Origin: Lysobacter sp. K5869
GTDB taxonomy: Bacteria; Pseudomonadota; Gammaproteobacteria; Xanthomonadales; Xanthomonadaceae
Direction: 5' to 3'
Assembly: GCF_018847975.1 (NCBI RefSeq)
Contig: NZ_CP072597.1
Location: 1,240,001-1,304,000 of the forward strand
DNA length: 64,000 nt
Positions 1 through 64,000 of this stretch are shown here, one piece after another (position 1 is the stretch's first letter; the number at the start of each line of letters is the position of its first letter). The position numbers and the translations under genes are program-made. The notes under the pieces are model-generated. The model was not told the DNA's origin. It saw only the letters and a program-made list of their open reading frames with translations, and ran no database searches.

Positions 1-999
1 GTGCAAGCGCTCGCGGCCGACCGCGTCGGCTTCGCGCAGGCCGAGCAAGCGCTCGGCGAACGGGTTGATGAGGGTGAAGCGGCCGTCCGCGTCGACCGCC
101 ATCACCGCGGTCTGCGCCGAATCCAGCAGCGAGGCCTGGAAGCGCTCGCGCCGTTCCAGTTCGGCGCGGGTGCGTTCGTTGCGGATCAGCTGGCCGGTGA
201 GTTCGGTCTCGAAGCCGAGCACGTCGCGGCGCATGTCCAGGAAGGTCTGCATGACCGCGCCGAGTTCGCCCTGAGGCAGTTCGCCCGGGTCGGCGGTGTA
301 GTCGTGATCGCGCATGCGCCGCGCCAGCCAGGTGAGCTGGTCGACGCCGCGCGACGCGTTGCGCAGCACCCGCCGGCCGACCAGCGCGGCCAGCACCAGC
401 GCCAGCAGCGACACCCCGATGCGCAGCGCGCTGACCCGTTCGCTGCGCACGATGTCGGCGCGCACCACCGCGTCGGCCTGGATCAGTTCCAGGTCGGAGA
501 GTTTCTGCATGCGCTGGGTCAGCGGATCGATCGCCGGATACAAACGCGTGTCGGCGAAGCGGCCGAGCCCGCGCAGGTCGCGCCGGGTCAGGATCGCGCG
601 CAGTTCCAGCGCGGCGGCGTCGGCGGTGCGGCGGGCCAATGCGGCGTCGTTGAGCTGTTGCTGTTCGCGCGGCGAATGCGGCAGCGCGTCGAGTTCGCGC
701 CAGGCCGCGTCGATGCGCGCGCGGGCGCGGTCGACCCGGTCCACGCCCTCGTCCCAGCCGACCAAGTCGTTGCGCACGCGGAAGGTGGTGTCGACCACGT
801 CCAGGCCGTAGGCGTCGGAGACGGTCTTGATCAGGCGCAGGCCGCGCAGCGAATCGTCCTGCAGCGACTGCAGCGCGCCGCGCGCGCGGTGCTGTTCGAT
901 CTCGTCGATCAGCAGCACGCTGGAGCCGGCGGCCAGGAACAGCGCGAACAGGCCCCAGAGCTGGCGGCGGACGCTGTAGCGGTCGAGCCAGGCGAACAT
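1..999 (-). CDS. Membrane sensor protein with PAS domain, probable sensor kinase (C-terminus outside window)
   Basis: An open frame of 333 codons runs from an ATG at 999 to the left edge without a stop, so the C-terminal output domain is missing. The N-terminus (MFAWLDRYSVRRQLWGLF) leads into a first membrane segment. A helical sensor region of about 160 residues follows, then a second membrane segment (LLALVLAALVGRRVL), a HAMP-like linker and a PAS region (MAVDADGRFTLINPFAERLLG) close to the cut. This is the layout of a periplasmic four-helix sensor kinase, although a GGDEF or other output cannot be excluded. The start lies only 7 bp after the stop of the receiver-EAL gene, so the two are probably co-transcribed as sensor and response regulator. 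The kinase identity is inferred from architecture and neighbour. Confidence 0.75.
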   Translation of the reverse strand, partial: MFAWLDRYSVRRQLWGLFALFLAAGSSVLLIDEIEQHRARGALQSLQDDSLRGLRLIKTVSDAYGLDVVDTTFRVRNDLVGWDEGVDRVDRARARIDAAWRELDALPHSPREQQQLNDAALARRTADAAALELRAILTRRDLRGLGRFADTRLYPAIDPLTQRMQKLSDLELIQADAVVRADIVRSERVSALRIGVSLLALVLAALVGRRVLRNASRGVDQLTWLARRMRDHDYTADPGELPQGELGAVMQTFLDMRRDVLGFETELTGQLIRNERTRAELERRERFQASLLDSAQTAVMAVDADGRFTLINPFAERLLGLREADAVGRERLH

Positions 1000-1006
1000 C
1001 GGCGGC

Positions 1007-2233
1007 TCAGTGTTCGGGGCGGCGCCAGCGGCCGAGCGCGGCGCGCAGCTCGGCGCCGGGCACGGCCTCGCCGATCAGCCGGCCTTGCGCCACCGCGCAG
1101 CCCAGCTCGGCCAGCATCTGCCAGTCCTCGACCGTCTCCACGCCCTCGGCCACCGCGTCCAGGCCGAGCTTGCGCGCCAGGTCCAGGCTGGCCTCCACCA
1201 CCGCGCGCTTGCGCGGCCGCTGGCTGGCGCCGGCGACGAATTCTTGATCGATCTTCAGTTCGGTGAACGGCACCTGCGAGAGTTGCGACAGCGACGACCA
1301 ACCGGTGCCGAAGTCGTCGATGGACAGGCCGAAGCCCTTGAGCCGCAGCCGCGCCAACACCGCCAAGCCGCGTGCGGCGTCGGCCATCAGCGAGCTTTCG
1401 GTGAGCTCCAGCACCACTTCGCTGGCGGCTACGCCGGCCTCGCGCACGATGCGCTGGTAGCGGTCGGCGGCGCCGGCGTCGTCGAGGGTGGAGGCGGAGA
1501 CGTTGACCGACAGCTTCAGGCGCAAACCTTCGCGATCCCAGCCGCGTTTGTAGCGGCAGGCCTGGGCGAGCATGCGTTCGGTGAGTTCGTCGAGCAGGTC
1601 CTGGTCTTCCAGCAGCGGCACGAAATGTTGCGGCAGGATCACCCGGCCGTCGTCGCGGCGCCAGCGGGCCAGCGCTTCCACGCCGATGGCGCGGCCGTTG
1701 CTTAGTTCCACTTGCAACTGAAACCACGGCTCGATGCGGCCGGTTTCCAGGGCGATGCGCGCGTCGTCGGGGGTGATTTGCAGCGCGGCTTGGGGTTCTT
1801 CGTCGGCCTTGGTTTGGCGCAGGGAAGTCAGGGCGTCGGCTAGTTTGGCTTTGGTCAGCGGTTTGGCCAGCGCCTCGAGCACGCGCAGGCCGCAGGCGCG
1901 GGCCATGGTTTGCACGGTGTGCAGCAAGGCCGGGTCGAGCGCGCTGACCACGAGCACGGCGCGGGCCAGACGCTGCCGGGCGAGGCGGTCGATGAATTCG
2001 ATGCCGTCCATGCCAGGCATGTCCAGATCGACCAGGACCAGATCGACTTCGGCCGGATCGTCGGCATCGGGCGCCGACTCGAGCGCCAGACGGTTCAGCA
2101 GATCCAGGGCGCTGGCGCCGTCGGCGGCTTCGTGCAGATTGGCGACGCCCAGTTCGCCCAGCAGGCGCAGCGCCATGCGGCGCTGGAAGCCGTGGTCTTC
2201 GACCACCAGGACGCTGAGTGTCGACTTCGACAT
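1007..2233 (-). CDS. Response regulator with EAL (c-di-GMP phosphodiesterase) output
   Basis: 408 residues. The ATG at 2233 (MSKSTLSVLVVEDHG) is chosen because the receiver domain begins directly there; the 61 residues readable upstream are Arg/Ala-rich with no domain. Receiver: acidic pair near residues 12-13, phospho-acceptor D69 in VDLDMPGMDG, conserved Lys in the AKP motif near 124. The EAL domain follows a short linker: EAL signature at 186-188 (GVEALARW), then SVNVS, LELTES, IDDFGTGWSSL, LKIDQEF and AEGVET, so the metal- and substrate-binding residues of active c-di-GMP phosphodiesterases are all present. Expected reaction is hydrolysis of c-di-GMP to pGpG, gated by phosphorylation from the adjacent sensor. 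The stop is 7 bp before the sensor gene start. Confidence 0.9.
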   Translation of the reverse strand: MSKSTLSVLVVEDHGFQRRMALRLLGELGVANLHEAADGASALDLLNRLALESAPDADDPAEVDLVLVDLDMPGMDGIEFIDRLARQRLARAVLVVSALDPALLHTVQTMARACGLRVLEALAKPLTKAKLADALTSLRQTKADEEPQAALQITPDDARIALETGRIEPWFQLQVELSNGRAIGVEALARWRRDDGRVILPQHFVPLLEDQDLLDELTERMLAQACRYKRGWDREGLRLKLSVNVSASTLDDAGAADRYQRIVREAGVAASEVVLELTESSLMADAARGLAVLARLRLKGFGLSIDDFGTGWSSLSQLSQVPFTELKIDQEFVAGASQRPRKRAVVEASLDLARKLGLDAVAEGVETVEDWQMLAELGCAVAQGRLIGEAVPGAELRAALGRWRRPEH

Positions 2234-2441
2234 CCGATCCCCGGCTGCGTGCGCAGCGACAGACCGGTCCCGGGAGGCAGCAGACTCGGCCGCGAACGGC
2301 CGACTGTAGCCGTGTAGGGGAGTCAACGGGAAGCGTGGCGACGAACGGTCGCGGGCGCCTGCGACGCGCGTCGCGAGCGCTGAGTGATGCGGGTTGGCGC
2401 GGGCGCGCGAACGCAAGCGTCCGCGCGCCGGAGCTTGCGTT

Positions 2442-3080
2442 TTACGGCCAGGCCGGCGGATTGGCCGCCCAAGCCTTGTGCACTTCGGCCAGGGTGGCGC
2501 GGTCGGCGTCGCGCCAGGCCGGCAGCAGCTCGGCGTAACGCGAGGCGTCGCGCCATTGGTCGGGTTCGGTGCGCACCGCGGCGGCGTACCACTGCAGCGC
2601 CTCGTCCTTGCGGCCGAGCGACCACAGCAGCACCGCGTAGGTCGGCGGCATCCAGCCGGCGTTGACGCTGCGCGCGCTGTGCAGGGTGGCGAACACCTTC
2701 AGCGCTTCGTCGGTGGCGCCGGCGTGGTAGAGATCCCAACCGTAATTCCAGTTGATCGCGCGCCAGAAGCTGCTGCCGCTGTCGATCTCGCGCAGGGCGC
2801 GGGCGTAGAGCTGGCGGCCCAGGTCGTTGCGGCCGGCTTCCATCGCCAGATGCGCCAGCTGCGCGGCTTCGGTCGGCGCGTGCGCCTTGCGTTCCAGGAT
2901 CTTGGCCAGACGGTCCATCGCCGCCTCGCCGGTTTCGCGCACGACGACGACCGGCTTGGCGGTCTGCGCGTCGGCGTCGAAGTAGAACTCGTTGGGCTTG
3001 GGCAGGCTTTGCGCAGCGGCCGAACCGGAAGCCAGCGCCGCGGCGAGCGCCGTGGCCAACAGCAAATTGCGGATGAGCAT
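2442..3080 (-). CDS. Secreted TPR-like protein of unknown function
   Basis: 212 residues from the ATG at 3080. The first 22 residues (MLIRNLLLATALAAALASGS) are a classical signal peptide with likely cleavage after AAA, so the product should be periplasmic. The rest is helical with TPR-like repeats: AQLAHLAMEAGRNDLGRQLY, NYGWDLYHAGATDEALKVF, TYAVLLWSLGRKDEALQWY. No catalytic motif is visible. The readable frame extends 47 codons further upstream, but that part looks non-coding and would bury the signal peptide. It is separated from the receiver-EAL gene by about 200 bp and is probably its own unit. Function unknown; a protein-interaction role is the default reading of TPR repeats. Confidence 0.75.
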   Translation of the reverse strand: MLIRNLLLATALAAALASGSAAAQSLPKPNEFYFDADAQTAKPVVVVRETGEAAMDRLAKILERKAHAPTEAAQLAHLAMEAGRNDLGRQLYARALREIDSGSSFWRAINWNYGWDLYHAGATDEALKVFATLHSARSVNAGWMPPTYAVLLWSLGRKDEALQWYAAAVRTEPDQWRDASRYAELLPAWRDADRATLAEVHKAWAANPPAWP

Positions 3081-3261
3081 GTACGTGAATCCCCCCTTTG
3101 GGCCGCACATGCTACCGCCCAATGCGCGGATCCATGAACATCGGCACATATTTTTCTTTCCAAAACGTGGCGAAGAGCATGACTGCGTGCGTCGGGAATG
3201 CAGTAACGCCACGTCCGACACGTCCGTGTCACAGAGGTCTGCGCCGGCGGCGGCGTTCGGC

Positions 3262-3360
3262 CGCTCCCGGGCGCGAGCCCTGCGCGGCCGGGCCGGCGGC
3301 GCCCGGGGCGAGCCCCGGCGGGCCGGCCCGCCGCCGCGCGGAGCGGCCCGTCCGGCCGGT
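3262..3360. repeat. GC-only palindromic stretch between the TPR gene and the hexosaminidase gene
   Basis: Part of a 279-bp gap (3081-3359) between two minus-strand genes. The stretch is almost pure G+C and contains nested palindromes, including the perfect 18-mer CGGCGGGCCGGCCCGCCG. Because it lies just after the hexosaminidase stop (minus strand) it may act as a transcription-stopping or mRNA-stabilising hairpin, but no T-tract follows. Confidence 0.4.
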
Positions 3361-5768
3361 TATGGCGCCGGCTGCAGTCTGACCCGGTCCAGCGCCCACA
3401 GCGGATCGTGTGTGCCGCTGGCGAACACGAAACACAGATCGTGCGTGCCCGAGAGCTTAGGCAGCGGCGCCTCCAGCACGGTCAGTCCGTCGCGGCCCTG
3501 GGCCGGCCGCAGCGGCAGGCGCGCGATCGGCGCGCTCTTGCAGTCGTCCAGGCGCACTTCCAGCGCCGCATCGGGCTCGGCCTCGCGGGTCACGATCTTG
3601 TCCGTGTCGTGCCAGAGCTGGAAGTTGTACGGCACCTGCCCGACCGTCGCGATCAGCGCGGCCACGCCGTCGAGCTTGGCGCCGGTGTAGATCCAACACG
3701 GGTCGATCAGGTTCACGGTCAGCGCAGCGCGGGCGCCGTCGCGGCTTCCGTCGCGCGCGGCGTCGTCTTCCAGGCGCAGGTTGTAGCCCTCGCGGCAGGC
3801 CTTGAGCGCGGCGCTGCCGCGTTCGCTCAGATCGGCGGCGGCCTTCGCCTGCAAGCGCCGCGGCGCCGACAGCGCGCGGCCGTCGAAGAAGGTGGTGGCG
3901 ACCACCTCGAGCGGGAACGCCGCCTGGAACGGTTGTGCGTACACCGGCGAGGACGCGTCGGGCGCGCCGCCGTCGGTGCGGTAGCGGATCTCGCCGAAGC
4001 CGGTTTGACTGGACAGCGCGACCCGCGCGCCGCCGGCGTCGGGTTCGGCCTGGATGTCCACGGCGTAGGCGACATCGCTGAAGCCGATCTTCTGGCCGCG
4101 GTAACGCGCCAGCTGCGGCGCCAGCCGGCGCTGGAAATCGTTCCAGTCGCGGCCCTGCGCCGGCGACCACACCACTTCGGCCAGCGCGTCCAGGCGCGGA
4201 TGCAGCGCCTGCTGCACCAGCTCGAAGGTGCGCTTGTGCTCGACCCACAGATTGCCCTGCGCGCCGATCACATGCTGGGCCTGCGCCGCGTCCATGCCGG
4301 GCGGGGTCATCGGGAATTCGTAGAACGCGCGCAAGGTGCTGACCGGATAGCGGCCGCTGGGTTCGTCGTCGCGGTCGCTTTGCGCGTAGTCCAGATACAG
4401 CTTGCGGTCGGGCGCGAGGATCACGTCGTGGCCCTGACGCGCGGCTTGCAGCGCGCCTTCGTCGCCGCGCCAGGACATCACCGTCGCGCTCGGCGGCAAC
4501 TTGCCGCCTTCCAGGATTTCGTCCCAGCCGACCAGCACCCGGCCGTGCGTCTGCAGGTGCTCGCCGATGCGGCCGACGAACCAGCTCTGCAGCGCCGCCT
4601 CGTCCTTCAGGCCCAGCGCCTTGAGCTTGGCCTGCACCTTCGGCGAGGCCTGCCACTGGTCCTTGGCCGCTTCGTCGCCGCCGATGTGGATGTACTTCGA
4701 CGGGAACAGCTCGACCACTTCGTCGAGGACGCCGGTGAGGAAGACGAAGGTTTCGTCCTGCGGATTGAACAAATAAGTGTGCACGCCCCAATCCGGCGAG
4801 ACCTTCGGCGCTTGCTTGAGCACGTCGCCGACGCCGAGCGCCGGATACGCGGCGATGGCCGCCTGCGCATGGCCGGGCATTTCGATTTCCGGCACGACAT
4901 CGATATGGCGCGCGGCCGCGTAGGCGACCACGTCGCGGATCTGATCCTGGGTGTAGTAACCGCAATACTGTTCGGGCTGGCCCTGCGCGTCGCGGCCGTT
5001 GGCGCCGGCGCGGATGCGGCAGCCGCCGACTTCGGTCAGGCGCGGGTAGCGCTTGATCTCCACGCGCCAGCCCTGATCGTCGGTGAGATGCCAGTGGAAG
5101 GTGTTGAGCTTGAGCTGGGCCATCTGGTCGAGCACCGACTTGACCTCGTCGACGCTGCGGAAATGCCGCGCGACATCGAGCATCAAGCCGCGCCACGGAT
5201 ACGCCGGCGCGTCCTCGATGCGCTGCGCCGGAATGTTCGCCGCGCCTTGCCGGCCGTCGGCGGTGGCCAGCTGCCACAGGCTGACCGCGCCGTAGAACAG
5301 GCCGGCTTCGCCGCGCGCGCTGATCTTGGCGCCGTCGTTGCCGATGTCGAGCACGTAGGCTTCATCGCCGATCGGCAGCTTCGGGTCCAGCGCCAGCTCG
5401 ACCGCGCCCTTCGTCGCGCCGTTCTTGTCCTGCACCTTCGGCGCGAATCCGCGTAGCGCCAGCACGCGCTGGGCGAAGAACTCGCCGACGCGGCGCGCGC
5501 CGGGCTGATCGGCGGCGACCACCACCGCGGTCTGCGGGCCGAACGCGAACGCGCCGGTGCCGGCGACGGTCTTGGCCGGACGCGGCAGCACCGCGCTGGC
5601 GTAGGCGGCGGCGGGCTGCGCGGCGCCGGCTTGGGTCGCGGGCGCGGCCGGCGCGCCCGGCGGCGCGGCGCGTTCGCACGCGCTCAGGGCCAGCGCCATC
5701 GCGCAGGCGAGGCCGGCGTGGACGAAGGCGGAACGGACGGGCGGGGCGATGCGGTGGCGAGTGTTCAT
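3360..5768 (-). CDS. Beta-N-acetylhexosaminidase (GH20), lipoprotein
   Basis: 802 residues. The N-terminus carries a lipoprotein signal ending in lipobox LSAC (residues about 27-30), so the enzyme is probably anchored in the cell envelope. After an Ala/Pro-rich linker comes a GH20b-type N-terminal domain and then the catalytic barrel. The diagnostic HIGGDE motif holds the catalytic pair D365-E366, which uses substrate-assisted catalysis through the 2-acetamido group. A C-terminal beta region follows (RYRTDGGAPDASSPVYAQPF, typical of bacterial hexosaminidases). Expected activity is release of terminal GlcNAc or GalNAc from chito-oligosaccharides or glycans. The neighbouring TonB receptor, sugar kinase and MFS carrier suggest an amino-sugar uptake locus. 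A terminator at 5825-5859 separates it from the receptor gene, so it has its own promoter. Confidence 0.93.
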   Translation of the reverse strand: MNTRHRIAPPVRSAFVHAGLACAMALALSACERAAPPGAPAAPATQAGAAQPAAAYASAVLPRPAKTVAGTGAFAFGPQTAVVVAADQPGARRVGEFFAQRVLALRGFAPKVQDKNGATKGAVELALDPKLPIGDEAYVLDIGNDGAKISARGEAGLFYGAVSLWQLATADGRQGAANIPAQRIEDAPAYPWRGLMLDVARHFRSVDEVKSVLDQMAQLKLNTFHWHLTDDQGWRVEIKRYPRLTEVGGCRIRAGANGRDAQGQPEQYCGYYTQDQIRDVVAYAAARHIDVVPEIEMPGHAQAAIAAYPALGVGDVLKQAPKVSPDWGVHTYLFNPQDETFVFLTGVLDEVVELFPSKYIHIGGDEAAKDQWQASPKVQAKLKALGLKDEAALQSWFVGRIGEHLQTHGRVLVGWDEILEGGKLPPSATVMSWRGDEGALQAARQGHDVILAPDRKLYLDYAQSDRDDEPSGRYPVSTLRAFYEFPMTPPGMDAAQAQHVIGAQGNLWVEHKRTFELVQQALHPRLDALAEVVWSPAQGRDWNDFQRRLAPQLARYRGQKIGFSDVAYAVDIQAEPDAGGARVALSSQTGFGEIRYRTDGGAPDASSPVYAQPFQAAFPLEVVATTFFDGRALSAPRRLQAKAAADLSERGSAALKACREGYNLRLEDDAARDGSRDGARAALTVNLIDPCWIYTGAKLDGVAALIATVGQVPYNFQLWHDTDKIVTREAEPDAALEVRLDDCKSAPIARLPLRPAQGRDGLTVLEAPLPKLSGTHDLCFVFASGTHDPLWALDRVRLQPAP

Positions 5769-5824
5769 CGCGGACGGACTCCAGGCAAGGCGGTCGGCCG
5801 CGCGCGCCTGTCGGCGCGGCGGCG

Positions 5825-5859
5825 CAAAAAAACAAACCCGGCATGCGAATGCCGGGTTT
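5825..5859 (-). terminator. Rho-independent terminator after the TonB receptor gene
   Basis: Perfect 11-bp stem (AAACCCGGCAT at 5834-5844 with its complement at 5849-5859, loop of 4). Read on the minus strand it is followed by a run of seven T at 5826-5832. It lies 35 bp beyond the stop of the receptor gene. Confidence 0.9.
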
Positions 5860-5893
5860 GTCGGGTGGAACGTTCGATCGCGGTGCGGGCCGA

Positions 5894-8512
5894 TCAGAAC
5901 TTGAAGCGGAACGAAGCCATGAAGCGGCGCCCGGTGTGGAAGCGCTGAGCGATCAGCTCTTCGCGGCCGAGGTACTGCTTGTACTCGGAGTCGAGCAGGT
6001 TCATGCCTTCCAGGGCCACGGTCAGGCGGTCGTCGAAGGTCCAGCTCACGCTCGCGCCGAGTTCGGCGTAGTCGTCCACGCTTGCCGGCGGCGCGCCGGC
6101 CACGTAGCCGCCGGCGAGGTAGTCGCTGCGCCAGTTGTAGCTGATGCGCGCCGACAGCGGGCCCTTCTCGTAGTACGGGCTGATCGCCACCGCATCGCGC
6201 GACTGGTACGGCAGATCGGTGCCGTTGGCGCCTTCGCCGTCGGCGTAGGTGTAGTTCGCGGTCAGACCGAAGCCGGTGTCGCCGAACGGCTGCTGGTAGC
6301 TGACGGTGAAGCCCTTGACCTTGCCCTTACCGGCGTTGACCGGACGCAGGATGCTGTAGTTGCAGAACCCGTCGGTGGTGCAGCCGTTGGTGCCGACGAT
6401 GCGCGACTGGTAGAACGCCGGCGCGGTGGTCGCGTTGGAGTTGAACTGACGCTCGATCGCCGCTTCGCTGGTGATGTAGTTGTCGATGTCCTTGTAGAAC
6501 ACCGACGCCGCCAGCACCGATTGTTCGGCGAAGTACCACTCGGCCGACAGGCTGTAGTTGGTCGACTCGTAGGCGTCGAGGTTGGAGCTGCCGCCGCTGC
6601 CGGTGAAGGTGCTGTCGTTGAGGAAGGTGTTGCCGACCAGCTGGTTGTACGGCGCCCAGGCCACGACCTTGGCCGCGCCGAAGCGCAGCAGGACGTCGGC
6701 GCCGGTGTCGTAGACCACGTTCAACGACGGCAGCACGAAGTCTTCCTTCTTCGAGCTGCGCACGCGCTTGGAGTCCAGATCGGTCAGGGTCGGGGTGCCG
6801 CCGTAGGCGAAGCCCTCGCCGTCGGTCTTGGACTCGACGTAACGCACGCCGATGTTGCCGCGCCAGCCGCCGGTCGCGAAGTCCGCCTGGACGTACGCGG
6901 CGGTGTTGGTCTGCTCGATGTTGAAGGTGTTGTTGAGGAAGCTGGCCGGATCCGGCGTCAGCGCGCCGCGGTAGCGGTTGACGTAGTCGATGACGTTCTG
7001 GCGGCCGACCTGGACGTGGCGGCCCGAACCGGCGTTGAGATCGCGCAGACTGACCGGGTTGACCGTGCCGACCGTGGTCAGGTTGGCGACCGGCAGGCCG
7101 ACGAACACGTTCTGGCGATAGTCTTCCTCATGCTTGCCGCGCCGCGCGCCGAAGCTGAGGTTGTTGAACACGCTGTCGAAGCGGACGTTGAAATCCACCT
7201 GACCGTAGGTGTCCTTGGTCTGGGTGTCGATGACGCCGTAGTTGCCCATGAAGCCGTCGCCCGCCCAGTTGGCCGGGTTGCCGGCCGCGGCCGGGTTGTC
7301 GAAGGTCAGGCCGCGCTTGAGATCCCAGCTGTAGCCGCCGGTGTAGACCGGTTCGATGAACCACTGCTCCAGCGAGTTTTCCGACTTGCTGTGGCCGATC
7401 TGGCCCGACACGCCCCACTTGTCGGTCTGGTACTTGCCGGTCAGGTCGATGCCCTTGGTCTCGGGCTCGGACACGCGCACGTTGTTGTCGTAGAACACCG
7501 GATTGGCGTTGCTGTGGCCGCTGGTGGCGACGCCGCCGCTGGTGTTGAGACGGTCCACCGCGCCCGGACGCTGGGTCAGGAAGTTGTAGAACGACTGGTT
7601 GTAGTTGTCGAAGCTCTCGCGGATGAACAAGCCGCTGAGGTTGAACTCCAGCTCGTGGGTCGGCTTGAACTGCAGGTTGAGGTTGGCGCTGTTGCGTTCG
7701 CGGGTCTGCTGGAACCACGCGGCGTTGACGAAGTTCGGCACGTCGATGCCGGCGGCCGCGCCGGTCTGGTTCGGGAAGGTGTTGGCCTTCACGTAGCCGA
7801 ACACTTCCGTGCCCTGGCGGTCGACGGTTTCTTCGTAGTGCTGCGCGGCGAAGTTGACGCCGAAGGTTTCCTCGGCGTTCTTCCAGCTGTACATGAACGA
7901 GCCGCTGGGACGGGTGTCGCCGCCCTGGTCGTTGTAGTTGAAGCTCAGCGAGCCGGCGATGGAGTTGGCGTCCATGTCCAGCGGCTTGCGCGTGTGCATC
8001 AGCACGGTGCCGCCGAGGCTGCCTTCGGTCAGGCGCGCTTCGGAGGACTTGATGATCTCCAAGCGGCCGAGGATTTCCGGCGCCAGCAGGGTGTAGTCGA
8101 AGCCGCGGTTGGGCTGCTCGCCGTACAGCCAGATCGACTGCGCCACCGGGTGGCCGTCGAGGAAGCTGAGGTTGAGGCTGGGGTCGGTGCCGTCGATGCT
8201 GACGCGCTCGCCCTGGCCGAACCGGCGGTCGAGCACCACGCCGGGAATCTGCGACATGGCTTCGGCGACGTTGGTGTTGGCGAACTTGCCGATGTCCTCG
8301 GCGGTGATCGCCTCCGACACGGTCACGTTGGCCCGCTTGGTGTCGAGCGACTTCTCCAGGCTGGCGCGGATGCCGGTGACCACGACCGCGTCGAGGTCTT
8401 TGGCTTGCGCACCGGCCGCGGCCGGTGCCGCGTCCTGTGCCATCGCCGCGCCGGCAGCCATGCTGAGTGCCACGACGATACTGGCGGACAAAAGGGTCTT
8501 GCGCGCTTTCAT
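5894..8512 (-). CDS. TonB-dependent receptor (Xanthomonas/Caulobacter type)
   Basis: 872 residues from the ATG at 8512, which has a strong GGGAGGAA ribosome site and starts a typical signal peptide (MKARKTLLSASIVVALSMA...AMA). The frame is open further upstream, but that would bury the signal. The plug begins with a TonB-box-like stretch (DAVVVTGIRASLEKSLDTK) and continues with EDIGKFANTNVAEAMSQIPG, characteristic of the TonB-Xanth-Caul family. The barrel ends in RFMASFRFKF with the C-terminal Phe needed for outer-membrane assembly. It should import an oligosaccharide across the outer membrane. Neighbouring GH20 and sugar-kinase genes suggest chito-oligosaccharide or an N-acetylated sugar, as described for NIX-type loci of xanthomonads; the substrate is inference. 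Confidence 0.93.
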   Translation of the reverse strand: MKARKTLLSASIVVALSMAAGAAMAQDAAPAAAGAQAKDLDAVVVTGIRASLEKSLDTKRANVTVSEAITAEDIGKFANTNVAEAMSQIPGVVLDRRFGQGERVSIDGTDPSLNLSFLDGHPVAQSIWLYGEQPNRGFDYTLLAPEILGRLEIIKSSEARLTEGSLGGTVLMHTRKPLDMDANSIAGSLSFNYNDQGGDTRPSGSFMYSWKNAEETFGVNFAAQHYEETVDRQGTEVFGYVKANTFPNQTGAAAGIDVPNFVNAAWFQQTRERNSANLNLQFKPTHELEFNLSGLFIRESFDNYNQSFYNFLTQRPGAVDRLNTSGGVATSGHSNANPVFYDNNVRVSEPETKGIDLTGKYQTDKWGVSGQIGHSKSENSLEQWFIEPVYTGGYSWDLKRGLTFDNPAAAGNPANWAGDGFMGNYGVIDTQTKDTYGQVDFNVRFDSVFNNLSFGARRGKHEEDYRQNVFVGLPVANLTTVGTVNPVSLRDLNAGSGRHVQVGRQNVIDYVNRYRGALTPDPASFLNNTFNIEQTNTAAYVQADFATGGWRGNIGVRYVESKTDGEGFAYGGTPTLTDLDSKRVRSSKKEDFVLPSLNVVYDTGADVLLRFGAAKVVAWAPYNQLVGNTFLNDSTFTGSGGSSNLDAYESTNYSLSAEWYFAEQSVLAASVFYKDIDNYITSEAAIERQFNSNATTAPAFYQSRIVGTNGCTTDGFCNYSILRPVNAGKGKVKGFTVSYQQPFGDTGFGLTANYTYADGEGANGTDLPYQSRDAVAISPYYEKGPLSARISYNWRSDYLAGGYVAGAPPASVDDYAELGASVSWTFDDRLTVALEGMNLLDSEYKQYLGREELIAQRFHTGRRFMASFRFKF

Positions 8513-8756
8513 TACTGTTCCTCCCTCGGGCGGTGATGGCTCGGCGATCGTCCGTTGCGGTTCGTCGCGGAGTCCGGTTGTGTTTTTTTTGATGCGGTGC
8601 CGCGGCGCGGCGGCCGCGATGCGGCCGTGCGCGGGTATTGCCGTTCCCAATGCCGCCCGCGCGAGCGCGGGCTTGCTTCGATACAGGTGTTGCCGACTTC
8701 GATGCGCGGCCGCGAGCGTGCTTCGGCCTTGCGCCTGACGCGGGTGCTGCCTGCGC

Positions 8757-8780
8757 CGCGCGGCGCCTGCGCGCCGCGCG
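8757..8780 (-). repeat. Strong GC hairpin after the sugar kinase gene
   Basis: Perfect 10-bp stem (CGCGCGGCGC with its complement, 4-nt loop) about 15 bp beyond the kinase stop. No T-tract follows, so it may be a weak terminator or an mRNA-stabilising structure between the kinase and the receptor gene. The rest of the 8513-8794 gap shows no operator-like palindrome. Confidence 0.5.
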
Positions 8781-8794
8781 ACGGTGATCGCCGG

Positions 8795-9847
8795 TTACGG
8801 GGTGTTGCGGAGCGCGGCGTCGGCGTCGCGGCGCGGCTCCTGACGGCTGTGTTCCAGGTACCAACTGGCCGCGCCGATCACGCCCAGGCGCTCGTTTTCG
8901 ATCAAGCGCACGGGCACGCCTTCGAGCACCGGACGCATCACGCCCTTGTCGAGCATGCGCGCGTGGAACGGGCTGTCGGGCACGAAGTCCTTGAGCTGCG
9001 GCAGGATGCCGCCGGCGATGAACACCGACTTGGCGCCGCTGATCACCACCAGATCGCCGATCACGCTGCCGAGCAGGGCGCAGAAGGTCAGCACCGCTTC
9101 GCGCGCGATCGCCTCGCCGCGGCGCGCGGCCTCGGTGATCGCGGCCGGCGCGCGCAGCGACGGTTCGGCGCCCGACAGCGTGCACAGCGAGTCGTACAGA
9201 TTCACCAGCCCGGGGCCGGAGACGAAATGTTCGGTCTTGACGTGGGTGTGGCCGCGCTGCTGGACCAAACGCAGCATGTCCACTTCGCGCGCGTTGCCCG
9301 GCGCGAACGCGGTGTGGCCGGCTTCGGTCGGCAGCACCACGGTGCCGCGGCCGTTGGGAATGCGGATCGCCGCGCCCAAACCGGTGCCCGGGCCGATCAC
9401 CAGGGTCGGGCCCGGCGCGGCGTCGCGCACGCCCGGGGTGAGCAGGGTCGAGTCGTCCGGCGCCATGCACTGGGCGGCGTTGGCGTTGGCCTGGAAATCG
9501 TTGATGAACAACACTTCGCGCAGGCCCAGCTCGCGGCGCAGTTCCGACAGCGAGATCGGCCAGGGCAGGTTGGAATTGACCACGCGGTCTTCCAGCACCA
9601 CGCCGGCGCAGGCGATCACCACGCGCTCGACGCCGACGCCGTTGCCGGCGATGAATTCGGCCAGGATCGGCGCCAGGCTCGGGTAATCGGCGCACACGTA
9701 CTTGCGGTGGGCGAGCACGGCGACGGTGTCGCCGCCCTGGCCCGGACGCACCAGCCCGACCCGGGTGTGGGTGCCGCCGACGTCGGCGGCGATGAAGGTA
9801 CCGGCGTCGGCCGGCGCGGCCGTGTTCGGCCGCGGCGCCGCGCTCAT
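8795..9847 (-). CDS. glk: Glucokinase-family sugar kinase
   Basis: 350 residues from the ATG at 9847; upstream in-frame codons look non-coding. Family motifs: phosphate-binding ADVGGTHTRVGLV near residue 20, the sugar-binding INDF, LVIGPGTGLGAA, EAGHTAFAP (the glucokinase EGGH region), and ISGAKSVFIAGGILP near the C-terminus. It phosphorylates a hexose with ATP in the cytoplasm. In Xanthomonas related kinases act on N-acetylglucosamine, so with GH20 and receptor genes next door GlcNAc is as plausible as glucose. It is divergent from the MFS carrier gene, with a LacI-type operator between them. Confidence 0.88.
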   Translation of the reverse strand: MSAAPRPNTAAPADAGTFIAADVGGTHTRVGLVRPGQGGDTVAVLAHRKYVCADYPSLAPILAEFIAGNGVGVERVVIACAGVVLEDRVVNSNLPWPISLSELRRELGLREVLFINDFQANANAAQCMAPDDSTLLTPGVRDAAPGPTLVIGPGTGLGAAIRIPNGRGTVVLPTEAGHTAFAPGNAREVDMLRLVQQRGHTHVKTEHFVSGPGLVNLYDSLCTLSGAEPSLRAPAAITEAARRGEAIAREAVLTFCALLGSVIGDLVVISGAKSVFIAGGILPQLKDFVPDSPFHARMLDKGVMRPVLEGVPVRLIENERLGVIGAASWYLEHSRQEPRRDADAALRNTP

Positions 9848-10012
9848 GCGCGCACCCGCGTCCGCGGTCCGCGAGCGCTCATGCGGCGCGTGCGCCCGTG
9901 TTGCGGCGGCTGCGCCCGCGATTGCCCGGTTTCCTTCGACCCGTCCCACTGCATGCGCCCTCCACGGCTGCCTTTGAGCGTTCCCCTTGGCGGCGCCGAG
10001 ACTGCACCCGCT

Positions 10013-10028
10013 TTGACAACGTTGTCAA
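10013..10028. promoter_or_regulatory. LacI-type operator in the kinase/MFS divergent region
   Basis: Perfect 16-bp palindrome TTGACAACGTTGTCAA. Its core TGACAACGTTGTCA fits the pattern TGACARCGYTGTCA that I recall for NagR and related LacI-family regulators of Gammaproteobacteria. It lies 165 bp from the kinase start and 247 bp from the MFS start, within a 428-bp gene-free stretch (9848-10275) holding no other clear feature besides the half-site at 10185. Confidence 0.75.
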
Positions 10029-10184
10029 CAAGACTCCGCAAAACCGTCATCGCCGGGCGCAAACCGTGTCCCCGGGCGCGCTTTTCTTGATGCGGCGCAA
10101 CATGCCGGCGCGCGCCGGAGATCACGTTCTGGCGCGGGTTTCGGCCGATTCGGGCGGTCCCGGTTGGCAGGACGCGCACACTTG

Positions 10185-10196
10185 TGACAACGTTGG
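10185..10196. promoter_or_regulatory. Possible degenerate second operator before the MFS gene
   Basis: TGACAACGTTGG repeats the first 11 bases of the upstream palindrome core and then diverges. It sits 80 bp before the MFS start and could be a weaker auxiliary site for the same regulator. Confidence 0.4.
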
Positions 10197-10275
10197 GCCG
10201 ACGCTTGTCGTGCCGGTCAACCGGGGCATGCGAACGCGGCGGGCGTCTCCCGCCTGCCCTGGGAGGGGATGTCTC

Positions 10276-11610
10276 ATGTCCAGTTCTACCGTCAGCGCGC
10301 CCAATGCCAGCGCGCCGCCGCGCTATCTCATGTCGATCGGGATCATCGGCGCGCTGTTTTTCGTGTTCGGCTTCGTCACCTGGCTCAACGGCCCGCTGAT
10401 CGGCTTCGCCCAGCTCGCCTTCGACCTCGACGAGGTCGGCGCCTTCCTGGTGCCGATGGCGTTCTATCTCTCGTACTTCTTCCTCGCCCTGCCGGCGTCC
10501 TCGATCCTGCGCTTCACCGGGATGAAGCGCGGCATGGCCCTGGGCCTGATGGTGATGGCCATCGGCGCGGCGGTGTTCGGCGAATTCACCACCCAGCGCT
10601 GGTACCCGGGCGCGCTCGGCGGCCTGTTCGTGATCGGCGCGGGCCTGGCGGTGCTGCAGACCGCGGTCAATCCCTACATCAGCATCCTCGGCCCGATCGA
10701 CGGTGCGGCCCAGCGCATCGCGGTGATGGGCATCTGCAACAAGATCGCCGGCATCCTCGCGCCGATCGTGCTCGGCACCCTGGTGCTGCACGGCATGGGC
10801 GACCTCGCCGAGCAGGTCAAGGGCGCGGACGCGGCGACCAAGGAGCAACTGCTGAACCAGTTCGCGTCCAGCATCCACGGCCCGTATCTGCTGATGGCCG
10901 GCATCCTCGCCGTGCTCGCGGTGGGCGTGCTGTTCTCGCCGCTGCCGGAACTGCGCGGCGAAGAGGTCAACAAGAGCGGCGCCGAAAACGGCGGCGCCAG
11001 CCGCAGCCTGTTCGGCTATCCGCACCTGTGGCTCGGCGCGCTGTGCATCTTCGTCTACGTCGGCGTGGAAGTGATGGCGGGCGACGCCATCGGCACCTAC
11101 GGCCACAGCTTCGGCCTGCCGCTGGACAAGACCAAGTTCTTCACCTCCTTCACCCTCGGCGGGATGTTGCTCGGCTACATCGTCGGCCTGATCGTGATTC
11201 CGCGCTTCATCTCGCAGGAGCGCTATCTGTCGTGGTCGGCGGTGCTGGGCGTGGCGCTGAGCATCGGCGCGTTCGCCACCCACGGTTTCGTCTCGGTGCT
11301 GTTCGTCGCCGCGCTCGGCTTCGCCAACGCGATGATGTGGCCGGCGATCTTCCCGCTCGGCATCCGCGGCCTGGGCCGCCACACCGAAACCGGCTCGGCG
11401 ATCATGGTCATGGGCATCGCCGGCGGCGCGGTGGTGCCGCAGCTGTACGCGGTGCTCAAGCAGCACTTCGATTTCCAGGCGGTGTTCCTGGCGCTGATGG
11501 TGCCGTGCTACCTGTACATCCTGTTCTTCGCCAAGGTCGGGCATAAGGTCGGCCAGCGCGAGCGCAACGGCGCGGGCGCCGGTGCGGCGCCGGTGGCCGA
11601 GGCCAACTGA
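10276..11610 (+). CDS. Sugar MFS transporter, FucP/GluP/NagP-like
   Basis: 444 residues; start at ATG 10276, with a GGGAGGGG purine tract upstream at 10260-10268. An ATG at 10269 is out of frame. About twelve membrane segments; N-terminal FFVFGFVTWLNGPLIG and the conserved QTAVNPYISILGP are hallmarks of the glucose/galactose/fucose:proton symporter family, to which the xanthomonad GlcNAc carrier NagP also belongs. It should take the sugar released in the periplasm across the inner membrane for phosphorylation by the divergent kinase. LacI-type operators in the upstream region suggest induction by the imported sugar. Confidence 0.9.
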   Translation: MSSSTVSAPNASAPPRYLMSIGIIGALFFVFGFVTWLNGPLIGFAQLAFDLDEVGAFLVPMAFYLSYFFLALPASSILRFTGMKRGMALGLMVMAIGAAVFGEFTTQRWYPGALGGLFVIGAGLAVLQTAVNPYISILGPIDGAAQRIAVMGICNKIAGILAPIVLGTLVLHGMGDLAEQVKGADAATKEQLLNQFASSIHGPYLLMAGILAVLAVGVLFSPLPELRGEEVNKSGAENGGASRSLFGYPHLWLGALCIFVYVGVEVMAGDAIGTYGHSFGLPLDKTKFFTSFTLGGMLLGYIVGLIVIPRFISQERYLSWSAVLGVALSIGAFATHGFVSVLFVAALGFANAMMWPAIFPLGIRGLGRHTETGSAIMVMGIAGGAVVPQLYAVLKQHFDFQAVFLALMVPCYLYILFFAKVGHKVGQRERNGAGAGAAPVAEAN

Positions 11611-11627
11611 ACCGCGGGCTTCGGCCT

Positions 11628-11660
11628 CGCCGGGAGGGCTCGCGGGCCCTCCCGGCGTTT
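11628..11660 (+). terminator. Terminator hairpin after the MFS gene
   Basis: Perfect 11-bp stem (CGCCGGGAGGG at 11628-11638 with its complement at 11647-11657, 8-nt loop) followed by TTT, 17 bp beyond the stop codon. Confidence 0.75.
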
Positions 11661-11778
11661 CAAACGCTCCGCGCAGTCTCGGTCGAAAATTGACCGCCTC
11701 CGCCGCGCCGCCCGCCGGACGCGGCGTTCCGCGAAATGGCGCTGGCCGCTGCGGCGGCGCTTCGGTATCGTGCACGCA

Positions 11779-12585
11779 ATGAATGCGCCGCCTCCCCACG
11801 CCGGCGCGGTCGCGCCCACCGGGGCGTCGGCCGCGCGTGCGCTGCGTTACCTGATCCGTACGCCCTTGCTGCTGTGGCATGTGTTCGTCCACCTGCCGCT
11901 GGTGCTGCTGCTGATCACCCTGCCCACCGCCCGCATCCCCTGGGGCGAGGAAACCCTGGAACACCGCGCGATCCGCGCCTGGTCGGCCGGATTGATGCGC
12001 GTGTTCGGCTTCCGCCTGCGCCGGATCGGCACGCCGCTGGCGGGCGCGACCTTGTTCGTCGCCAATCACGTCAGCTGGGTCGATATCGAGATCCTGCACA
12101 GCCAACGCATGATGGGCTTCGTCGCCAAGCGCGAAATCGCCGGTTGGCCGGTGGTCGGCTGGCTCGCCGCGCGCGGCCACACCATCTTCCATTCGCGCGG
12201 CAGCACCGAATCGCTCGGCGGCGTGCTGCACGAAATGCTTTCGCGCCTGCGCGCGGGCCGCTCGGTCGGCGTGTTCCCCGAAGGCGGCACCCGCGGCGGC
12301 CGCGAGATCGGCCCGTTCCACGCCCGCATCTTCACGGCCGCGGTCGAAGCCGGCGTGCCGGTGCAGCCGGTGGCGCTGCGCTACGGCGAGCGCGGCGACG
12401 CCCAGCGCGTGGTCGCCTTCCAGGACCGCGAGAGCTTCTTCGCCAATTTCCTGCGCCTGCTCGGCGAGCCCGGGCGGCTGGCCGAAGTGCATTTCCTCAC
12501 CCCGATCGGCCCGGGCGAGGCCGACGGCCGCCGCCGCATCGCCGAATTGGCGCGGCAGCGCATCCTCGAGGCGATGGCGAGCTGA
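11779..12585 (+). CDS. 1-acyl-sn-glycerol-3-phosphate acyltransferase family protein (PlsC-like)
   Basis: 268 residues from the ATG at 11779 (a GTG three codons earlier is also possible). An N-terminal hydrophobic segment (LIRTPLLLWHVFVHLPLVLLL) is followed by the acyltransferase block: motif I NHVSWVDIEIL (catalytic H-x4-D) and motif III FPEGGTRGG, in the usual order. The reaction is acyl transfer to lysophosphatidate or a related lysolipid at the inner membrane. The next gene starts 7 bp downstream, so the two are an operon. Confidence 0.88.
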   Translation: MNAPPPHAGAVAPTGASAARALRYLIRTPLLLWHVFVHLPLVLLLITLPTARIPWGEETLEHRAIRAWSAGLMRVFGFRLRRIGTPLAGATLFVANHVSWVDIEILHSQRMMGFVAKREIAGWPVVGWLAARGHTIFHSRGSTESLGGVLHEMLSRLRAGRSVGVFPEGGTRGGREIGPFHARIFTAAVEAGVPVQPVALRYGERGDAQRVVAFQDRESFFANFLRLLGEPGRLAEVHFLTPIGPGEADGRRRIAELARQRILEAMAS

Positions 12586-12592
12586 GGCGGCG

Positions 12593-13585
12593 ATGCTGAC
12601 CGCGTCCGACTACGCGCCGCCGCGCTGGCTGCGCAACGCCCATCTCCAGTCGGTGCTCGGTTCCAGCCCGCTGCGCCGGCGCACCGCCGAGCAGCGCTTG
12701 AACGCCGCCGGCGCGCGCACCGAAGTGCATCTGCTGGAAACCGCCAGCGGCGTGCGTCTGCAAGGCCTGCATAGCGCGGTTCCCGGCGCGCCCCCGCACG
12801 GACTGGTGCTGCTGCTGCACGGCTGGGAAGGCAGCGCCGAATCCAACTACATGCGGCTGACCGCGGCGCGCCTGCTCGCCCGCGGCTTCGACGTGTTCCG
12901 GCTCAATTTCCGCGACCACGGCGACACCCATCACCTCAACGAAGGCCTGTTCCACTCCAACCGGCTGGAGGAAGTGGTGCAGGCCGCGCAGGAAGTGGCG
13001 CGGCGTTTTCCGCTGCGGCCGCTGTCGGTGGCCGGCTATTCGCTCGGCGGCAACTTCGCCCTGCGGCTGGCGCTGCGCGCGTCGCAGGTCGGATTGCCGC
13101 TGGCGCACGCCGCGGCGGTGTGCCCGGTGCTGGACCCGGCGCGGACCATGGATGCGATGGAAAGCGGCCTGCCGATGTACCTGTGGTACTTCGAGCGCAA
13201 ATGGCGCGATTCGCTGGCGCGCAAGCGCGAGCTGTTTCCGGCCGTGCACGATTTCGACGACCGCACGCTCGGCCTGCGCATGCGCCCGCTGACCCAGTGG
13301 ATGGTCGAGCGGCACACCGACTTCGGCACCCTCGACCGCTATTTCGAGGGATATTCCATCGCCGGCGAGCGGCTGTCGCGGCTGCAGGTGCCGGTCAGCA
13401 TCCTGATGGCCGCCGACGACCCGGTGATCCCGCTGGCCGGCTTCCGCGAGCTGCGCCTGCCGCCGCATTCGCGCCTGGAAGTGGCGCCCTGGGGCGGGCA
13501 CTGCGGGTTCCTGGAAAACGCCAGCCTCGACGGCTTCGCCGAGCGCTGGATCGCCGACCGGATGGCCGCGCTGGCGGCCGGCTGA
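12593..13585 (+). CDS. Alpha/beta hydrolase, YheT family
   Basis: 330 residues. The start PPRWLRNAHLQSVLGS is typical of YheT-type hydrolases. Catalytic elements: LLHGWEGSAESNYM (oxyanion region), nucleophile serine in GYSLGGNFAL, acid in MAADDPVIPL and histidine in GGHCGFLEN. No signal peptide, so cytoplasmic. Probably an esterase or lipase-like enzyme; it lies 7 bp after the acyltransferase gene, consistent with a lipid-related role. Exact substrate unknown. Confidence 0.88.
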   Translation: MLTASDYAPPRWLRNAHLQSVLGSSPLRRRTAEQRLNAAGARTEVHLLETASGVRLQGLHSAVPGAPPHGLVLLLHGWEGSAESNYMRLTAARLLARGFDVFRLNFRDHGDTHHLNEGLFHSNRLEEVVQAAQEVARRFPLRPLSVAGYSLGGNFALRLALRASQVGLPLAHAAAVCPVLDPARTMDAMESGLPMYLWYFERKWRDSLARKRELFPAVHDFDDRTLGLRMRPLTQWMVERHTDFGTLDRYFEGYSIAGERLSRLQVPVSILMAADDPVIPLAGFRELRLPPHSRLEVAPWGGHCGFLENASLDGFAERWIADRMAALAAG

Positions 13586-13697
13586 GGCGGGCGGGCGAGG
13601 GCCCGCGCCGCGCGCCGAACCGCCGGGATCGGCAAAAAGGCGCAAAACCGCGCGCGCCCCTACAATCCCCCCTCTTATCCAGCGCGAAGCACGTCAC

Positions 13698-15770
13698 ATG
13701 TACGAACCCACCCTCGACGCCCTGCGCCGCGGCGACACGGCTCAGGCGCTCGTCAGCGCCGAGCAGCTCGTCGGCGAGCAGCCCAACGACGCCAACGCGC
13801 ACCGCCTGCACGCCGCCGCGCTGCGCCTGGACGGCCAGCGCGACGCCGCCGTGGCCGCGCTCGACCGCGCCATCGGTCTGGCGCCCGAGGACGCGCAACT
13901 GCACCTGGAACGCGCCGGCGCGTTGCTCGACGGCCGCCAGCTCGACGAGGCGCAGGCCGCGCTGGCCCAGGCGATCGGGCTGGATCCGAACCAGTTCCCC
14001 GCCTACATCATCAAGGCCCAGCTGGCGCTGCTGCACGGCGATCTCGACGAAGCCGAGCGGCTGGCCCGCACCGCCGCGCGCATCGCCCCCGACCATCCGC
14101 GCGTGGCCGCGGTGGTGGGCACGCTGGCGCTGCGCCGCGGCGACCCCGACCGCGCCCTGGCGGTGCTGAGCCAGGCCGGCGCGGTCGCCCCGGACGACCC
14201 GCAAGTGCTGCACGCGCTGGGCTTCGCCTATCTGGCCAAGGACCACATGGCCTTCGCCGAGCAGTGCTTCCAGCGCCTGTCCGAACTCAATCCCGAACAA
14301 CCCACGCTGCAGCTGCTGCTGGCCGAACTGCAGCGCCGCCAGTCGCGCTTCGTCGAAGCCGCCGACCGCATCGCGCCGCTGGCCGAGCGCGAAGGCGCCG
14401 ACTTCGGCGTGCGCCGCTGGGCCGGCGAGCTGGAACTCGACGCCGGCCGCAACGACCGCGCCCTGGGCTTCCTGCGCAGCGCCTTCGCCGAACACCCGGC
14501 CGACCTGCGCACGCTCGACGCGAGCATGGAAGCCTGGCGCCGCAACGACGCCTTCGACGAAGCCGTGCAGTCGCTGGAAACCGCGCTCGCCCGGCACCCG
14601 GACGCGCCGCAGCTGTGGCGCGCGCGCGTGGCGCTGGAGCCGTTCGCGTCCGAGTCGGCGCTGGCGGTGATCGCGCGCTGGCGCGAGGCCATGCCCGAGA
14701 GCCTGAGCGCGCTGGAAGCGCGCGCCGCCGTGCACGACCACCTCGGCGAATCCGAGCAGGCCGTGGCCCTGGCCGAGCGCATCGCCGAACTTAGCCCGGG
14801 CGACACCCAGGCCGAGATGCGCATCGTGCAGAGCCTGATCGAACGCGACCCCGACGCCGCCGCCGAGCGCATCGAGCGCCTGATCGGCATGGCCCAGGAT
14901 CCGACGGTCAAGCGCGAACTGCGGCAGATGCTCGGCCGCACGCTCGACGTCGCCGGCCAGCCCGAAGCCGCCGCCGCGACCTGGGCCGAGCTGCACGCCG
15001 AAGTGATCGAGCAGCGCTTGCCGCTGAACCCGATCAGCCCGCGCACCGGCGGCGAGTGGCCGCCGCTGGCGCAGGCGCCGGAAGGCAGCCGCGGCATCCT
15101 GCTGCTGTGGGGCGCGCCGGGTTCGCAGATCGAACGCATCGGTCAGGTGCTGGGTTTGGCCGGCGCGCCGCTGCTGTTCGACCGCTTCGGTCCGCAGCCG
15201 CCGACCGATCCGATGCAGCGCTACGGCACGGTCGACGAATTGCTCAGCGGCAGCCTCGATCCCGCGTTCCTGGTCAAGCTCTACCGCGCCGCGCTGACCG
15301 CGCGCGGCGTCGGCGACGCGCCGGTGTACGACTGGCTGCTGTGGTGGGACAACGCGCTGCTGCGCGCGCTGCGTCCGTACCTGCCGGAAGCCTTCCTGCT
15401 GCTGTCGATCCGCGACCCGCGCGACATGCTGCTGGACTGGCTCGCCTTCGGCAGCCCGACCCCGTACCGCCTAAGCTCGCCGGAAGAGGGCGCGCGCTGG
15501 CTGGCGCGCAGCCTGGAGCAGGTCGCCGACCTGCACGAAGGCAATCTGTTCCCGCATCGCTTGGTCAAGCTGGACGAAGTCGGCGAACACCCGGCGGCGA
15601 TCGCCCAAGTGCTGGCCGACACGCTGCGGATCAATCTGCAGCTGCCCAAGGACATCGACGTCAGCGACCGCTTGGCCGACGGCCGTTGGCGCGATTACCT
15701 CGGCCCGCTCGGCGAGGCCTTCGCCGTGCTCGGCCCGGTCGCGCGCCGGCTCGGTTATCCCGAGCGCTGA
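13698..15770 (+). CDS. TPR protein with degenerate sulfotransferase-like C-terminal domain
   Basis: 690 residues. Residues 1 to about 440 are tandem TPR repeats (for example ALRLDGQRDAAVAALDRAIG, LAYLAKDHMAFAEQCFQRL). From about residue 450 the sequence resembles sulfotransferases: GILLLWGAPGSQIERIGQVL sits where the PAPS 5'-phosphosulfate loop is expected, SIRDPRDMLLDWLAFG resembles the 3'-phosphate loop, and LVKLDEVGEHPAAI the following strand-helix. The usual GxPRSGT loop is not preserved, so activity is doubtful. TPR-sulfotransferase fusions are common in Xanthomonadaceae; partner and substrate unknown. Confidence 0.75.
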   Translation: MYEPTLDALRRGDTAQALVSAEQLVGEQPNDANAHRLHAAALRLDGQRDAAVAALDRAIGLAPEDAQLHLERAGALLDGRQLDEAQAALAQAIGLDPNQFPAYIIKAQLALLHGDLDEAERLARTAARIAPDHPRVAAVVGTLALRRGDPDRALAVLSQAGAVAPDDPQVLHALGFAYLAKDHMAFAEQCFQRLSELNPEQPTLQLLLAELQRRQSRFVEAADRIAPLAEREGADFGVRRWAGELELDAGRNDRALGFLRSAFAEHPADLRTLDASMEAWRRNDAFDEAVQSLETALARHPDAPQLWRARVALEPFASESALAVIARWREAMPESLSALEARAAVHDHLGESEQAVALAERIAELSPGDTQAEMRIVQSLIERDPDAAAERIERLIGMAQDPTVKRELRQMLGRTLDVAGQPEAAAATWAELHAEVIEQRLPLNPISPRTGGEWPPLAQAPEGSRGILLLWGAPGSQIERIGQVLGLAGAPLLFDRFGPQPPTDPMQRYGTVDELLSGSLDPAFLVKLYRAALTARGVGDAPVYDWLLWWDNALLRALRPYLPEAFLLLSIRDPRDMLLDWLAFGSPTPYRLSSPEEGARWLARSLEQVADLHEGNLFPHRLVKLDEVGEHPAAIAQVLADTLRINLQLPKDIDVSDRLADGRWRDYLGPLGEAFAVLGPVARRLGYPER

Positions 15771-15908
15771 GGCGCGCGCACCGCGCCGCCGCCGCCGATG
15801 CGGCGGCGGTCGCGGTCGCGGTCATGCGCCGATGCGATCATGGGCGTTGGCGCGATGCCGCCGGCCGCGAGGCCGCACCGCGCACCCGATTCGAACCAGG
15901 AGCTCGCC

Positions 15909-16535
15909 ATGCAGATCCGCAGCAACAGCTTCCAGCACCGCCAGCGCTTGCCGGCCGAATTCGCCGCCGGCCAGCCCACCGCCGACGGTTTCGGCTTCGC
16001 CGCCAACCGCAATCCGCATCTGGCCTGGGACGAGGTTCCCGCCGGCACGCGTTCGTTCGTGTTGATCTGCATCGACCCGGACGTGCCGACCGTGGCCGAG
16101 ATGGTCGGCCGCGACGACGTGCAGATTCCCGAGCACCAAGTGCGCGGCGATTTCATCCACTGGGTCATGGCCGACATTCCCGCCGACGTGCGCGAGATCG
16201 CCGCCGGCAGCTGCAGCGACGGCGTGGTCGCGCACGGCAAGCGCGATCCGGCCGGCCCGCGCGGCGCGCGCCAGGGCTTGAACGATTACACCGGCTGGTT
16301 CGCTTCCGACCCGGACATGGCCGGCGACTGGTACGGCTACGACGGCGCGTTCCCGCCGCCGAACGATCTGCGCCTGCATCGCTATTTCTTCCGCATCTTC
16401 GCCCTCGACGTCGAACGTTTGCCGCTGGACGCGCGCTTCACCGCCGCCGATGCGCTCAACGCCATGCACGGGCATGTGTTGGGGCAGGCCTCGATCTACG
16501 CGACCTATTCGCTCAACCCGGCGGTGAAGGGGTGA
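15909..16535 (+). CDS. YbhB/YbcL-type Raf kinase inhibitor-like (PEBP) protein
   Basis: 208 residues from ATG 15909, preceded by the purine-rich AGGAGCTCGCC. PEBP landmarks: HLAWDEVPAGTRSFVLICID, the DPDVPT turn, and GDFIHWVMADIPAD forming the ligand pocket; later DYTGWF and LHRYFFRIFALD. No signal peptide. Bacterial members bind anionic ligands and their role is poorly known. The stop codon overlaps the GTG start of the next gene by four bases (GTGA), indicating translational coupling. Confidence 0.9.
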   Translation: MQIRSNSFQHRQRLPAEFAAGQPTADGFGFAANRNPHLAWDEVPAGTRSFVLICIDPDVPTVAEMVGRDDVQIPEHQVRGDFIHWVMADIPADVREIAAGSCSDGVVAHGKRDPAGPRGARQGLNDYTGWFASDPDMAGDWYGYDGAFPPPNDLRLHRYFFRIFALDVERLPLDARFTAADALNAMHGHVLGQASIYATYSLNPAVKG

Positions 16536-17305
16536 GCAGCGCGGCCGGCGCGCGCGTCGCGCTGATCAGCGGCGCCAGCCGCGGCATCGGTGCGGCGATC
16601 GCGCGCGAGCTGTCGGCGGCCGGCTTGAGCGTGGCGTTGGTGGCGCGTTCGGGCGAGGCCTTGGACGCGCTCGCCGCGCAGCTGCCCGGCCCCGCGCTGG
16701 CGCTGCCGGCCGACTTGTCCGAACCCGACGCCGCCGCGCGCGCGGTGGCCGCGACGCGCGAGCGCTTCGGCCGTCTCGACGTGCTGGTCAACAACGCCGG
16801 CGCGACCCCGCGCGGCGATTTTCTCGGCTTTTCCGACGCCGATTGGGACGCCGGCTTCGCCCTGAAATTCTTCGGCGCGGTGCGGCTGTGCCGCGCGGCG
16901 TGGCCGCTGCTGGCCGACAACGCCGGCGCCATCGTCAACATCGCCGGCATCGGCGGGCGCACCGGCAGCGCCGAGTTCGCCATCGGCGGCGCGGTCAACG
17001 CCGCATTGTCGAACCTGACCAAAGCGCTGGCCGACCGCGGCGTGCGCGACGGCGTGCGGGTCAACGCGGTCAATCCCAGTTCCATCGCCACCGAACGCAC
17101 CCAGGTCCGCATCGACGCGCTCGCGCGCGAGCGCGGGCTCGACCCGGCCGAGGCCGCGGCCGAACTCGCGCGCAAGCTCGGCGTGGCTCGTTTCGGCGCG
17201 CCGGAGGAAGTCGCGCGCGTGGTCGCGTTCCTCGTCTCCGACGCGGCCAGCTACATGCAAGGCGCCATCGTCGATGTCGACGGCGGCCAGACCCGCACGC
17301 TGTAG
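16532..17305 (+). CDS. Short-chain dehydrogenase/reductase-fold protein lacking the catalytic tetrad
   Basis: 257 residues, starting at a GTG that overlaps the previous stop. The Rossmann elements are intact: ISGASRGIGAAIA (cofactor loop) and LVNNAG near residues 85-90; the C-terminus VSDAASYMQGAIVDVDGG is typical of FabG-like SDRs. The catalytic positions are not conserved. Where YxxxK is expected the sequence reads G152-G-A-V-N156; the catalytic Ser region reads IVNIAGIGG; the usual NLxG Asn is a Lys (LKFFG). It may therefore be a binding protein, a non-standard enzyme, or part of a divergent SDR clade. Confidence 0.82.
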   Translation: MSSAAGARVALISGASRGIGAAIARELSAAGLSVALVARSGEALDALAAQLPGPALALPADLSEPDAAARAVAATRERFGRLDVLVNNAGATPRGDFLGFSDADWDAGFALKFFGAVRLCRAAWPLLADNAGAIVNIAGIGGRTGSAEFAIGGAVNAALSNLTKALADRGVRDGVRVNAVNPSSIATERTQVRIDALARERGLDPAEAAAELARKLGVARFGAPEEVARVVAFLVSDAASYMQGAIVDVDGGQTRTL

Positions 17306-17364
17306 GCGCGCATCCGCCGCGCCCGCCGTTTCGCGGGCCCGGCGACCACTTACCGAACTTCGAT

Positions 17365-17868
17365 ATGAACGACCTCAACGATTCCCACGACCTGCCGCGG
17401 ACCCAACACCGCGCCGAACGCATCGCCGCGCTGGTGCCCGCCAGCCGCGCGCAGCGGCTGGCCAACCTGCTGATCGACAGCGCGATCTGCGCCGCGGCCG
17501 TGCTCGGCGGCATCACCGTCTATGCGGCGGTCGATCCCGAGGTGCTCAAGGTGCTGCAGCCCGCCTCGCCGGACACGCCGTGGAATCCGCGCATGTCGCT
17601 GATCATGCTGCTGGTGCAGTTCGCCTACTACGTGCCGATGGAAGGCATCTTCGGCGTCACCCTCGGCAAGCTGGTCACCAGCACCCGCACGGTCGACGAA
17701 GAAGGCCGCCCGCCGAGCTGGACGCAAGTGCTCGCGCGCACCGCGCTGCGGCAGATTCCGTTCGAGCCGATCTCGATCCTGTTCGGCGATCCCGCGCGCG
17801 CGCGGGCTTGGCACGACCGTTTTTCCAAGACGCTGGTGGTGCGTACCGCATCGCCGATGAAGCGCTGA
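17365..17868 (+). CDS. RDD family membrane protein
   Basis: 167 residues from ATG 17365. Two hydrophobic segments (about LLIDSAICAAAVLGGITVYA and MSLIMLLVQFAYYVPME) carry the family signature: RLANLLID with the conserved Arg and Asp in the first helix, FGVTLGKLVTSTRTVDEEG after the second, and a C-terminal amphipathic R-x-PFEPIS region. RDD proteins are small inner-membrane proteins, some linked to ion transport; no specific function is supported here. It is followed by a hairpin shared with the convergent lipoprotein gene. Confidence 0.85.
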   Translation: MNDLNDSHDLPRTQHRAERIAALVPASRAQRLANLLIDSAICAAAVLGGITVYAAVDPEVLKVLQPASPDTPWNPRMSLIMLLVQFAYYVPMEGIFGVTLGKLVTSTRTVDEEGRPPSWTQVLARTALRQIPFEPISILFGDPARARAWHDRFSKTLVVRTASPMKR

Positions 17869-17881
17869 GCGCATAAAGCGA

Positions 17882-17911
17882 CGGGCCCGGCCGCTTGCGC
17901 GACCGGGCCCG
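17882..17911. terminator. Bidirectional hairpin between convergent genes
   Basis: CGGGCCCGG (17882-17890) pairs with CCGGGCCCG (17903-17911) across a 12-nt loop, in the 64-bp gap between the RDD gene and the convergent META lipoprotein gene. No T-tract. Confidence 0.6.
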
Positions 17912-17932
17912 CTGCGAACCTCGCGGCGCGGC

Positions 17933-18799
17933 TTACTTGCCCTTCGGCTTCGACGCCTGCACCGATTCGCTCTCGACCACCATGTCGAGCACGTAGGCCA
18001 CCGACGATGCGTCGGCCGGCGGGTTCTTGATGTCGAACTTCTTCACCCGCACCACGTTGCGGATGCCGGCTTCGTGGGTGTAGCCCTCGATGTCTTGATA
18101 CAGGAACTGCCACTCGCCTTCCGGCTTCACCACCACGCCGTTGGCGTCGTACTTGCGTTCGCGCGCCCACAGGCACTGGTGGTTCGGCATCAGCGGGTGC
18201 GGGCAGTCGCGCAGCTGCGAATCCACTTCCAGGAACACGGTCGCGCCCGGACCGCCGTAGCGGGTTTCCGCGGTCGGCTCGCCGCTCAGCGCGAGCTTGG
18301 CGCCGCTGGCGGTGGTCAGCAGCAGGCGCGGCGCCGGCGCTTCGCCTTCGATGGCGAAGCCGGCGTTGCCCTTGAGCTGTTCGCTGATCGCGGTGTCCAT
18401 CTGCATCAGGCGCTGGTCTTGGCAGGCCATCAGCGTGGTTTGGAATTCGCCGATCTCGATGCGGTCGCCGGCGAGCTTGAAGCCCGCGCCGATGTGGTTG
18501 CAGCCGCCGGACACGCCGAGCTTGTCGCCGTTGAAGCTCAGCTTCAGGCCGTACTTGCCTTCGCGCTGCAGCAGCGCGATGGGCTTGCCGGCGGCGTCGG
18601 TGGCGGTGTCGAGATTCCAGGTGTAGCCGCGCAGATCGACGCTGGCGGCCGGCGCCGGATCGGCCTTGACCGCGGCCGGCGCGGCGCCGTCGGCGGGTTT
18701 GGCGGCGGTGGCGTCGGGCGAGGTGGAGGGCGCGGCGCAGGCGGCGAGCAGGACGGTCGACAGCGCGGCGGCGAGAACGAGGTGGCGTTGGATTTTCAT
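17933..18799 (-). CDS. META-domain lipoprotein, paralog 1
   Basis: 288 residues from ATG 18799. The signal peptide ends in a lipobox (LLAACAAP), so the mature protein is a lipoprotein. An Ala/Pro/Asp linker precedes a META-like domain (DLRGYTWNLDTATDAAGKPI, KLGVSGGCNHIGAGFKL, TTLMACQD, the heat-inducible HslJ-type pattern). A C-terminal region with paired Cys (DCPHPLMPNHQCLWARERKY) resembles the DUF4377 domain often fused to META. A clear paralog lies immediately upstream (18894-19889). Function unknown; HslJ-type proteins have been linked to stress and antibiotic tolerance. Confidence 0.8.
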   Translation of the reverse strand: MKIQRHLVLAAALSTVLLAACAAPSTSPDATAAKPADGAAPAAVKADPAPAASVDLRGYTWNLDTATDAAGKPIALLQREGKYGLKLSFNGDKLGVSGGCNHIGAGFKLAGDRIEIGEFQTTLMACQDQRLMQMDTAISEQLKGNAGFAIEGEAPAPRLLLTTASGAKLALSGEPTAETRYGGPGATVFLEVDSQLRDCPHPLMPNHQCLWARERKYDANGVVVKPEGEWQFLYQDIEGYTHEAGIRNVVRVKKFDIKNPPADASSVAYVLDMVVESESVQASKPKGK

Positions 18800-18893
18800 G
18801 GGGCGCAATGATCCGGGTTGAGTCGCGAAAACCAGATGAACGCGGCCCCGTGCGCAACGGGGTTTTGCGCGTTCAGCCGCGGGTCGGGCGCGC

Positions 18894-19889
18894 TCAGCGG
18901 TTTTCGTGCACCGCTTTCGCGGACGCGGTCTTGCCTGGATCCCGCGTATCCGGCGCATGCGCCGGCGCGCTCGGCGCGACCGCGCCGGCGAGGGGGATCG
19001 TGCGCTGCACGAGATAGGTACCGCGGCGCATCGGATGCGAGCCCGGCGGCGGCGCGTAGTAATCCAACACCAACGCCTCGTGCGTGCCGGGCCGATGGCG
19101 GTAATCGCGGATCGCGTCGGCGAAGCGGTACCAGTCCGAGACCGGGCGCAGTTGCGCGTCGGTGCTCAGACGGCGCACCCACAGGCAGCGCGGTTCGCCG
19201 AAAACGTCGTCGCAGTTGCGTTCGTCCGGCGCGATCTCCAACACCAGCGGCAGCGCCCGCGCGCCCCATACCGCGTCGGTGGTCTGCAGCACGAAGCGCG
19301 AGCCGTCGCTGCTGGTCAGGCGCAGGCGCTGGCGTACGCCCTCGCCGTCGAGGGCGAAGCGGAACGGCGGCGACAGGTGGACGCGCGCCGGAGTCGCGGC
19401 GCCGGAGGCGCGCGCGTCCAGACAGCCGACCGTCGTTTGCGCGGTGTCGGGCGCTTCGATCCGGTCGCCGTCGATGCGGTAGGCGCCGAACATATCGCCG
19501 CATTGGCCGGTGATGCTCAAGCGCTTGTTCGGGCCGAACTGCAAATAGATCTGCAGGTGTCGGTCGGGTTGCAGTTCCGGAATCGGCCGGTCGTCGGGGC
19601 CGGTCGCGGTCAGCACCTGCCAGCGATAGCCCTCCAGGCCCTGGTTGGCGGCCGGCGCGGCCGGCAGCGGCGGCGCCGGCGGCTGCAACGGTTTAGCCGG
19701 CATCGGCGGCGGTGGCGGCAGGGTCGCCGCGGCGGGCGGCGTCTCGCCGGGTTGCGCGGTCGCGGCCGATTGCGTGCCGCTTTCGGCCGCGGCGCAAGCG
19801 AGCAGGACGCTGCCGGCCGCGGCGCACGTCAGCGCGCGCAGCAGGGGGCGGCCGGAGCCGCGAGGGATACGGCGGACTAAGTCGAGCAT
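18894..19889 (-). CDS. META-domain lipoprotein, paralog 2
   Basis: 331 residues from ATG 19889 (a start at 19958 or 19946 is also open). The N-terminal hydrophobic stretch ends in LLACAAAES, a lipobox. A Pro-rich linker leads to LEGYRWQVLTATGPDDRPIPEL and RLSITGQCGDMFGAYRI, parallel to the META region of the downstream paralog. The C-terminal part NCDDVFGEPRCLWVRRLS with a Cys pair again matches that paralog. Tandem duplication followed by strong divergence is the simplest explanation. Likely an envelope lipoprotein of unknown function. Confidence 0.75.
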   Translation of the reverse strand: MLDLVRRIPRGSGRPLLRALTCAAAGSVLLACAAAESGTQSAATAQPGETPPAAATLPPPPPMPAKPLQPPAPPLPAAPAANQGLEGYRWQVLTATGPDDRPIPELQPDRHLQIYLQFGPNKRLSITGQCGDMFGAYRIDGDRIEAPDTAQTTVGCLDARASGAATPARVHLSPPFRFALDGEGVRQRLRLTSSDGSRFVLQTTDAVWGARALPLVLEIAPDERNCDDVFGEPRCLWVRRLSTDAQLRPVSDWYRFADAIRDYRHRPGTHEALVLDYYAPPPGSHPMRRGTYLVQRTIPLAGAVAPSAPAHAPDTRDPGKTASAKAVHENR

Positions 19890-20021
19890 GAGGGCCGGCG
19901 CAATAGGGACAGCGCACAGCGTGCAGCCATCCCGTCGCGCAGACATGCGTGCGATCACATTATCGAAGCTTCGTACAAGCGGCCGCGGTATCCGGCGTCC
20001 CGCCCGGAGCGCGGACGCCGC

Positions 20022-20534
20022 TCACTTCTCCGGCTTGGCGAACTTCTGCGCCAGCGCGCGCTGCGCCTGGGCGAGGTCGAGCTTCGCCGGCGCGCCGTCG
20101 TCGTCGTCGGACTCGCCCGGCAACGCCACGCCGCCGGCATCGTCGGCGATCACTGCATCGAGGTGCTCAAGCAACTGCGCCGGCGCCACCACCGCGCATT
20201 GCATGCCGGTGTCGGGAAACACGCCGACGCCGACGCCGTCCGCGCTCATCGCCGCGGCCGCGCGTTCGCGCCACGTAGCGAGTTCGCGCATCGCCGGCGC
20301 GTAGCCCGCGAGCTTGGGCGCCTGCGCCAGCGCGGCGCGCGCGGTCGCCGCCGACGGCCACGCCGGCAGCAATTCCTGGCCGTCCTCGTCGAACAAGGTC
20401 AGCAAGTAGTCGCCGGATTCGGCGACCCAGAAGCGGCCCTCGCGCGCCACCGCGGCCACGAAGGCGGCGTAGCGCTCCGGCGAGGACAGCGCTTGGTCGT
20501 CGAGCAGTTCCTGTTCCCAGTGCGGATCGGTCAT
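20022..20534 (-). CDS. DUF2750-like protein
   Basis: 170 residues from ATG 20534. The N-terminal 100 residues (LSSPERYAAFVAAVAREGRFW, SGDYLLTLFDEDGQELLPAWPS) resemble DUF2750 proteins, small cytoplasmic proteins of unknown role. The C-terminal tail is acidic (SDDDDG) then Ala/Gln/Lys-rich. The stop of uppP is 10 bp downstream of its own stop-side partner, so it may be read together with the preceding uppP transcript. Confidence 0.65.
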   Translation of the reverse strand: MTDPHWEQELLDDQALSSPERYAAFVAAVAREGRFWVAESGDYLLTLFDEDGQELLPAWPSAATARAALAQAPKLAGYAPAMRELATWRERAAAAMSADGVGVGVFPDTGMQCAVVAPAQLLEHLDAVIADDAGGVALPGESDDDDGAPAKLDLAQAQRALAQKFAKPEK

Positions 20535-20544
20535 GGCGGTGTCC

Positions 20545-21351
20545 TCAGGCGCCGCTCGGCATCAGCAGCAACAGCGCGGCGCCGAACGCGACGCGGTAGA
20601 TCGCGAACGCGGTGAAGCGGTGGCTCTGGATGTAGCGCAGCAGCCATTTGACCGCGATGAAGGCGGTCACCGCCGAGGCGACGAAGGCCACGCCGAGCGC
20701 GCTCCAGTCCTCCTGCGCCGCGGCCGGGGTGCCGACCACGCCGAGCAGCTCGTAGGCGCTGGCGGCGAACATGGTCGGGATGCCGACCAGGAACGCGAAC
20801 TCGGTCGCCGCCGCGCGCGAAGTGGTGCCGGCCAGCAAGGCGACGAAGATCGTCGCCGCCGAGCGCGAGGTGCCCGGAAACACGCCGGCCACGACCTGGG
20901 CGATGCCGACCAGGGCCGCGACCGTCCAGGTGATCTCGCTGCGTTCGCCGAGCGCGGCCGCGCGCTTGGCGGCGAAGTGTTCGGCCGCGACCATCCACAC
21001 GCCGCCCAGCACCAGCGCCCAAGCGATCGGGGTGACGTGGTCGGGCAGGGTGAAGCCGGCCTTCTTGACCACGATCCCGAGCACCGCGGTGATGCCGAAG
21101 GCGAGGCCGAGCTTGAGCAGGTAATCCAGGTTGTCGCGCTGAGTGAAGCCCAGCGCCAGTCCCCACAAGCGCTTCCAGTAGATCGCCACCACCGCGAGGA
21201 TCGCGCCGGCCTGGATCGAGATGTTGAACAAGTCCGAGCGCGCGCCGAGCCAGTGCTGGGCGATCAGCAAGTGGCCGGTGCTGGAGATCGGGAGGAATTC
21301 GGTGATGCCTTCGATGATGCCGAGGAGGAGGGCGGCTAGGAGGTCAGTCAT
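20545..21351 (-). CDS. uppP: Undecaprenyl-diphosphatase
   Basis: 268 residues from ATG 21351. Multi-pass membrane protein with both BacA/UppP signatures: GIIEGITEFLPISSTGHLL near the N-terminus (catalytic E and SSTGH) and FPGTSRSAATIF in the middle. It dephosphorylates undecaprenyl pyrophosphate at the outer face of the inner membrane so that the carrier lipid can be reused for peptidoglycan and surface polymer synthesis; overproduction gives bacitracin resistance. The gene diverges from glnA, with an inverted repeat, an NtrC site and a sigma-54 promoter in the shared upstream region. Confidence 0.95.
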   Translation of the reverse strand: MTDLLAALLLGIIEGITEFLPISSTGHLLIAQHWLGARSDLFNISIQAGAILAVVAIYWKRLWGLALGFTQRDNLDYLLKLGLAFGITAVLGIVVKKAGFTLPDHVTPIAWALVLGGVWMVAAEHFAAKRAAALGERSEITWTVAALVGIAQVVAGVFPGTSRSAATIFVALLAGTTSRAAATEFAFLVGIPTMFAASAYELLGVVGTPAAAQEDWSALGVAFVASAVTAFIAVKWLLRYIQSHRFTAFAIYRVAFGAALLLLMPSGA

Positions 21352-21436
21352 GCTTGGGGGGTGAAGGGAATGAGGGGAATGAGGGGAGCGGGGAATGGAT
21401 GGAGCGGGGCGGCGGGCAGGATAGCCGATGCGGCGT

Positions 21437-21453
21437 TGCACTAAATTGGTGCG
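21437..21453. promoter_or_regulatory. NtrC binding site upstream of glnA
   Basis: TGCACTAAATTGGTGCG matches the NtrC consensus TGCACY-N5-GGTGCA in all but the last base. It sits about 92 bp upstream of the sigma-54 promoter, a normal enhancer distance, and implies activation of glnA under nitrogen limitation. Confidence 0.85.
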
Positions 21454-21544
21454 TGGTAGCGGTTTTCTGATTCTTTTTGGTGCCTTGTGGGGCTGGGACG
21501 ATCTGGGGTGACTGAATAATCAAGGGTTTAGGATCGGATTTGTG

Positions 21545-21561
21545 TTGGCACGCCCCTTGCT
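21545..21561 (+). promoter_or_regulatory. Sigma-54 promoter of glnA
   Basis: TTGGCACG-CCCC-TTGCT is essentially the sigma-54 consensus, with GG at 21547-21548 and GC at 21559-21560 in the required 10-bp spacing. It lies 70 bp before the glnA start. Confidence 0.93.
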
Positions 21562-21630
21562 TTCTCTACAACGTCACCGCGTTCCCGCCATTCCCCGCTC
21601 CCCTCATTCCCTTCATTCCCGGATCCAACC

Positions 21631-23040
21631 ATGTCCCTCGAACACGTCGAAAAGCTCATCAAGGACCACAAGGTCGAATTCGTCGATCTGCGCTTCACCG
21701 ACATGCGTGGCGTGCAGCATCACGTGACCTTCCCCAAGTCGATCGTCGAGCCGAGCCTGTTCGAGGACGGCAAGATGTTCGACGGTTCCTCGATCAGCGG
21801 CTGGAAGGGCATCAACGAGTCGGACATGATCCTGCTGCCCGACGCCTCGACCGCGTTCCTGGATCCGTTCACCGCCGATCCGACCGTCGTGCTGACCTGC
21901 GACATCCTCGACCCGGCCACCATGCAGGCCTACTCGCGCGACCCGCGCGGCGTGGCCAAGCGCGCCGAGGCCTACCTCAAGTCCAGCGGCGTCGCCGATC
22001 AGGCCTTCTTCGGCCCTGAACCCGAGTTCTTCATCTTCGACTCGGTGCGTTACGCCAACGACATGGGCCACACCTTCTTCCACATCGATTCGGAAGAAGC
22101 CGCGTGGAACTCGGGCCGCGAATACGAAGGCGGCAACAGCGGCTACCGTCCGGGCGTGAAGGGCGGCTACTTCCCGGTCGCGCCGCTCGACTCGCTGCAC
22201 GACATCCGCGCCGAGATGTGCAAGACGCTGGAACAGGTCGGCATCGAAGTCGAAGTGCACCACCACGAAGTCGCCAACGCCGGCCAGTGCGAGATCGGCA
22301 CCAAGTTCAACTCGCTGGTCGCCAAGGCCGACGAGCTGTTGACGATGAAGTACATCATCAAGAACGTCGCCCACCGCAACGGCAAGACCGCGACCTTCAT
22401 GCCCAAGCCGATCGTCGGCGACAACGGCAGCGGCATGCACGTGCACCAGTCCTTCGCCAAGGGCGGCGTCAACCTGTTCTCCGGCGACGGCTATGGCGGC
22501 CTGTCGCAGATGGCGCTGTGGTACATCGGCGGCGTGTTCAAGCACGCGCGCGCCATCAACGCCTTCACCAACTCGGGCACCAACAGCTACAAGCGCCTGG
22601 TGCCGGGCTTCGAGGCGCCGGTGATGCTGGCCTACTCGGCCCGCAACCGCTCGGCGAGCTGCCGCATTCCGTACGTCGCCAACCCGAAGGCGCGCCGCAT
22701 CGAAATGCGCTTTCCCGACCCGATCCAGTCGGGCTACCTGACCTTCGCCGCGCTGATGATGGCCGGCCTGGACGGCATCAAGAACCAGATCGACCCGGGC
22801 GCGCCGAGCGACAAGGATCTCTACGACCTGCCGCCGGAAGAAGAGAAGGGCATCCCGACCGTGTGCCACTCGCTCGATCAGGCCCTGGAAGCGCTGGACA
22901 AGGACCGCGACTTCCTCAAGGCCGGCGGCGTGTTCACCGACGACTTCATCGACAGCTACATCGCGCTGAAGATGCAGGAAGTGACCAAGTTCCGCGCGGC
23001 GACGCATCCGCTGGAATATCAGATGTACTACGCCGTCTAA
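21631..23040 (+). CDS. glnA: Glutamine synthetase, type I
   Basis: 469 residues, the usual GSI length. Recognisable elements: [17 protein letters not shown] (latch and early active site), [24 protein letters not shown] (metal and glutamate binding), [11 protein letters not shown], and the adenylylation site Tyr398 in LYDLPPEE. It condenses glutamate, ammonia and ATP to glutamine. The promoter is sigma-54/NtrC type, so expression should rise under nitrogen limitation; the Tyr398 loop indicates further control by GlnE-type adenylylation. PII and AmtB, its usual regulatory partners, are 1.7 kb downstream. Confidence 0.98.
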
Positions 23041-23172
23041 CGCGGCGCCCGCAGCGCGGCCGAACCCGCGGCCGCGCTGCAATCGACAACGATCGTATCC
23101 CCAGGGCGGCGGCCTCGCGCCGGCGCCCGCGGGCCTTGCTTTGGGTTTTTCCACGAAGGAGCGCGGCGACCG

Positions 23173-23628
23173 ATGCAGATCCGAGCCGGCCAACTCGACC
23201 GTCCCGAGGTGATCGCGTTGCTGCGCGAACACCTGCAAGGCATGGCCGAACTGTCGCCGCCGGAGAGCATCCACGCGCTCGACCTCGACCGCCTCAAGCA
23301 TCCGGACATTAGCTTCTGGAGCGCGTGGGACGGCGACGACCTGCTCGGCTGCGGCGCGCTCAAGCGGCTCGACGCCGGCCACGGCGAAATCAAATCGATG
23401 CGCACCGCCGATGCGCATCGCCGCCGCGGCGTGGCCGCGGCGATGCTCGAACACCTGCTCGAAGAAGCCGCGCGGCGCGAGTACCGGCGATTGAGCCTGG
23501 AAACCGGCTCGATGGAAGGATTCGAGCCGGCGCGCAGGTTGTACGCGCGTTACGGCTTCGACTACTGCGGGCCATTCGCCGATTATCGCGACGACCCCAA
23601 CAGCGTGTTCATGAGCAAGGCGTTGTAA
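23173..23628 (+). CDS. GNAT family N-acetyltransferase
   Basis: 151 residues from ATG 23173 with AGGAGCG upstream. The acetyl-CoA binding signature is clear: IKSMRTADAHRRRGVAAAML (R/Q-x-x-G-x-G/A pattern), preceded by LLGCGALKRLDAGHGE and followed by LSLETGSMEGFEPARRLYARYGF, the usual C-terminal motif B with Tyr. Cytoplasmic acetyltransferase of unknown acceptor. A good terminator follows the stop. Confidence 0.88.
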   Translation: MQIRAGQLDRPEVIALLREHLQGMAELSPPESIHALDLDRLKHPDISFWSAWDGDDLLGCGALKRLDAGHGEIKSMRTADAHRRRGVAAAMLEHLLEEAARREYRRLSLETGSMEGFEPARRLYARYGFDYCGPFADYRDDPNSVFMSKAL

Positions 23629-23634
23629 CCCGCA

Positions 23635-23670
23635 CGGCCCGAAGCGAACGCTTCGGGCCGCGTTCGTTTT
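23635..23670 (+). terminator. Rho-independent terminator after the GNAT gene
   Basis: Perfect 12-bp inverted repeat CGGCCCGAAGCG / CGCTTCGGGCCG (23635-23646 and 23649-23660) followed by CGTTCGTTTT, within 10 bp of the stop codon. It isolates the torF-glnK-amtB group from the upstream gene. Confidence 0.9.
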
Positions 23671-23851
23671 AGCGGTTCGCTTTTTCGATCACCACCAATC
23701 AGGAGGACGCGCACGACGGGCCCAACCCGCCGCAGGGCGGCTTGTTTCCGAAAAAAGCGCAGGGGCGACAACGAAGCGCCCCGCGACCGCGACACGTACC
23801 GAGCACGAACCAATGACCGGGGAGGGGCCACCGTTATGAGGAGCCTGCGTC

Positions 23852-24691
23852 ATGTCGTCTCACACCAGCGAAACCACCACCGATGCCGTCGCCACCACGG
23901 CGTCCCGCGTCAGGACGACGCCCGCACACGCTCCGATCCACGTCCAAGCGCTGCGCCGCGCCGCGCTCGCCTGCGCGCTCGCCTGCGCGGCGTCGCCGGC
24001 CTTCGCCGGCACGTCGGGCTCGGTCGCGCTGACCACGGACTATCTGTTCCGCGGCGTGTCCCAGACCAACCAGAAACCGGCGCTGCAGGCCGGCATCGAG
24101 TACGCGCACGACAGCGGCTTCTACGTCGGCGCCTGGGGCAGCAACGTCAGTTGGCTGTCGGATACGGTCGTCGTCGGCGACGACATCTCCAACAGCCTGG
24201 AGCTCGACGGTTACGTGGGCTATCGCGGCAAGGCCGGGGAGCTCTTCTCCTACGACGTCGGCGCGCTGACCTACTACTACCCGGGCGACTATCCCTCGGG
24301 CTTCAACAGCCCCAACACGACGGAGATCTACCTCGGCGGCACGCTCGCGCCGAGCGAGACGGTGTCGATCGGGCTCAAGTACTCCTACGCCGTCACCGAT
24401 CTGTTCGGCTACGCCGATTCCGACGGCTCGGGTTATCTCGACGCCAGCCTCAACTGGACCTTCCAGCCGGGCTGGACGCTGAACCTGCACGGCGGCAAGC
24501 AGTGGATCGAGAACAACAAAGCCTACGAGTACACCGACTGGAAGCTCGGCGTGACCAAGAGCTTCGACAACGGCTTTTCGGTCGCCGCCGCCTACAGCGA
24601 CACCGATGCCGAGAAATCGCTCTACACCAACGCGCACGACAACTTCTTGGCCGATAGCGCCTTCACCCTGACCGTCAGCAAGTCGTTCTGA
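23852..24691 (+). CDS. TorF family putative porin
   Basis: 279 residues. The N-terminus is unusual: about 30 polar residues precede the hydrophobic signal core (ALRRAALACALACAASPAFA), so the signal peptide is extended or the true start is not visible; there is no later in-frame Met before the core. The mature part (GSVALTTDYLFRGVSQTNQKP) is the diagnostic start of TorF-like beta-barrels, and the protein ends in VSKSF with a terminal Phe. It is probably an outer-membrane channel. Members of this family commonly precede glnK-amtB, as here, suggesting a role in passage of small nitrogen compounds. Confidence 0.85.
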   Translation: MSSHTSETTTDAVATTASRVRTTPAHAPIHVQALRRAALACALACAASPAFAGTSGSVALTTDYLFRGVSQTNQKPALQAGIEYAHDSGFYVGAWGSNVSWLSDTVVVGDDISNSLELDGYVGYRGKAGELFSYDVGALTYYYPGDYPSGFNSPNTTEIYLGGTLAPSETVSIGLKYSYAVTDLFGYADSDGSGYLDASLNWTFQPGWTLNLHGGKQWIENNKAYEYTDWKLGVTKSFDNGFSVAAAYSDTDAEKSLYTNAHDNFLADSAFTLTVSKSF

Positions 24692-25066
<375 letters not shown>

Positions 25067-25088
25067 CCCCGGCCTGCGAGAAATCCTC

Positions 25089-26471
25089 ATGAAGTACGCG
25101 ACGACGTTCGATTCCCGCTCGCGCGAGCGGATGTGCAAGACGATGTGGGCCGCGCTGCCGCTGGCGGCGCTGCTGGCCTTCGCTCCGGCCCACGCGCAAG
25201 ACGCGGCGGCGGCCGCCGAGGCGGTAAAACCGGTGGTCGACAAGGGCGATGTGGCCTGGATGCTGACCTCGACCTTGCTGGTGTTGTTGATGACCGTGCC
25301 CGGCCTCGCGCTGTTCTACGGCGGGCTGGTGCGCTCGAAGAACGTGCTGTCGGTGCTGATGCAAGTGCTGGCGGTGTTCTCGCTGATCGTGCTGCTGTGG
25401 GTGACCTACGGCTATTCGCTGGCCTTCGCCGGCGGCAACGCCTTCATCGGCAGCTTCGACAAGCTGTTCCTCAAGGGCGTGAACAAGGAATCGCTGGCGG
25501 CCACCTTCAGCGCCGGCGTGTCCCTGCCCGAGTACGTGTTCGTGGCGTTCCAGTCGACCTTCGCCGGCATCACCGGCGCGCTGATCGTCGGCGCCTTCGC
25601 CGAACGCATCAAGTTCGCCGCGGTGCTGCTGTTCGCGGCGATCTGGTTCACCTTCGCGTACCTGCCGATCGCGCACATGGTCTGGTACGGGCCGGACGGT
25701 TTCTTGTTCGCCAAGGGCGCGATCGACTTCGCCGGCGGCACGGTGGTGCACATCAACGCCGGCATCGCCGGTCTGGTCGGCGCCTACTTCGTCGGCAAGC
25801 GCGTGGGCTACGGACGCGAAGCGCTGAAGCCGCACAACGTCACCTTCACCATGATCGGCGCGTCGCTGCTGTGGGTGGGCTGGTTCGGCTTCAACGCCGG
25901 TTCCAACCTGGAAGCCACGGCGGGCGCGGCGCTGGCCTTCCTCAACACCTTGCTCGCCACCGCGGCGGCGGCGTTGGCGTGGAGCCTGGTGGAGAAGATC
26001 GTCAAGGGCAAATCGTCGATGCTCGGCGGCGCTTCGGGCGTAGTCGCGGGTTTGGTCGCGATCACCCCGGCCTGCGGCACGGTCGGCCCGTTCGGCGCCA
26101 TCGCCATCGGCGCGATCGCCGGCGCGGCCTGCGTGTGGGGCGTGCACGGGCTCAAGCGCCTGCTGCGCGCGGACGACGCGCTCGACGTGTTCGGCGTGCA
26201 CGGCCTCGGCGGCATCATCGGCGCGCTGTTGACCGGCGTGTTCAGCGCGCCCGCGCTCGGCGGTTTCGGCCTCGGCGCGGGCAACGACAGCATCGCCGCG
26301 CAGGTCGGCGTGCAGGCGCTGAGCGTGGGCATCACCGTGGTCTGGTCGGGTGTGGTGTCGGTGGTCGCCTTCGTCATCGTCAAGGCCGTGGTCGGCCTGC
26401 GCGTGGCCGAGGAAGCCGAACGCGAAGGCCTGGACATCACCACGCACGGCGAATCGGCGTACGAAAGCTGA
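25089..26471 (+). CDS. amtB: Ammonium transporter
   Basis: 460 residues from ATG 25089. A cleaved signal peptide (LPLAALLAFAPAHAQ) precedes the first transmembrane helix, as in E. coli AmtB. Family motifs: FYGGLVRSKNVLSVLMQ, FAGGTVVHINAGIAGLVGA, LLWVGWFGFNAGSN, and DDALDVFGVHGLGGIIGALLTG containing the second pore histidine. It carries ammonium or ammonia across the inner membrane as a trimer gated by GlnK. A CCCCTCTCCC hairpin follows the stop. Confidence 0.97.
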   Translation: MKYATTFDSRSRERMCKTMWAALPLAALLAFAPAHAQDAAAAAEAVKPVVDKGDVAWMLTSTLLVLLMTVPGLALFYGGLVRSKNVLSVLMQVLAVFSLIVLLWVTYGYSLAFAGGNAFIGSFDKLFLKGVNKESLAATFSAGVSLPEYVFVAFQSTFAGITGALIVGAFAERIKFAAVLLFAAIWFTFAYLPIAHMVWYGPDGFLFAKGAIDFAGGTVVHINAGIAGLVGAYFVGKRVGYGREALKPHNVTFTMIGASLLWVGWFGFNAGSNLEATAGAALAFLNTLLATAAAALAWSLVEKIVKGKSSMLGGASGVVAGLVAITPACGTVGPFGAIAIGAIAGAACVWGVHGLKRLLRADDALDVFGVHGLGGIIGALLTGVFSAPALGGFGLGAGNDSIAAQVGVQALSVGITVVWSGVVSVVAFVIVKAVVGLRVAEEAEREGLDITTHGESAYES

Positions 26472-26479
26472 GTCGAACG

Positions 26480-26503
26480 CCCCTCTCCCGACTGGGAGAG
26501 GGG
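26480..26503 (+). terminator. Hairpin after amtB
   Basis: Perfect 10-bp stem CCCCTCTCCC / GGGAGAGGGG with a 4-nt loop, starting 9 bp beyond the stop. No T-run, so a weak or Rho-assisted terminator. Confidence 0.6.
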
Positions 26504-26515
26504 CCGGTATCCGCG

Positions 26516-26601
26516 TGTAGGAGCGGCGTGAGCCGCGACCACGACACCTCGCTTACGACGCAACCCGATAGAACGCGATCGCGGCTCGCGCCGCTCCTAC
26601 A
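26516..26601. repeat. REPIN (inverted pair of GTAG-type REP sequences), short form
   Basis: Starts TGTAGGAGCGGCGTGAGCCG and ends with the reverse complement CGGCTCGCGCCGCTCCTACA, about 86 bp in all. GTAG followed by a GC palindrome is the signature of REP elements moved by RAYT (TnpA-REP) transposases. It lies in the 585-bp gap after amtB (26472-27056), which otherwise holds only the operator at 26916. Confidence 0.85.
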
Positions 26602-26915
26602 GTCGCTGCGACGGGACGATGCAGTTGTGTGCACACCATCGCAACGCGCGAGCGCAGAACCCGCGCCGCACCCGCGCAACCCGCGTGATGCGCTGCGCAA
26701 TCCACGAACGTATACGTTTCAGCGCCGCCGCCCTTGCGCGCGCGCCGCAGGCACGACTTTGGTCTAAGCCCTCATCGCATCGCGTCGCGATGAAAACGCT
26801 TACCGTCCGCCAACGCGTGATCCGCATCACGCAAGCGCCGCACGCCTGTCCTGTCCCGCGCAGTCGACGATTTCCGCTGAAATCGTGCTGCATCGCCGCA
26901 TACTGTCCGCTTTGT

Positions 26916-26929
26916 TGACAGCGCTGTCA
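26916..26929. promoter_or_regulatory. LacI-type operator upstream of the second TonB receptor
   Basis: Perfect palindrome TGACAGCGCTGTCA, fitting the same TGACARCGYTGTCA pattern as the site at 10013. It is 128 bp before the receptor start. The LacI-family gene at 31632-32657 in this locus is the obvious candidate regulator. Confidence 0.75.
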
Positions 26930-27056
26930 TGACCGGGCTAAAAGCTCCGCGCATCTTTCGGCCGGCTCCGTCGCAGGGGGCGTCCGCGCCGCGCTCGCCA
27001 CAAAACACCACGACAACACGACCGGCTCGCGCCGGCCCCGGGGAGGGGATGTTCCG

Positions 27057-29729
27057 ATGAACGTGCGTAACCGTTGTTCGCGTTTGAGCCTTGCGATCTT
27101 CGCCGCGCTGCTCGCCGGCCACGCCGCCGCGCAAGAGGCCGCGCCCGCCGCGGCGGACGATGCGCGCGCCGCCGCGTCGTCGAAACAAGCCACCGATTTG
27201 GATTCGGTGATCGTCACCGTCGAGCGCCGCGCGCAGAGCCTGCAGAAGTACGCCGGCACCGCGCAGGCGCTGTCGCAGGACGATCTGCGCGGGCTCGGCA
27301 TCAACAACGAACTGCGCCAGATCCAGGTGGCCGTGCCCGGCTTGAGCATCGCCAATCAGGAAGGCGCCACCGAGGTCTTCATCCGCGGCGTCGGTTCGTC
27401 GAACAATACCGAACTCGGCGATCCCGGCGCGGCGCCGCACATCAACGGCGCCTACATCCCGCGTCCGCGCGGCCTGGGCGGCATGTTCTTCGATCTGGAA
27501 CGGGTCGAGATCAACAAGGGCCCGCAAGGCACGCTGCGCGGCCGCAACGCGCTGGCCGGCACGCTCAACATCGTGACCAAGAAGCCCGAGCTGGGCGGAG
27601 CATTCAGCGGCTACGTGCAGGGCGAAGTCGGCAACCGCGATCAGAAGGGCTACGAGACCGCGCTGAACTTCCCGCTCGGCGAATACGCCGCGCTGCGCTT
27701 CTCGGGCTATCACGTCGAGAAGGAAGCCGGCTTCAAGAACGTCGGCCTGTGGCAGCACCTCAAGCCCGCCGGCATCCAGGACGACAGCGCCGGCCGCTTG
27801 TCGTTCCTGTACGAACCCGACGAGAAGCTGCAAGTGTTCGCGATGCTCGACGTCGGCCGCGAGCTCGGCACCGGCTATCCGGGTGCGGGCGTGTTCCGCG
27901 CCGCGCAGGCCGGGTTCAAGCCGGAGGACATCGACCTGCGCTCGGTGGTCTATCGCGGCGTACAGGGCAAGGTCGACAACAAGCTGTGGGGCTTCCAGGG
28001 CCAGGTGCGCTACGACTTCGGCAACGTCAATCTGGAGTACAGCGGCAGCTATCGCGACGTCGATTACTTCCAGATCAACGCCGCCGCCGACGGCAACAGC
28101 TGGCCGGGCCGCGACCTGCGCGCGCGTCCGGCCGGCGAGCCGGCGACCTGGGGCGGCGTGGACTACGACAACTTCGGCACCAACTACCTGCAAGCGCGTT
28201 CGCAATCGCAAACCCACGAACTGCGCTTGTCCTCCGACGACGACGCGCGCTTCCGCTGGACCACCGGCGGCTTCTACTTCCACGAAAAGCAACAGGTCGG
28301 TTTCTTCGCCCTAGCCGACAAGGGCGCGTTCTACTCGGGCACCGAATTCACCATGCCCGACGTCGACGGTCGCTCGTGGGCGGCCTACGGCGACGGCACC
28401 TTCGACGTCAACGAACGCTTCCGGGTCAAGGGCGGCCTGCGCTACACCGAGGAACGCAAGTCGCGCGACGGCATCGGCGGCAACTGGACCATTGGCCTGG
28501 GCGGCGACGGCGGCGTGTTCCAGACCCGCCTGGGCACCGAAGGCTTCATGCCGACCTTGCTCGACCGGCCGAGCTTCGACGTCACCGGCCTCACCAGCAA
28601 CGCCGATCTCGCCCGCTTCCTCTTGCAAGGCATCCTGCGCGCCGGCGCGCGCGACACCATGCAGCAGCAACTGGCGGGCATCGTCGACGGCAGCCGTCCG
28701 AACGGCACCTGCGTCGACCGCCCCGACACCGGCGGCAACACCGTGAACTGCCCGGCCAACGGCCAGCACAGCTTCGTGGTGCTGGGCGTGCCGTCGCCCC
28801 AGCACGGCTCCAGCGCGTTCGAGTTCACCGACTGGCGCCTGGGCTTCGAGTACGACCTGTCGCCGCGCAACCTGCTCTACGCGACGGTCTCCACCGGCCA
28901 CAAGGCCGGCGGCTTCAACGACAGCTTCGACGTCAACGTGATTCCGGAAACCTACAAGCCGGAGAAGCTGACCGCGTTCGAGATCGGCTCGAAGAATTCG
29001 TTCGAATTCCTCGGCCGCACCTCGACCTTCAACATCAGCGGTTTCTACTACGACTACGACGATCAGGTGTTCCAGGACCTGAGCGTGATCGCGTTCAATC
29101 CCGATGGCGAGGCCACCGGCTTCGCTTTGGTCAACCGCAACGTCGGCAAGTCCGAGCTGTACGGCGTGGAAGCCGAGGGCCGGTTCCGCTTCGGCGCGGG
29201 CTTCACCCTGGATCTCAACGCGCTGTACCTGCACACCAAGATCAAGCAGGGCGTCGTCGCCGACGTGCGCAGCCAGGACTTCGGCAACGGCGGCATCACC
29301 TCGCAGATCGATCTGTCCGGCAACGAGTTGCCGCTGTCGTCGAAGTACACCTTCAACGCGCGCTTGCAGCAGGCCTTCGACGTGCCGGGCGGTACCTTCG
29401 ACTGGCAGATCCTCGCCGCGTACCGCTCTTCGTTCTTCCTGACCCAGTACAACGACCGGCCGGTGACGTTCCTGCGCGACACCGCCGGCACCGTGGATCG
29501 CGTCGAGGATTCGGCCACGGCCGGCTTCCCGGACCGTCAGGACGGCTTCACCCAGATCAACGCCGGCGCCGGCTACACCACATCGAACGGTGCGTGGCGC
29601 TTCGAGTTGTGGGGCGCGAACCTGACCAACAAGGACATCTCGCAGAAGGCCTTGGTGGGTTCGGGCGTGAACACGCGCTTCCTCAACGACGCGCGCAGCT
29701 ACGGCGTGCGCGTGCGTTGGAATTTCTGA
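27057..29729 (+). CDS. TonB-dependent receptor
   Basis: 890 residues, preceded by a GGGGAGGGGATG purine tract. The signal peptide (SLAILAALLAGHAAAQ-like) is followed by the TonB box region (DLDSVIVTVERRAQSLQKY). The plug contains VFIRGVGSS, FFDLERVEINKGPQGTLRG and TLNIVTKKPELGG, and the barrel ends in GVRVRWNF with terminal Phe. The plug type is the OAR/iron-complex-like group often recruited for sugar uptake. Position between a LacI-type operator and a sodium/sugar symporter, with a GH3 glucosidase nearby, supports oligosaccharide (beta-glucoside or glucan fragment) import rather than iron; substrate is inference. Confidence 0.93.
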   Translation: MNVRNRCSRLSLAIFAALLAGHAAAQEAAPAAADDARAAASSKQATDLDSVIVTVERRAQSLQKYAGTAQALSQDDLRGLGINNELRQIQVAVPGLSIANQEGATEVFIRGVGSSNNTELGDPGAAPHINGAYIPRPRGLGGMFFDLERVEINKGPQGTLRGRNALAGTLNIVTKKPELGGAFSGYVQGEVGNRDQKGYETALNFPLGEYAALRFSGYHVEKEAGFKNVGLWQHLKPAGIQDDSAGRLSFLYEPDEKLQVFAMLDVGRELGTGYPGAGVFRAAQAGFKPEDIDLRSVVYRGVQGKVDNKLWGFQGQVRYDFGNVNLEYSGSYRDVDYFQINAAADGNSWPGRDLRARPAGEPATWGGVDYDNFGTNYLQARSQSQTHELRLSSDDDARFRWTTGGFYFHEKQQVGFFALADKGAFYSGTEFTMPDVDGRSWAAYGDGTFDVNERFRVKGGLRYTEERKSRDGIGGNWTIGLGGDGGVFQTRLGTEGFMPTLLDRPSFDVTGLTSNADLARFLLQGILRAGARDTMQQQLAGIVDGSRPNGTCVDRPDTGGNTVNCPANGQHSFVVLGVPSPQHGSSAFEFTDWRLGFEYDLSPRNLLYATVSTGHKAGGFNDSFDVNVIPETYKPEKLTAFEIGSKNSFEFLGRTSTFNISGFYYDYDDQVFQDLSVIAFNPDGEATGFALVNRNVGKSELYGVEAEGRFRFGAGFTLDLNALYLHTKIKQGVVADVRSQDFGNGGITSQIDLSGNELPLSSKYTFNARLQQAFDVPGGTFDWQILAAYRSSFFLTQYNDRPVTFLRDTAGTVDRVEDSATAGFPDRQDGFTQINAGAGYTTSNGAWRFELWGANLTNKDISQKALVGSGVNTRFLNDARSYGVRVRWNF

Positions 29730-30018
29730 TGGCGGAGGTCCGGCGGCCGCGGTCATCGCGATCCGCGGCGCTATCGGCCATGACTGTGCGGCGTCCCTGC
29801 CTCGCTGCTTCGTCCCGCGCGTGTCCCCACGGCGCGCGGGCGGAGCGGCGGGGTGTCGTCGGATCCGCCGATGCGGCGCCGCCGCATTTTTCCGGCCCCG
29901 CGCCCCTGCGCCACCCCATTGCAATCGAATTCTTGCGCGAAACCCGCACCGAACCGTGGCCAGTCCGATCCGCCGCGGGTAGAACGGACGCCACCGCGCT
30001 GCGCATCCACGGTCCCGC

Positions 30019-31584
30019 ATGAAACTTTCCTTGCTCGACACCGCCATCGTCCTGGCCTATCTCGCCGGCGTGTTCGTCCTCGCCCAATGGGTCTCGCGCG
30101 AGAAGGGCGGGCACGAGAAAACCGCCAAGGATTACTTCCTCGCCAGCAAGGCGTTGCCGTGGTGGGCCATCGGCGCCTCGCTGATCGCCGCCAATATCTC
30201 CGCCGAACAGATCATCGGCATGTCCGGCTCCGGTTATGCGCTGGGTTTGGCCATCGCCTCCTACGAATGGATGGCGGCGGCGACGCTGCTGGTGGTCGGC
30301 AAGTTCTTCTTGCCGGTGTTCCTGCGCAACGGCATCCACACCATGCCGCAGTTCCTGGAGGAGCGTTACGGCAACCGCATCCGCACGCTGATGGCGGTGT
30401 TCTGGCTCGGCTTGTACGTGTTCGTCAATCTGACGTCGATCGTCTGGCTCGGCTCGATCGCGGTGGCGCAGGTGACCGGCATGGACCAGATGCTGGCGTT
30501 GACCTTGCTGGGCGCGTTCGCGCTGGCGTATCAGCTCTACGGTGGGCTCAAAGCGGTCGCGCTGACCGACATCGTGCAAGTCACCTTGCTGGTGCTCGGC
30601 GGCTTGTTGGTCGCGGGACTGACGCTGAGCAAGATCGGCGACGGCGCGGGCATCCTCGCCGGCTTCGACAAACTGATGGCCGCGCATCCCGAACATTTCC
30701 ACATGATCCTGCCCAAGGACAGCCCGCACTACGACAAGTTGCCGGGCCTGGGCGTGCTGCTCGGCGGCCTGTGGATCGCGCATCTGAGCTACTGGGGCTT
30801 CAACCAGTACATCATCCAGCGCGCGCTCGCCGCCAAGGATCTCAACGAAGCGCAGAAGGGCATCGTGTTCGCCGCCGCGCTGAAGATCGTGCTGCCGGTG
30901 ATCGTGGTGCTGCCGGGCATCGCCGCGGTGGTGCTGTCGCCGGGGCTGGAGCGCTCGGACGATGCGTATCCGGCGATGATGGCCCTGCTGCCGCCCGGCG
31001 TGCTCGGCCTGGTGTTCGCGGCGCTGGTCGCGGCGATCGTTGCGTCGTTGGCGTCGAAGATCAATTCGGTGGCGACGATCTTCACCCTGGATTTCTACGC
31101 CAAGCGCCGCACCGATGCGAGCGAGCGCCAGCTGGTGCGGGTCGGCCGCATCGCCGCGGCGGTGGCGATCTTCATCGCCATCCTGACCGCGCGGCCGTTG
31201 CTCGGCGGCTTCGATCAGGGCTTCCAGTACATCCAGGAATACACCGGCTTCTTCACCCCGGGGATCGTGGTGATCTTTCTGTTCGGCCTGTTCTGGAAGC
31301 GCGCCAACGAGGCCGGCGCGCTCGCCGCCGCGGGCGGCTCGATCGCGTTCTCGCTGCTGTTCAAGTACGCGGTGTGGACCGACATGTCCTTCGTCAACCG
31401 CATCGGCGTGACGTTCGTGCTGTCGGCGGCGCTGATGGCCGCGGTGTCGCTGGCGACTGCGCCGCCGGCCGCGCGCGACCGCATCCGCCACGACGGCGTC
31501 AGCTACGCCACCGCGCCGGCGTGGAACGTCGCGGCGCTGGCGGTGCTGGCGATCCTGATCGCGCTGTACGCCGCGTTCTGGTGA
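30019..31584 (+). CDS. Sodium/solute symporter (SSS family), SGLT-like
   Basis: 521 residues from ATG 30019, with about 14 hydrophobic segments. Family hallmarks: DYFLASKALPWWAIGASLIAAN with the following SAEQIIGMSGSGYA, MPQFLEERYGNRIRT, and WGFNQYIIQRALAAKD, close to the Vibrio sodium/galactose transporter and other sodium/glucose symporters. It should carry the monosaccharide produced in the periplasm across the inner membrane with sodium. It follows the receptor gene after 289 bp with no terminator seen, so co-expression is likely. Confidence 0.9.
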   Translation: MKLSLLDTAIVLAYLAGVFVLAQWVSREKGGHEKTAKDYFLASKALPWWAIGASLIAANISAEQIIGMSGSGYALGLAIASYEWMAAATLLVVGKFFLPVFLRNGIHTMPQFLEERYGNRIRTLMAVFWLGLYVFVNLTSIVWLGSIAVAQVTGMDQMLALTLLGAFALAYQLYGGLKAVALTDIVQVTLLVLGGLLVAGLTLSKIGDGAGILAGFDKLMAAHPEHFHMILPKDSPHYDKLPGLGVLLGGLWIAHLSYWGFNQYIIQRALAAKDLNEAQKGIVFAAALKIVLPVIVVLPGIAAVVLSPGLERSDDAYPAMMALLPPGVLGLVFAALVAAIVASLASKINSVATIFTLDFYAKRRTDASERQLVRVGRIAAAVAIFIAILTARPLLGGFDQGFQYIQEYTGFFTPGIVVIFLFGLFWKRANEAGALAAAGGSIAFSLLFKYAVWTDMSFVNRIGVTFVLSAALMAAVSLATAPPAARDRIRHDGVSYATAPAWNVAALAVLAILIALYAAFW

Positions 31585-31631
31585 CGGCGCCGGCGCGAGC
31601 GACGGTTCGTCCTCGCGCCGCCGCGCGCGCC

Positions 31632-32657
31632 TCAGCGCTTGCGCGCGCGCGGCTTGCCGACCGCGCCGGTCGACTTGCGCAGCTGCAGTTCGTACGGCGC
31701 CAGAATCAGTTGGCCGGCGTCGGGCGCCTTGATCCGCTTGAACAGCTCGTGCGTGGCCAGCCGGCCCATCTCACGGGTGGGTTGGCGCACCGTGGTCAGC
31801 GGCGGATAGATCTGGCGCGACAGCGGCGTGTCGTCGAAGCCGCACACCGATACGTCGCCGGGAATCGACAAGCCCATTTCGCTGGCGGTGCGGATGGTAC
31901 CGGCGGCCATGTCGTCGTTGGCGGCGAAGATCGCGGTCGGCGGATCGTCCATCAACAGCAGCCGCTGCGCGCAGATCGCGCCGGTGTCGTAGTGGAAATC
32001 GCCTTCGGCCACCAACCGCGGATCGAACTCGATGCCGGCCGCTTTGAGCCCGTCGCGATAGCCGTTCATGCGCCACTGGCTCGCGCCGTGTTCGGCATGG
32101 CCGGTGATGTGGGCGATGCGGCGGTGGCCGAGCGAGACCAGATGCGCCATCAACTCGCGCACCGCGCGTTCTTCGTCCAACACCACGCCGATGCGCTCGC
32201 CGCGCAGCTTGGGCGAGATGTTGGCGTAGGGGATGCGCAGCTGGCCGAGCCGCTTCATCAGGCCGGGATGATCGGTCAGCGGCGGCGTCAGCACCAAACC
32301 GTCGGCGCGCGAGCGCTGCACGATTTCGTCGACGTGCGCCACCAGCTTCTTGTCGGTGAAGTTCACCGGCGCCAGCATCAGGTTGTAGTGCTGGCTGTTG
32401 CAGGCGTCGAGCATGCCGGCCTGCACTTCCATCAGATAATTGCTGGACGGATTGTCGTACAGCAGCGCGACCAGGAACGAACGCTGCCCCGCGAGGCTGC
32501 GCGCCGACGGATTCGGCCGGTACTGCAGCTTGCGCGCGGCGGCCTCCACGCGCTTGCGCGTGTCTTCGCTGACGTTGGGTTCTTGGTTGAGCACGCGCGA
32601 AACGGTCTTCATCGACACGCCCGCCGCCTCCGCCACATCTTCGATGCGCACCCGCAT
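31632..32657 (-). CDS. LacI-family transcriptional regulator
   Basis: 341 residues from ATG 32657, where the helix-turn-helix begins at once (RIEDVAEAAGVSMKTVSRVL); the open frame upstream adds 21 residues without a domain. The hinge region (YRPNPSARSLAGQRS) leads to a periplasmic-binding-like effector domain with the typical FAANDDMAAG motif. It binds palindromic operators and is released by a sugar ligand. It converges on the symporter gene and diverges from the GH3 glucosidase gene, so it probably controls this locus through the operator at 26916 and possibly the one at 10013. Confidence 0.92.
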   Translation of the reverse strand: MRVRIEDVAEAAGVSMKTVSRVLNQEPNVSEDTRKRVEAAARKLQYRPNPSARSLAGQRSFLVALLYDNPSSNYLMEVQAGMLDACNSQHYNLMLAPVNFTDKKLVAHVDEIVQRSRADGLVLTPPLTDHPGLMKRLGQLRIPYANISPKLRGERIGVVLDEERAVRELMAHLVSLGHRRIAHITGHAEHGASQWRMNGYRDGLKAAGIEFDPRLVAEGDFHYDTGAICAQRLLLMDDPPTAIFAANDDMAAGTIRTASEMGLSIPGDVSVCGFDDTPLSRQIYPPLTTVRQPTREMGRLATHELFKRIKAPDAGQLILAPYELQLRKSTGAVGKPRARKR

Positions 32658-32791
32658 GACCGGTCTGTTTCCTTGCTGCGTGTAGGCCGCATTCTGCCAG
32701 AACGCGCGGGCGGAACTCATCTGTTTTCGCGGCGTTTCGGCCGAACCGGCCGATGCGGCGCCCTTATCTTCCTCGCCTCCAGGAGCGACCC

Positions 32792-35383
32792 ATGAACGCC
32801 GCCTCCCACCCGCCCCGGCGCGCCGCCGCTGTCTCGATCCAAATCGCCGCGCCGCGACCGCGGCGCTTGGCCTGGGCCTTGTTGCTGGCCTTGGCGCCGG
32901 CGTGGCCGGTCATCGCGCAGGCGCCGGACGCGAGCGTGCATCCGGCGCAATGGCCCGCGCTGAAACCGCCGATCCCGCGCGACGCGAAGCTTGAGGCGCG
33001 CATCCAGGCGCTGCTGGCGAAGATGAGCGTGGAGGAGAAGGTCGGCCAGATCGTGCAGGCCGACATCAACAGCGCCACGCCCGAGGACGTGCGCAAGTAC
33101 CACATCGGCTCGGTGCTGGCCGGCGGCAACTCCGAGCCCGGCGGCGTGTCCGAACCGGGCGGCAACTACGCCGCGCCGCCGAAGGAATGGCTGGAGATCG
33201 CCGACAAGTTCTATGCCGCCTCGATGGACGGCGGCGACGGCAAGGTCGCGATTCCGATCATGTTCGGCATCGACGCGGTGCACGGCCACAACAATCTGAT
33301 CGGCGCGACCTTGTTCCCGCACAACATCGGCTTGGGCGCGATGCGCAATCCCGCGCTGATCCGCCGCATCGGCGCGGCCACCGCGGCCGAGGTGCGCAGC
33401 ACCGGCATGGAGTGGACGTTCGCGCCGACTTTGACCGTGCCGCGCGACGACCGTTGGGGTCGCACCTACGAAGGCTACTCGGAAGATCCCAGGTTGGTAG
33501 CGAGCTACGCCGCGGCGGCGATCGAAGGCCTGCAGGGCAAGCTCGGCAGCAAGGAATTTCTCGACGGGTCGCACGTGATCGCTTCGGCCAAGCATTTCCT
33601 CGCCGACGGCGGCACTTTCGAAGGGCGCGATCAAGGCGACGCCAAGATCGGCGAGCGGGAATTGCGCGAGATCCACGGGGCCGGCTATCCGCCCGCGTTG
33701 AAGGCCGGCGCGCAAACGGTGATGGCTTCGTTCTCGAGTTGGAACGGCGCCAAGATGCACGGCAACCACGCATTGTTGACCGACGTGCTCAAGGGGCGCA
33801 TGGGCTTCGACGGTTTCGTCGTCGGCGATTGGAACGCGCACGGGCAGTTGCCCGGTTGCGCCAACGACAACTGCGCGGCAGCGTTCAACGCCGGCGTGGA
33901 CATGCTGATGGCGCCGGACAGTTGGCGCGGCTATTACGACAACGCGCTCAAGCAAGTCAAAAGCGGCGAGATCGCCATGGCCCGGCTCGACGATGCGGTG
34001 ACGCGGATCTTGCGGGTGAAGCTGCGCCTGGGTTTGTTCGAGGCGGGTTTGCCGTCGAAGCGGCCGCTCGGCGGCAAGTTCGAGCTGCTCGGCAGCCCCG
34101 AGCATCGCGCCATCGCGCGGCAGGCGGTGCGCGAGTCGCTGGTGCTGTTGAAGAACGACAGCGGCGTGCTGCCGATCGCGCCGAAGTCGCGGGTGCTGGT
34201 GTTCGGCGACGGCGCCGACAACGTCGCCAAGCAATCCGGCGGCTGGACTTTGAACTGGCAGGGCACCGGGCTCAAACCCTCGGATTTCCCGCATGCGCAA
34301 TCGATCTGGGCCGGCCTGCGCGAGCAGATCGAAGCCGCGGGCGGGCGCGCCGAGTTGTCGGTGGACGGCAAGTACGCGGACAAGCCCGACGTGGCGATCT
34401 TCGTCTATGGCGAAGATCCTTACGCCGAGTTCCAGGGCGATCTGCGCATCGCCACCTTCCGCGGCACGCGCAATCCGGAATTGGAGACGATCAAGCGGCT
34501 CAAGGCCGAAGGCGTGCCGGTGGTGAGCGTGTTCCTGTCGGGCCGGCCGCTGTGGGCCAATCGCGAGATCAACGCGTCGGACGCGTTCGTCGCCGCGTGG
34601 CTGCCGGGGTCGGAAGGCGGCGGCATCGCCGACGTGCTGCTGCGCAAGGCCGATGGCGCGGTGCAGAACGACTTCAAGGGCAAGCTGTCGTACTCGTGGC
34701 CGCGCAGCGCGGTACAGGTGGTCAACGTCGGCGATAAGGCGTACTCGCCGCAGTTCGCGTTCGGCTACGGGTTGAGCTATGCCAAGGGCGGCAAGGTCGG
34801 GGCGCTGTCGGAAGATCCGGGCACGCCGGATCTCGATCAGCGTTCGATGAGTTTCCTCGCCCGCGGCGCGTTGCCGCGCGGCTGGCGGCTGCGCGTGGAC
34901 TCGCAAGGCAAGCGCAGCGACGCGGCCAAGCCGCCGTTGGCGAGCGCCGACGGCGCGCTGGCGGTGACGGCGGTGGATTACAAGGCGCAGGAAGACGCGT
35001 GGCGGGCCGAGTGGAAGGGCGAGGCGCGGCTGGATCTGGTCGCCGACGCGCCGGTGGAGTTGGTGCGCGAGACCAACGGCGACGTGCAGTTGCTGATCGC
35101 GCTCAAGGCCGACGCGGTCGGCGCGGGCGAGGCTTATCTGACCGCGCAGTGCGGGCCGAAGTGCGAGGCGAAGCTGCCGTTCGGCGGGATTCTGCGCGGC
35201 TTGCCGCGCGGGCAGTGGCAGCGCATCGGCGTGCCGCTCAAGTGCGTGCGCGCGGCGGGGGGCGATATGGGCAAGCTGGAATCGCCGTTCGGTTTGCTGG
35301 CGCCGAAGGGAACCGTGGTGACGCTGCATGAGGTCGCGTACGGGACCGATGCGGAGCGAGTGGTGGAGTGCAAGCGGCAGTGA
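32792..35383 (+). CDS. Beta-glucosidase / exo-glucan glucohydrolase (GH3)
   Basis: 863 residues from ATG 32792 with AGGAG at 32781. The N-terminus has a long basic region before the signal core (LAWALLLALAPAWPVIAQ). Catalytic barrel: LLAKMSVEEKVGQIVQADI, the substrate loop GTFEGRDQGD, and nucleophile Asp in FVVGDWNAHG. The second GH3 domain contains LKNDSGVLPIA and KQSGGWTLNWQGTG, close to ExoP-type 1,4-beta-glucan glucohydrolases. The C-terminal 200 residues resemble the ExoP carbohydrate-binding-like module. It should release glucose from beta-glucans or cello-oligosaccharides in the periplasm or outside, feeding the symporter upstream. Confidence 0.93.
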   Translation: MNAASHPPRRAAAVSIQIAAPRPRRLAWALLLALAPAWPVIAQAPDASVHPAQWPALKPPIPRDAKLEARIQALLAKMSVEEKVGQIVQADINSATPEDVRKYHIGSVLAGGNSEPGGVSEPGGNYAAPPKEWLEIADKFYAASMDGGDGKVAIPIMFGIDAVHGHNNLIGATLFPHNIGLGAMRNPALIRRIGAATAAEVRSTGMEWTFAPTLTVPRDDRWGRTYEGYSEDPRLVASYAAAAIEGLQGKLGSKEFLDGSHVIASAKHFLADGGTFEGRDQGDAKIGERELREIHGAGYPPALKAGAQTVMASFSSWNGAKMHGNHALLTDVLKGRMGFDGFVVGDWNAHGQLPGCANDNCAAAFNAGVDMLMAPDSWRGYYDNALKQVKSGEIAMARLDDAVTRILRVKLRLGLFEAGLPSKRPLGGKFELLGSPEHRAIARQAVRESLVLLKNDSGVLPIAPKSRVLVFGDGADNVAKQSGGWTLNWQGTGLKPSDFPHAQSIWAGLREQIEAAGGRAELSVDGKYADKPDVAIFVYGEDPYAEFQGDLRIATFRGTRNPELETIKRLKAEGVPVVSVFLSGRPLWANREINASDAFVAAWLPGSEGGGIADVLLRKADGAVQNDFKGKLSYSWPRSAVQVVNVGDKAYSPQFAFGYGLSYAKGGKVGALSEDPGTPDLDQRSMSFLARGALPRGWRLRVDSQGKRSDAAKPPLASADGALAVTAVDYKAQEDAWRAEWKGEARLDLVADAPVELVRETNGDVQLLIALKADAVGAGEAYLTAQCGPKCEAKLPFGGILRGLPRGQWQRIGVPLKCVRAAGGDMGKLESPFGLLAPKGTVVTLHEVAYGTDAERVVECKRQ

Positions 35384-35517
35384 GCCGGAGGGGACGCTCT
35401 CGTTGCTATCGTGGCGAGGCGTAGCTCGCCGCGCTGAGCGCTGCTGGATTCCCGCGCCGCGTTCGCGGGCATCCAGGGCTTCGCCGAACGTCCGTTGCCG
35501 TCGTTCCAGCGAGCGCT

Positions 35518-35636
35518 GGAATCCATTTTGCTTTCGGCTTCTGGGAGCGGTACGCGGAGCAAAGGCAAAGTCAAAATGGATTCCGGCGCTCGCCGGAATG
35601 ACGGGATGGATTCCGACTTTCGCCGGAATGACGGGG
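35518..35636. repeat. ATTCCGG palindromic repeat cluster
   Basis: GGAATCCATTTTG (35518-35530) is inverted at CAAAATGGATTCC (about 35572-35584), and the right side carries two tandem copies of a GGATTCCG..CGCCGGAATGACGGG unit (35578-35636). The gap 35384-35766 (383 bp) holds only this cluster and the promoter region of the next gene. The same family forms the element at 37802-37895. Confidence 0.8.
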
Positions 35637-35766
35637 TGGGCAGGATCGCCGCGGAACCTCGCGGTCTTGCTTCGCCATCGCCCGTCGGCAACCTTCCAAC
35701 CACAGGCATGGACACTTTGTCCTGTGGCAGTTTGCCGCACTCCCGCCGCGCGGGGCCGGGCGTAGG

Positions 35767-36372
35767 ATGCCGCGCATGAACGCAACCACGCCCCCTCGTG
35801 CCGTTGTGAACGGCCTCCCCGGCCCGGGTCTGATCGTCGACGACGACGGCACCTACGCCGCCACTTTGCAACGCAGCCTCGCCCGTCGCGGCATCGAGGC
35901 CCGCACCGCCGGCAGCGTGGGCGAGGCCTTGGATCAGGCCTTGCTGCAGGTGCCCGCATTCGCCTTGGTCGATCTCAAGCTCGGCGCCGATTCGGGGCTG
36001 CAGTTGATCCGGCCGCTGCGCGAGTTGCGCGCCGACATGCGCATCGTCTTGGTTACCGGCTACGCCAGCGTCGCCACCGCGGTCGATGCGATCAAGCGCG
36101 GCGCCGACGATTACCTGCCCAAGCCGGCCAGCATCGGCGCGATCCTCGCGGCGCTCGGCATCGATTCGCCCGATACCGCGCCGCTGCCGGCGTCGACGCC
36201 GGATACGATGATGCCGCTGCGGCGCTTGGAGTGGGAGCATATCCAGCAGGCGCTCAACGACACCGGCGGCAATATTTCGGCGACGGCGCGCTTGCTTGGG
36301 ATGCACCGGCGTTCGTTGCAGCGCAAGCTTGGCAAGCGGCCGGGGCCGGAGCGCAGCGTCGTCGGCTTGTAG
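35767..36372 (+). CDS. RegA/PrrA/ActR-type response regulator
   Basis: 201 residues (a second ATG lies three codons inside). Receiver with acidic residues in LIVDDDGTY and phospho-acceptor D69 in VDLKLGADSGL, conserved VTGYAS and KPAS. After a short Pro-rich linker comes a Fis-type helix-turn-helix (WEHIQQALNDTGGNISATAR, LLGMHRRSLQRKLGKR), the hallmark of the RegA family of redox-responsive regulators. The usual neighbour, a RegB-like histidine kinase, is absent. The nearby PCuAC and Sco copper chaperones for cytochrome oxidase assembly fit the redox theme, but control of those genes is inference. Confidence 0.88.
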   Translation: MPRMNATTPPRAVVNGLPGPGLIVDDDGTYAATLQRSLARRGIEARTAGSVGEALDQALLQVPAFALVDLKLGADSGLQLIRPLRELRADMRIVLVTGYASVATAVDAIKRGADDYLPKPASIGAILAALGIDSPDTAPLPASTPDTMMPLRRLEWEHIQQALNDTGGNISATARLLGMHRRSLQRKLGKRPGPERSVVGL

Positions 36373-36391
36373 CGATTGCGGCCGAAGCCCC

Positions 36392-36560
36392 TGTAGGAGC
36401 GGCGTGAGCCGCGACCAACCGAAGCGGCCGAATACCACGCCGATTGCCGAAGCTCGTCCGAATCGGCGCTGGCTTTAGAGCTGTTGCCTGAACAGACGGG
36501 CTTTGGTTGGCGCGCTTTCGTTCATCGCTTCGGTTGATCGCGGCTCACGCCGCTCCTACA
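36392..36560. repeat. REPIN-like element, long form (copy A)
   Basis: 169 bp bounded by TGTAGGAGCGGCGTGAGCCG and its inverse; the terminal inverted repeats extend about 35 bp with one mismatch (through CCAACCGAAGCG). It is homologous along its length to the element at 40526-40697. Located between convergent genes. Confidence 0.9.
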
Positions 36561-36566
36561 GGTAGA

Positions 36567-37019
36567 TCACGAGGCCGGCGTCGCGAGCGGGCGGATTTCG
36601 GCTTGCACCTCTTGCTCACTGCGCTTGCCGCCGGCGTCTTCGAACACCAAGGTCAGCGCGACCGTCGCGCCGACCCGCAGCGGCTGCTTCAAGCCGATCA
36701 GCATCAAGTGATAGCCGCCCGGCGCCAGCGCGACGGCGCGGCCTTTCGGCAAGTCCAGCGCGGCGACTTGGCGCATGCGCATGGTCTGCCCTTGCATCGC
36801 CATCTCGTGCACTTCGACGTGTTCGGCCGCGGGCGAACGCGCGCCGATCAGGCGCAGGTCGCGCGCGGCGGTCAAGCGCATGAACGCGCCGGTCGCCGGC
36901 TGCTGCGCCACGGTCGCGCGCACCCACGGCGCGTCCACGGCCACTTGCGCCCAGGCGGCGGGCGCCGCGCACAGCAGCACGGCGGCGAACAAAGCGGAGC
37001 GGAAACGGTGCGTGCGCAT
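36567..37019 (-). CDS. PCuAC-type periplasmic copper chaperone
   Basis: 150 residues from ATG 37019. Signal peptide (LFAAVLLCAAPAAWA) followed by the PCuAC domain: APWVRATVAQQPATGAFMRL and the copper motif H-x-M ... M ... H-x-M formed by HEMAMQGQTMRMR and GGYHLMLIGL. It carries Cu(I) in the periplasm for delivery to the CuA site of cytochrome c oxidase, usually together with a Sco protein, which is encoded 8 bp upstream in the same operon. Confidence 0.93.
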   Translation of the reverse strand: MRTHRFRSALFAAVLLCAAPAAWAQVAVDAPWVRATVAQQPATGAFMRLTAARDLRLIGARSPAAEHVEVHEMAMQGQTMRMRQVAALDLPKGRAVALAPGGYHLMLIGLKQPLRVGATVALTLVFEDAGGKRSEQEVQAEIRPLATPAS

Positions 37020-37027
37020 GCGCGGCC

Positions 37028-37636
37028 TCACAGGATTTGGCGGATGTCGTCGACGCACTCGGCCGCGCTTTGCTCGTGGCGCAGCGCCATGCGCAGGCGG
37101 CCGTGGGCATCGTAGACGTAGCTCAGCGCGGAGTGGTCGATGGTGTAGGTCGAGCCGGTCGGCACTTTCGCGTAGACGACGCGGAAGGCCTTGGCGGTGT
37201 CGGCGATGCGTTGTTCGCTGCCGCTCAGGCCGATGAAGCTCGGGTCGAAGGCTTGGGTGTAGGCCCGCAGCACTGGCGGCGTGTCGCGTGCGGGGTCGAG
37301 GGTGACGAACAAGACCTGCAAGCGCGCGCCGTCGGCACCGAGTAGTTTGCGGATCTGCACCGCGCGGGTCAGCGCGGTCGGGCAGACGTCGGGGCACAGG
37401 GTGAAGCCGAAGAACAGCAGCACGATCTTGCCGTAGAAATCCGAGAGCGAGCGCTCGCGGCCCTGCGGATCGAGCAGGCGGAAGTCGCCGCCGAAACCCG
37501 GGCGCAGGCTGAGATCGATGCCGTGCAATCGCAGTTTCGGTTCGTCGCGGCCGCAGGCGCTCAGCAGCGCGGCGGCGCCGGCCGCGGCGAGCAGGCGGCG
37601 ACGGGAAGGCGAGGGAAGAGGGGTGAGGTCGCGCAT
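37028..37636 (-). CDS. SCO1/SenC family copper-binding protein
   Basis: 202 residues from ATG 37636. Twin-arginine-like start (SPSRRRLLAAAGAAALLSACG) ending in a lipobox, so likely a membrane-anchored lipoprotein. The thioredoxin-like fold carries the copper ligands: CPDVC within FFGFTLCPDVCPTAL, and the distant His in TYTIDHSALSYVYD. It assists metallation or thiol reduction of the CuA site of cytochrome oxidase. Co-transcribed with the PCuAC gene. Confidence 0.93.
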   Translation of the reverse strand: MRDLTPLPSPSRRRLLAAAGAAALLSACGRDEPKLRLHGIDLSLRPGFGGDFRLLDPQGRERSLSDFYGKIVLLFFGFTLCPDVCPTALTRAVQIRKLLGADGARLQVLFVTLDPARDTPPVLRAYTQAFDPSFIGLSGSEQRIADTAKAFRVVYAKVPTGSTYTIDHSALSYVYDAHGRLRMALRHEQSAAECVDDIRQIL

Positions 37637-37801
37637 GCGAAATCGCTTCGGTGCGGGGAGGCTGGCATTGCAGCACCGGCGTTGCGCGGATGGATGTGGC
37701 TCAGTGTCGCAGCGGCGTTTTTGCATGCGGCCGTCGGTTCGACGATTTCATGCGGCAGAGCGATGAGCGTGGTCGAGGCCGAAGAGCCTCGCGGCGAAAA
37801 T

Positions 37802-37895
37802 CAAAATGGATTCCGGCTTTCGCCGGAATGACGGACTTGGGAGTGCGACGTCGCTTCCAGCATCGTCATTCCGGCGAAAGCCGGAATCCATTTTG
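37802..37895. repeat. 94-bp perfect inverted-repeat element (ATTCCGGC family)
   Basis: Two 32-bp arms at 37802-37833 and 37864-37895 are perfect reverse complements (CAAAATGGATTCCGG.. / ..CCGGAATCCATTTTG). Each arm contains its own palindrome ATTCCGGCTTTCGCCGGAAT. The 30-bp centre is unrelated. It sits in the 329-bp gap 37637-37965, which shows nothing else. Confidence 0.95.
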
Positions 37896-37965
37896 ACTTT
37901 GCGTCTGCATGGCGGCGGCCCGCGACCGCGCTCCAAAACCGCAACGCGGCCCTCGCGACTACCGC

Positions 37966-38673
37966 TCAAAGATCGCGAACCACCCACCCGCTGGGCAACG
38001 GCGCGTCCGCCACATCCAACACCGCTTGCGCCACTTCCTCCGGCGAACGCCCCGCGCGCCACGCATCGGCGAGCGCGCGCAGGCGCTCGCGGGTGGCGCG
38101 GGTGTAAGCGCCTTCCATCTCGTTCTGCGCGTCGGCCGCGAGTTTTTGCGGATACAGCGTGCGCGCGTCCTCGCTGCGGTTGAGCAACGCGATCAGCCGC
38201 GCCAGCGCGGTGCGGAAGGTGTCCGCGCCCAACGCGGTGCGCTGGGTGCGTTGCAGATGCCACACGGTCAGATACTCGACCGGCCCGAGCAAACGCCGCG
38301 GCGTCGCGCCGAAGAAATGCCCGGACAAGGCGCTGACCGCGACCGGCCCGCTCGATTCGGGCAGGCGGGTCGCGCCCCACGAGCTCAGCGCGCCGCCGGG
38401 CAGGTCCATGCGCCGCAGCGCGGTGCCGAAGGTGTCGGCGAGCAGGCGCTGGGCGCGCGCGTCGTCGCTCTCGGCGACCACGCCGAGCAGGCGGATGAAC
38501 AAGGGATAGCGCTCCTCGCCCAGGCGCCGGACCACCCGCTTGAGCACGCTGAGCCGGTACTCCGGATCGCTGTGCGCGGCCAGCGCGGACACCAGCCGGT
38601 CGGCGGCGGCGCGCAGGGCTTCGGGCGAGGGGGCGGGTTCGGTCACGGCGGGCGGGGCGGCGGAAGACGCCAT
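37966..38673 (-). CDS. Conserved-looking cytoplasmic protein of unknown function
   Basis: 235 residues, no signal peptide or membrane segment. Mostly helical, with regular leucine spacing (RLSVLKRVVRRLGEERYPLF, LGPVEYLTVWHLQRTQRTAL, LARLIALLNRSEDARTLYPQ). No motif I recognise. Its codon use and composition match the neighbours. It lies between repeat elements and the start of the type III locus; nothing links it to secretion. Confidence 0.6.
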   Translation of the reverse strand: MASSAAPPAVTEPAPSPEALRAAADRLVSALAAHSDPEYRLSVLKRVVRRLGEERYPLFIRLLGVVAESDDARAQRLLADTFGTALRRMDLPGGALSSWGATRLPESSGPVAVSALSGHFFGATPRRLLGPVEYLTVWHLQRTQRTALGADTFRTALARLIALLNRSEDARTLYPQKLAADAQNEMEGAYTRATRERLRALADAWRAGRSPEEVAQAVLDVADAPLPSGWVVRDL

Positions 38674-38681
38674 TAGCCTAA

Positions 38682-38719
38682 GCGAAGGAACGAGAGATGA
38701 GGAACGAGGAACGAGCGAA
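38682..38719. repeat. Purine-rich repeat arm (GAACGAG units)
   Basis: A run of GGAACGAG-like units (AAGGAACGAGAGATGAGGAA and onward). It resembles one arm of the purine/pyrimidine inverted repeats at 57255 and 62847, but no matching complementary arm is obvious. Confidence 0.45.
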
Positions 38720-38858
38720 CCCCGCGGCTCTCACTGGTTCCTGGAATCCGGCTTCAGCACGACGCGACTTGCCCTGCATGTGGAACGCAAACGCGCGCAT
38801 CGCCGAGCGGGCCAGGGAAGGTGGGATCGGAACGAAGCGGGCGGCGAGCCGCCGCGGG

Positions 38859-39176
38859 TCAGGCGCTCAGCGAGTCCAGCACCGCCTCGGCGCCGCGGTC
38901 GGCGGCGGCGGACAGGTCGAGCTGGCCCAGCTCGTGCTCCAGGCGGGTGTCGCCCGGCAGGTGGCGGTCGCCGGCCGCGACTCCGCGCCAGGCGTCGGCG
39001 TTGAGGGTCTCTTCGCCCGGATCGACCGCGGGCGGGGCATACGCGGGAACCGCCTCGGCGACCGCGGCCGGCGCCTGCGCGCCCTGCGCCGCCGGCTCGC
39101 GAACGCGCAAGGCTTCCAGCGTCTGGCTGTCGAGGCCAGCGCGGTCGATGCGCGAGTCGGGGCCGATGGTGCTCAT
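38859..39176 (-). CDS. Small protein of unknown function next to sctU
   Basis: 105 residues from ATG 39176 (MSTIGPDSRIDRAGLD). No signal peptide; acidic, with a Pro/Ala-rich middle and a helical C-terminus (HELGQLDLSAAADRGAEAVL). It is divergent from sctU across a 214-bp intergenic region and is therefore the outermost gene of the secretion locus on this side. Small acidic proteins here are often chaperones or secreted regulators, but no family is recognised. Confidence 0.5.
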   Translation of the reverse strand: MSTIGPDSRIDRAGLDSQTLEALRVREPAAQGAQAPAAVAEAVPAYAPPAVDPGEETLNADAWRGVAAGDRHLPGDTRLEHELGQLDLSAAADRGAEAVLDSLSA

Positions 39177-39390
39177 GCGGGCGGTGGGAGCGGTCGCGGT
39201 GTGGGGGATGGACGCAATGTAGCCCCGGGGCGCGGAAACGGCCAACTCGGGGCGACCCTAGGTGCGCCCAGGGTGCCCGGCGCGCATTCAGGCGTGGCGT
39301 CGCACGGCCCTGGGCGATTGCTGACACCCGCCACTTTCGCGCTGTGGCGCGCGTGCTAGCCTCGGTGCCCTTCCCGCAGCAGGGCCGCGC

Positions 39391-40500
39391 ATGGCGAAGG
39401 ACCAGGGCGCCGACAAGACCGAGCCGCCGACCCAGAAAAAGATCCGCGACGCGCGCAAGGAAGGCAACGTCGCCAAGAGCAAGGAGCTGACCAGCACCGT
39501 CTTGGTGCTGGGCTGGGTGGTGTGCGGCTGGCTGATGATGGACTTCATGCGGCTCAAGCTGATCCGCCTGTTCGAGACCAGCCTCAAGGCGGTCAACCAG
39601 CCCTTCGGCGACGCCCTGCGCGAGGTCGGCGGTTCGGCCTTCGAGACCTTGCTGTGGCTGACCCTGCCGCTGCTGGCGATGGCGGTGTTCCTCGGCGCGG
39701 TCGTCGAATTCCTCCAGGTCGGCCCGATCCTGGCGCTGGGCAAGCTCAAGCCGGCGATGGACAAGATGAACCCGGCCGAGGGCGTCAAGAAGATGTTCTC
39801 GCTCGACAATCTGGTCGAGCTGCTCAAGTCGGTGATCAAGAGCGCGGCGCTGATCGGCATCGGCGTGTTCGTGATCTACAAGATGCTGGGCCAGCTGATG
39901 TTGCTGCCGTACGCGCCGCCCGAGGCGATGGGCTCGGGCATCTGGTACGGGTTGGTGCGGATCGTGGTGTGGACGATCTTCGTGTTCTTCTTCGTCTCCG
40001 CCATCGACGTGTGGTACCAGAAGTTCTCCTACCTCAAGCAGTTGCGCATGAGCCGGCGCGACATCCAGCAGGAGGTCAAGGAGAACGAAGGCGACCCGCA
40101 TGTGAAGAGCCGGCGCCGGCAGTTGCATCAGGAATGGTCGCAGCAGAACATGCTCAACGCCGTCCGCCAATCCAACGTCGTCGTGACCAATCCCACCCAC
40201 ATCGCCATCGCCCTGCAGTACGAACACGGCGTCACCGACTTGCCGGTGGTGGTGGCCAAGGGCGAGGGCTACCTGGCCGAGGCGATCAAGCGCGCCGCGG
40301 TCGAGGCCGGCGTGCCGATCCTGCAGAACGTGGAACTCGCGCGCGGGCTCAACGAGCGCGCGGAGCTCGACGAATACATCGGCAACGAATTCTTCGAGGC
40401 GGTGGCCGAGGTGCTGCACTGGGCCGAAAGCGTGCGCCGCCTGCGCGACGGCGACGACAGCGCGCCGGAATTGCCGCCGCCGTTGGACGATCAGCGCTGA
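39391..40500 (+). CDS. sctU: Type III secretion export apparatus switch protein SctU
   Basis: 369 residues. The N-terminus EPPTQKKIRDARKEGNVAKS is typical of FlhB/YscU. Four membrane segments follow, then the cytoplasmic domain with the autocleavage motif NPTH at N267 in VVVTNPTHIAIALQY. Self-cleavage between N and P switches export from needle subunits to later substrates. It is the only structural gene of the locus that stands alone on the plus strand before the inverted sctQRST block. Confidence 0.96.
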   Translation: MAKDQGADKTEPPTQKKIRDARKEGNVAKSKELTSTVLVLGWVVCGWLMMDFMRLKLIRLFETSLKAVNQPFGDALREVGGSAFETLLWLTLPLLAMAVFLGAVVEFLQVGPILALGKLKPAMDKMNPAEGVKKMFSLDNLVELLKSVIKSAALIGIGVFVIYKMLGQLMLLPYAPPEAMGSGIWYGLVRIVVWTIFVFFFVSAIDVWYQKFSYLKQLRMSRRDIQQEVKENEGDPHVKSRRRQLHQEWSQQNMLNAVRQSNVVVTNPTHIAIALQYEHGVTDLPVVVAKGEGYLAEAIKRAAVEAGVPILQNVELARGLNERAELDEYIGNEFFEAVAEVLHWAESVRRLRDGDDSAPELPPPLDDQR

Positions 40501-40525
40501 CGGTTGCGCGCGATCCGGTTCGCCT

Positions 40526-40697
40526 TGTAGGAGCGGCGTGAGCCGCGACCAACCGAAGCGATTCAATACCACGCAGTGTCCGAAGCCCCCTCTGCTCAGA
40601 CGCTCGCTCTTATAAAGCAGCTGCCGAACGTCCGGTGCTTCGGCGGCTGCGCTTGCGTGAGTCGCTTCGGTTGATCGCGGCTCACGCCGCTCCTACA
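40526..40697. repeat. REPIN-like element, long form (copy B)
   Basis: 172 bp between the convergent sctU and sctT genes, bounded by TGTAGGAGCGGCGTGAGCCG and its inverse. Terminal repeats and parts of the interior match copy A at 36392-36560. Confidence 0.9.
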
Positions 40698-40717
40698 CAA
40701 AAGCGGCCGTCCCGCCG

Positions 40718-41512
40718 TTACGCCCCGCCGAACACCTTGTTCAAGGCCTCGATCAACCCGCGATTGCCGGAGATCCGCTCCAGCACGATCTCCACATACA
40801 CTCCCAGCATCAGCAACACGATCCACGTCGCCAGCCAGGCCTTGATCGGCATGGTGATGGTGAACACGTTGAGCTGCGGGGCGAAGCGGTTGACCAGGCC
40901 GAAGGAGATGTCGATCAGCATCAGCACCACCATCGCCGGCGCGGCCAGCACCAGCAGCGCGGTCATCAGATAGCTGAATTGCCCGACGAACAGCTCCATC
41001 CCGGCCGCGTGCAAGGTCGGGAAGAACGACACCACCGGCCACATCGCGTAGCTGGCCATCAGCAGGTCGAGGAACACCAGGAACGCGCCGCTGGCCATGA
41101 ACAGCCAGGTCGCGAACTGCGAGAGGAAGCTGCCGTGCAGCGAGGCCTGATGGCCCTGGATCGGGTCGAACACCTGCGCGAGCGTCATGCCGACTTGGGT
41201 GTCGATGACGTTGCCGGCGGCGCTGATCGCCCAGAACACCATGCCGAACACGAAGCCGATCGACACGCCGATGAACAGCTCCTTGAGCACGATCGGCGCG
41301 AACTGCAGCGCGTTGAGCTGGCTCAGCGGCACGCCGTTCATCGCCACCGGGATCGCGATCAGCGCCAGCGAGACCATGAAGCTGTTGCGCACCAGCGGCG
41401 GCATGTTCTCGTTCGTAATCAGCGGCAGCATCATGAACGCGCCGAGCACGCGCGGCAGCACCAGCCCCAGCGCGAGCAGCAGGTTGCCGCCGTTTTCGAC
41501 GTCGAGAATCAT
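40718..41512 (-). CDS. sctT: Type III secretion export apparatus protein SctT
   Basis: 264 residues, multi-pass membrane protein of the FliR/YscT family (LALGLVLPRVLGAFMMLPL, GVSIGFVFGMVFWAISAAGN, FVFLDLLMASYAMW-like). It forms part of the export gate with SctR and SctS. The start is 13 bp after the sctS stop. Confidence 0.93.
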   Translation of the reverse strand: MILDVENGGNLLLALGLVLPRVLGAFMMLPLITNENMPPLVRNSFMVSLALIAIPVAMNGVPLSQLNALQFAPIVLKELFIGVSIGFVFGMVFWAISAAGNVIDTQVGMTLAQVFDPIQGHQASLHGSFLSQFATWLFMASGAFLVFLDLLMASYAMWPVVSFFPTLHAAGMELFVGQFSYLMTALLVLAAPAMVVLMLIDISFGLVNRFAPQLNVFTITMPIKAWLATWIVLLMLGVYVEIVLERISGNRGLIEALNKVFGGA

Positions 41513-41525
41513 CGGGCCGCGCGCA

Positions 41526-41792
41526 TCAGTGCCGGATCATGCCGGGGAAGTCGAGGAAGATGCGGTCGGCGAAGGTGTAGAGGGTGCCGCCGATCATCGA
41601 CGCGGTGACGAACAAGGTCACCACGATCACGGTGAACTTGATCGCGTAGGCGAAGGTTTGTTCCTGCAACTGCGTGGCGGCCTGGATGAAGGCCACCACC
41701 AGCCCGACCACGGCCGCGGCCACCACCGGCGGACCCGACAACAGCAGGGTCAGCCACAGGGCCTGTTTGGTCATTTCGAGCATGTCGCCCAT
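41526..41792 (-). CDS. sctS: Type III secretion export apparatus protein SctS
   Basis: 88 residues with two membrane hairpins, the normal FliQ/YscS size. Typical motifs: TKQALWLTLLLSGPPVVAAA and GLVVAFIQAATQLQEQTFAY. Forms the export gate with SctR and SctT. Confidence 0.95.
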   Translation of the reverse strand: MGDMLEMTKQALWLTLLLSGPPVVAAAVVGLVVAFIQAATQLQEQTFAYAIKFTVIVVTLFVTASMIGGTLYTFADRIFLDFPGMIRH

Positions 41793-41828
41793 GGGGGGGA
41801 TCCGTTGCGGCGGGAGGTCGTGCGGGCC

Positions 41829-41934
41829 GGGGAATAAGGGGAAAGAGGGGAACTAGGGGAATGCAGGTCGCGCAGGGAATCGAAGATCGGCGTCGCCACC
41901 ATTCCCCAATCCCTTTATTCCCTTCATTCCCCCG
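41829..41934. repeat. Purine/pyrimidine inverted repeat between sctR and sctS
   Basis: Purine-rich arm 41829-41862 (GGGGAATAAGGGGAAAGAGG..) and pyrimidine-rich arm 41900-41934 (ATTCCCCAATCCCTTTATTC..) are imperfect complements. It fills most of the 144-bp gap inside an otherwise compact sctQRST block. Confidence 0.75.
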
Positions 41935-41936
41935 CT

Positions 41937-42869
41937 TCACCCGCCATACGTCAACACCAACCCATGCACCAGCTTCGCCCAGCCGCCGATCAGCACGAAC
42001 AGCAGCAGCTTGAACGGCAGCGAGACCGTGGTCGGCGAGAGCATCATCATGCCCAGCGACAACAGGATGTTGGACACCACCAGGTCGATGATCAGGAACG
42101 GCAGGAAGATCAGGAAGCCGATCTGGAACGCGGCGGTGAGTTCGCTGACGGTGAAGGCGGGGATCACCACGATGAAGTCGTTGACGGTGATGTCGCCGCG
42201 CGCGTTCGGCGGCAGCAGGCGCTGGGCGCTGCGCAGGAAGAACGCGCGCTCGGCGTCGCTGGAGTGCTTGATCAGGAACTTGCGCAGCGGCTCCTTGCCG
42301 GCGTCCATCAGCTGCAGCAGGCGCGCGGCGTCCATCTTGCCGCCGAGCACGGCCGAGGGCGTCGGCGTCGGGCGTTTGGCGTTCGCGGCGGCACTGGCGG
42401 TGGGGGCGGCCGCAGCGGCGGTCGCGGTCGCCGGAGCGGCGGCAGCGGCCGGAGCAGCGGCGGCCGCAGCGGCAGCGGCCGGCGCCGCCACGTTCGCCGC
42501 GACCGGCGCAGCGCCCGTCGTGGCGGCCGGCGCGCCCGTCGTCGCGGCGGCCGCAGTCGCCGCGGCCGGACCGGTCCCCGGCGGCTGCCCCTGCGTCGCC
42601 GTCGCCGCGGTGCCGCCGCCGGCGCTGGCGTTGACCGCGTCGTGGGTCTCCAGGATCACCGGATACATCACATAGATCGACAGCACGATCGCCAGACCGT
42701 TGATGACCACGTTCGGCGGCACCTGCTGCAGCCCCAGCGCGTTGCGCAGCAGGCTCAGCACCACGACGATCTTGGTGAAGGAGGTCACCATCACCGCCAC
42801 GAACGGCGCCAGCGCGAGGCTGACCACGGTCAGCAGCACCAGCGCCGGCGAGAACGAACTGAAATCCAT
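41937..42869 (-). CDS. sctR: Type III secretion export apparatus protein SctR with large Ala-rich insertion
   Basis: 310 residues against about 215 for the family. The N-terminal two membrane segments (APFVAVMVTSFTKIVVVLSL, VVINGLAIVLSIYVMYPV) and the C-terminal part (PLRKFLIKHS, FTVSELTAAFQIGFLIFLPF, SILLSLGMMMLSP-like) are normal FliP/YscR. Between them, residues about 81-178 are a low-complexity Ala/Thr/Pro/Gly stretch. Removing it gives the canonical length of about 212. The insertion lies in the loop after the second membrane segment, predicted periplasmic. It starts 3 bp after the sctQ stop. Confidence 0.95.
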   Translation of the reverse strand: MDFSSFSPALVLLTVVSLALAPFVAVMVTSFTKIVVVLSLLRNALGLQQVPPNVVINGLAIVLSIYVMYPVILETHDAVNASAGGGTAATATQGQPPGTGPAAATAAAATTGAPAATTGAAPVAANVAAPAAAAAAAAAPAAAAAPATATAAAAAPTASAAANAKRPTPTPSAVLGGKMDAARLLQLMDAGKEPLRKFLIKHSSDAERAFFLRSAQRLLPPNARGDITVNDFIVVIPAFTVSELTAAFQIGFLIFLPFLIIDLVVSNILLSLGMMMLSPTTVSLPFKLLLFVLIGGWAKLVHGLVLTYGG

Positions 42870-42872
42870 GAC

Positions 42873-43988
42873 TCAGCTCCAGGAGAGCAGGCGCACGCCC
42901 AAGGTGTCGCCGACCGCGACGATCTCGCCGCGGCCCGCATCGCGCCCGTTGGCGCGGATCACCACGTTGGCGCCTTCCAGGCGCGAGGGCAGCGCGAACA
43001 CGTAGCCGGGCTGGAAACCCTTGAGGTCTTCGTAGCGGCATTCCAGCCGGCCCAGGTCGAAGTCCAGGCGGACCGGTACGTCCGGGCCGGTGGCTTCGGG
43101 CGCCTGCGCGTCGGATTCGGGATCGCTCATCGAAGATGTCTCCTGGTGCGTGGAAAGGAATTGGGGCGGGCCGTCGATGCGCCAGCCTTCGGCGCCCGGC
43201 GCCAGCGGCCAGGCGCAGCCCGGCGCGCGCGCGCGCATCTGCGGCAGGCGCTGGAAATTGCCGATCACCAGCACGTCGCCGACGCGCAGCTGGCGCCATT
43301 GCGCGTAGCGCAGGGTCGGGCCGTCCCAGGCCAGCGCCAGCGGCACCGGCAGCTGCGACCAGTCGCGGTACTGCGCGCCGTCCTCGTCGCCGCGCGGCGC
43401 GCGTTCGAACAGTTCCGAACGCTGCAGCAGGCGATCGACCCAGCCCGGCGGAATGCGCAGATGGCCGCGCGCGCGCACTTGCGCGGCGGGGTCGAGAATG
43501 CGGAAGCCCAGCCACAGGCCGTCGTCGTCGCCGTTGCGCGCCTGCAGGCTCTGCAGCGAGGCGGCGCCGTCGTCGACCACCGGGATCAGCGCCACGTCGA
43601 GCGCCTGACTGAGCTTCATCAGCTGCGATTCGTGGGCCAGGCTCCAGGCCAGCACGCGCGAACGGCCGCGGTAGCCGGTCCAGTGCAGGCCGGTGTCGGT
43701 GTCCAGCGCCAAGCCGCTGTCGAGCTGCAGCCGCACCCGCGTGCCGTCGCCTTCCAGCGTCACCGTCTCGCCGTCGACCGGGCCGGCGGCGAAGAACTCC
43801 AGCCAGCCGCCGCCGTCGCGCAGCGGCCAGCGCTGGGCCGCGCCGAAGAAGCCGCACAGCGCCTGCGCCTGCCACAGCGGCACCGACGCCACCCGCCCGC
43901 GCAGCGGGCGCGCGCGCTCGGCGTGGTCTTCGCCGAACGCGTTCGGCGCGGCGTCGGGCGCGGTTTGGATCGCGTCGGCGTCAACCAT
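42873..43988 (-). CDS. sctQ: Type III secretion cytoplasmic ring protein SctQ
   Basis: 371 residues. The C-terminal 70 residues form a SpoA (surface presentation of antigens) domain: VPVRLDFDLGRLECRYEDLK, GANVVIRANGR, EIVAVGDTLGVRLLSW. The N-terminal region is variable as usual. It forms the cytoplasmic sorting platform with SctK, SctL and SctN. Its start overlaps the end of the upstream response regulator gene by 8 bp, so the regulator and structural genes are translationally linked. Confidence 0.92.
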   Translation of the reverse strand: MVDADAIQTAPDAAPNAFGEDHAERARPLRGRVASVPLWQAQALCGFFGAAQRWPLRDGGGWLEFFAAGPVDGETVTLEGDGTRVRLQLDSGLALDTDTGLHWTGYRGRSRVLAWSLAHESQLMKLSQALDVALIPVVDDGAASLQSLQARNGDDDGLWLGFRILDPAAQVRARGHLRIPPGWVDRLLQRSELFERAPRGDEDGAQYRDWSQLPVPLALAWDGPTLRYAQWRQLRVGDVLVIGNFQRLPQMRARAPGCAWPLAPGAEGWRIDGPPQFLSTHQETSSMSDPESDAQAPEATGPDVPVRLDFDLGRLECRYEDLKGFQPGYVFALPSRLEGANVVIRANGRDAGRGEIVAVGDTLGVRLLSWS

Positions 43989-44586
43989 GGCCCAGCGCCA
44001 CCTTCATCAATTCGGGCAGCGAGCGTACCCCGAGTTTGTTCATCATGTTCGATCGATGCAGTTCCACGGTCTTGACGCTGATGCCGAGCACGTCGGCGAT
44101 GATCTTGTTGGGTTTGCTCGCCACCACCAGATCCATGACCTGACGCTCGCGCGGGCTGAGCTTGGCCAGCCGGTCGTCGCCGGCTTCGCCGCCGCCGGCG
44201 TGATTGCGCGCGTTGGCGACGGCGGCGCGGATCGCTTCGATCAGGCCTTCGTCGCTGAACGGTTTTTCCAGGAAGTTGGACGCGCCCTTGCGCATCGCCT
44301 CGACCGCCAGCGGCACGTCGCCGTGCGCGGTGACGAACACCAGCGGCAGGCCGATCCCGCGCCGGCGCAGTTCTTCCTGCAATTGCAGCCCGCTCATCAG
44401 CGGCATGCGGATGTCCGAGACCAGACACTGCGCGCCGCTGCCGTGGCGTTCGCTGCCGTAGGCCTCCAGGAAAGCCGGCCCGCTGGCGTGGGCCTGCACC
44501 TCGAAGCCGGCGGTTTCCAGCAGCCACGCGGTGGATTCGCGGAAACCGTCGTTGTCGTCGACCAGATAGATGCGCGCTTCGCTCAT
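43981..44586 (-). CDS. FixJ/NarL-type response regulator
   Basis: 201 residues. Receiver with DDNDGFR, phospho-acceptor D58 in LVSDIRMPLMSG, FVTAHGD and EKPF; then a LuxR-type helix-turn-helix (LSPRERQVMDLVVASKPNKI, LGISVKTVELHRSNMMNKLG). This is the FixJ/TodT arrangement. It overlaps sctQ by 8 bp and follows a histidine kinase gene in the same direction, making it the likely local regulator of the secretion genes. Confidence 0.93.
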   Translation of the reverse strand: MSEARIYLVDDNDGFRESTAWLLETAGFEVQAHASGPAFLEAYGSERHGSGAQCLVSDIRMPLMSGLQLQEELRRRGIGLPLVFVTAHGDVPLAVEAMRKGASNFLEKPFSDEGLIEAIRAAVANARNHAGGGEAGDDRLAKLSPRERQVMDLVVASKPNKIIADVLGISVKTVELHRSNMMNKLGVRSLPELMKVALGHG

Positions 44587-44749
44587 GCGGGTGTCCTCGG
44601 ACGTGCTTCCCTGGTGCCGGCGTTCGCCCGTTCGAAGCGCGCGCCCGTGGCCGACGGCGCGGCCGAGCCTCGCCCGGCCGCGCGCCAGCGCGACGGTATA
44701 ACCCGAAGCGGCGGGGCGGCGGTGCTGAGGTTTGTCACCTGCGCGCCTT

Positions 44750-45820
44750 TCAAGCGCGCGCCTCGTAACGCGGCAGGGTGAAGCCGAACACGCTGCCGCC
44801 GCCTTCGCGCGGCTCGAAGAACAGCCGGCCCTCGTGGTATTCGATGATCGAGCGGCAGATCGCCAGGCCGATGCCCAGGCCGTCGGTCTTGGTGGTGAAG
44901 AACGGCGAGAACAGTTGGTCCTGCTCGGCCGGACTGAGGCCGGCGCCGCGGTCGGACACGCGCACTTCGACCTGCTCGTCGAGGTTCAGCCGCGCGTCGA
45001 TGCGCAGCTCGCGCCGCTCCGGGGCGATCTCGCGCATGGCTTCGATCGCGTTCTTGACCAGATTCAGCAGCACCTGTTCGACCATCACCCGGTCGGCGAA
45101 CACCGGCGGCAGCGGCTCGGGCAGGCGCAGTTCGATGCGCAGATCGAGCCGCTCGGCCTCCAGCCGCAGCAGCTCCAGCACGGTTTCGGCGATGCGCGAC
45201 AGGGCGTGGGCGTCGCGCCGCGGCTCGCGCGCGCGGACGAACTCGCGCACTCGCGAAATCACCGCGCTGGCGTGCTCGGCCTGGGTGCGCGCGGCTTGCA
45301 GCGCGCGTTCGACCTGGACCGGTCCACCCGCCTGCTCGACCAGACGCAGGCTGCCGTTTACGTAGTTCATGATCGCCGCGAGCGGCTGGTTCAGCTCGTG
45401 CGCGAGGGTCGCGGCCATCTCGCCGACCGACATCATGCGCGAGGTGAACAGCAGTTTTTCCTGGCGGCTCTTGTGCGAGGCCAGGGTTTCGATGCGCTCG
45501 CTGATGTCGACCGCGGTCAGCACGTCGGCCGGCGCGCCGGCGTGCTCGGCGCGGCCCCAGTGCAGCGCGTACCAGCGGCCGCTGTGCGGGGCGCGGACCT
45601 CGCGCGGACGCGCGCCGTCGCCGGCTTGGGCGTGCAGGCGCGCGAGCAGGGCGTCGCGGCGTTCGTGTTCGGGCAGTTCGCCGAAGTCCTCGCGGTAGCG
45701 CGCGTTGGCCGCGCGCAGCGCGCCGTCGGCGGCGAACACCGCGCAGGCGAACGGCACCGCGGCGAGCAGGCCGGCGTCGTCGCCGGCGGCTTCGGTGGCG
45801 GCGGAGCGGGCGCGGGCCAT
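44750..45820 (-). CDS. PAS sensor histidine kinase (FixL-like)
   Basis: 356 residues, no membrane segment, so cytoplasmic. An N-terminal PAS-like region (PFACAVFAADGALRAANARY) is followed by HisKA with the phospho-acceptor His in LAHELNQPLAAIMNYVNGSL, then the ATPase with N box LLNLVKNAIEAM, G1 DRGAGLSPAE and G2 GLGIGLAICRSIIEYHEG. The LNQPLAAI...N pattern is that of FixL-like kinases. It precedes the FixJ-type regulator by 163 bp. Signal unknown; the short PAS shows no obvious haem-ligand evidence. Confidence 0.9.
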   Translation of the reverse strand: MARARSAATEAAGDDAGLLAAVPFACAVFAADGALRAANARYREDFGELPEHERRDALLARLHAQAGDGARPREVRAPHSGRWYALHWGRAEHAGAPADVLTAVDISERIETLASHKSRQEKLLFTSRMMSVGEMAATLAHELNQPLAAIMNYVNGSLRLVEQAGGPVQVERALQAARTQAEHASAVISRVREFVRAREPRRDAHALSRIAETVLELLRLEAERLDLRIELRLPEPLPPVFADRVMVEQVLLNLVKNAIEAMREIAPERRELRIDARLNLDEQVEVRVSDRGAGLSPAEQDQLFSPFFTTKTDGLGIGLAICRSIIEYHEGRLFFEPREGGGSVFGFTLPRYEARA

Positions 45821-45977
45821 GCCTCAGCCTCCCGCGTTGGCCGGCCGCGCGGCGCACGACCGCGACGGGCTGCTACGGTATGTCGCCGCGCGCCGGCGCC
45901 GGTGCGCCGCGCTCGGGGCGCCGATGCCGCTGTTGCCGATCCTTCTATTTCCGAATCTGGTTGCGCACTCAATCGCC

Positions 45978-46505
45978 ATGCCGACACTGCCCTTGCTGCG
46001 TTCCGTCGTCCGTTGCGGCCTCGCCCGCGCCTGCCTCGCCTTCGCGTGCTGCGCGCCGTGGGCCGCGTTCGCCGCGGCGCCGGCGGCGTCCGCCGCCGCC
46101 GTTCCCGCCGCCGAGGCCGCCGCTGCGCAGCCGCCGTCGATCTTGTTCGAGTTCGCCGCGATCCTGCTGCCGGTGGCGGTGGTGCTCGGCGGCCTGGTCG
46201 CGGTGCTCTACGTGCTGCGCAAACGCCACGGCCTGACCGCGCGCGACGCGCCGCTGTCGGTGCTGCAGATCCTGCCGATCGGCCCGCGCGAGCGGATCGT
46301 GGTGCTGCGCACCCGCAGCGGGCGGGCGCTCGCGATCGGCGTGAGCGGGCAATCGCTGAACCTCATCGCCGAACTCGACCCGGCCGACATCGCTCCCGCG
46401 ACGGCCGCATCGGAGGCGACGGTTGCATCGGCAACCGTTTCCGCGAGCGCTGCTCCCACACCGTCCGCAGCGGACCCCAGTGTCTCCGCGGAGCGCGAAT
46501 CGTGA
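45978..46505 (+). CDS. FliO-like membrane protein at the type III locus
   Basis: 175 residues from ATG 45978 (an in-frame ATG at 45924 would add 18 residues). Signal-like N-terminus (LARACLAFACCAPWAAFAAA), an Ala-rich stretch, one membrane segment (FEFAAILLPVAVVLGGLVAVL), then a cytoplasmic domain with the FliO pattern: LSVLQILPIGPRERIVVLRT, SGRALAIGVSGQSLNLI. FliO assists assembly of the FliP ring in flagella and is generally absent from injectisomes. Its position between the regulator pair and sctV suggests a role with SctR here. Assignment rests on motif pattern and context. Confidence 0.72.
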   Translation: MPTLPLLRSVVRCGLARACLAFACCAPWAAFAAAPAASAAAVPAAEAAAAQPPSILFEFAAILLPVAVVLGGLVAVLYVLRKRHGLTARDAPLSVLQILPIGPRERIVVLRTRSGRALAIGVSGQSLNLIAELDPADIAPATAASEATVASATVSASAAPTPSAADPSVSAERES

Positions 46506-46904
46506 GCGTTTTGCAGGTACGTTAGACGAATACGTCGATGCAATTGCGCACGAGTTCACAAAAACAGCGACGAATGCGCGCGAATTTAGCCGCATGCAAT
46601 GAAGAGCGCGTGAGTTTGTGCACGCCTTGCGCGGAACCGGGTTGTTCACACAACAGGTGACAAATTGCACTTAGTATCGGCCGTCCGGACCGGCATCGTG
46701 TCGAGGACAGCGCCATGCGAGGTGGCTCAGAAAAACGCGGCAACGCAGCGATGGTCTGCGCCGCCGCGTACTGTGCGGCTCATCACACGAACGCAGCCCG
46801 CGGACCCGCTCCGTGGGACGGCTCGACCGCCGCAGCGAATCCGCGCGGCGCCGTGCCGGCACCCGCGGGGAGCGGGGTTTCCTAAGGATTTTCGGGACTG
46901 ACGA
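46506..46904 (+). other. 399-bp gene-free region before sctV, relatively AT-rich
   Basis: The first 200 bp are clearly less GC-rich than the rest of the window, as expected for a regulated promoter. It contains GCAATTGC (46540-46547), an inverted GTTGT..ACAAC (46641-46654), and TTAGTATC near 46670, which could be a -10 region. No HrpL-type box or PIP box is recognisable. A 56-codon open frame at 46714-46884 is not convincing. Confidence 0.5.
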
Positions 46905-48968
46905 ATGCGTGGACTGCTGACTTCCTGGATCGCTACCGCGTCCGGCGCGCAGGGGCGTCGCCGCGCGGGCTACAGCGACGTGGTCCTGGCGTTCGCCGCG
47001 GTGACCATCATCGGCGTGATGATCCTGCCGCTGCCGCTGGCGATCATCGACACGCTGGTGGCGGTCAACATCGCGATCGGTTTCGGCCTGCTGCTGATCG
47101 CGCTGTACATCCCCACGCCGGTGGCGTTCTCCAGCTTTCCCAGCGTGCTGCTGCTGACCACGCTGTTCCGCTTGTCGCTGTCGATCGCGATCACCCGCTC
47201 GATCCTGCTCGAAGCCAACGGCGGTCATATCGTTGAAACATTCGGCAGCCTCGTCGCCGGCGGCAACCTCGTGGTCGGCTTCGTGGTGTTCCTGATCATC
47301 ACCGTGGTCCAGTTCATCGTCATCGCCAAGGGCGCCGAGCGCGTGGCCGAAGTCGCCGCGCGCTTCACCCTGGACGCGATGCCCGGCAAGCAGCTGTCGA
47401 TCGACTCGGACCTGCGCGCCGGCCTGATCGACAAGGACGAAGCCAAGCGCAAGCGCCGCCTGCTGGAAGTGGAAAGCCAGCTGCACGGCAGCCTCGACGG
47501 CGCGATGAAGTTCGTGAAGGGCGACGCCATCGCCGGCATCGTCATCATCATCATCAACCTGCTCGGCGGCTTGGCCATCGGCGTGCTGCAGAAGGGCATG
47601 CCGCTCACCGACGCGACCCACACTTATTCGATCCTGACCATCGGCGACGGGCTGGTCTCGCAGATTCCGGCCATCCTGGCGACCATCGCCGCCGGCCTGG
47701 TGGTGACCCGCACCGCCGGCGACGAAGACGACCGCCATCTGGGCGAGTCGATCACCCGCCAGGTCTCCGGCCAGCCGCGCGTGCTGCTGATCACCGGCTG
47801 CCTCGCGTTCCTGATGATCTTCGTGCCGGGCTTCCCCAAGCCGGTATTCCTGATGCTGTCGCTGGTGCTGCTCGGCTTCGCCGGCTGGCGCTACCGCCAT
47901 CACCACCCGCTGCTGCGCCGCGTCTTCAGCGTGCCCGAGGGCGAGCGCGCGGACGAGGACAAGCCGGCCAACGAGGACGAAGTGGCGCCGCCCGCGCCGC
48001 TGCAGCTGGAGATTTCGCCGTCGCTGGCGGCCGCGTTCGGCGAGTACGCCGCGCGCGAGCGCATGGTCGAAGTCGCGCGCCGCCTGCGCGACGAATACGG
48101 CGTGCCGCTGCCGGTGCCGGTGGTGAAGATCGCCGCCGACCTCGACGGCGGCGACGGCCTCGGCGGTTACCGTTTGACCGCGTTCGGCGCGCGCATCGCC
48201 TTCGGCCGCTTGTCGCCGAACGCGCAGTTCCGCGCCGCGCGCGCCGGCGACGCCAACGCGCCCAAGCTGCCGGGCTTCTTCCCGCCGCTGTCGGGCGAAT
48301 GGACCGGACAGGCCGGCGCCGGCATTCGCGACGCGCTGAGCACGGTGATGGAGCATTGCCGGCATGCGCTGGAACGGCGCCTGGGCAGCTTCATCGGCAT
48401 CCAGGAGGCCTCCAACCTGTTCGGGCGCATGCAGCGCGATTACCCGGATCTGGTCAAGGAAATGCTGCGCGTGGTCGCGCCGCAGCGCGTCGCCGACGTG
48501 TTGCGCCGCTTGGTTGAAGAGGGCGTGCCGATCCGCAATCTGCGCGACGCGTTCGAGGCCATCACCGACGTCGGCGGCCGCGAGAAGGACGTGGTGCTGC
48601 TGACCGAGTACGTGCGCGTCGCGCTCAAGCGCGAAATCGCCGATCGTTACGCCGACGGCGAACGCACCATGCAAGTGCTGCTGATCCATCCGGAACTGGA
48701 AGACCGCCTGCGCCAATCGGTGCGCGTGGCGGGCGGCGCGACCCAATTGGCGATCTCGCCGGAACTGGCCGGCCGCCTCGGCGCGGAGGTGCGTTCGCAT
48801 CTGTCGCGACAAGGCGAAGGCATAAAGCCGGTGTTGCTGTGTTCACTGGATGTTCGCCGTCACCTGCGCAAGCTGTTGGAGATCGACTTCTTCGAGCTGC
48901 CGGTGTTGTCCTACCAGGAACTCGCGCCCGATCTGCGCATCGTGCAGGCAGGCCAGGTCAACGCCTGA
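46905..48968 (+). CDS. sctV: Type III secretion export apparatus protein SctV
   Basis: 687 residues of the FlhA/YscV family. Eight membrane segments in the first half (ILPLPLAIIDTLVAVNIAIG, SFPSVLLLTTLFRLSLSIA) with the conserved cytoplasmic FHIPEP-region segment FTLDAMPGKQLSIDSDLRAG. The C-terminal half is the nonameric cytoplasmic ring that receives chaperone-substrate complexes. An AAGGA lies 17 bp upstream, so the start could be slightly different. Confidence 0.96.
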   Translation: MRGLLTSWIATASGAQGRRRAGYSDVVLAFAAVTIIGVMILPLPLAIIDTLVAVNIAIGFGLLLIALYIPTPVAFSSFPSVLLLTTLFRLSLSIAITRSILLEANGGHIVETFGSLVAGGNLVVGFVVFLIITVVQFIVIAKGAERVAEVAARFTLDAMPGKQLSIDSDLRAGLIDKDEAKRKRRLLEVESQLHGSLDGAMKFVKGDAIAGIVIIIINLLGGLAIGVLQKGMPLTDATHTYSILTIGDGLVSQIPAILATIAAGLVVTRTAGDEDDRHLGESITRQVSGQPRVLLITGCLAFLMIFVPGFPKPVFLMLSLVLLGFAGWRYRHHHPLLRRVFSVPEGERADEDKPANEDEVAPPAPLQLEISPSLAAAFGEYAARERMVEVARRLRDEYGVPLPVPVVKIAADLDGGDGLGGYRLTAFGARIAFGRLSPNAQFRAARAGDANAPKLPGFFPPLSGEWTGQAGAGIRDALSTVMEHCRHALERRLGSFIGIQEASNLFGRMQRDYPDLVKEMLRVVAPQRVADVLRRLVEEGVPIRNLRDAFEAITDVGGREKDVVLLTEYVRVALKREIADRYADGERTMQVLLIHPELEDRLRQSVRVAGGATQLAISPELAGRLGAEVRSHLSRQGEGIKPVLLCSLDVRRHLRKLLEIDFFELPVLSYQELAPDLRIVQAGQVNA

Positions 48969-48981
48969 GGAGAACGAAGCC

Positions 48982-49083
48982 ATGCGCATCGCTGCCCGCA
49001 CGCATTCCCCCATTCATCGGCCGAACGGCCCGCGCGTATCGCGCGTCCCGGCCGCGCGTCCCGCCTTCGGCGGCGACGTCTGA
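48982..49083 (+). CDS. Possible 33-codon peptide between sctV and sctD
   Basis: A short frame starting MRIAARTHSPIHRPNG has a good GAGGAGAACG ribosome site 5' of it and ends 15 bp before sctD. It could be a leader peptide coupling sctV and sctD translation or simply chance. No similarity recognised. Confidence 0.25.
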   Translation: MRIAARTHSPIHRPNGPRVSRVPAARPAFGGDV

Positions 49084-49098
49084 ACAGGAGTTACCGCG

Positions 49099-50580
49099 AT
49101 GATGTCCACCGACCAACATCCCACGCCCGACGACGCGCCCGAGCCGCGCGCCGCCGATGCCGCGATCGAGCCGGCGCCGGCCGCGCCGGCTGAACAGCGC
49201 GCGGAGCCGCGCGCGGCCGAAGCGCGCGCCGAGATCCGCGTCGCCTCGCCGGCGATCGGCGTGCTGCGCATCGTCTCCGGCCTGCACACCGGCGGCAGCC
49301 GGCCGCTGTCGGCGCAGGAAACCGTGCTGATCGGCAGCAGCGGCGATTGCGACATCGTGCTGTCCGATCCCAACGTCGCGCCGCGCCACGCGTTCCTGAC
49401 CCGCATGGGCGGCACGGTCTCGCTGCGCGCGCTCGACGCGCCGCTGTTCGTCGACGGCCAGACCTTGAACCCGGGCGATCCGGCCGAACTCGGCGCGATG
49501 CAGCGCGTCGACATCGGCGGCGCCTCGTTCGCGGTCGGCGCCGCGGAAGATCCGGGTTGGGCGACGATGCTGCCCAACCTCGCCGACGCCGCGCGGCCGG
49601 CCAAGACGCCGATGCGCCATCTGCCGCTGATCGCGGGCCTCGCCGCGCTGTCGCTGGTGTCGGTGGCGATCGCCGCGGCGGTGATGCCGGGCTTCGAGAA
49701 GAAGCCGACGCCGACCGAACTGGTGCAGCCGCTGATCAAGGAATTCTCCATCGCCGGCGGACGCTTGGCCGAGAACGAAGACGGCAGCTTGGTGCTGTCG
49801 GGCACGGTCAAGGACGCGACCACGCGCGAGATGATCCGCAAGCGCCTGATCACCGATGAGGTCGATGCGCGGCTGGAGCTGCGCACCGGCGACGACATCG
49901 CCGCCGACGTGCGCGAAGTGCTGCGCAGCCAGGGCCTGACCACGCAGACGCGCTATCTGGGCAACGGCGACGTCGAAGTCAGCGGCCGCTTCGCCGACGA
50001 AGACCAGTTCAAGCGCGCGGTGGCTTCGCGCGCGATGCAGGACGTCAACGGCGTGCGCCGGGTGATTCCGCGCAACCTCGACGAAACCCACGTCGCCGCC
50101 GGCCCCGCGGTGGCCGCGCCGGAAGCGCCGAAGAAGGCGACGCCGGCCGAACCGACCCGGATCGTCAAGATCGTGCGCGGCGACAGCCCGCACGTGATCG
50201 ACCTCGACGGCGCCGAGTACGCGGTCGGCGACACCTTGCCCGACGGCCGCGATCTGATCGCCATCGGCGACAAGGCCTGGGCGCTGAACAAGCTGACCGG
50301 GGTGACCGAGCAGATCAAGGCGCAGCCGCTGACCGCGCAGGAACTGGCCATCGCCAACGGCACCGCGCCGGCCGCCGATGCCGCCACCGCCGCGACGCCG
50401 GCGGCCGCGGCCAGCGCGACGCCCGCGCCGAACGCCGCGACGCCGGCCGCGCCCGCCGCCAATGCCGCACCGACGGCCGCCAGCGGCGCCAAGGCGCCCG
50501 CCGCTGCGCCCGCGAGCAGCGGCGCGCCCGCGCGCCCGGCCGTGGCCGAGGCGCCCGCGCGGCCGGGAAACCGACAATGA
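49099..50580 (+). CDS. sctD: Type III secretion inner-membrane ring protein SctD
   Basis: 493 residues (MM start; either Met possible; GGAG 12 bp upstream). An acidic Ala/Pro-rich leader, an FHA domain at about 55-150 (ETVLIGSSGDCDIVLSDPNV, APRHAFLTRMGG), one membrane segment (LPLIAGLAALSLVSVAIAAA), and periplasmic ring-building repeats (SLVLSGTVKDATTREMIRKR, GDVEVSGRFADEDQFKRAV). After about residue 410 the tail is Ala/Pro low complexity, longer than usual. With SctJ it builds the inner ring; the FHA domain contacts SctK. Confidence 0.9.
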   Translation: MMSTDQHPTPDDAPEPRAADAAIEPAPAAPAEQRAEPRAAEARAEIRVASPAIGVLRIVSGLHTGGSRPLSAQETVLIGSSGDCDIVLSDPNVAPRHAFLTRMGGTVSLRALDAPLFVDGQTLNPGDPAELGAMQRVDIGGASFAVGAAEDPGWATMLPNLADAARPAKTPMRHLPLIAGLAALSLVSVAIAAAVMPGFEKKPTPTELVQPLIKEFSIAGGRLAENEDGSLVLSGTVKDATTREMIRKRLITDEVDARLELRTGDDIAADVREVLRSQGLTTQTRYLGNGDVEVSGRFADEDQFKRAVASRAMQDVNGVRRVIPRNLDETHVAAGPAVAAPEAPKKATPAEPTRIVKIVRGDSPHVIDLDGAEYAVGDTLPDGRDLIAIGDKAWALNKLTGVTEQIKAQPLTAQELAIANGTAPAADAATAATPAAAASATPAPNAATPAAPAANAAPTAASGAKAPAAAPASSGAPARPAVAEAPARPGNRQ

Positions 50581-50764
50581 ACGCGGCGACCCAGGGTCAG
50601 CACTAGGTGGTTTCACCCGCGCGGCGCCGATCTAATCCAACCTCGGCACCTTGCACCTGTCGTCCGCTGAAGCGTCAAGAATCGCAACACACGTCAAGTT
50701 TTCGGTGCCATTCGTTGTTCCACGCCATTGCGCGGCCTTGCCGCAAACGAGCAGGAGAGACGTC

Positions 50765-51163
50765 ATGAGCAACAACGCAGTCAACGGCGCCGGCGGCAAT
50801 GCCGGCCTGGTCACCAGCTTCATCGCCGACGTCAACAAGAACGACGCCATCGGCAACGGTAAGAGTTCGCGCGGCGCCGGCAGCAGCAGCGGCGCGGGCG
50901 GCGGCGTGTCGGCCGGCGGTGGCGGCGGCGGCGGTCAGGCGAGCTGGTACGAGTCGATGGCCCGCGCCTGGGGCCAGACCATGGACGCGCAGGCCTCGCG
51001 CATCACCGAGCTCTCCGGCTCGATCGGCGGCGGCAACGACCAGCCCTCGTCGATGATCGCGCTGACCTCGCAGAGCCTGCGCATGCAGTTCATCTCCAAC
51101 AGCGCTTCGACCTCGATCAACTCGGTCGCCCAGGGCATCGAGAAGCTCGCTTCGAAGAACTGA
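50765..51163 (+). CDS. Candidate needle subunit (SctF-like) with Gly/Ser-rich N-terminal extension
   Basis: 132 residues from ATG 50765. Residues 1-60 are Gly/Ser/Asn-rich (seven Gly in a row at about 51-57). From W61 the remaining 72 residues look like a needle protomer: a helix with WYESMARAWGQTMDAQASRI, a P-S turn (NDQPSSM), and a second helix LRMQFISNSASTSINSVAQG. It occupies the position of yscF in the D-F-I-J-K-L order. The second such protein (57451-57762) shares W, A, G, D, A, T in register. Needle proteins are usually about 80-90 residues, so the extension is atypical. Candidate, not proven. Confidence 0.6.
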   Translation: MSNNAVNGAGGNAGLVTSFIADVNKNDAIGNGKSSRGAGSSSGAGGGVSAGGGGGGGQASWYESMARAWGQTMDAQASRITELSGSIGGGNDQPSSMIALTSQSLRMQFISNSASTSINSVAQGIEKLASKN

Positions 51164-51200
51164 CCGGCGCGCGGCCCGACGTCTGCCGCCTGCCGTCGCG

Positions 51201-51226
51201 GCGCCCGGATCCCCGTGTCCGGGCGC
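51201..51226 (+). terminator. Hairpin between the needle-like gene and sctI
   Basis: GCGCCCGGA (51201-51209) pairs perfectly with TCCGGGCGC (51218-51226). There is no T-run, so partial termination or RNA protection is more likely than a hard stop. It would allow the first gene to be expressed above the downstream genes. Confidence 0.55.
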
Positions 51227-51321
51227 CCGCGGGGCTTGCGGAGAAGTCGGGTGCATCGCCACCGTCGTCGTTTACATTCGGTCCCATCGTTGTCGAACCT
51301 ACCGTTGCAGGAGACAGGTTC

Positions 51322-51747
51322 ATGATCGAAGCCATCCAAGTCGCGGCCGAAGCCGCGCAGCCGGCCGCCGCTTCGCCGGCGCAGTCGCCGCAGGCCTCGG
51401 CCTACGACATCCGCGAGTTCGCGGCCGCGTTCGATCGCGGCGCCGCTCCGGGCGGCGCGGGCGGCGTGCACGCCGGCGGCGCTCAGCAGGTCGCTCAGGC
51501 CGGCGCGGCCGAGCCCTCGCAGGGCACCCGCGCGGTATTGAGCGCGCTGGACAACCTCAACGGCGGCGCCGAGAGCATCGGCCAGGCCAGCCAGAGCCTG
51601 TCGGCCAACGCGGCCGAACTGACGCCGGGCGAGATGATCCAGATGACCATGAAGTGCCATCAATTCATGTTCACCTCGCAGCTGACCTCGAACGTCGCCA
51701 ACCGCACGTCCGACGGCATCCAGCAGCTGTTCCGCCAGCAGTCGTAA
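51322..51747 (+). CDS. sctI: Type III secretion inner rod protein SctI
   Basis: 141 residues from ATG 51322. The C-terminal 40 residues (GEMIQMTMKCHQFMFTSQLT, SNVANRTSDGIQQLFRQQ) match the YscI/HrpB rod-protein pattern; the N-terminal part is Ala/Gly/Gln-rich and variable. SctI links the export gate to the needle base. It is followed by sctJ after 30 bp. Confidence 0.85.
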   Translation: MIEAIQVAAEAAQPAAASPAQSPQASAYDIREFAAAFDRGAAPGGAGGVHAGGAQQVAQAGAAEPSQGTRAVLSALDNLNGGAESIGQASQSLSANAAELTPGEMIQMTMKCHQFMFTSQLTSNVANRTSDGIQQLFRQQS

Positions 51748-51777
51748 CACGCAAGGCAACCACAACACGGGGGATGC

Positions 51778-52578
51778 ATGGGTAGGGCGTCGGGCTTCAA
51801 AGCGGTAAGGATTCTGGCGGCCCTGCTGGCCTGCCTGCTGATCGTGGGATGTACGCGCACGCCGCTGTACAGCCAACTCGACGAGCAGCAGGCCAACGAA
51901 CTGATGGCGGCGCTGCTCGACGCGGGCATCCCCGCCGAGAAAGACCCCTCGCCGAGCAAGACCGGCTGGGAAGTCATGGTCAATCGCGGCGACATCCCCT
52001 ATGCGATGCAGGTGCTCAACTCGCGCGGCCTGCCGCGCGCGCAGTACCGCTCGCTGGGCGACGTGTTCAAGAAGGAAGGCTTCGCGTCCTCGGCGCTGGA
52101 AGAGAAGGCGCGCTACCTCTACGGCCTGTCGCAGGAACTCTCGCGCACGCTGACCCGCATCGACGGCGTGGTCGAGGCGCGCGTGCACATCGCGCTGCCC
52201 GACCGCGATCCGCTCGGCGGCAACGTCCAGGACTCCTCGGCCTCGGTGCTGATCTTCGAGCGCCCGGGCCAGAGCCTGCGCGACCGCGAGACCGACATCA
52301 AAGTGTTCGTGAAGGACAGCGTCGAAGGCCTGGACGACGTTAACAAGGTCACGGTCAAGTTCTTCACCGTGCAATCGCCGCCGAAGGTCAGTCAGGCCGG
52401 CGGCCCGCTCAATGCGGTGCTCGGCTCGATCGACCTGAGCGCGGTCATCATCGGCGCCGGCGTGTTGGTGCTGCTGGCGATCGTCGCGTTCTTCTTCGGC
52501 CGCATGCGTTCGCGCCTGTTCCCGGCCGCGCCGCAACCGCCGCCGAGCAACGCCCGCGGCGGAGTGTGGAACGGATGA
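51778..52578 (+). CDS. sctJ: Type III secretion inner-membrane ring lipoprotein SctJ
   Basis: 266 residues. Lipoprotein signal ending LLIVGCTRTPLYSQL, ring-building motifs EQQANELMAALLDAGIPAEK and VNRGDIPYAMQVLNSRGLPR, then EEKARYLYGLSQELSRTLTR, DGVVEARVHIALPDRDP and a C-terminal membrane segment (IIGAGVLVLLAIVAFFFG). Canonical YscJ/PrgK family. Its stop overlaps the ATG of sctK (ATGA). Confidence 0.97.
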   Translation: MGRASGFKAVRILAALLACLLIVGCTRTPLYSQLDEQQANELMAALLDAGIPAEKDPSPSKTGWEVMVNRGDIPYAMQVLNSRGLPRAQYRSLGDVFKKEGFASSALEEKARYLYGLSQELSRTLTRIDGVVEARVHIALPDRDPLGGNVQDSSASVLIFERPGQSLRDRETDIKVFVKDSVEGLDDVNKVTVKFFTVQSPPKVSQAGGPLNAVLGSIDLSAVIIGAGVLVLLAIVAFFFGRMRSRLFPAAPQPPPSNARGGVWNG

Positions 52579-53222
52579 GCGTCGCGGCGCTGCGCGCGGT
52601 TCTGGCCGAGACCGATGCCAGCTGGCACGGTCGCGGCGAGGACGAGCGCATCGCTCCGGAACTGCTGGCGGCCGCGCGCGACAGCGCGATCGGCCGCCGT
52701 TTGCTCGGCGGCTGGCTCGCCGCCGAAGCCGCGCCGGCGCTGCTGGCGCCGCAACCGGGCGCGGGCTTCGCCGCCGCCGCGTTGCGCTGGCCGCGTGCGC
52801 GCGTGGAGCGCCTCGTGCGCGATCTGGGCGCGCTCGCTTACGCCCCGGCGATCCGCGCCGAAGTGCGGCGCGAGCCGGTGCGCCGGCTCAAGCAAGCGCT
52901 CGACAATTCCTACTTGCTCGCGCTCGACAGCCAGGTCTGGGACGGCAAGGTGCAGAACCAACTGGCCCTGCAGCTGGGCGACAACCTCGACCGCGCGCTG
53001 CGCATGGACGACGACGCGCCGCTGTATTTCCTGCTCGACCTGCGCGGTCGCGCCGAACTGCGGCTGTGGGCCGAGCGCCGCGATCCCGGCCTCGCCGATT
53101 GGGTGCGCCTGTTGTTGCCGCGCGAACTGCACGAGAGCGCGCCGGCGCTGGTCGCGCACCTGCCGCCTGACGTGGTCGAGCGCCTGCACACCCATCACGG
53201 CGCGCGCCCGCTGACGGCCTGA
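52575..53222 (+). CDS. sctK: Type III secretion sorting platform protein SctK
   Basis: 215 residues from the ATG at 52575 that overlaps the sctJ stop. No signal or membrane segment. Helical protein with ERLVRDLGALAYAPAIRAEV and EPVRRLKQALDNSYLLAL, consistent with YscK-type proteins. Assignment depends largely on the position between sctJ and sctL, as in the ysc operon. It connects SctD to the SctQ/L/N pods. SctK is typical of Ysc-like rather than Hrp2 systems. Confidence 0.75.
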   Translation: MSVAALRAVLAETDASWHGRGEDERIAPELLAAARDSAIGRRLLGGWLAAEAAPALLAPQPGAGFAAAALRWPRARVERLVRDLGALAYAPAIRAEVRREPVRRLKQALDNSYLLALDSQVWDGKVQNQLALQLGDNLDRALRMDDDAPLYFLLDLRGRAELRLWAERRDPGLADWVRLLLPRELHESAPALVAHLPPDVVERLHTHHGARPLTA

Positions 53223-53259
53223 GCCGCTACGCCCTTCGCTTCAGCCACACGGAACCGCC

Positions 53260-53985
53260 ATGCCCGCCGATTCGCTCCGCCACGATGTCCCGTCCGCCGC
53301 CGGCGCGAGCAACGTCGCCGATCTGTCGGCGCGGCGCGATCTCGGCCGCGGCGGCGGCGCGGTCGCGGTGTTCGAGCGCAAGCAGTTCGAGCGCGCGCTG
53401 GCCGGCACCGTGGTGCCGGCGCAGCAATGGAATCAGGTCGCCGAGATCGACCAACTGCTGGCCCGGGTCAACACCCTGTACGAACAGGCCGGCGAAGAGA
53501 TCAAGCAAGCGCGCGAGGCCGGCTACGCCGCCGGTTTCGCCGAAGGTCTGGCGCGCGCGCAGCAGCAGATGGCGCAGCAGCTGGCCGACCTCAACGAGCG
53601 CCGCGCGCGCGTGCTGGCCGACGCCGGCAGCCGCGTGACCGAGCTGGCCTGCGCGATCGTCGCGCGGATCTCGCCCGAGTTCGACGCGCGCGCGGTGGTC
53701 CCGCCGCTGGTCATGCAGGCGGTGGAAGCCGCGCAGGCCGAACAGTTCCTGCTGATCCGCGTGCACCCCAGCGTGCGCGAGGAAGTCGCCAAGGGTCTGG
53801 GATTGGTGCGGCAAGCGCATCCGGTGGTCGGCGTGATCGAACTGGTCGACGACGAGAGCCTGGACAAGCTGAGCTGCGTGGTGGTGTCGGAAGTCGGCGA
53901 AGTGCGCGCCGGCGTCGCCCAGCAGATCGAGGCGATCCGGATCGCGCTGTCGGGCGCCGAATACGGCGCGGAGCACAGCGAATGA
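53260..53985 (+). CDS. sctL: Type III secretion ATPase regulator/stator SctL
   Basis: 241 residues. N-terminal low-complexity region, then an Ala/Gln/Arg-rich coiled coil (EQAGEEIKQAREAGYAAGFA, EGLARAQQQMAQQLADLNER) and the FliH/YscL C-terminal domain (CAIVARISPEFDARAVVPPL, FLLIRVHPSVREEVAKGL). It links SctN to SctQ and holds the ATPase in check. Confidence 0.9.
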   Translation: MPADSLRHDVPSAAGASNVADLSARRDLGRGGGAVAVFERKQFERALAGTVVPAQQWNQVAEIDQLLARVNTLYEQAGEEIKQAREAGYAAGFAEGLARAQQQMAQQLADLNERRARVLADAGSRVTELACAIVARISPEFDARAVVPPLVMQAVEAAQAEQFLLIRVHPSVREEVAKGLGLVRQAHPVVGVIELVDDESLDKLSCVVVSEVGEVRAGVAQQIEAIRIALSGAEYGAEHSE

Positions 53986-54028
53986 CCGCGCGCGCGCCCG
54001 CCGTTCGCACTGCTACGCGAGGCGCGCG

Positions 54029-55381
54029 ATGAGCAGCCTGCCGCGCACGGTATTGCAGCCGGCGCCCGCGCCGGTGCAGATCGACCCGCTGATCGCCGCG
54101 CTCGCGCGCGTGCCCAGCGTGGTGCGCGTGGGCAAGGTCGCCGAGGCCTACGGCACCATGATCCGCGCCACCGGACTGAAGGCGATGATCGGCGAGCTGT
54201 GCGAACTGCGCAGCCCGCGCGACCGCAATTTCCGCCTTACCGCCGAAGTGGTCGGCGTCTCGCGCCAATACACCTTGCTGACGCCGCTGGGGCCGCTCGA
54301 CGGCGTCGCCCACGACACCGAGGTCGTCGCCACCGGGCGGCAAGCGTCGGTGCGCTGCGGCGAAGGTTTGCTCGGTCGCATCCTCGACGCCAACGGCGAC
54401 GCCATCGACGGCCGCGGCAGTTTCGGCCCGACCGTGCAGATGCCGATCTACGCCGCCTCGCCCAATCCGTTGGCGCGGCAGTTGATCGAAGAACCCTTCG
54501 CCACCGGCGTGCGCGCGATCGACACGGTGATCACCGCCGGCGTCGGCCAGCGCCTGGGCATCTTCGCCGTCGCCGGCGGCGGCAAGAGCACCTTGCTCGG
54601 CATGCTCGCGCGCGGCGGCGACGCCGACGTCAACGTGATCGCCCTGGTCGGCGAGCGCGGCCGCGAGGTCAACGAATTCATCCACGACAACCTCGGCGAA
54701 GCCGGGCTCAAGAAGTCGATCATCGTGGTCGCCACCTCCGACCGCCCGGCGCTGGAACGCAGCCGCGCGGCCTGGGTCGCCACCGCCATCGCCGAATACT
54801 TCCGCGACCGCGGCCAGCGGGTGATGCTGCTGGTGGACTCGGTGACGCGCTTCGCCCGCGCGCTGCGCGACGTCGGCCTCGCCATCGGCGAGCCGCCGGC
54901 GCGGCGCGGTTTCCCGCCGTCGGTGTTCAGCCAGATGCCGCGCTTGTTCGAGCGCGCCGGCAACAACGACAAGGGCTCGATCACCGCGTTCTACACCGTG
55001 CTGATGGAAGGCGAGGACGGCGACGACCCGGTCGCCGAGGAAGTGCGCTCGATCCTCGACGGCCACATCGTGCTCTCGCGCAAACTCGCCGCCGCGTACC
55101 ACTATCCGGCCATCGACGTGCTGGTGAGCCTGAGCCGGACCATGCCGCGCGTGGCCGACGACGCGCACCAGCGCGCCGCCGGGCAGTTGCGCAAGTATCT
55201 GGCCAAGCACCAGGACATCGAACTGCTGCTGCAGCTGGGCGAGTACAAGCGCGGCAGCGACGCCGACGCCGACATCGCGATCGAGAAGATCGAACCGATC
55301 CGCAAGCTGCTCAAGCAATCGGCCGCCGATCTGGCCGACTACAAGCAATCCGTCGACGCGCTGCGCAGGTTGTTCGGATGA
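54029..55381 (+). CDS. sctN: Type III secretion ATPase SctN
   Basis: 450 residues of the FliI/YscN family. Walker A reads AVAGGGKSTLLG with K186; Walker B LLVDSVTRFARALRDVG; ERGREVNEFI and GRRGFPPSVFSQMPRLFERA-type sequence follow. Hexameric ATPase that detaches chaperones and unfolds substrates at the gate. Its TGA overlaps the ATG of sctO. Confidence 0.98.
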   Translation: MSSLPRTVLQPAPAPVQIDPLIAALARVPSVVRVGKVAEAYGTMIRATGLKAMIGELCELRSPRDRNFRLTAEVVGVSRQYTLLTPLGPLDGVAHDTEVVATGRQASVRCGEGLLGRILDANGDAIDGRGSFGPTVQMPIYAASPNPLARQLIEEPFATGVRAIDTVITAGVGQRLGIFAVAGGGKSTLLGMLARGGDADVNVIALVGERGREVNEFIHDNLGEAGLKKSIIVVATSDRPALERSRAAWVATAIAEYFRDRGQRVMLLVDSVTRFARALRDVGLAIGEPPARRGFPPSVFSQMPRLFERAGNNDKGSITAFYTVLMEGEDGDDPVAEEVRSILDGHIVLSRKLAAAYHYPAIDVLVSLSRTMPRVADDAHQRAAGQLRKYLAKHQDIELLLQLGEYKRGSDADADIAIEKIEPIRKLLKQSAADLADYKQSVDALRRLFG

Positions 55382-55881
55382 AGCAGCGCTTTCCCCTGGC
55401 CACCTTGCTGCAACTGCGCGAACACCGCGTGGAGACGGCGCGCGCGGTGGTCATGGAGCGCCAAGGCCAGGTGCAGGCGCGGCGCGAGGCCTGCGTGGCG
55501 ATCGAGGGCGAGATCCAATCGCTCAACCAGGAACGCGCCGACCAGCGCCTGCGCCTGCTCGATCCGCCGCCGGCGGGCGTGCCGTGGCCGATGGCGATGT
55601 CGCAGCGCGAAGCGCATATCGATCATCTGGCCGAACTGGCCGGCGCCGCGCGCCAGCGGCTCGCCGACGCGCAGGGCAAGCTGCGCGAAGCCGAAGCCGC
55701 GCTGGACGAGGCGCGCAAGGCCTTCTTCCGCGCCAAGGCGCGGCTGGAGGCGTTGGAGAAGCGCCGCGACGTGTGGCGCAAGGAACAAAACGCGATCGCC
55801 CAGCGCCGCGAAGAGGCGCTGTCGGCCGATCTGTTGCTGTCCGCGCGCCAACGCTCCTCGCACGACAACACTCCTTTCTGA
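55378..55881 (+). CDS. sctO: Type III secretion stalk protein SctO
   Basis: 167 residues from the ATG overlapping the sctN stop. Almost entirely coiled coil, Arg/Ala/Glu-rich (FPLATLLQLREHRVETARAV, FRAKARLEALEKRRDVWRKE), as expected for FliJ/YscO, the central stalk of the ATPase. Identified by fold, size and position. Confidence 0.85.
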   Translation: MKQRFPLATLLQLREHRVETARAVVMERQGQVQARREACVAIEGEIQSLNQERADQRLRLLDPPPAGVPWPMAMSQREAHIDHLAELAGAARQRLADAQGKLREAEAALDEARKAFFRAKARLEALEKRRDVWRKEQNAIAQRREEALSADLLLSARQRSSHDNTPF

Positions 55882-55903
55882 GCGAATCCTTTCCGAGGTC
55901 GCC

Positions 55904-56698
55904 ATGAGCACGATCCGCCACAACTCCGCGAACGAAGACGCCAAGCGCGCGCAACAGGCCGCGCAAGACGCGCAGTTGGCCGAACGCCGGCACGCCGCGC
56001 ACGAACCCGCGCCGCCCGAGTCGGTCGATCAGTTCCGCAACCTGATGCAGCAGCGTCAGGCGCTGGGGCAAAAGGGCGAGCAGACCACCGGCGCCCAGCC
56101 CGAGGACGGCCAGTACGCCGCCGGCGATCAGGCCGCGCAAAGCCAAACCTTGCGCGACCGCCAGCAGAACGCGCTCGAGCGCGGCCGCAATCAATACGCC
56201 CAGGACCAGAGCGCGCAGAGCCACGCCGCGCAGGGGCAGGCGCGGCAGCAGACGGTCGAGCAGAAATCGCGCGACGAGCAGCGCTATTCGGTCGGCTTCG
56301 ATCGCGGCGATGCTGGCCAGCCGTCGTCCGAGCAATCGGGGCTGTGGCTGGCGCAGCAAGCCATGCGCGCCGAACAGGCCGCGCCGATGCAGGCGCCCGC
56401 GCCGACCTCCAACGCCGCCGCGTTCGCCGAGCTGATCGAGCGCCACGTGCGCCAGCTCGCGGTCAGCAGCGGCGGCGCCGACGGCGAGAACGGGCAGGTG
56501 CTGCTGCGCTTGTCCGATCAGACCCTGCCGGGCACCGACCTGTTGCTGAGCAAGACCGCCGACGGCTGGCAGCTGCGCGCCGATTCGCGCTCACGTTCGA
56601 GCTACGACGCGATCCGCGAAGCCGGCCCCGAGCTGATGCGCCGCTTCGCCGCGCGCAACCTCGGCCAGCTCAGCATCGATCCGCATTTTCACGACTGA
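55904..56698 (+). CDS. sctP: Type III secretion needle-length/HpaP-like protein SctP
   Basis: 264 residues. The N-terminal 180 are extremely Gln/Ala-rich and disordered (QAAQDAQLAERRHAAHEP and similar). The C-terminal part is structured: NGQVLLRLSDQTLPGTDLLL and LMRRFAARNLGQLSIDPHF, resembling HpaP and the C-terminal domain of YscP-like switch proteins. Position directly after sctO matches yscP. Expected to control needle length and substrate switching with SctU. Confidence 0.75.
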   Translation: MSTIRHNSANEDAKRAQQAAQDAQLAERRHAAHEPAPPESVDQFRNLMQQRQALGQKGEQTTGAQPEDGQYAAGDQAAQSQTLRDRQQNALERGRNQYAQDQSAQSHAAQGQARQQTVEQKSRDEQRYSVGFDRGDAGQPSSEQSGLWLAQQAMRAEQAAPMQAPAPTSNAAAFAELIERHVRQLAVSSGGADGENGQVLLRLSDQTLPGTDLLLSKTADGWQLRADSRSRSSYDAIREAGPELMRRFAARNLGQLSIDPHFHD

Positions 56699-56746
56699 CC
56701 GCCGCGCCGCGCGGTCCCCGCTCACTCAACCGATGGAACGCCACCG

Positions 56747-57217
56747 ATGACCACCCAGAACGCCGCCGACGACCAGCGCCGCCAGCTGCGGGCCTCGTTC
56801 GAGAACCTGCTGCAGGATCAGGCCGATCTCAACGCCGACGACCGCAGCTTCCTGATGAAGCATTTCGACGACGCGCTGGAGCAGCAGGATTTCGATACCC
56901 CGGTCGAACTGGACCCGGAGGCGATGCGCCGCGACTGGGCCGTCGCGGTCGATGCGCTGGTGCCCGACGCGACCGCCAGCGAGCGCGACGTGCACCTGCG
57001 CCGTTTCGACGAAACCCTCGAACCGCTGCGCCGCGACACGGTCAAGGACGCCTACGAGTATTCGCGCCGCCGCCGCGAGCAGGGCGACGAGGCCGCGACG
57101 CAGTGGCTGAACGAGCGCAACGCCTCGCGCAAGACCGCGAGCGCCGCCGCCGCCGCGACCGCGCCGGCGCAGCCGGCCGCGCGCAAGGCGACGCCGCGCA
57201 ATCCGTGGGGCGGCTGA
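56747..57217 (+). CDS. Unknown protein in the type III operon
   Basis: 156 residues, no signal or membrane segment, acidic N-terminal two thirds (DDQRRQLRASFENLLQDQAD, DTPVELDPEAMRRDWAVAVD) and a basic Ala/Lys/Pro tail (AARKATPRNPWGG). It begins 48 bp after sctP and is probably the last gene of that transcript. It could be a chaperone or a secreted protein; no family recognised. Confidence 0.55.
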   Translation: MTTQNAADDQRRQLRASFENLLQDQADLNADDRSFLMKHFDDALEQQDFDTPVELDPEAMRRDWAVAVDALVPDATASERDVHLRRFDETLEPLRRDTVKDAYEYSRRRREQGDEAATQWLNERNASRKTASAAAAATAPAQPAARKATPRNPWGG

Positions 57218-57254
57218 GGCGGCTTGGGGGATAAGGAACGGGTGGAGGGGAGCG

Positions 57255-57304
57255 AGTGAAGAGTGAAAGCGGGTCTCCGTTCTCGTTTCTCGTTCCTCTT
57301 CACT
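57255..57304. repeat. Purine/pyrimidine inverted repeat before the second needle-like gene
   Basis: AGTGAAGAG (57255-57263) pairs with CTCTTCACT (57296-57304); surrounding sequence is GAGGGGAGCGAG on the left and CTCGTTTCTCGTTCCT on the right. It resembles the elements at 21376 and 62847 and separates the sctP-side operon from the next gene. Confidence 0.65.
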
Positions 57305-57450
57305 GAGTTCCTGGCCCCGCCCCCTAGGGTACGCCATAGCTTGTTGCCCCCCGGGCCCGCGCGGAAGATGGCATCAACCAACCAGGGGCGGGTCTCGACG
57401 ACCAGGCTGAACCGCTCTGTCTCGCACAACGCATCGCATTGGAGAAGATC

Positions 57451-57762
57451 ATGAGCAACGACGTGAATGCCCTGTTCGCCAATTCCCTGGCCAATCAGGA
57501 AGTGCAGAACAAGACCAACGAAGCCAAGAGCGGCGGCAAGGACGGCTGGCTGATGGCGCTGGCGACCATGGCCGGCAAGCTGGCCGACAAGAAGGCCGAC
57601 CAGATGACCAAGGCGATCGAAGGCCTGCCGGCCGACGCCAAGCCGAGCGACATGCTCAAGACCCAGGCTCTGGTCTCGGAATTCCAGCTGATGATGAACA
57701 CCTTCACCAACGTGGTGAAGACCATCGGCGACACCAACGCCAACACCGCCCGCAAGGGTTGA
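57451..57762 (+). CDS. Second needle-like small protein
   Basis: 103 residues from ATG 57451 with GGAGAAGATC upstream. After a polar N-terminus (MSNDVNALFANSLANQE) the last 71 residues from W33 have the needle-like pattern (GWLMALATMAGKLADKKADQ, a PADAKPSDM turn, VSEFQLMMNTFTNVVKTIGD). It shares the MSN start and the in-register W, A, G, D, A, T and P-S-x-M positions with the 50765-51163 protein. It is a separate transcription unit with a strong terminator, as expected for a highly expressed filament subunit. Could be the true needle, a filament, or a translocon-associated protein. Confidence 0.6.
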   Translation: MSNDVNALFANSLANQEVQNKTNEAKSGGKDGWLMALATMAGKLADKKADQMTKAIEGLPADAKPSDMLKTQALVSEFQLMMNTFTNVVKTIGDTNANTARKG

Positions 57763-57788
57763 TGTCGGCCTCGCGCCCACGGCGCGAG

Positions 57789-57832
57789 CGAAGGGGAGCG
57801 AAGCCGCGAGGCTTCGCTCCTTTCGCGTTTTT
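57789..57832 (+). terminator. Rho-independent terminator after the second needle-like gene
   Basis: GGAGCGAAGCC / GGCTTCGCTCC stem with a GCGA loop, followed by TTTCGCGTTTTT. Outer bases GCGAA..TTTCGC extend the pairing. A very strong terminator 27 bp after the stop. Confidence 0.92.
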
Positions 57833-57848
57833 GCGGCAGGGATTTTTC

Positions 57849-58598
57849 ATGGCGACGACGAAGACTCTCGCGGCGGCGATCGCGCTGCTCGGCGCGTGCG
57901 CGCCGGCCGGGGCGCAGGACTATCAGCCGTACATGGACTCGTTCAATTCGACCATGACCTCGATGCAGAACACCGCCGGCACCGCCGCGGTCAACGCGGC
58001 GATCAACCGCTCGTTGAGCCAGCGCGGCAAGAGTGCCGCGCCCGCGGCCAAGCCGGCGGCGAAAGCGGCGGCGACGGCGGATCTGTCGTTCCGCCGCGAT
58101 CCGGCCACCACCGAACGCGTGCGCGCGGCGCTGATCGCGGCGATGGGCAAGCAAAGCCGCGGCGTCGCCGACGACTTCGCGCGCCGCTCCGGCGGCGCCG
58201 ATTACCGCCGCCGTTTCGCCGCCACGCTGCCGGCGCGCGGCCTGTCCAACGACAACCTCGCCGATGTCGCCGCGTATCACGTCGCGGTCAATTGGGCGCT
58301 GGTGCATCAGGCGGCGTTGCCGTCGGCGGCGTCGCTGCGCGCGTTGCGCGAGCAGATGCGCGGCTCGTTCGCCGACAACGGCGTGCTGGCGCAGCTCGCG
58401 CCGGCGCAGCGGCAGTGGGTCGCGGACGATTTCCTGTTCCGCTCGTTGAACCTGGACGAGAAGGTCGAGCAGTTCGCGCGCGCGCCGGATCCGCAGACCC
58501 AGGCCGCGTTCGCGCGCGCGGCGCGCGAGGACATCCGCCGGACCTTGGGGCTGGACTTGCAGGACTATCGATTCACGGCGGCCGGCTTGGTGCGCTGA
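57849..58598 (+). CDS. Secreted protein of unknown function (DUF6683-like)
   Basis: 249 residues from ATG 57849; the frame is open upstream through the terminator but the signal peptide (TLAAAIALLGACAPAGAQ) sets the start. The mature protein begins DYQPYMDSFNSTMTSMQ, followed by a basic Ala linker and a helical domain (LSNDNLADVAAYHVAVNWAL, ALREQMRGSFADNGVLAQL), which resembles DUF6683-type proteins. Sec export implies a periplasmic role, not a type III effector. It closes the plus-strand part of the locus and ends before a 20-bp-stem terminator. Confidence 0.65.
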   Translation: MATTKTLAAAIALLGACAPAGAQDYQPYMDSFNSTMTSMQNTAGTAAVNAAINRSLSQRGKSAAPAAKPAAKAAATADLSFRRDPATTERVRAALIAAMGKQSRGVADDFARRSGGADYRRRFAATLPARGLSNDNLADVAAYHVAVNWALVHQAALPSAASLRALREQMRGSFADNGVLAQLAPAQRQWVADDFLFRSLNLDEKVEQFARAPDPQTQAAFARAAREDIRRTLGLDLQDYRFTAAGLVR

Positions 58599-58624
58599 GG
58601 CGCATCGCGGACCGGAAACGAACG

Positions 58625-58675
58625 CATCGGGTCTGCAGGCGCTCCCTCGCTCTGCGAGCGCCTGCAGACCCGATG
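58625..58675. terminator. Bidirectional terminator with a perfect 20-bp stem
   Basis: CATCGGGTCTGCAGGCGCTC (58625-58644) pairs completely with 58656-58675 across an 11-nt loop and is followed by TTTTCGTTT on the plus strand. It sits between convergent genes. Confidence 0.93.
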
Positions 58676-58694
58676 TTTTCGTTTGGGCCGACGC

Positions 58695-59999
58695 TCAGCG
58701 CGAGCGGTCGTTGATCCTGCGCCCCAACCACCACGCGCCCGCCGCCACCGCCACGCCGAGGAACAGCGCGAAGCCGCTGCCGCCCGGGCTGGCGCGTTCG
58801 CTGATCAGGCTGCCGCTGGGCAGCATCAGCACCACCGCCATCGCCAGGCAGACGTAGGCGACCACGGTCAGGATCCAGAACAGCCACTGCAGCGCGCGCA
58901 CCGCTTCGAGTTCGGGTTCTGCGTCGCGGCTGGGGCGGTGGACGCCGCCGCGGCCGAAGCGCCACAGCCAGTGGGTCAGGGTGGCGTCGTCGACCTTGCC
59001 GCCGCGCCGGTGCGCGCGCCGGGTCGCGCCGTCGCCGGTGTAGACGAGAGTGTTGGGCGCGTCGCCGCCGCGTTGCTGGGCGGCGCGGTCGTTGCCGGCC
59101 AGCGGCAGCGAGCGCGGATCGTTGTTGGCCGCGTTGGTGCCGACCGCGGGCAGCGTGGCCGAGGTCTCCGACGGCGGCGGCGCGGCGTTGGCGGCGGTGT
59201 TGCCGGCGGCCGGCGCGTGCTGGCCGCTCATGCGCGCGAGCAGGCTTTGCTGCGCGGCCAGCGCGTCTTGCGACATCGCCGCGGCCATCGGCGGGGCCGG
59301 CACGGCGTTGGCCGTGGCGGTGTTGACCAAGGTCAGGGTCGGCGTGGCCGCGTTGCCCGCGCCGGGCGCGGCAGCGGCGGTACCGGCGGCGGCCGCGCCG
59401 TTGCCGACGCTCGGCGGCAACGCGCCCGAAGCGGTCTGCGGCAGGCCTTGGCCCTGCACCACCGCGCCCTGGGCGTTGCCGGCGGCCGGCATCACGCCGT
59501 AGTTCACCGCGACGCGGTCGCCGCCGTAGGCGAGCTGCGGCGCGTTGGCGAGCGCGCGCTCGGACAGGGTCGGCGCCGGGTATTGGGTCGGCGCGTTGGC
59601 GTTGAACGGATTGTTGTAGGCGTTGTTGCCGTTGGCCGCGTTCGGCGACTGGCCCTGCAGCAAGCGGCTGGCCGGGTTGTCGGGATTGAGCAGCGGCGCG
59701 TTGGGCTGGGTCACCGCGTCCGGCGTGGCCGGAGCGCCGGGACCGGTCGCGCCGGGCTGGGGCGAATACGGATCGCCGCCGGGCAGGCCGTTGTTGCCGC
59801 CCGGGTTGGGCAGGCCGTCGTGGCCCGGCGGCAGGCCGCCGTTCTGGCCGGGGGGCAGGCCGCCGTGGCCGGGCGGCGCGTCGATGCCGCCGGGCAGGTT
59901 CAGACCGGGCGGCAGCGGGCCGCCGGGCAGGCCGGGCTTGGAGCCGCCCAGACCCGGCAGCAGACCGCCCAAGGGATTGCCGAAGTTGATGCCCGACAT
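58695..59999 (-). CDS. Gly/Pro-rich protein with two C-terminal membrane segments, possible type III substrate
   Basis: 434 residues from ATG 59999 (MSGINFGNPLGG). Residues 1 to about 85 are collagen-like (GGLPPGQNGGLPPGHDGLPN). A long Ala/Asn/Pro/Thr-rich region follows, then a charged segment (RRAHRRGGKVDDATLTHWLW) and two membrane helices at about 371-393 (WLFWILTVVAYVCLAMAVVL) and 408-426. No signal peptide. A disordered N-terminus with C-terminal hydrophobic helices occurs in some type III translocators or effectors, and the gene lies at the end of the secretion locus; this role is speculation. Confidence 0.6.
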   Translation of the reverse strand: MSGINFGNPLGGLLPGLGGSKPGLPGGPLPPGLNLPGGIDAPPGHGGLPPGQNGGLPPGHDGLPNPGGNNGLPGGDPYSPQPGATGPGAPATPDAVTQPNAPLLNPDNPASRLLQGQSPNAANGNNAYNNPFNANAPTQYPAPTLSERALANAPQLAYGGDRVAVNYGVMPAAGNAQGAVVQGQGLPQTASGALPPSVGNGAAAAGTAAAAPGAGNAATPTLTLVNTATANAVPAPPMAAAMSQDALAAQQSLLARMSGQHAPAAGNTAANAAPPPSETSATLPAVGTNAANNDPRSLPLAGNDRAAQQRGGDAPNTLVYTGDGATRRAHRRGGKVDDATLTHWLWRFGRGGVHRPSRDAEPELEAVRALQWLFWILTVVAYVCLAMAVVLMLPSGSLISERASPGGSGFALFLGVAVAAGAWWLGRRINDRSR

Positions 60000-60396
60000 G
60001 GCTGCACCGCCCAACCTATCGTCTGCCGACCTCCGGCGCTGGCTTCGACGGTAATGCGCGGCGCGCGGCGCGGCATCCTCGGGCTGGCCCTAGGTCGGCG
60101 CTGAACGCGCGCGTCGTCGCCGCGCGCGCGGGTCGCGTTCGCCGACCGAAATTCGCGCGTGGCGATGCTTGCCACAAACGTTTTTTGTGGGCGATGAAAA
60201 CAACGATTGGAGCTCGTCGCGAACGCGCGCACTACGCTGCGCAAACGTGGCAAAACGAGCGCGTCGCGCGCGCACATCGCCTTGTTGCGCGCGCGACGCG
60301 AGCGCACACTGTGTTCGCGTTCGCCGCGCACGATGCAACGTCGTGCAACGAACGCGGCACCGACTTCCGCAACGCTCCCCCACCACAGGAATCAAG
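60000..60396. other. 397-bp divergent intergenic region
   Basis: Lies between the Gly/Pro-rich protein gene (minus) and the acyltransferase gene (plus). It contains a hairpin CCACAAA..TTTGTGG (60172-60190) with an internal T-run, and alternating GCGCGCG tracts at 60225-60305. Open frames across it look like chance. Probably two promoters; none can be assigned with confidence. Confidence 0.4.
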
Positions 60397-61506
60397 ATGA
60401 GCCGACTGCCCGGCCTCGATCTGCTGCGCGCGATCGCGATCGTTTGGGTGATGTTCTTCCATGCCCAAGGCGCCGGCCTCGGGTCGCCATGGTCGCCGAT
60501 GTCGCAATTCGGCTGGATGGGCGTGGACTTGTTCTTCGCCCTCAGCGGTTATCTGATCGGCTGGCAGCTGCTGCGTCCGCTGAGCCAAGGCCGCCTGCCC
60601 GATTTCAAGGATTTCTACTTGCGCCGCGCGCTGCGCGTGCTGCCGGCGTTTTGGGCGGTGCTGGCGCTGTACCTGCTGTGGCCGGCGTTCCGCGAGCGGC
60701 CGGGGTTGGAGCAAGGCTGGCAGTTCTTCACCTTCACCTTGAACCTGCTGATCGATTACGAACACAACAAGGCGTTCTCGCACGCGTGGTCACTGTGCGT
60801 GGAGGAACACTTCTATCTGTTGTTCCCGTTGCTGGCGATCGCGCTGACGCGGCGGCCGGCCTTGTGGAAGGGCGCGGGCGCGACGCTCGCGCTGGTGCTG
60901 GCCGGCATCGCGCTGCGCGCGTGGGTGTGGAACGACTTGGACGACAACGCCAACCATTGGGTCGAACGCATCTATTACCCGACTTGGATGCGCCTGGACG
61001 GCTTGCTGTTCGGCGTCGCGCTCGCGGCGTTGCGCGCGTACCGGCCGCGAGGATGGGACGCGATGATGCGGCGCTCGGGCTGGCTCGCGTTGGCCGGCGT
61101 GGCGGTGTTGGCGTTGGCGATCTTCTTGTCGCAGCAGCGCTTGGGCTTCGTCGCCTCGGTGTTCGGATTCCCGGTGGTGTCGCTGGCGATGGCGCTGCTG
61201 GTCGCGGCGGGCGCGTCGGAGCAGCGCTGGACCGGACACCTGCGCGTACCCGGCGCGGCCTGGCTGGCGGCGGCGTCCTTCAGCCTGTATCTGATCCACA
61301 AGGGCGCGTTCGCGCTGATGGCCGGCGCGTACGGCGAGGTGCTGGAAACGCGGCCGCTGCTGGCGTTCTTCGCCTATGCCGGCGCCGCCTTGGCCGGCGG
61401 CGCGGCGCTGCACTATCTGATCGAGCGGCCGTTCCTGCGCTGGCGCGAGCGGTTGATCCGCCGCCGCGCGCAGGCGCCGGCCGCGAGCGAGGCCGCGGCG
61501 GCTTAG
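60397..61506 (+). CDS. Acyltransferase family 3 membrane protein
   Basis: 369 residues from ATG 60397 (MSRLPGLDLLRAIAIVWVMF). About ten membrane segments. Typical family features: LDLLRAIAIVWVMFFHAQG with the catalytic His, GWMGVDLFFALSGYLIGWQL, and WSLCVEEHFYLLFPLLAI. These enzymes O-acylate surface polysaccharides or lipids at the inner membrane. The stop overlaps the end of the convergent MFS gene by three bases. Confidence 0.9.
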   Translation: MSRLPGLDLLRAIAIVWVMFFHAQGAGLGSPWSPMSQFGWMGVDLFFALSGYLIGWQLLRPLSQGRLPDFKDFYLRRALRVLPAFWAVLALYLLWPAFRERPGLEQGWQFFTFTLNLLIDYEHNKAFSHAWSLCVEEHFYLLFPLLAIALTRRPALWKGAGATLALVLAGIALRAWVWNDLDDNANHWVERIYYPTWMRLDGLLFGVALAALRAYRPRGWDAMMRRSGWLALAGVAVLALAIFLSQQRLGFVASVFGFPVVSLAMALLVAAGASEQRWTGHLRVPGAAWLAAASFSLYLIHKGAFALMAGAYGEVLETRPLLAFFAYAGAALAGGAALHYLIERPFLRWRERLIRRRAQAPAASEAAAA

Positions 61507-62747
61507 GCGCGCGCGGCTTCGGCGGCGAAGCTGCTGCGCAGCGCCACCGCCGCGGCGACCGCGCCGAGCGCCGCCAGCGCCACCGGCCACGCCGCCGCCG
61601 GCCAACCGGCGGCCTGGACCACGCTGCCGAACAGCGACGGGCCGATCACCTGGCCGAGGTAGCTGCCCTGCATCAACAGGCCGACCGCGATCGCGATCCG
61701 GCCCGGGTCGCGTTCCAACTCGGCCGCGCCGCCGATGGCGCTGGCCGGCAACAGCCCGCCGGCCAGCGCGAACAGCACGCACAGCGCATACGCGGCCAGG
61801 GCCGGCAGCGGCAACGCGAACGCGCCGGCCGCCGCCGCGCCCATCACCGCGCTGGCGATCGCGATCAAGCGCCACCGCTTCGCGCCGCGGCGCAGCAGCG
61901 CGCCGGCGGCGAGATTGCCGAGCACGTTGGCGCCGATCGCCAAGCCGCTGAGCGTGCCGGCGGTGGCCGCATCCACTTGCAGCCGCTGCATCAACAAGGT
62001 CGGCAGGAAGCTCAGCAGCGCATAGAACTGCAAGGCGTACAGCGCGAACGCCAGCGCCAGCAGCAACGGGCCGCGCGCGCCGGCCACCGCCAGCGCCTCG
62101 GCGGCGATTTGCCGCCACGGCCGTTGCGCGGCGGCGCGCGCCGCCTGCGCCGACGGCGCGCGCACCGTCAGCCGCAGCGCCAGCGCGGCCGCGGTGCACA
62201 GCAGCGCGTTGAGTTCCCAGTAACCGCGCCAGCCCGCCAGCGCGGTGCCGTCGAGCGCCGCGCCGGTGGCCAGCGCGAGCGCCATGCCGGCGGGCATGTA
62301 GCAACTCCAGATCGCGAACACCACGGCGCGGTCGCGCGCCAGCGACAAGCGCTGCAGCACGCTCGCGCCGGCCACGGCGAACAGCAGGAAGCCGGCGCCT
62401 TCGAGCACGCGCGTGGCCATCAGCGCGCTCAGGCTGTGGACCTGACTGCCGAGCGCGCTGCCCAGCGCCATCGCCGCCAAACCGATCACTTGCAGGCGGC
62501 GGTCGCCCAAGCGCGCCACCAGCGCCCCGGCCGGCACGCTGGCGAACAGGCCGAGCACGCCGAACACCGCCATCAGCCAGCCGCCGGCGCGCAGGTCCAG
62601 GCCGAGGTCGGCGCGCAGCGCGGGCAGGGCGATGGCGGTCTTGCCGACTTGCAGGGCGGCGATCAGGCCGGCGCCGAACACGGCGGCGACCGCCTGCCAA
62701 TCGGTGCGCTCGGCCTGGGGCAGGGCGGCGGGGGAGGACAGGGGCAT
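61503..62747 (-). CDS. MFS transporter
   Basis: 414 residues from ATG 62747 (GTG at 62756 would add three). Twelve membrane segments; motif A-like LVARLGDRRLQ after the second helix, VGKTAIALPALRADLGLDLR at the first, and a central Ala/Arg loop. Resembles CynX/YbfB-type or drug-efflux carriers; no substrate can be named. Its 3' end overlaps the convergent acyltransferase gene. Confidence 0.85.
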   Translation of the reverse strand: MPLSSPAALPQAERTDWQAVAAVFGAGLIAALQVGKTAIALPALRADLGLDLRAGGWLMAVFGVLGLFASVPAGALVARLGDRRLQVIGLAAMALGSALGSQVHSLSALMATRVLEGAGFLLFAVAGASVLQRLSLARDRAVVFAIWSCYMPAGMALALATGAALDGTALAGWRGYWELNALLCTAAALALRLTVRAPSAQAARAAAQRPWRQIAAEALAVAGARGPLLLALAFALYALQFYALLSFLPTLLMQRLQVDAATAGTLSGLAIGANVLGNLAAGALLRRGAKRWRLIAIASAVMGAAAAGAFALPLPALAAYALCVLFALAGGLLPASAIGGAAELERDPGRIAIAVGLLMQGSYLGQVIGPSLFGSVVQAAGWPAAAWPVALAALGAVAAAVALRSSFAAEAARA

Positions 62748-62846
62748 GGGCTTCACGGGGCGGACCGGGTCGGACGATGGCCGCTACCTTGCGACCTCAG
62801 GCAAGGTTGAGGTCAATGCGGCGCGAGTGGAACGCTGCGTATGGAA

Positions 62847-62931
62847 GCGAGAAGTGAGCGGAGAGGAGTGAGCAACAGCCGAGCAAACGGCGTGTCCTGC
62901 GTTTGCTCGCTCCTCTCCACTCGCTTCTCGC
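62847..62931. repeat. Long inverted repeat with nested hairpin
   Basis: Outer arms of 27 bp, 62847-62873 (GCGAGAAGTGAGCGGAGAGG..) and 62905-62931, differ only by transitions. Inside, CGAGCAAACG is perfectly inverted at CGTTTGCTCG. RNA from it would fold into a long stem. It lies in the 405-bp gap 62748-63152, which otherwise shows only an AT-rich stretch (62985-63005, AATATATTTTTGG) that may be a promoter for the next gene. Confidence 0.85.
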
Positions 62932-63152
62932 CCCACCCCCAAACCCGGTCTTGCTGCACATGCAGCGTGACTGAGGTCACCTTTTGAATATATTTTTGGT
63001 GATTAAAGGTGGGGCTGGCGTCCCAGAGTGCGTTCGTACATAGACAGGCCGTCCCGCATCCCCCGGTGGCGACGGCGATCCGAGAGCGGCCTCGGCCGCG
63101 CAGGCATCAACGATGGGCGGGCCGGTCCCGCTGTGGTCAGGGGAGTGAAGCG

Positions 63153-63377
63153 ATGCACCGAACCCGCCTGGAGCTCGACGGCGACCTGTGCCAGCTCAGC
63201 GCAGCGCTGCCGCTGTGGCGCCGCCACTGGCGCGACGACGAGGTGTTCTGGCCGCGCGTGGACAGCCTGATCGAACGCCTGCTCACGGTTACCCCGCGCA
63301 CCGAGCGCTGCCACGTGGTCGCGCACATCAACCGCATCATCGCCGCGCAGGGTTTGCAGCACGCGCCTTACGAATGA
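63153..63377 (+). CDS. Small protein of unknown function
   Basis: 74 residues from ATG 63153 with GGGGAGTGAAG upstream. Charged, no signal; sequence CQLSAALPLWRRHWRDDEVF and ERLLTVTPRTERCHVVAHIN. No family recognised. It converges on the glycosyltransferase gene with a 7-bp gap. Confidence 0.55.
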   Translation: MHRTRLELDGDLCQLSAALPLWRRHWRDDEVFWPRVDSLIERLLTVTPRTERCHVVAHINRIIAAQGLQHAPYE

Positions 63378-63384
63378 GCGGGGG

Positions 63385-64000
63385 TCACTTTTTCCGGGTC
63401 TTGAGCAGTTCGTCGAGCAAGGCGCCGACCCGCGCCGCGTAAGCGTTGGGCGCGAAGCGCTGGGCGAAGGCGCGGCGCTGTTCGGCGTTGCCGACCACCG
63501 ATTCGCGGCTGAGCCGGATCATCAGTTCGGCCAATTGCGGGCGGTCGTGCGGATCGAAGCGCGGCATGTCGCCGGGCGCGACTTCCTCCAGCGCGCCGCC
63601 TTCGGCCACCGCCACCGGCGTGCCGGCGGCCAGCGCTTCCAGCACCGGAAGGCCGAAGCCTTCGGCGTAGGAGGGCTGCCACAGGCGTTCGGCGTCGAGG
63701 TACAGGCGCGCCAGTTCCTCGTCGCCGACCTGCTCGAACCAGTGCACGCCGTTGAGCCGCTGCAGCTCGGCCGGCACGTCGGCGGGCGAGCCGACCACGA
63801 CCAGGTCGGGGGTGTCGTAATGCTGGCGGCGCGCGTCCAGCCAGGCGCGCAGGAACAGGTCGGCGTTCTTGCGCGGTTCGCGCGTGCCGACCAGCAGCCA
63901 GTAGCGCGGCGGCAGCGGCCGGCTCAGGCGGCTGCGTTCGGCCGCGGCCGGCAACGGCGCCAGCGCGTCGGGCAGGACGTAGAGCTTGTGCGCGTGGGCC
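63385..64000 (-). CDS. Glycosyltransferase, GT4/group 1 type (N-terminus outside window)
   Basis: The frame runs open from the right edge to a stop at 63385, giving at least 205 residues; an internal Met at 63954 is not the true start because the homologous sequence (KLYVLPDALAPLPAAA) continues upstream. GT-B C-terminal features: PPRYWLLVGTREPRKNADLF (donor-site strand), LYLDAERLWQPSYAEGFGLP and the E-x7-E motif EGFGLPVLE, then AGTPVAVAEGGALEEVA. Probably adds a sugar during exopolysaccharide or lipopolysaccharide synthesis. Confidence 0.88.
   Translation of the reverse strand, partial: AHAHKLYVLPDALAPLPAAAERSRLSRPLPPRYWLLVGTREPRKNADLFLRAWLDARRQHYDTPDLVVVGSPADVPAELQRLNGVHWFEQVGDEELARLYLDAERLWQPSYAEGFGLPVLEALAAGTPVAVAEGGALEEVAPGDMPRFDPHDRPQLAELMIRLSRESVVGNAEQRRAFAQRFAPNAYAARVGALLDELLKTRKK

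Follow-up and report, generated by a model that had tools for sequence, protein, structure and literature searches.

Does the FliO-family gene found in the genome of Lysobacter sp. K5869 belong to the non-flagellar type III secretion system (T3SS) that surrounds it, and what might its product do there? The gene lies within a 64,000-nt stretch of contig NZ_CP072597.1 (positions 1,240,001 to 1,304,000), which was analysed as a whole and is referred to here as the window. Our preferred answer, to which we assign a probability of about 0.7, is that FliO is part of this T3SS and, like its flagellar counterpart, works while the inner-membrane export gate is being assembled. The open reading frame (45978–46505, + strand) begins with an ATG at 45978, encodes 175 aa and runs through its stop codon at 46505. 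MPTLPLLRS or a similar sequence is the start common to its close relatives; the database version of the protein (P0001) has 193 aa and a start further upstream. The protein matched the Pfam FliO family (PF04347) at 38.3 bits (cut-off 22, E = 1.4e-9), and no competing Pfam family was found at E ≤ 0.01. Both motifs from which the initial annotation had recognized a FliO pattern, one of them ALAIGVSG, are present. Against the NCBIfam equivalog for flagellar FliO, TIGR03500, the score was 38.6 bits, below the cut-off of 55.25, so the protein is described here as FliO-family and not as a certified flagellar FliO. All 54 aligned FliO sequences (from the window, relatives, T3SS loci and flagellar clusters) match Pfam FliO and no second family, an agreement that indicates consistency only, because most were chosen as FliO hits. 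A sequence search with the window FliO returned a single irrelevant match (E = 0.86), and an Rfam scan of the window gave no matches.

The genes around fliO were assigned with family profiles. About 400 bp downstream, on the same strand, lies sctV (46905–48968, +; TIGR01399, 717.9 bits, cut-off 692.25), followed by sctD (49099–50580, +; TIGR02500, 90.5 bits, cut-off 86) and sctJ (51778–52578, +; TIGR02544, 182.3 bits, cut-off 161.95). On the other side lie sctU (39391–40500, +; TIGR01404, 381.3 bits, cut-off 358), sctT (40718–41512, −; TIGR01401, 216.5 bits, cut-off 163.05), sctS (41526–41792, −; TIGR01403, 93.7 bits, cut-off 76.5), sctR (41937–42869, −; TIGR01102, 246.4 bits, cut-off 208.6) and sctQ (42873–43988, −; TIGR02551, 111.4 bits, cut-off 100.8). 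SctR, S, T, U, V, J, D and Q thus all pass their NCBIfam equivalog cut-offs, which identifies a non-flagellar T3SS, and FliO is encoded within this locus, as had been claimed. The ATPase gene sctN (54029–55381, +) passes the subfamily cut-off (TIGR01026, 553.5 bits, cut-off 379.5) and falls slightly short of its own equivalog (595.2 bits, cut-off 604.75). A needle subunit-like sctF (57451–57762, +; scanned as 57439–57762) is recognized by Pfam PF09392 (30.5 bits, cut-off 29.4), its score against NCBIfam TIGR02105 being 24.4 (cut-off 41.7); SctL scored below the NCBIfam cut-offs and just above that of Pfam FliH. Between sctQ and fliO, on the − strand (43981–45820), translations indicate a response regulator (43981–44586) and a histidine kinase (44750–45820), a pair also present in an L. 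enzymogenes-type locus (L130). The fliO gene points away from this pair, and sctQRST lies beyond it on the opposite strand.

Three further proteins of the locus were noted. A small protein encoded at 50765–51163, between sctD and sctI, has no Pfam or NCBIfam match; relatives occupy the same place in most loci of the SctV clade described below, and its C-terminal end looks needle-like by eye. A DUF6683 protein with a signal-like start (57846–58598) adjoins the needle gene and has relatives in T3SS loci L027, L029 and L035 and in sphingomonads (L050 and L104). Near sctU, a protein without a family match (37966–38673, −) has a similar-looking ORF, by eye, near sctU of Hahella (L042, 3480–4172).

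Flagellar markers were sought across the 5.97-Mb single-contig genome. At E ≤ 0.001 the window FliO is the only PF04347 match. PF00813 (FliP/SctR) finds only the window SctR, as two pieces divided by an insert, and TIGR01399 finds only the window SctV, with no second FlhA or SctV. Neither flagellin (PF00669) nor the rod protein (PF00460) was matched anywhere in the genome; in each marker search 4 of 14 control genomes gave a match, those for TIGR01399 lying below the cut-off. The genome therefore has no FliP besides SctR with which FliO could form a flagellar cluster, and a full flagellar cluster using this gene, the finding named beforehand as fatal to the annotation, did not appear. In this genome, the context of FliO is exclusively the T3SS, and these results support its identification as a FliO-family protein dedicated to that system. 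An equation of the L. enzymogenes OH11 ‘FT3SS’ genes, as presented in PMC7277350, with the window-type injectisome was considered and found unsupported: an L. enzymogenes-type genome (G009) has the T3SS locus L130 plus a separate flagellum-like cluster, L127. This cluster contains FlhA-, FlhB-, FliR-, FliQ-, FliI- and FliF-like genes and, by eye, rod-like ORFs, and the 19 kb taken from it gave no FliO match.

An AlphaFold2 (AF2) model predicts the FliO-family fold, in which a small β-sheet domain comes after a single transmembrane helix. The model comprises a leading helix (residues 4–24), a long helix predicted to span the membrane (residues 55–84; 46140–46229, +; ten-residue block pLDDT 85, 93 and 91, end block 71) and four strands forming a predicted β domain (residues 94–133; 46257–46376, +; block pLDDT 81–95). 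Across residues 51–140, ten-residue blocks score 81–95 except for the linker block at 71; overall, the mean pLDDT is 72.8 and the pTM 0.41, with low-confidence Ala-rich flanks. The β domain carries a G-x-R-E-R and G-V motif whose G, R, E, R, G and V columns are 97–100% conserved in 29 T3SS FliO sequences, and this motif is common to the window FliO and many of the aligned flagellar FliO. A core of transmembrane helix plus β-sheet is what PMC12403147 describes for FliO, and Salmonella FliO likewise has a FliO domain with a helix and a small cytoplasmic β domain (PMC5542435). By contrast with flagellar FliO, the window protein falls below the TIGR03500 cut-off, its gene adjoins sctV instead of fliP, and it has a long Ala-rich N-terminal segment. 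A Foldseek search of the model against the PDB gave no matches at E ≤ 0.001. Selection was estimated with results from 17 of 19 relatives, among which L027 and L028 duplicate L007 and L005. For the transmembrane helix plus cytoplasmic part, dN/dS is 0.23–0.44 in 14 same-genus comparisons and 0.61 against Luteimonas aquatica, and this region is under sequence constraint; the N-terminal segment is less constrained (0.29–2.49 in the same 14 comparisons, with few sites).

Among relatives, 14 of the 19 same-genus genomes contain FliO, and the five that lack it also lack an SctV match; two other family members (G022 and G031) have strong FliO matches and six more relatives have weak ones (21–29 bits). 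SctV passes its cut-off in 17 of 59 relatives. In 16 of them, the 14 same-genus genomes together with G022 and G031, the strong FliO match lies at most 0.5 kb from SctV. The remaining one, G035, encodes a different SctV that has no neighbouring FliO, and its weak FliO match is on another contig, 12.6 kb from an FlhA-like gene. A broader sample comprised the best 80 SctV loci by similarity to the window, a selection that contains hardly any systems of the Hrc, SPI-1, Chlamydia or Myxococcus types; the PF04347 search covered 79 of the 80 genomes. FliO lies in 28 of these 80 loci, and a profile built from T3SS FliO recovered the same 28 and nothing further below E = 0.1. In a quick SctV tree of these loci, rooted with eight FlhA and with long branches flagged, a single clade of 32 rows (SH-aLRT 99) contains the window together with all 28 FliO loci, and a within-locus check found FliO in none of the 49 loci outside it, where FliO on another contig is possible; several of the loci sampled, clade members and others alike, are on short contigs. 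Three clade loci lack FliO. In two of these genomes (L052 and L085) an SctU–FliO pair lies on another contig, and the third, Hahella (L042), has a related system and a sole genomic FliO match, which sits in its flagellar cluster, so FliO was dispensable at least once or the flagellar FliO serves. Counting the L052 and L085 pairs, T3SS FliO is present in 30 of the 31 clade genomes among the best 80 loci; with all three loci scored as absent, parsimony gives 4 changes. T3SS-locus FliO was seen in Xanthomonadales, sphingomonads, Burkholderiales and one Granulosicoccaceae genome. The Granulosicoccaceae genome (G103) also has a second T3SS-like locus (L119) with its own sctU–fliO pair and a secretin match nearby (C80:45521). 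A search in the phylum of G127 gave a FliO match in 65 of 118 genomes, a count from which no conclusion is drawn here.

FliO is inherited in parallel with SctV: their distances are correlated across 29 taxa (Mantel r = 0.90, permutation p = 0.0001), with r = 0.86 in 15 Lysobacteraceae and 0.75 in 14 others. It is unlikely that the T3SS locus recently captured a xanthomonad flagellar fliO. Both a T3SS and a flagellar fliO do occur in certain members of the family, Luteimonas huabeiensis being one, and the FliO tree (49 rows, 103 columns) is weak because FliO is short; in that tree T3SS FliO splits into two groups, whereas 36% of bootstrap trees recover it as one. A single T3SS FliO clade is nevertheless not rejected (AU p = 0.52), Lysobacteraceae T3SS FliO stand apart from the flagellar FliO of the same family, and forcing these two into one clade lowers the log-likelihood by 16.3 units, with a borderline AU p of 0.049. 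The groups compared were picked after the tree was seen, and the T3SS group includes L119. These results make recent capture from the family’s own flagella improbable. That FliO is a chance vestige of flagellar loss is hardly credible. A non-functional leftover would be a simple explanation for a genome without a match to the flagellar markers tested, but the FliO core is constrained, FliO and SctV are jointly absent in same-genus genomes, and fliO recurs within T3SS loci across the groups listed above.

The position of fliO bears on its possible client. Of the 28 FliO loci among the best 80, 16 (Lysobacteraceae and Dyella) have fliO upstream of sctV, at 166–401 bp from its aligned part, and 12 have it beside sctU (gap to the aligned part ≤ 504 bp); wherever sctR was found, it is at least 0.9 kb from fliO. 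Together with the restriction to one clade and the parallel distances, this placement suggests that FliO is a factor in gate assembly, passed down along with the secretion system, and it adds SctU or SctV to SctR as possible clients. FliO may even mainly stabilize SctU and/or SctV without being a scaffold for SctR, a reading that we consider plausible, if short of probable. In addition to the gene order, FlhB levels are supported by FliO in C. jejuni and FlhA levels by FliO in H. pylori, as summarized in PMC12403147. However, gene position is weak evidence of partnership, and the target of Salmonella FliO is FliP, which it stabilizes while promoting the FliP–FliR complex (PMC5542435). Moreover, the sphingomonad order is sctU-fliO-(sctQ)-sctR-sctS-sctT (sctQ recognized in 2 of 4 loci), so that fliO still heads a run resembling the flagellar fliN-O-P-Q-R block, a block seen in L123. 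The initial annotation had instead proposed an assembly factor adapted to an enlarged SctR next door, which now appears very unlikely. SctR is indeed enlarged, having 310 aa with a long Ala/Pro-rich insert, but its gene is about 3.1 kb from fliO and on the opposite strand. Its residues 75–184 (42318–42647, −) are unaligned to FliP, the alignment to 6f2d FliP spanning residues 11–74 and 185–305. The loop, defined in our alignment as window residues 65–187, is 103–167 residues long in the window and in the 12 further Lysobacteraceae loci whose SctR is complete, all of which have FliO. It measures 30–46 residues in 9 other clade rows; a further 15 T3SS rows have 31–33 residues, and 19 flagellar rows have 29. 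The lengths within the clade come from the 22 of 31 clade loci that yielded SctR (nine yielded none), with the truncated L027 excluded from the range. Of the 9 clade rows with a short loop (30–46 residues), 8 carry FliO, as in Dyella, sphingomonads and Ottowia, and the ninth, Hahella, has neither a long loop nor FliO. FliO and SctR enlargement are thus not tied, and FliO, being the more widespread, is probably the older trait.

The long Ala/Pro-rich loop (103–167 residues; window 42318–42647, L028–L035 and L037–L040) was seen in Lysobacteraceae only, and the same loci lack a secretin. Within 10 kb on each side of sctV, none of 14 Lysobacteraceae loci has a secretin match; 15 of 17 other clade loci have one, the remaining two being short contigs, and in Dyella, Hahella, sphingomonad, Burkholderiales and Granulosicoccaceae relatives the secretin lies between sctV and sctD. 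Elsewhere in the 14 Lysobacteraceae genomes there are only two secretins (8 genomes) or three to five (6 genomes). The window genome has two, identified by NCBIfam as PilQ and GspD and both outside the window, and hence no dedicated SctC. Five Lysobacter strains have been published as lacking a T3SS secretin (PMC4657364), and Myxococcales systems are likewise described without a dedicated SctC (PMC3459982). The Lysobacter T3SS cluster reported by de Bruijn in 2015 (PMC4657364) and for Hz25 in 2026 (PMC13163355) is of the same locus type, described with no secretin gene; FliO is unmentioned in the Hz25 main text. Because the long loop and the secretin absence both map to one branch, they amount to a single coincidence and not to a statistical link. 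No description of the SctR insert was found in the literature searched, most subscription papers aside.

The occurrence of FliO outside flagella has precedent. A 2025 PNAS paper (PMC12403147) reports FliO from non-flagellar T3SS operons, both in Myxococcota and in several orders of Pseudomonadota; Xanthomonadales are among these, with two Luteimonas named. The earlier statement that reports generally find no FliO in injectisomes is thus no longer current, and the injectisome FliO is itself not novel. The T3SS FliO of Luteimonas huabeiensis, L. arsenica and Myxococcus xanthus given there resemble ours in having a FliO domain within a non-flagellar operon, and an L. huabeiensis locus (HB2, our L029) shares the SctV clade and gene order of the window. 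The word Lysobacter does not occur in the text of that paper, its Dataset S2 aside. In a 2022 L. enzymogenes paper (PMC9410377), the fliO of L. antibioticus 76 is counted among flagellar genes. What the present analysis adds is that FliO loci are confined to one SctV clade among the best 80 loci, where FliO looks like a steady part of that machine family; a search that mostly left aside subscription papers found no paper placing FliO-bearing systems in one SctV clade.

We return to the preferred reading, that FliO acts in gate assembly of the window T3SS. In the scheme that we infer for its membrane topology, binding, timing, release and client, the FliO helix and small cytoplasmic β domain would hold young gate subunits, SctR–SctT and then SctU and SctV. 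The subunits could thereby fold and assemble ahead of ring closure around the gate, and FliO would depart afterwards. Several observations speak against such a role: Hahella L042 and G035 have no adjacent FliO, the TIGR03500 cut-off is missed, and the Foldseek search was null. Injectisomes such as that of Salmonella also function without FliO, according to PMC5542435. The literature searched yielded no experimental study of a T3SS FliO.

A wider scenario, possible but doubtful in its entirety, is that one injectisome family (Lysobacteraceae, Dyella, sphingomonads, several Burkholderiales and Granulosicoccaceae) has retained FliO in the role of a functional gate chaperone. FliO would have been inherited since before the systems of these lineages split, perhaps since the flagellar origin, with its client shifted towards SctU or SctV. 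Within this family, the Lysobacteraceae branch would have lost the secretin and gained the SctR insert of roughly 70–135 Ala/Pro-rich residues, giving a rebuilt export machine that is secretin-less or borrows a secretin. Since the K5869 genome lacks the flagellar markers tested, a fliO deletion in it should be free of flagellar confounding. In an injectisome family that keeps FliO, removal of the gene could show why some export gates need FliO and others do not, and such systems allow one to ask whether the client of FliO is SctR, SctU or SctV.
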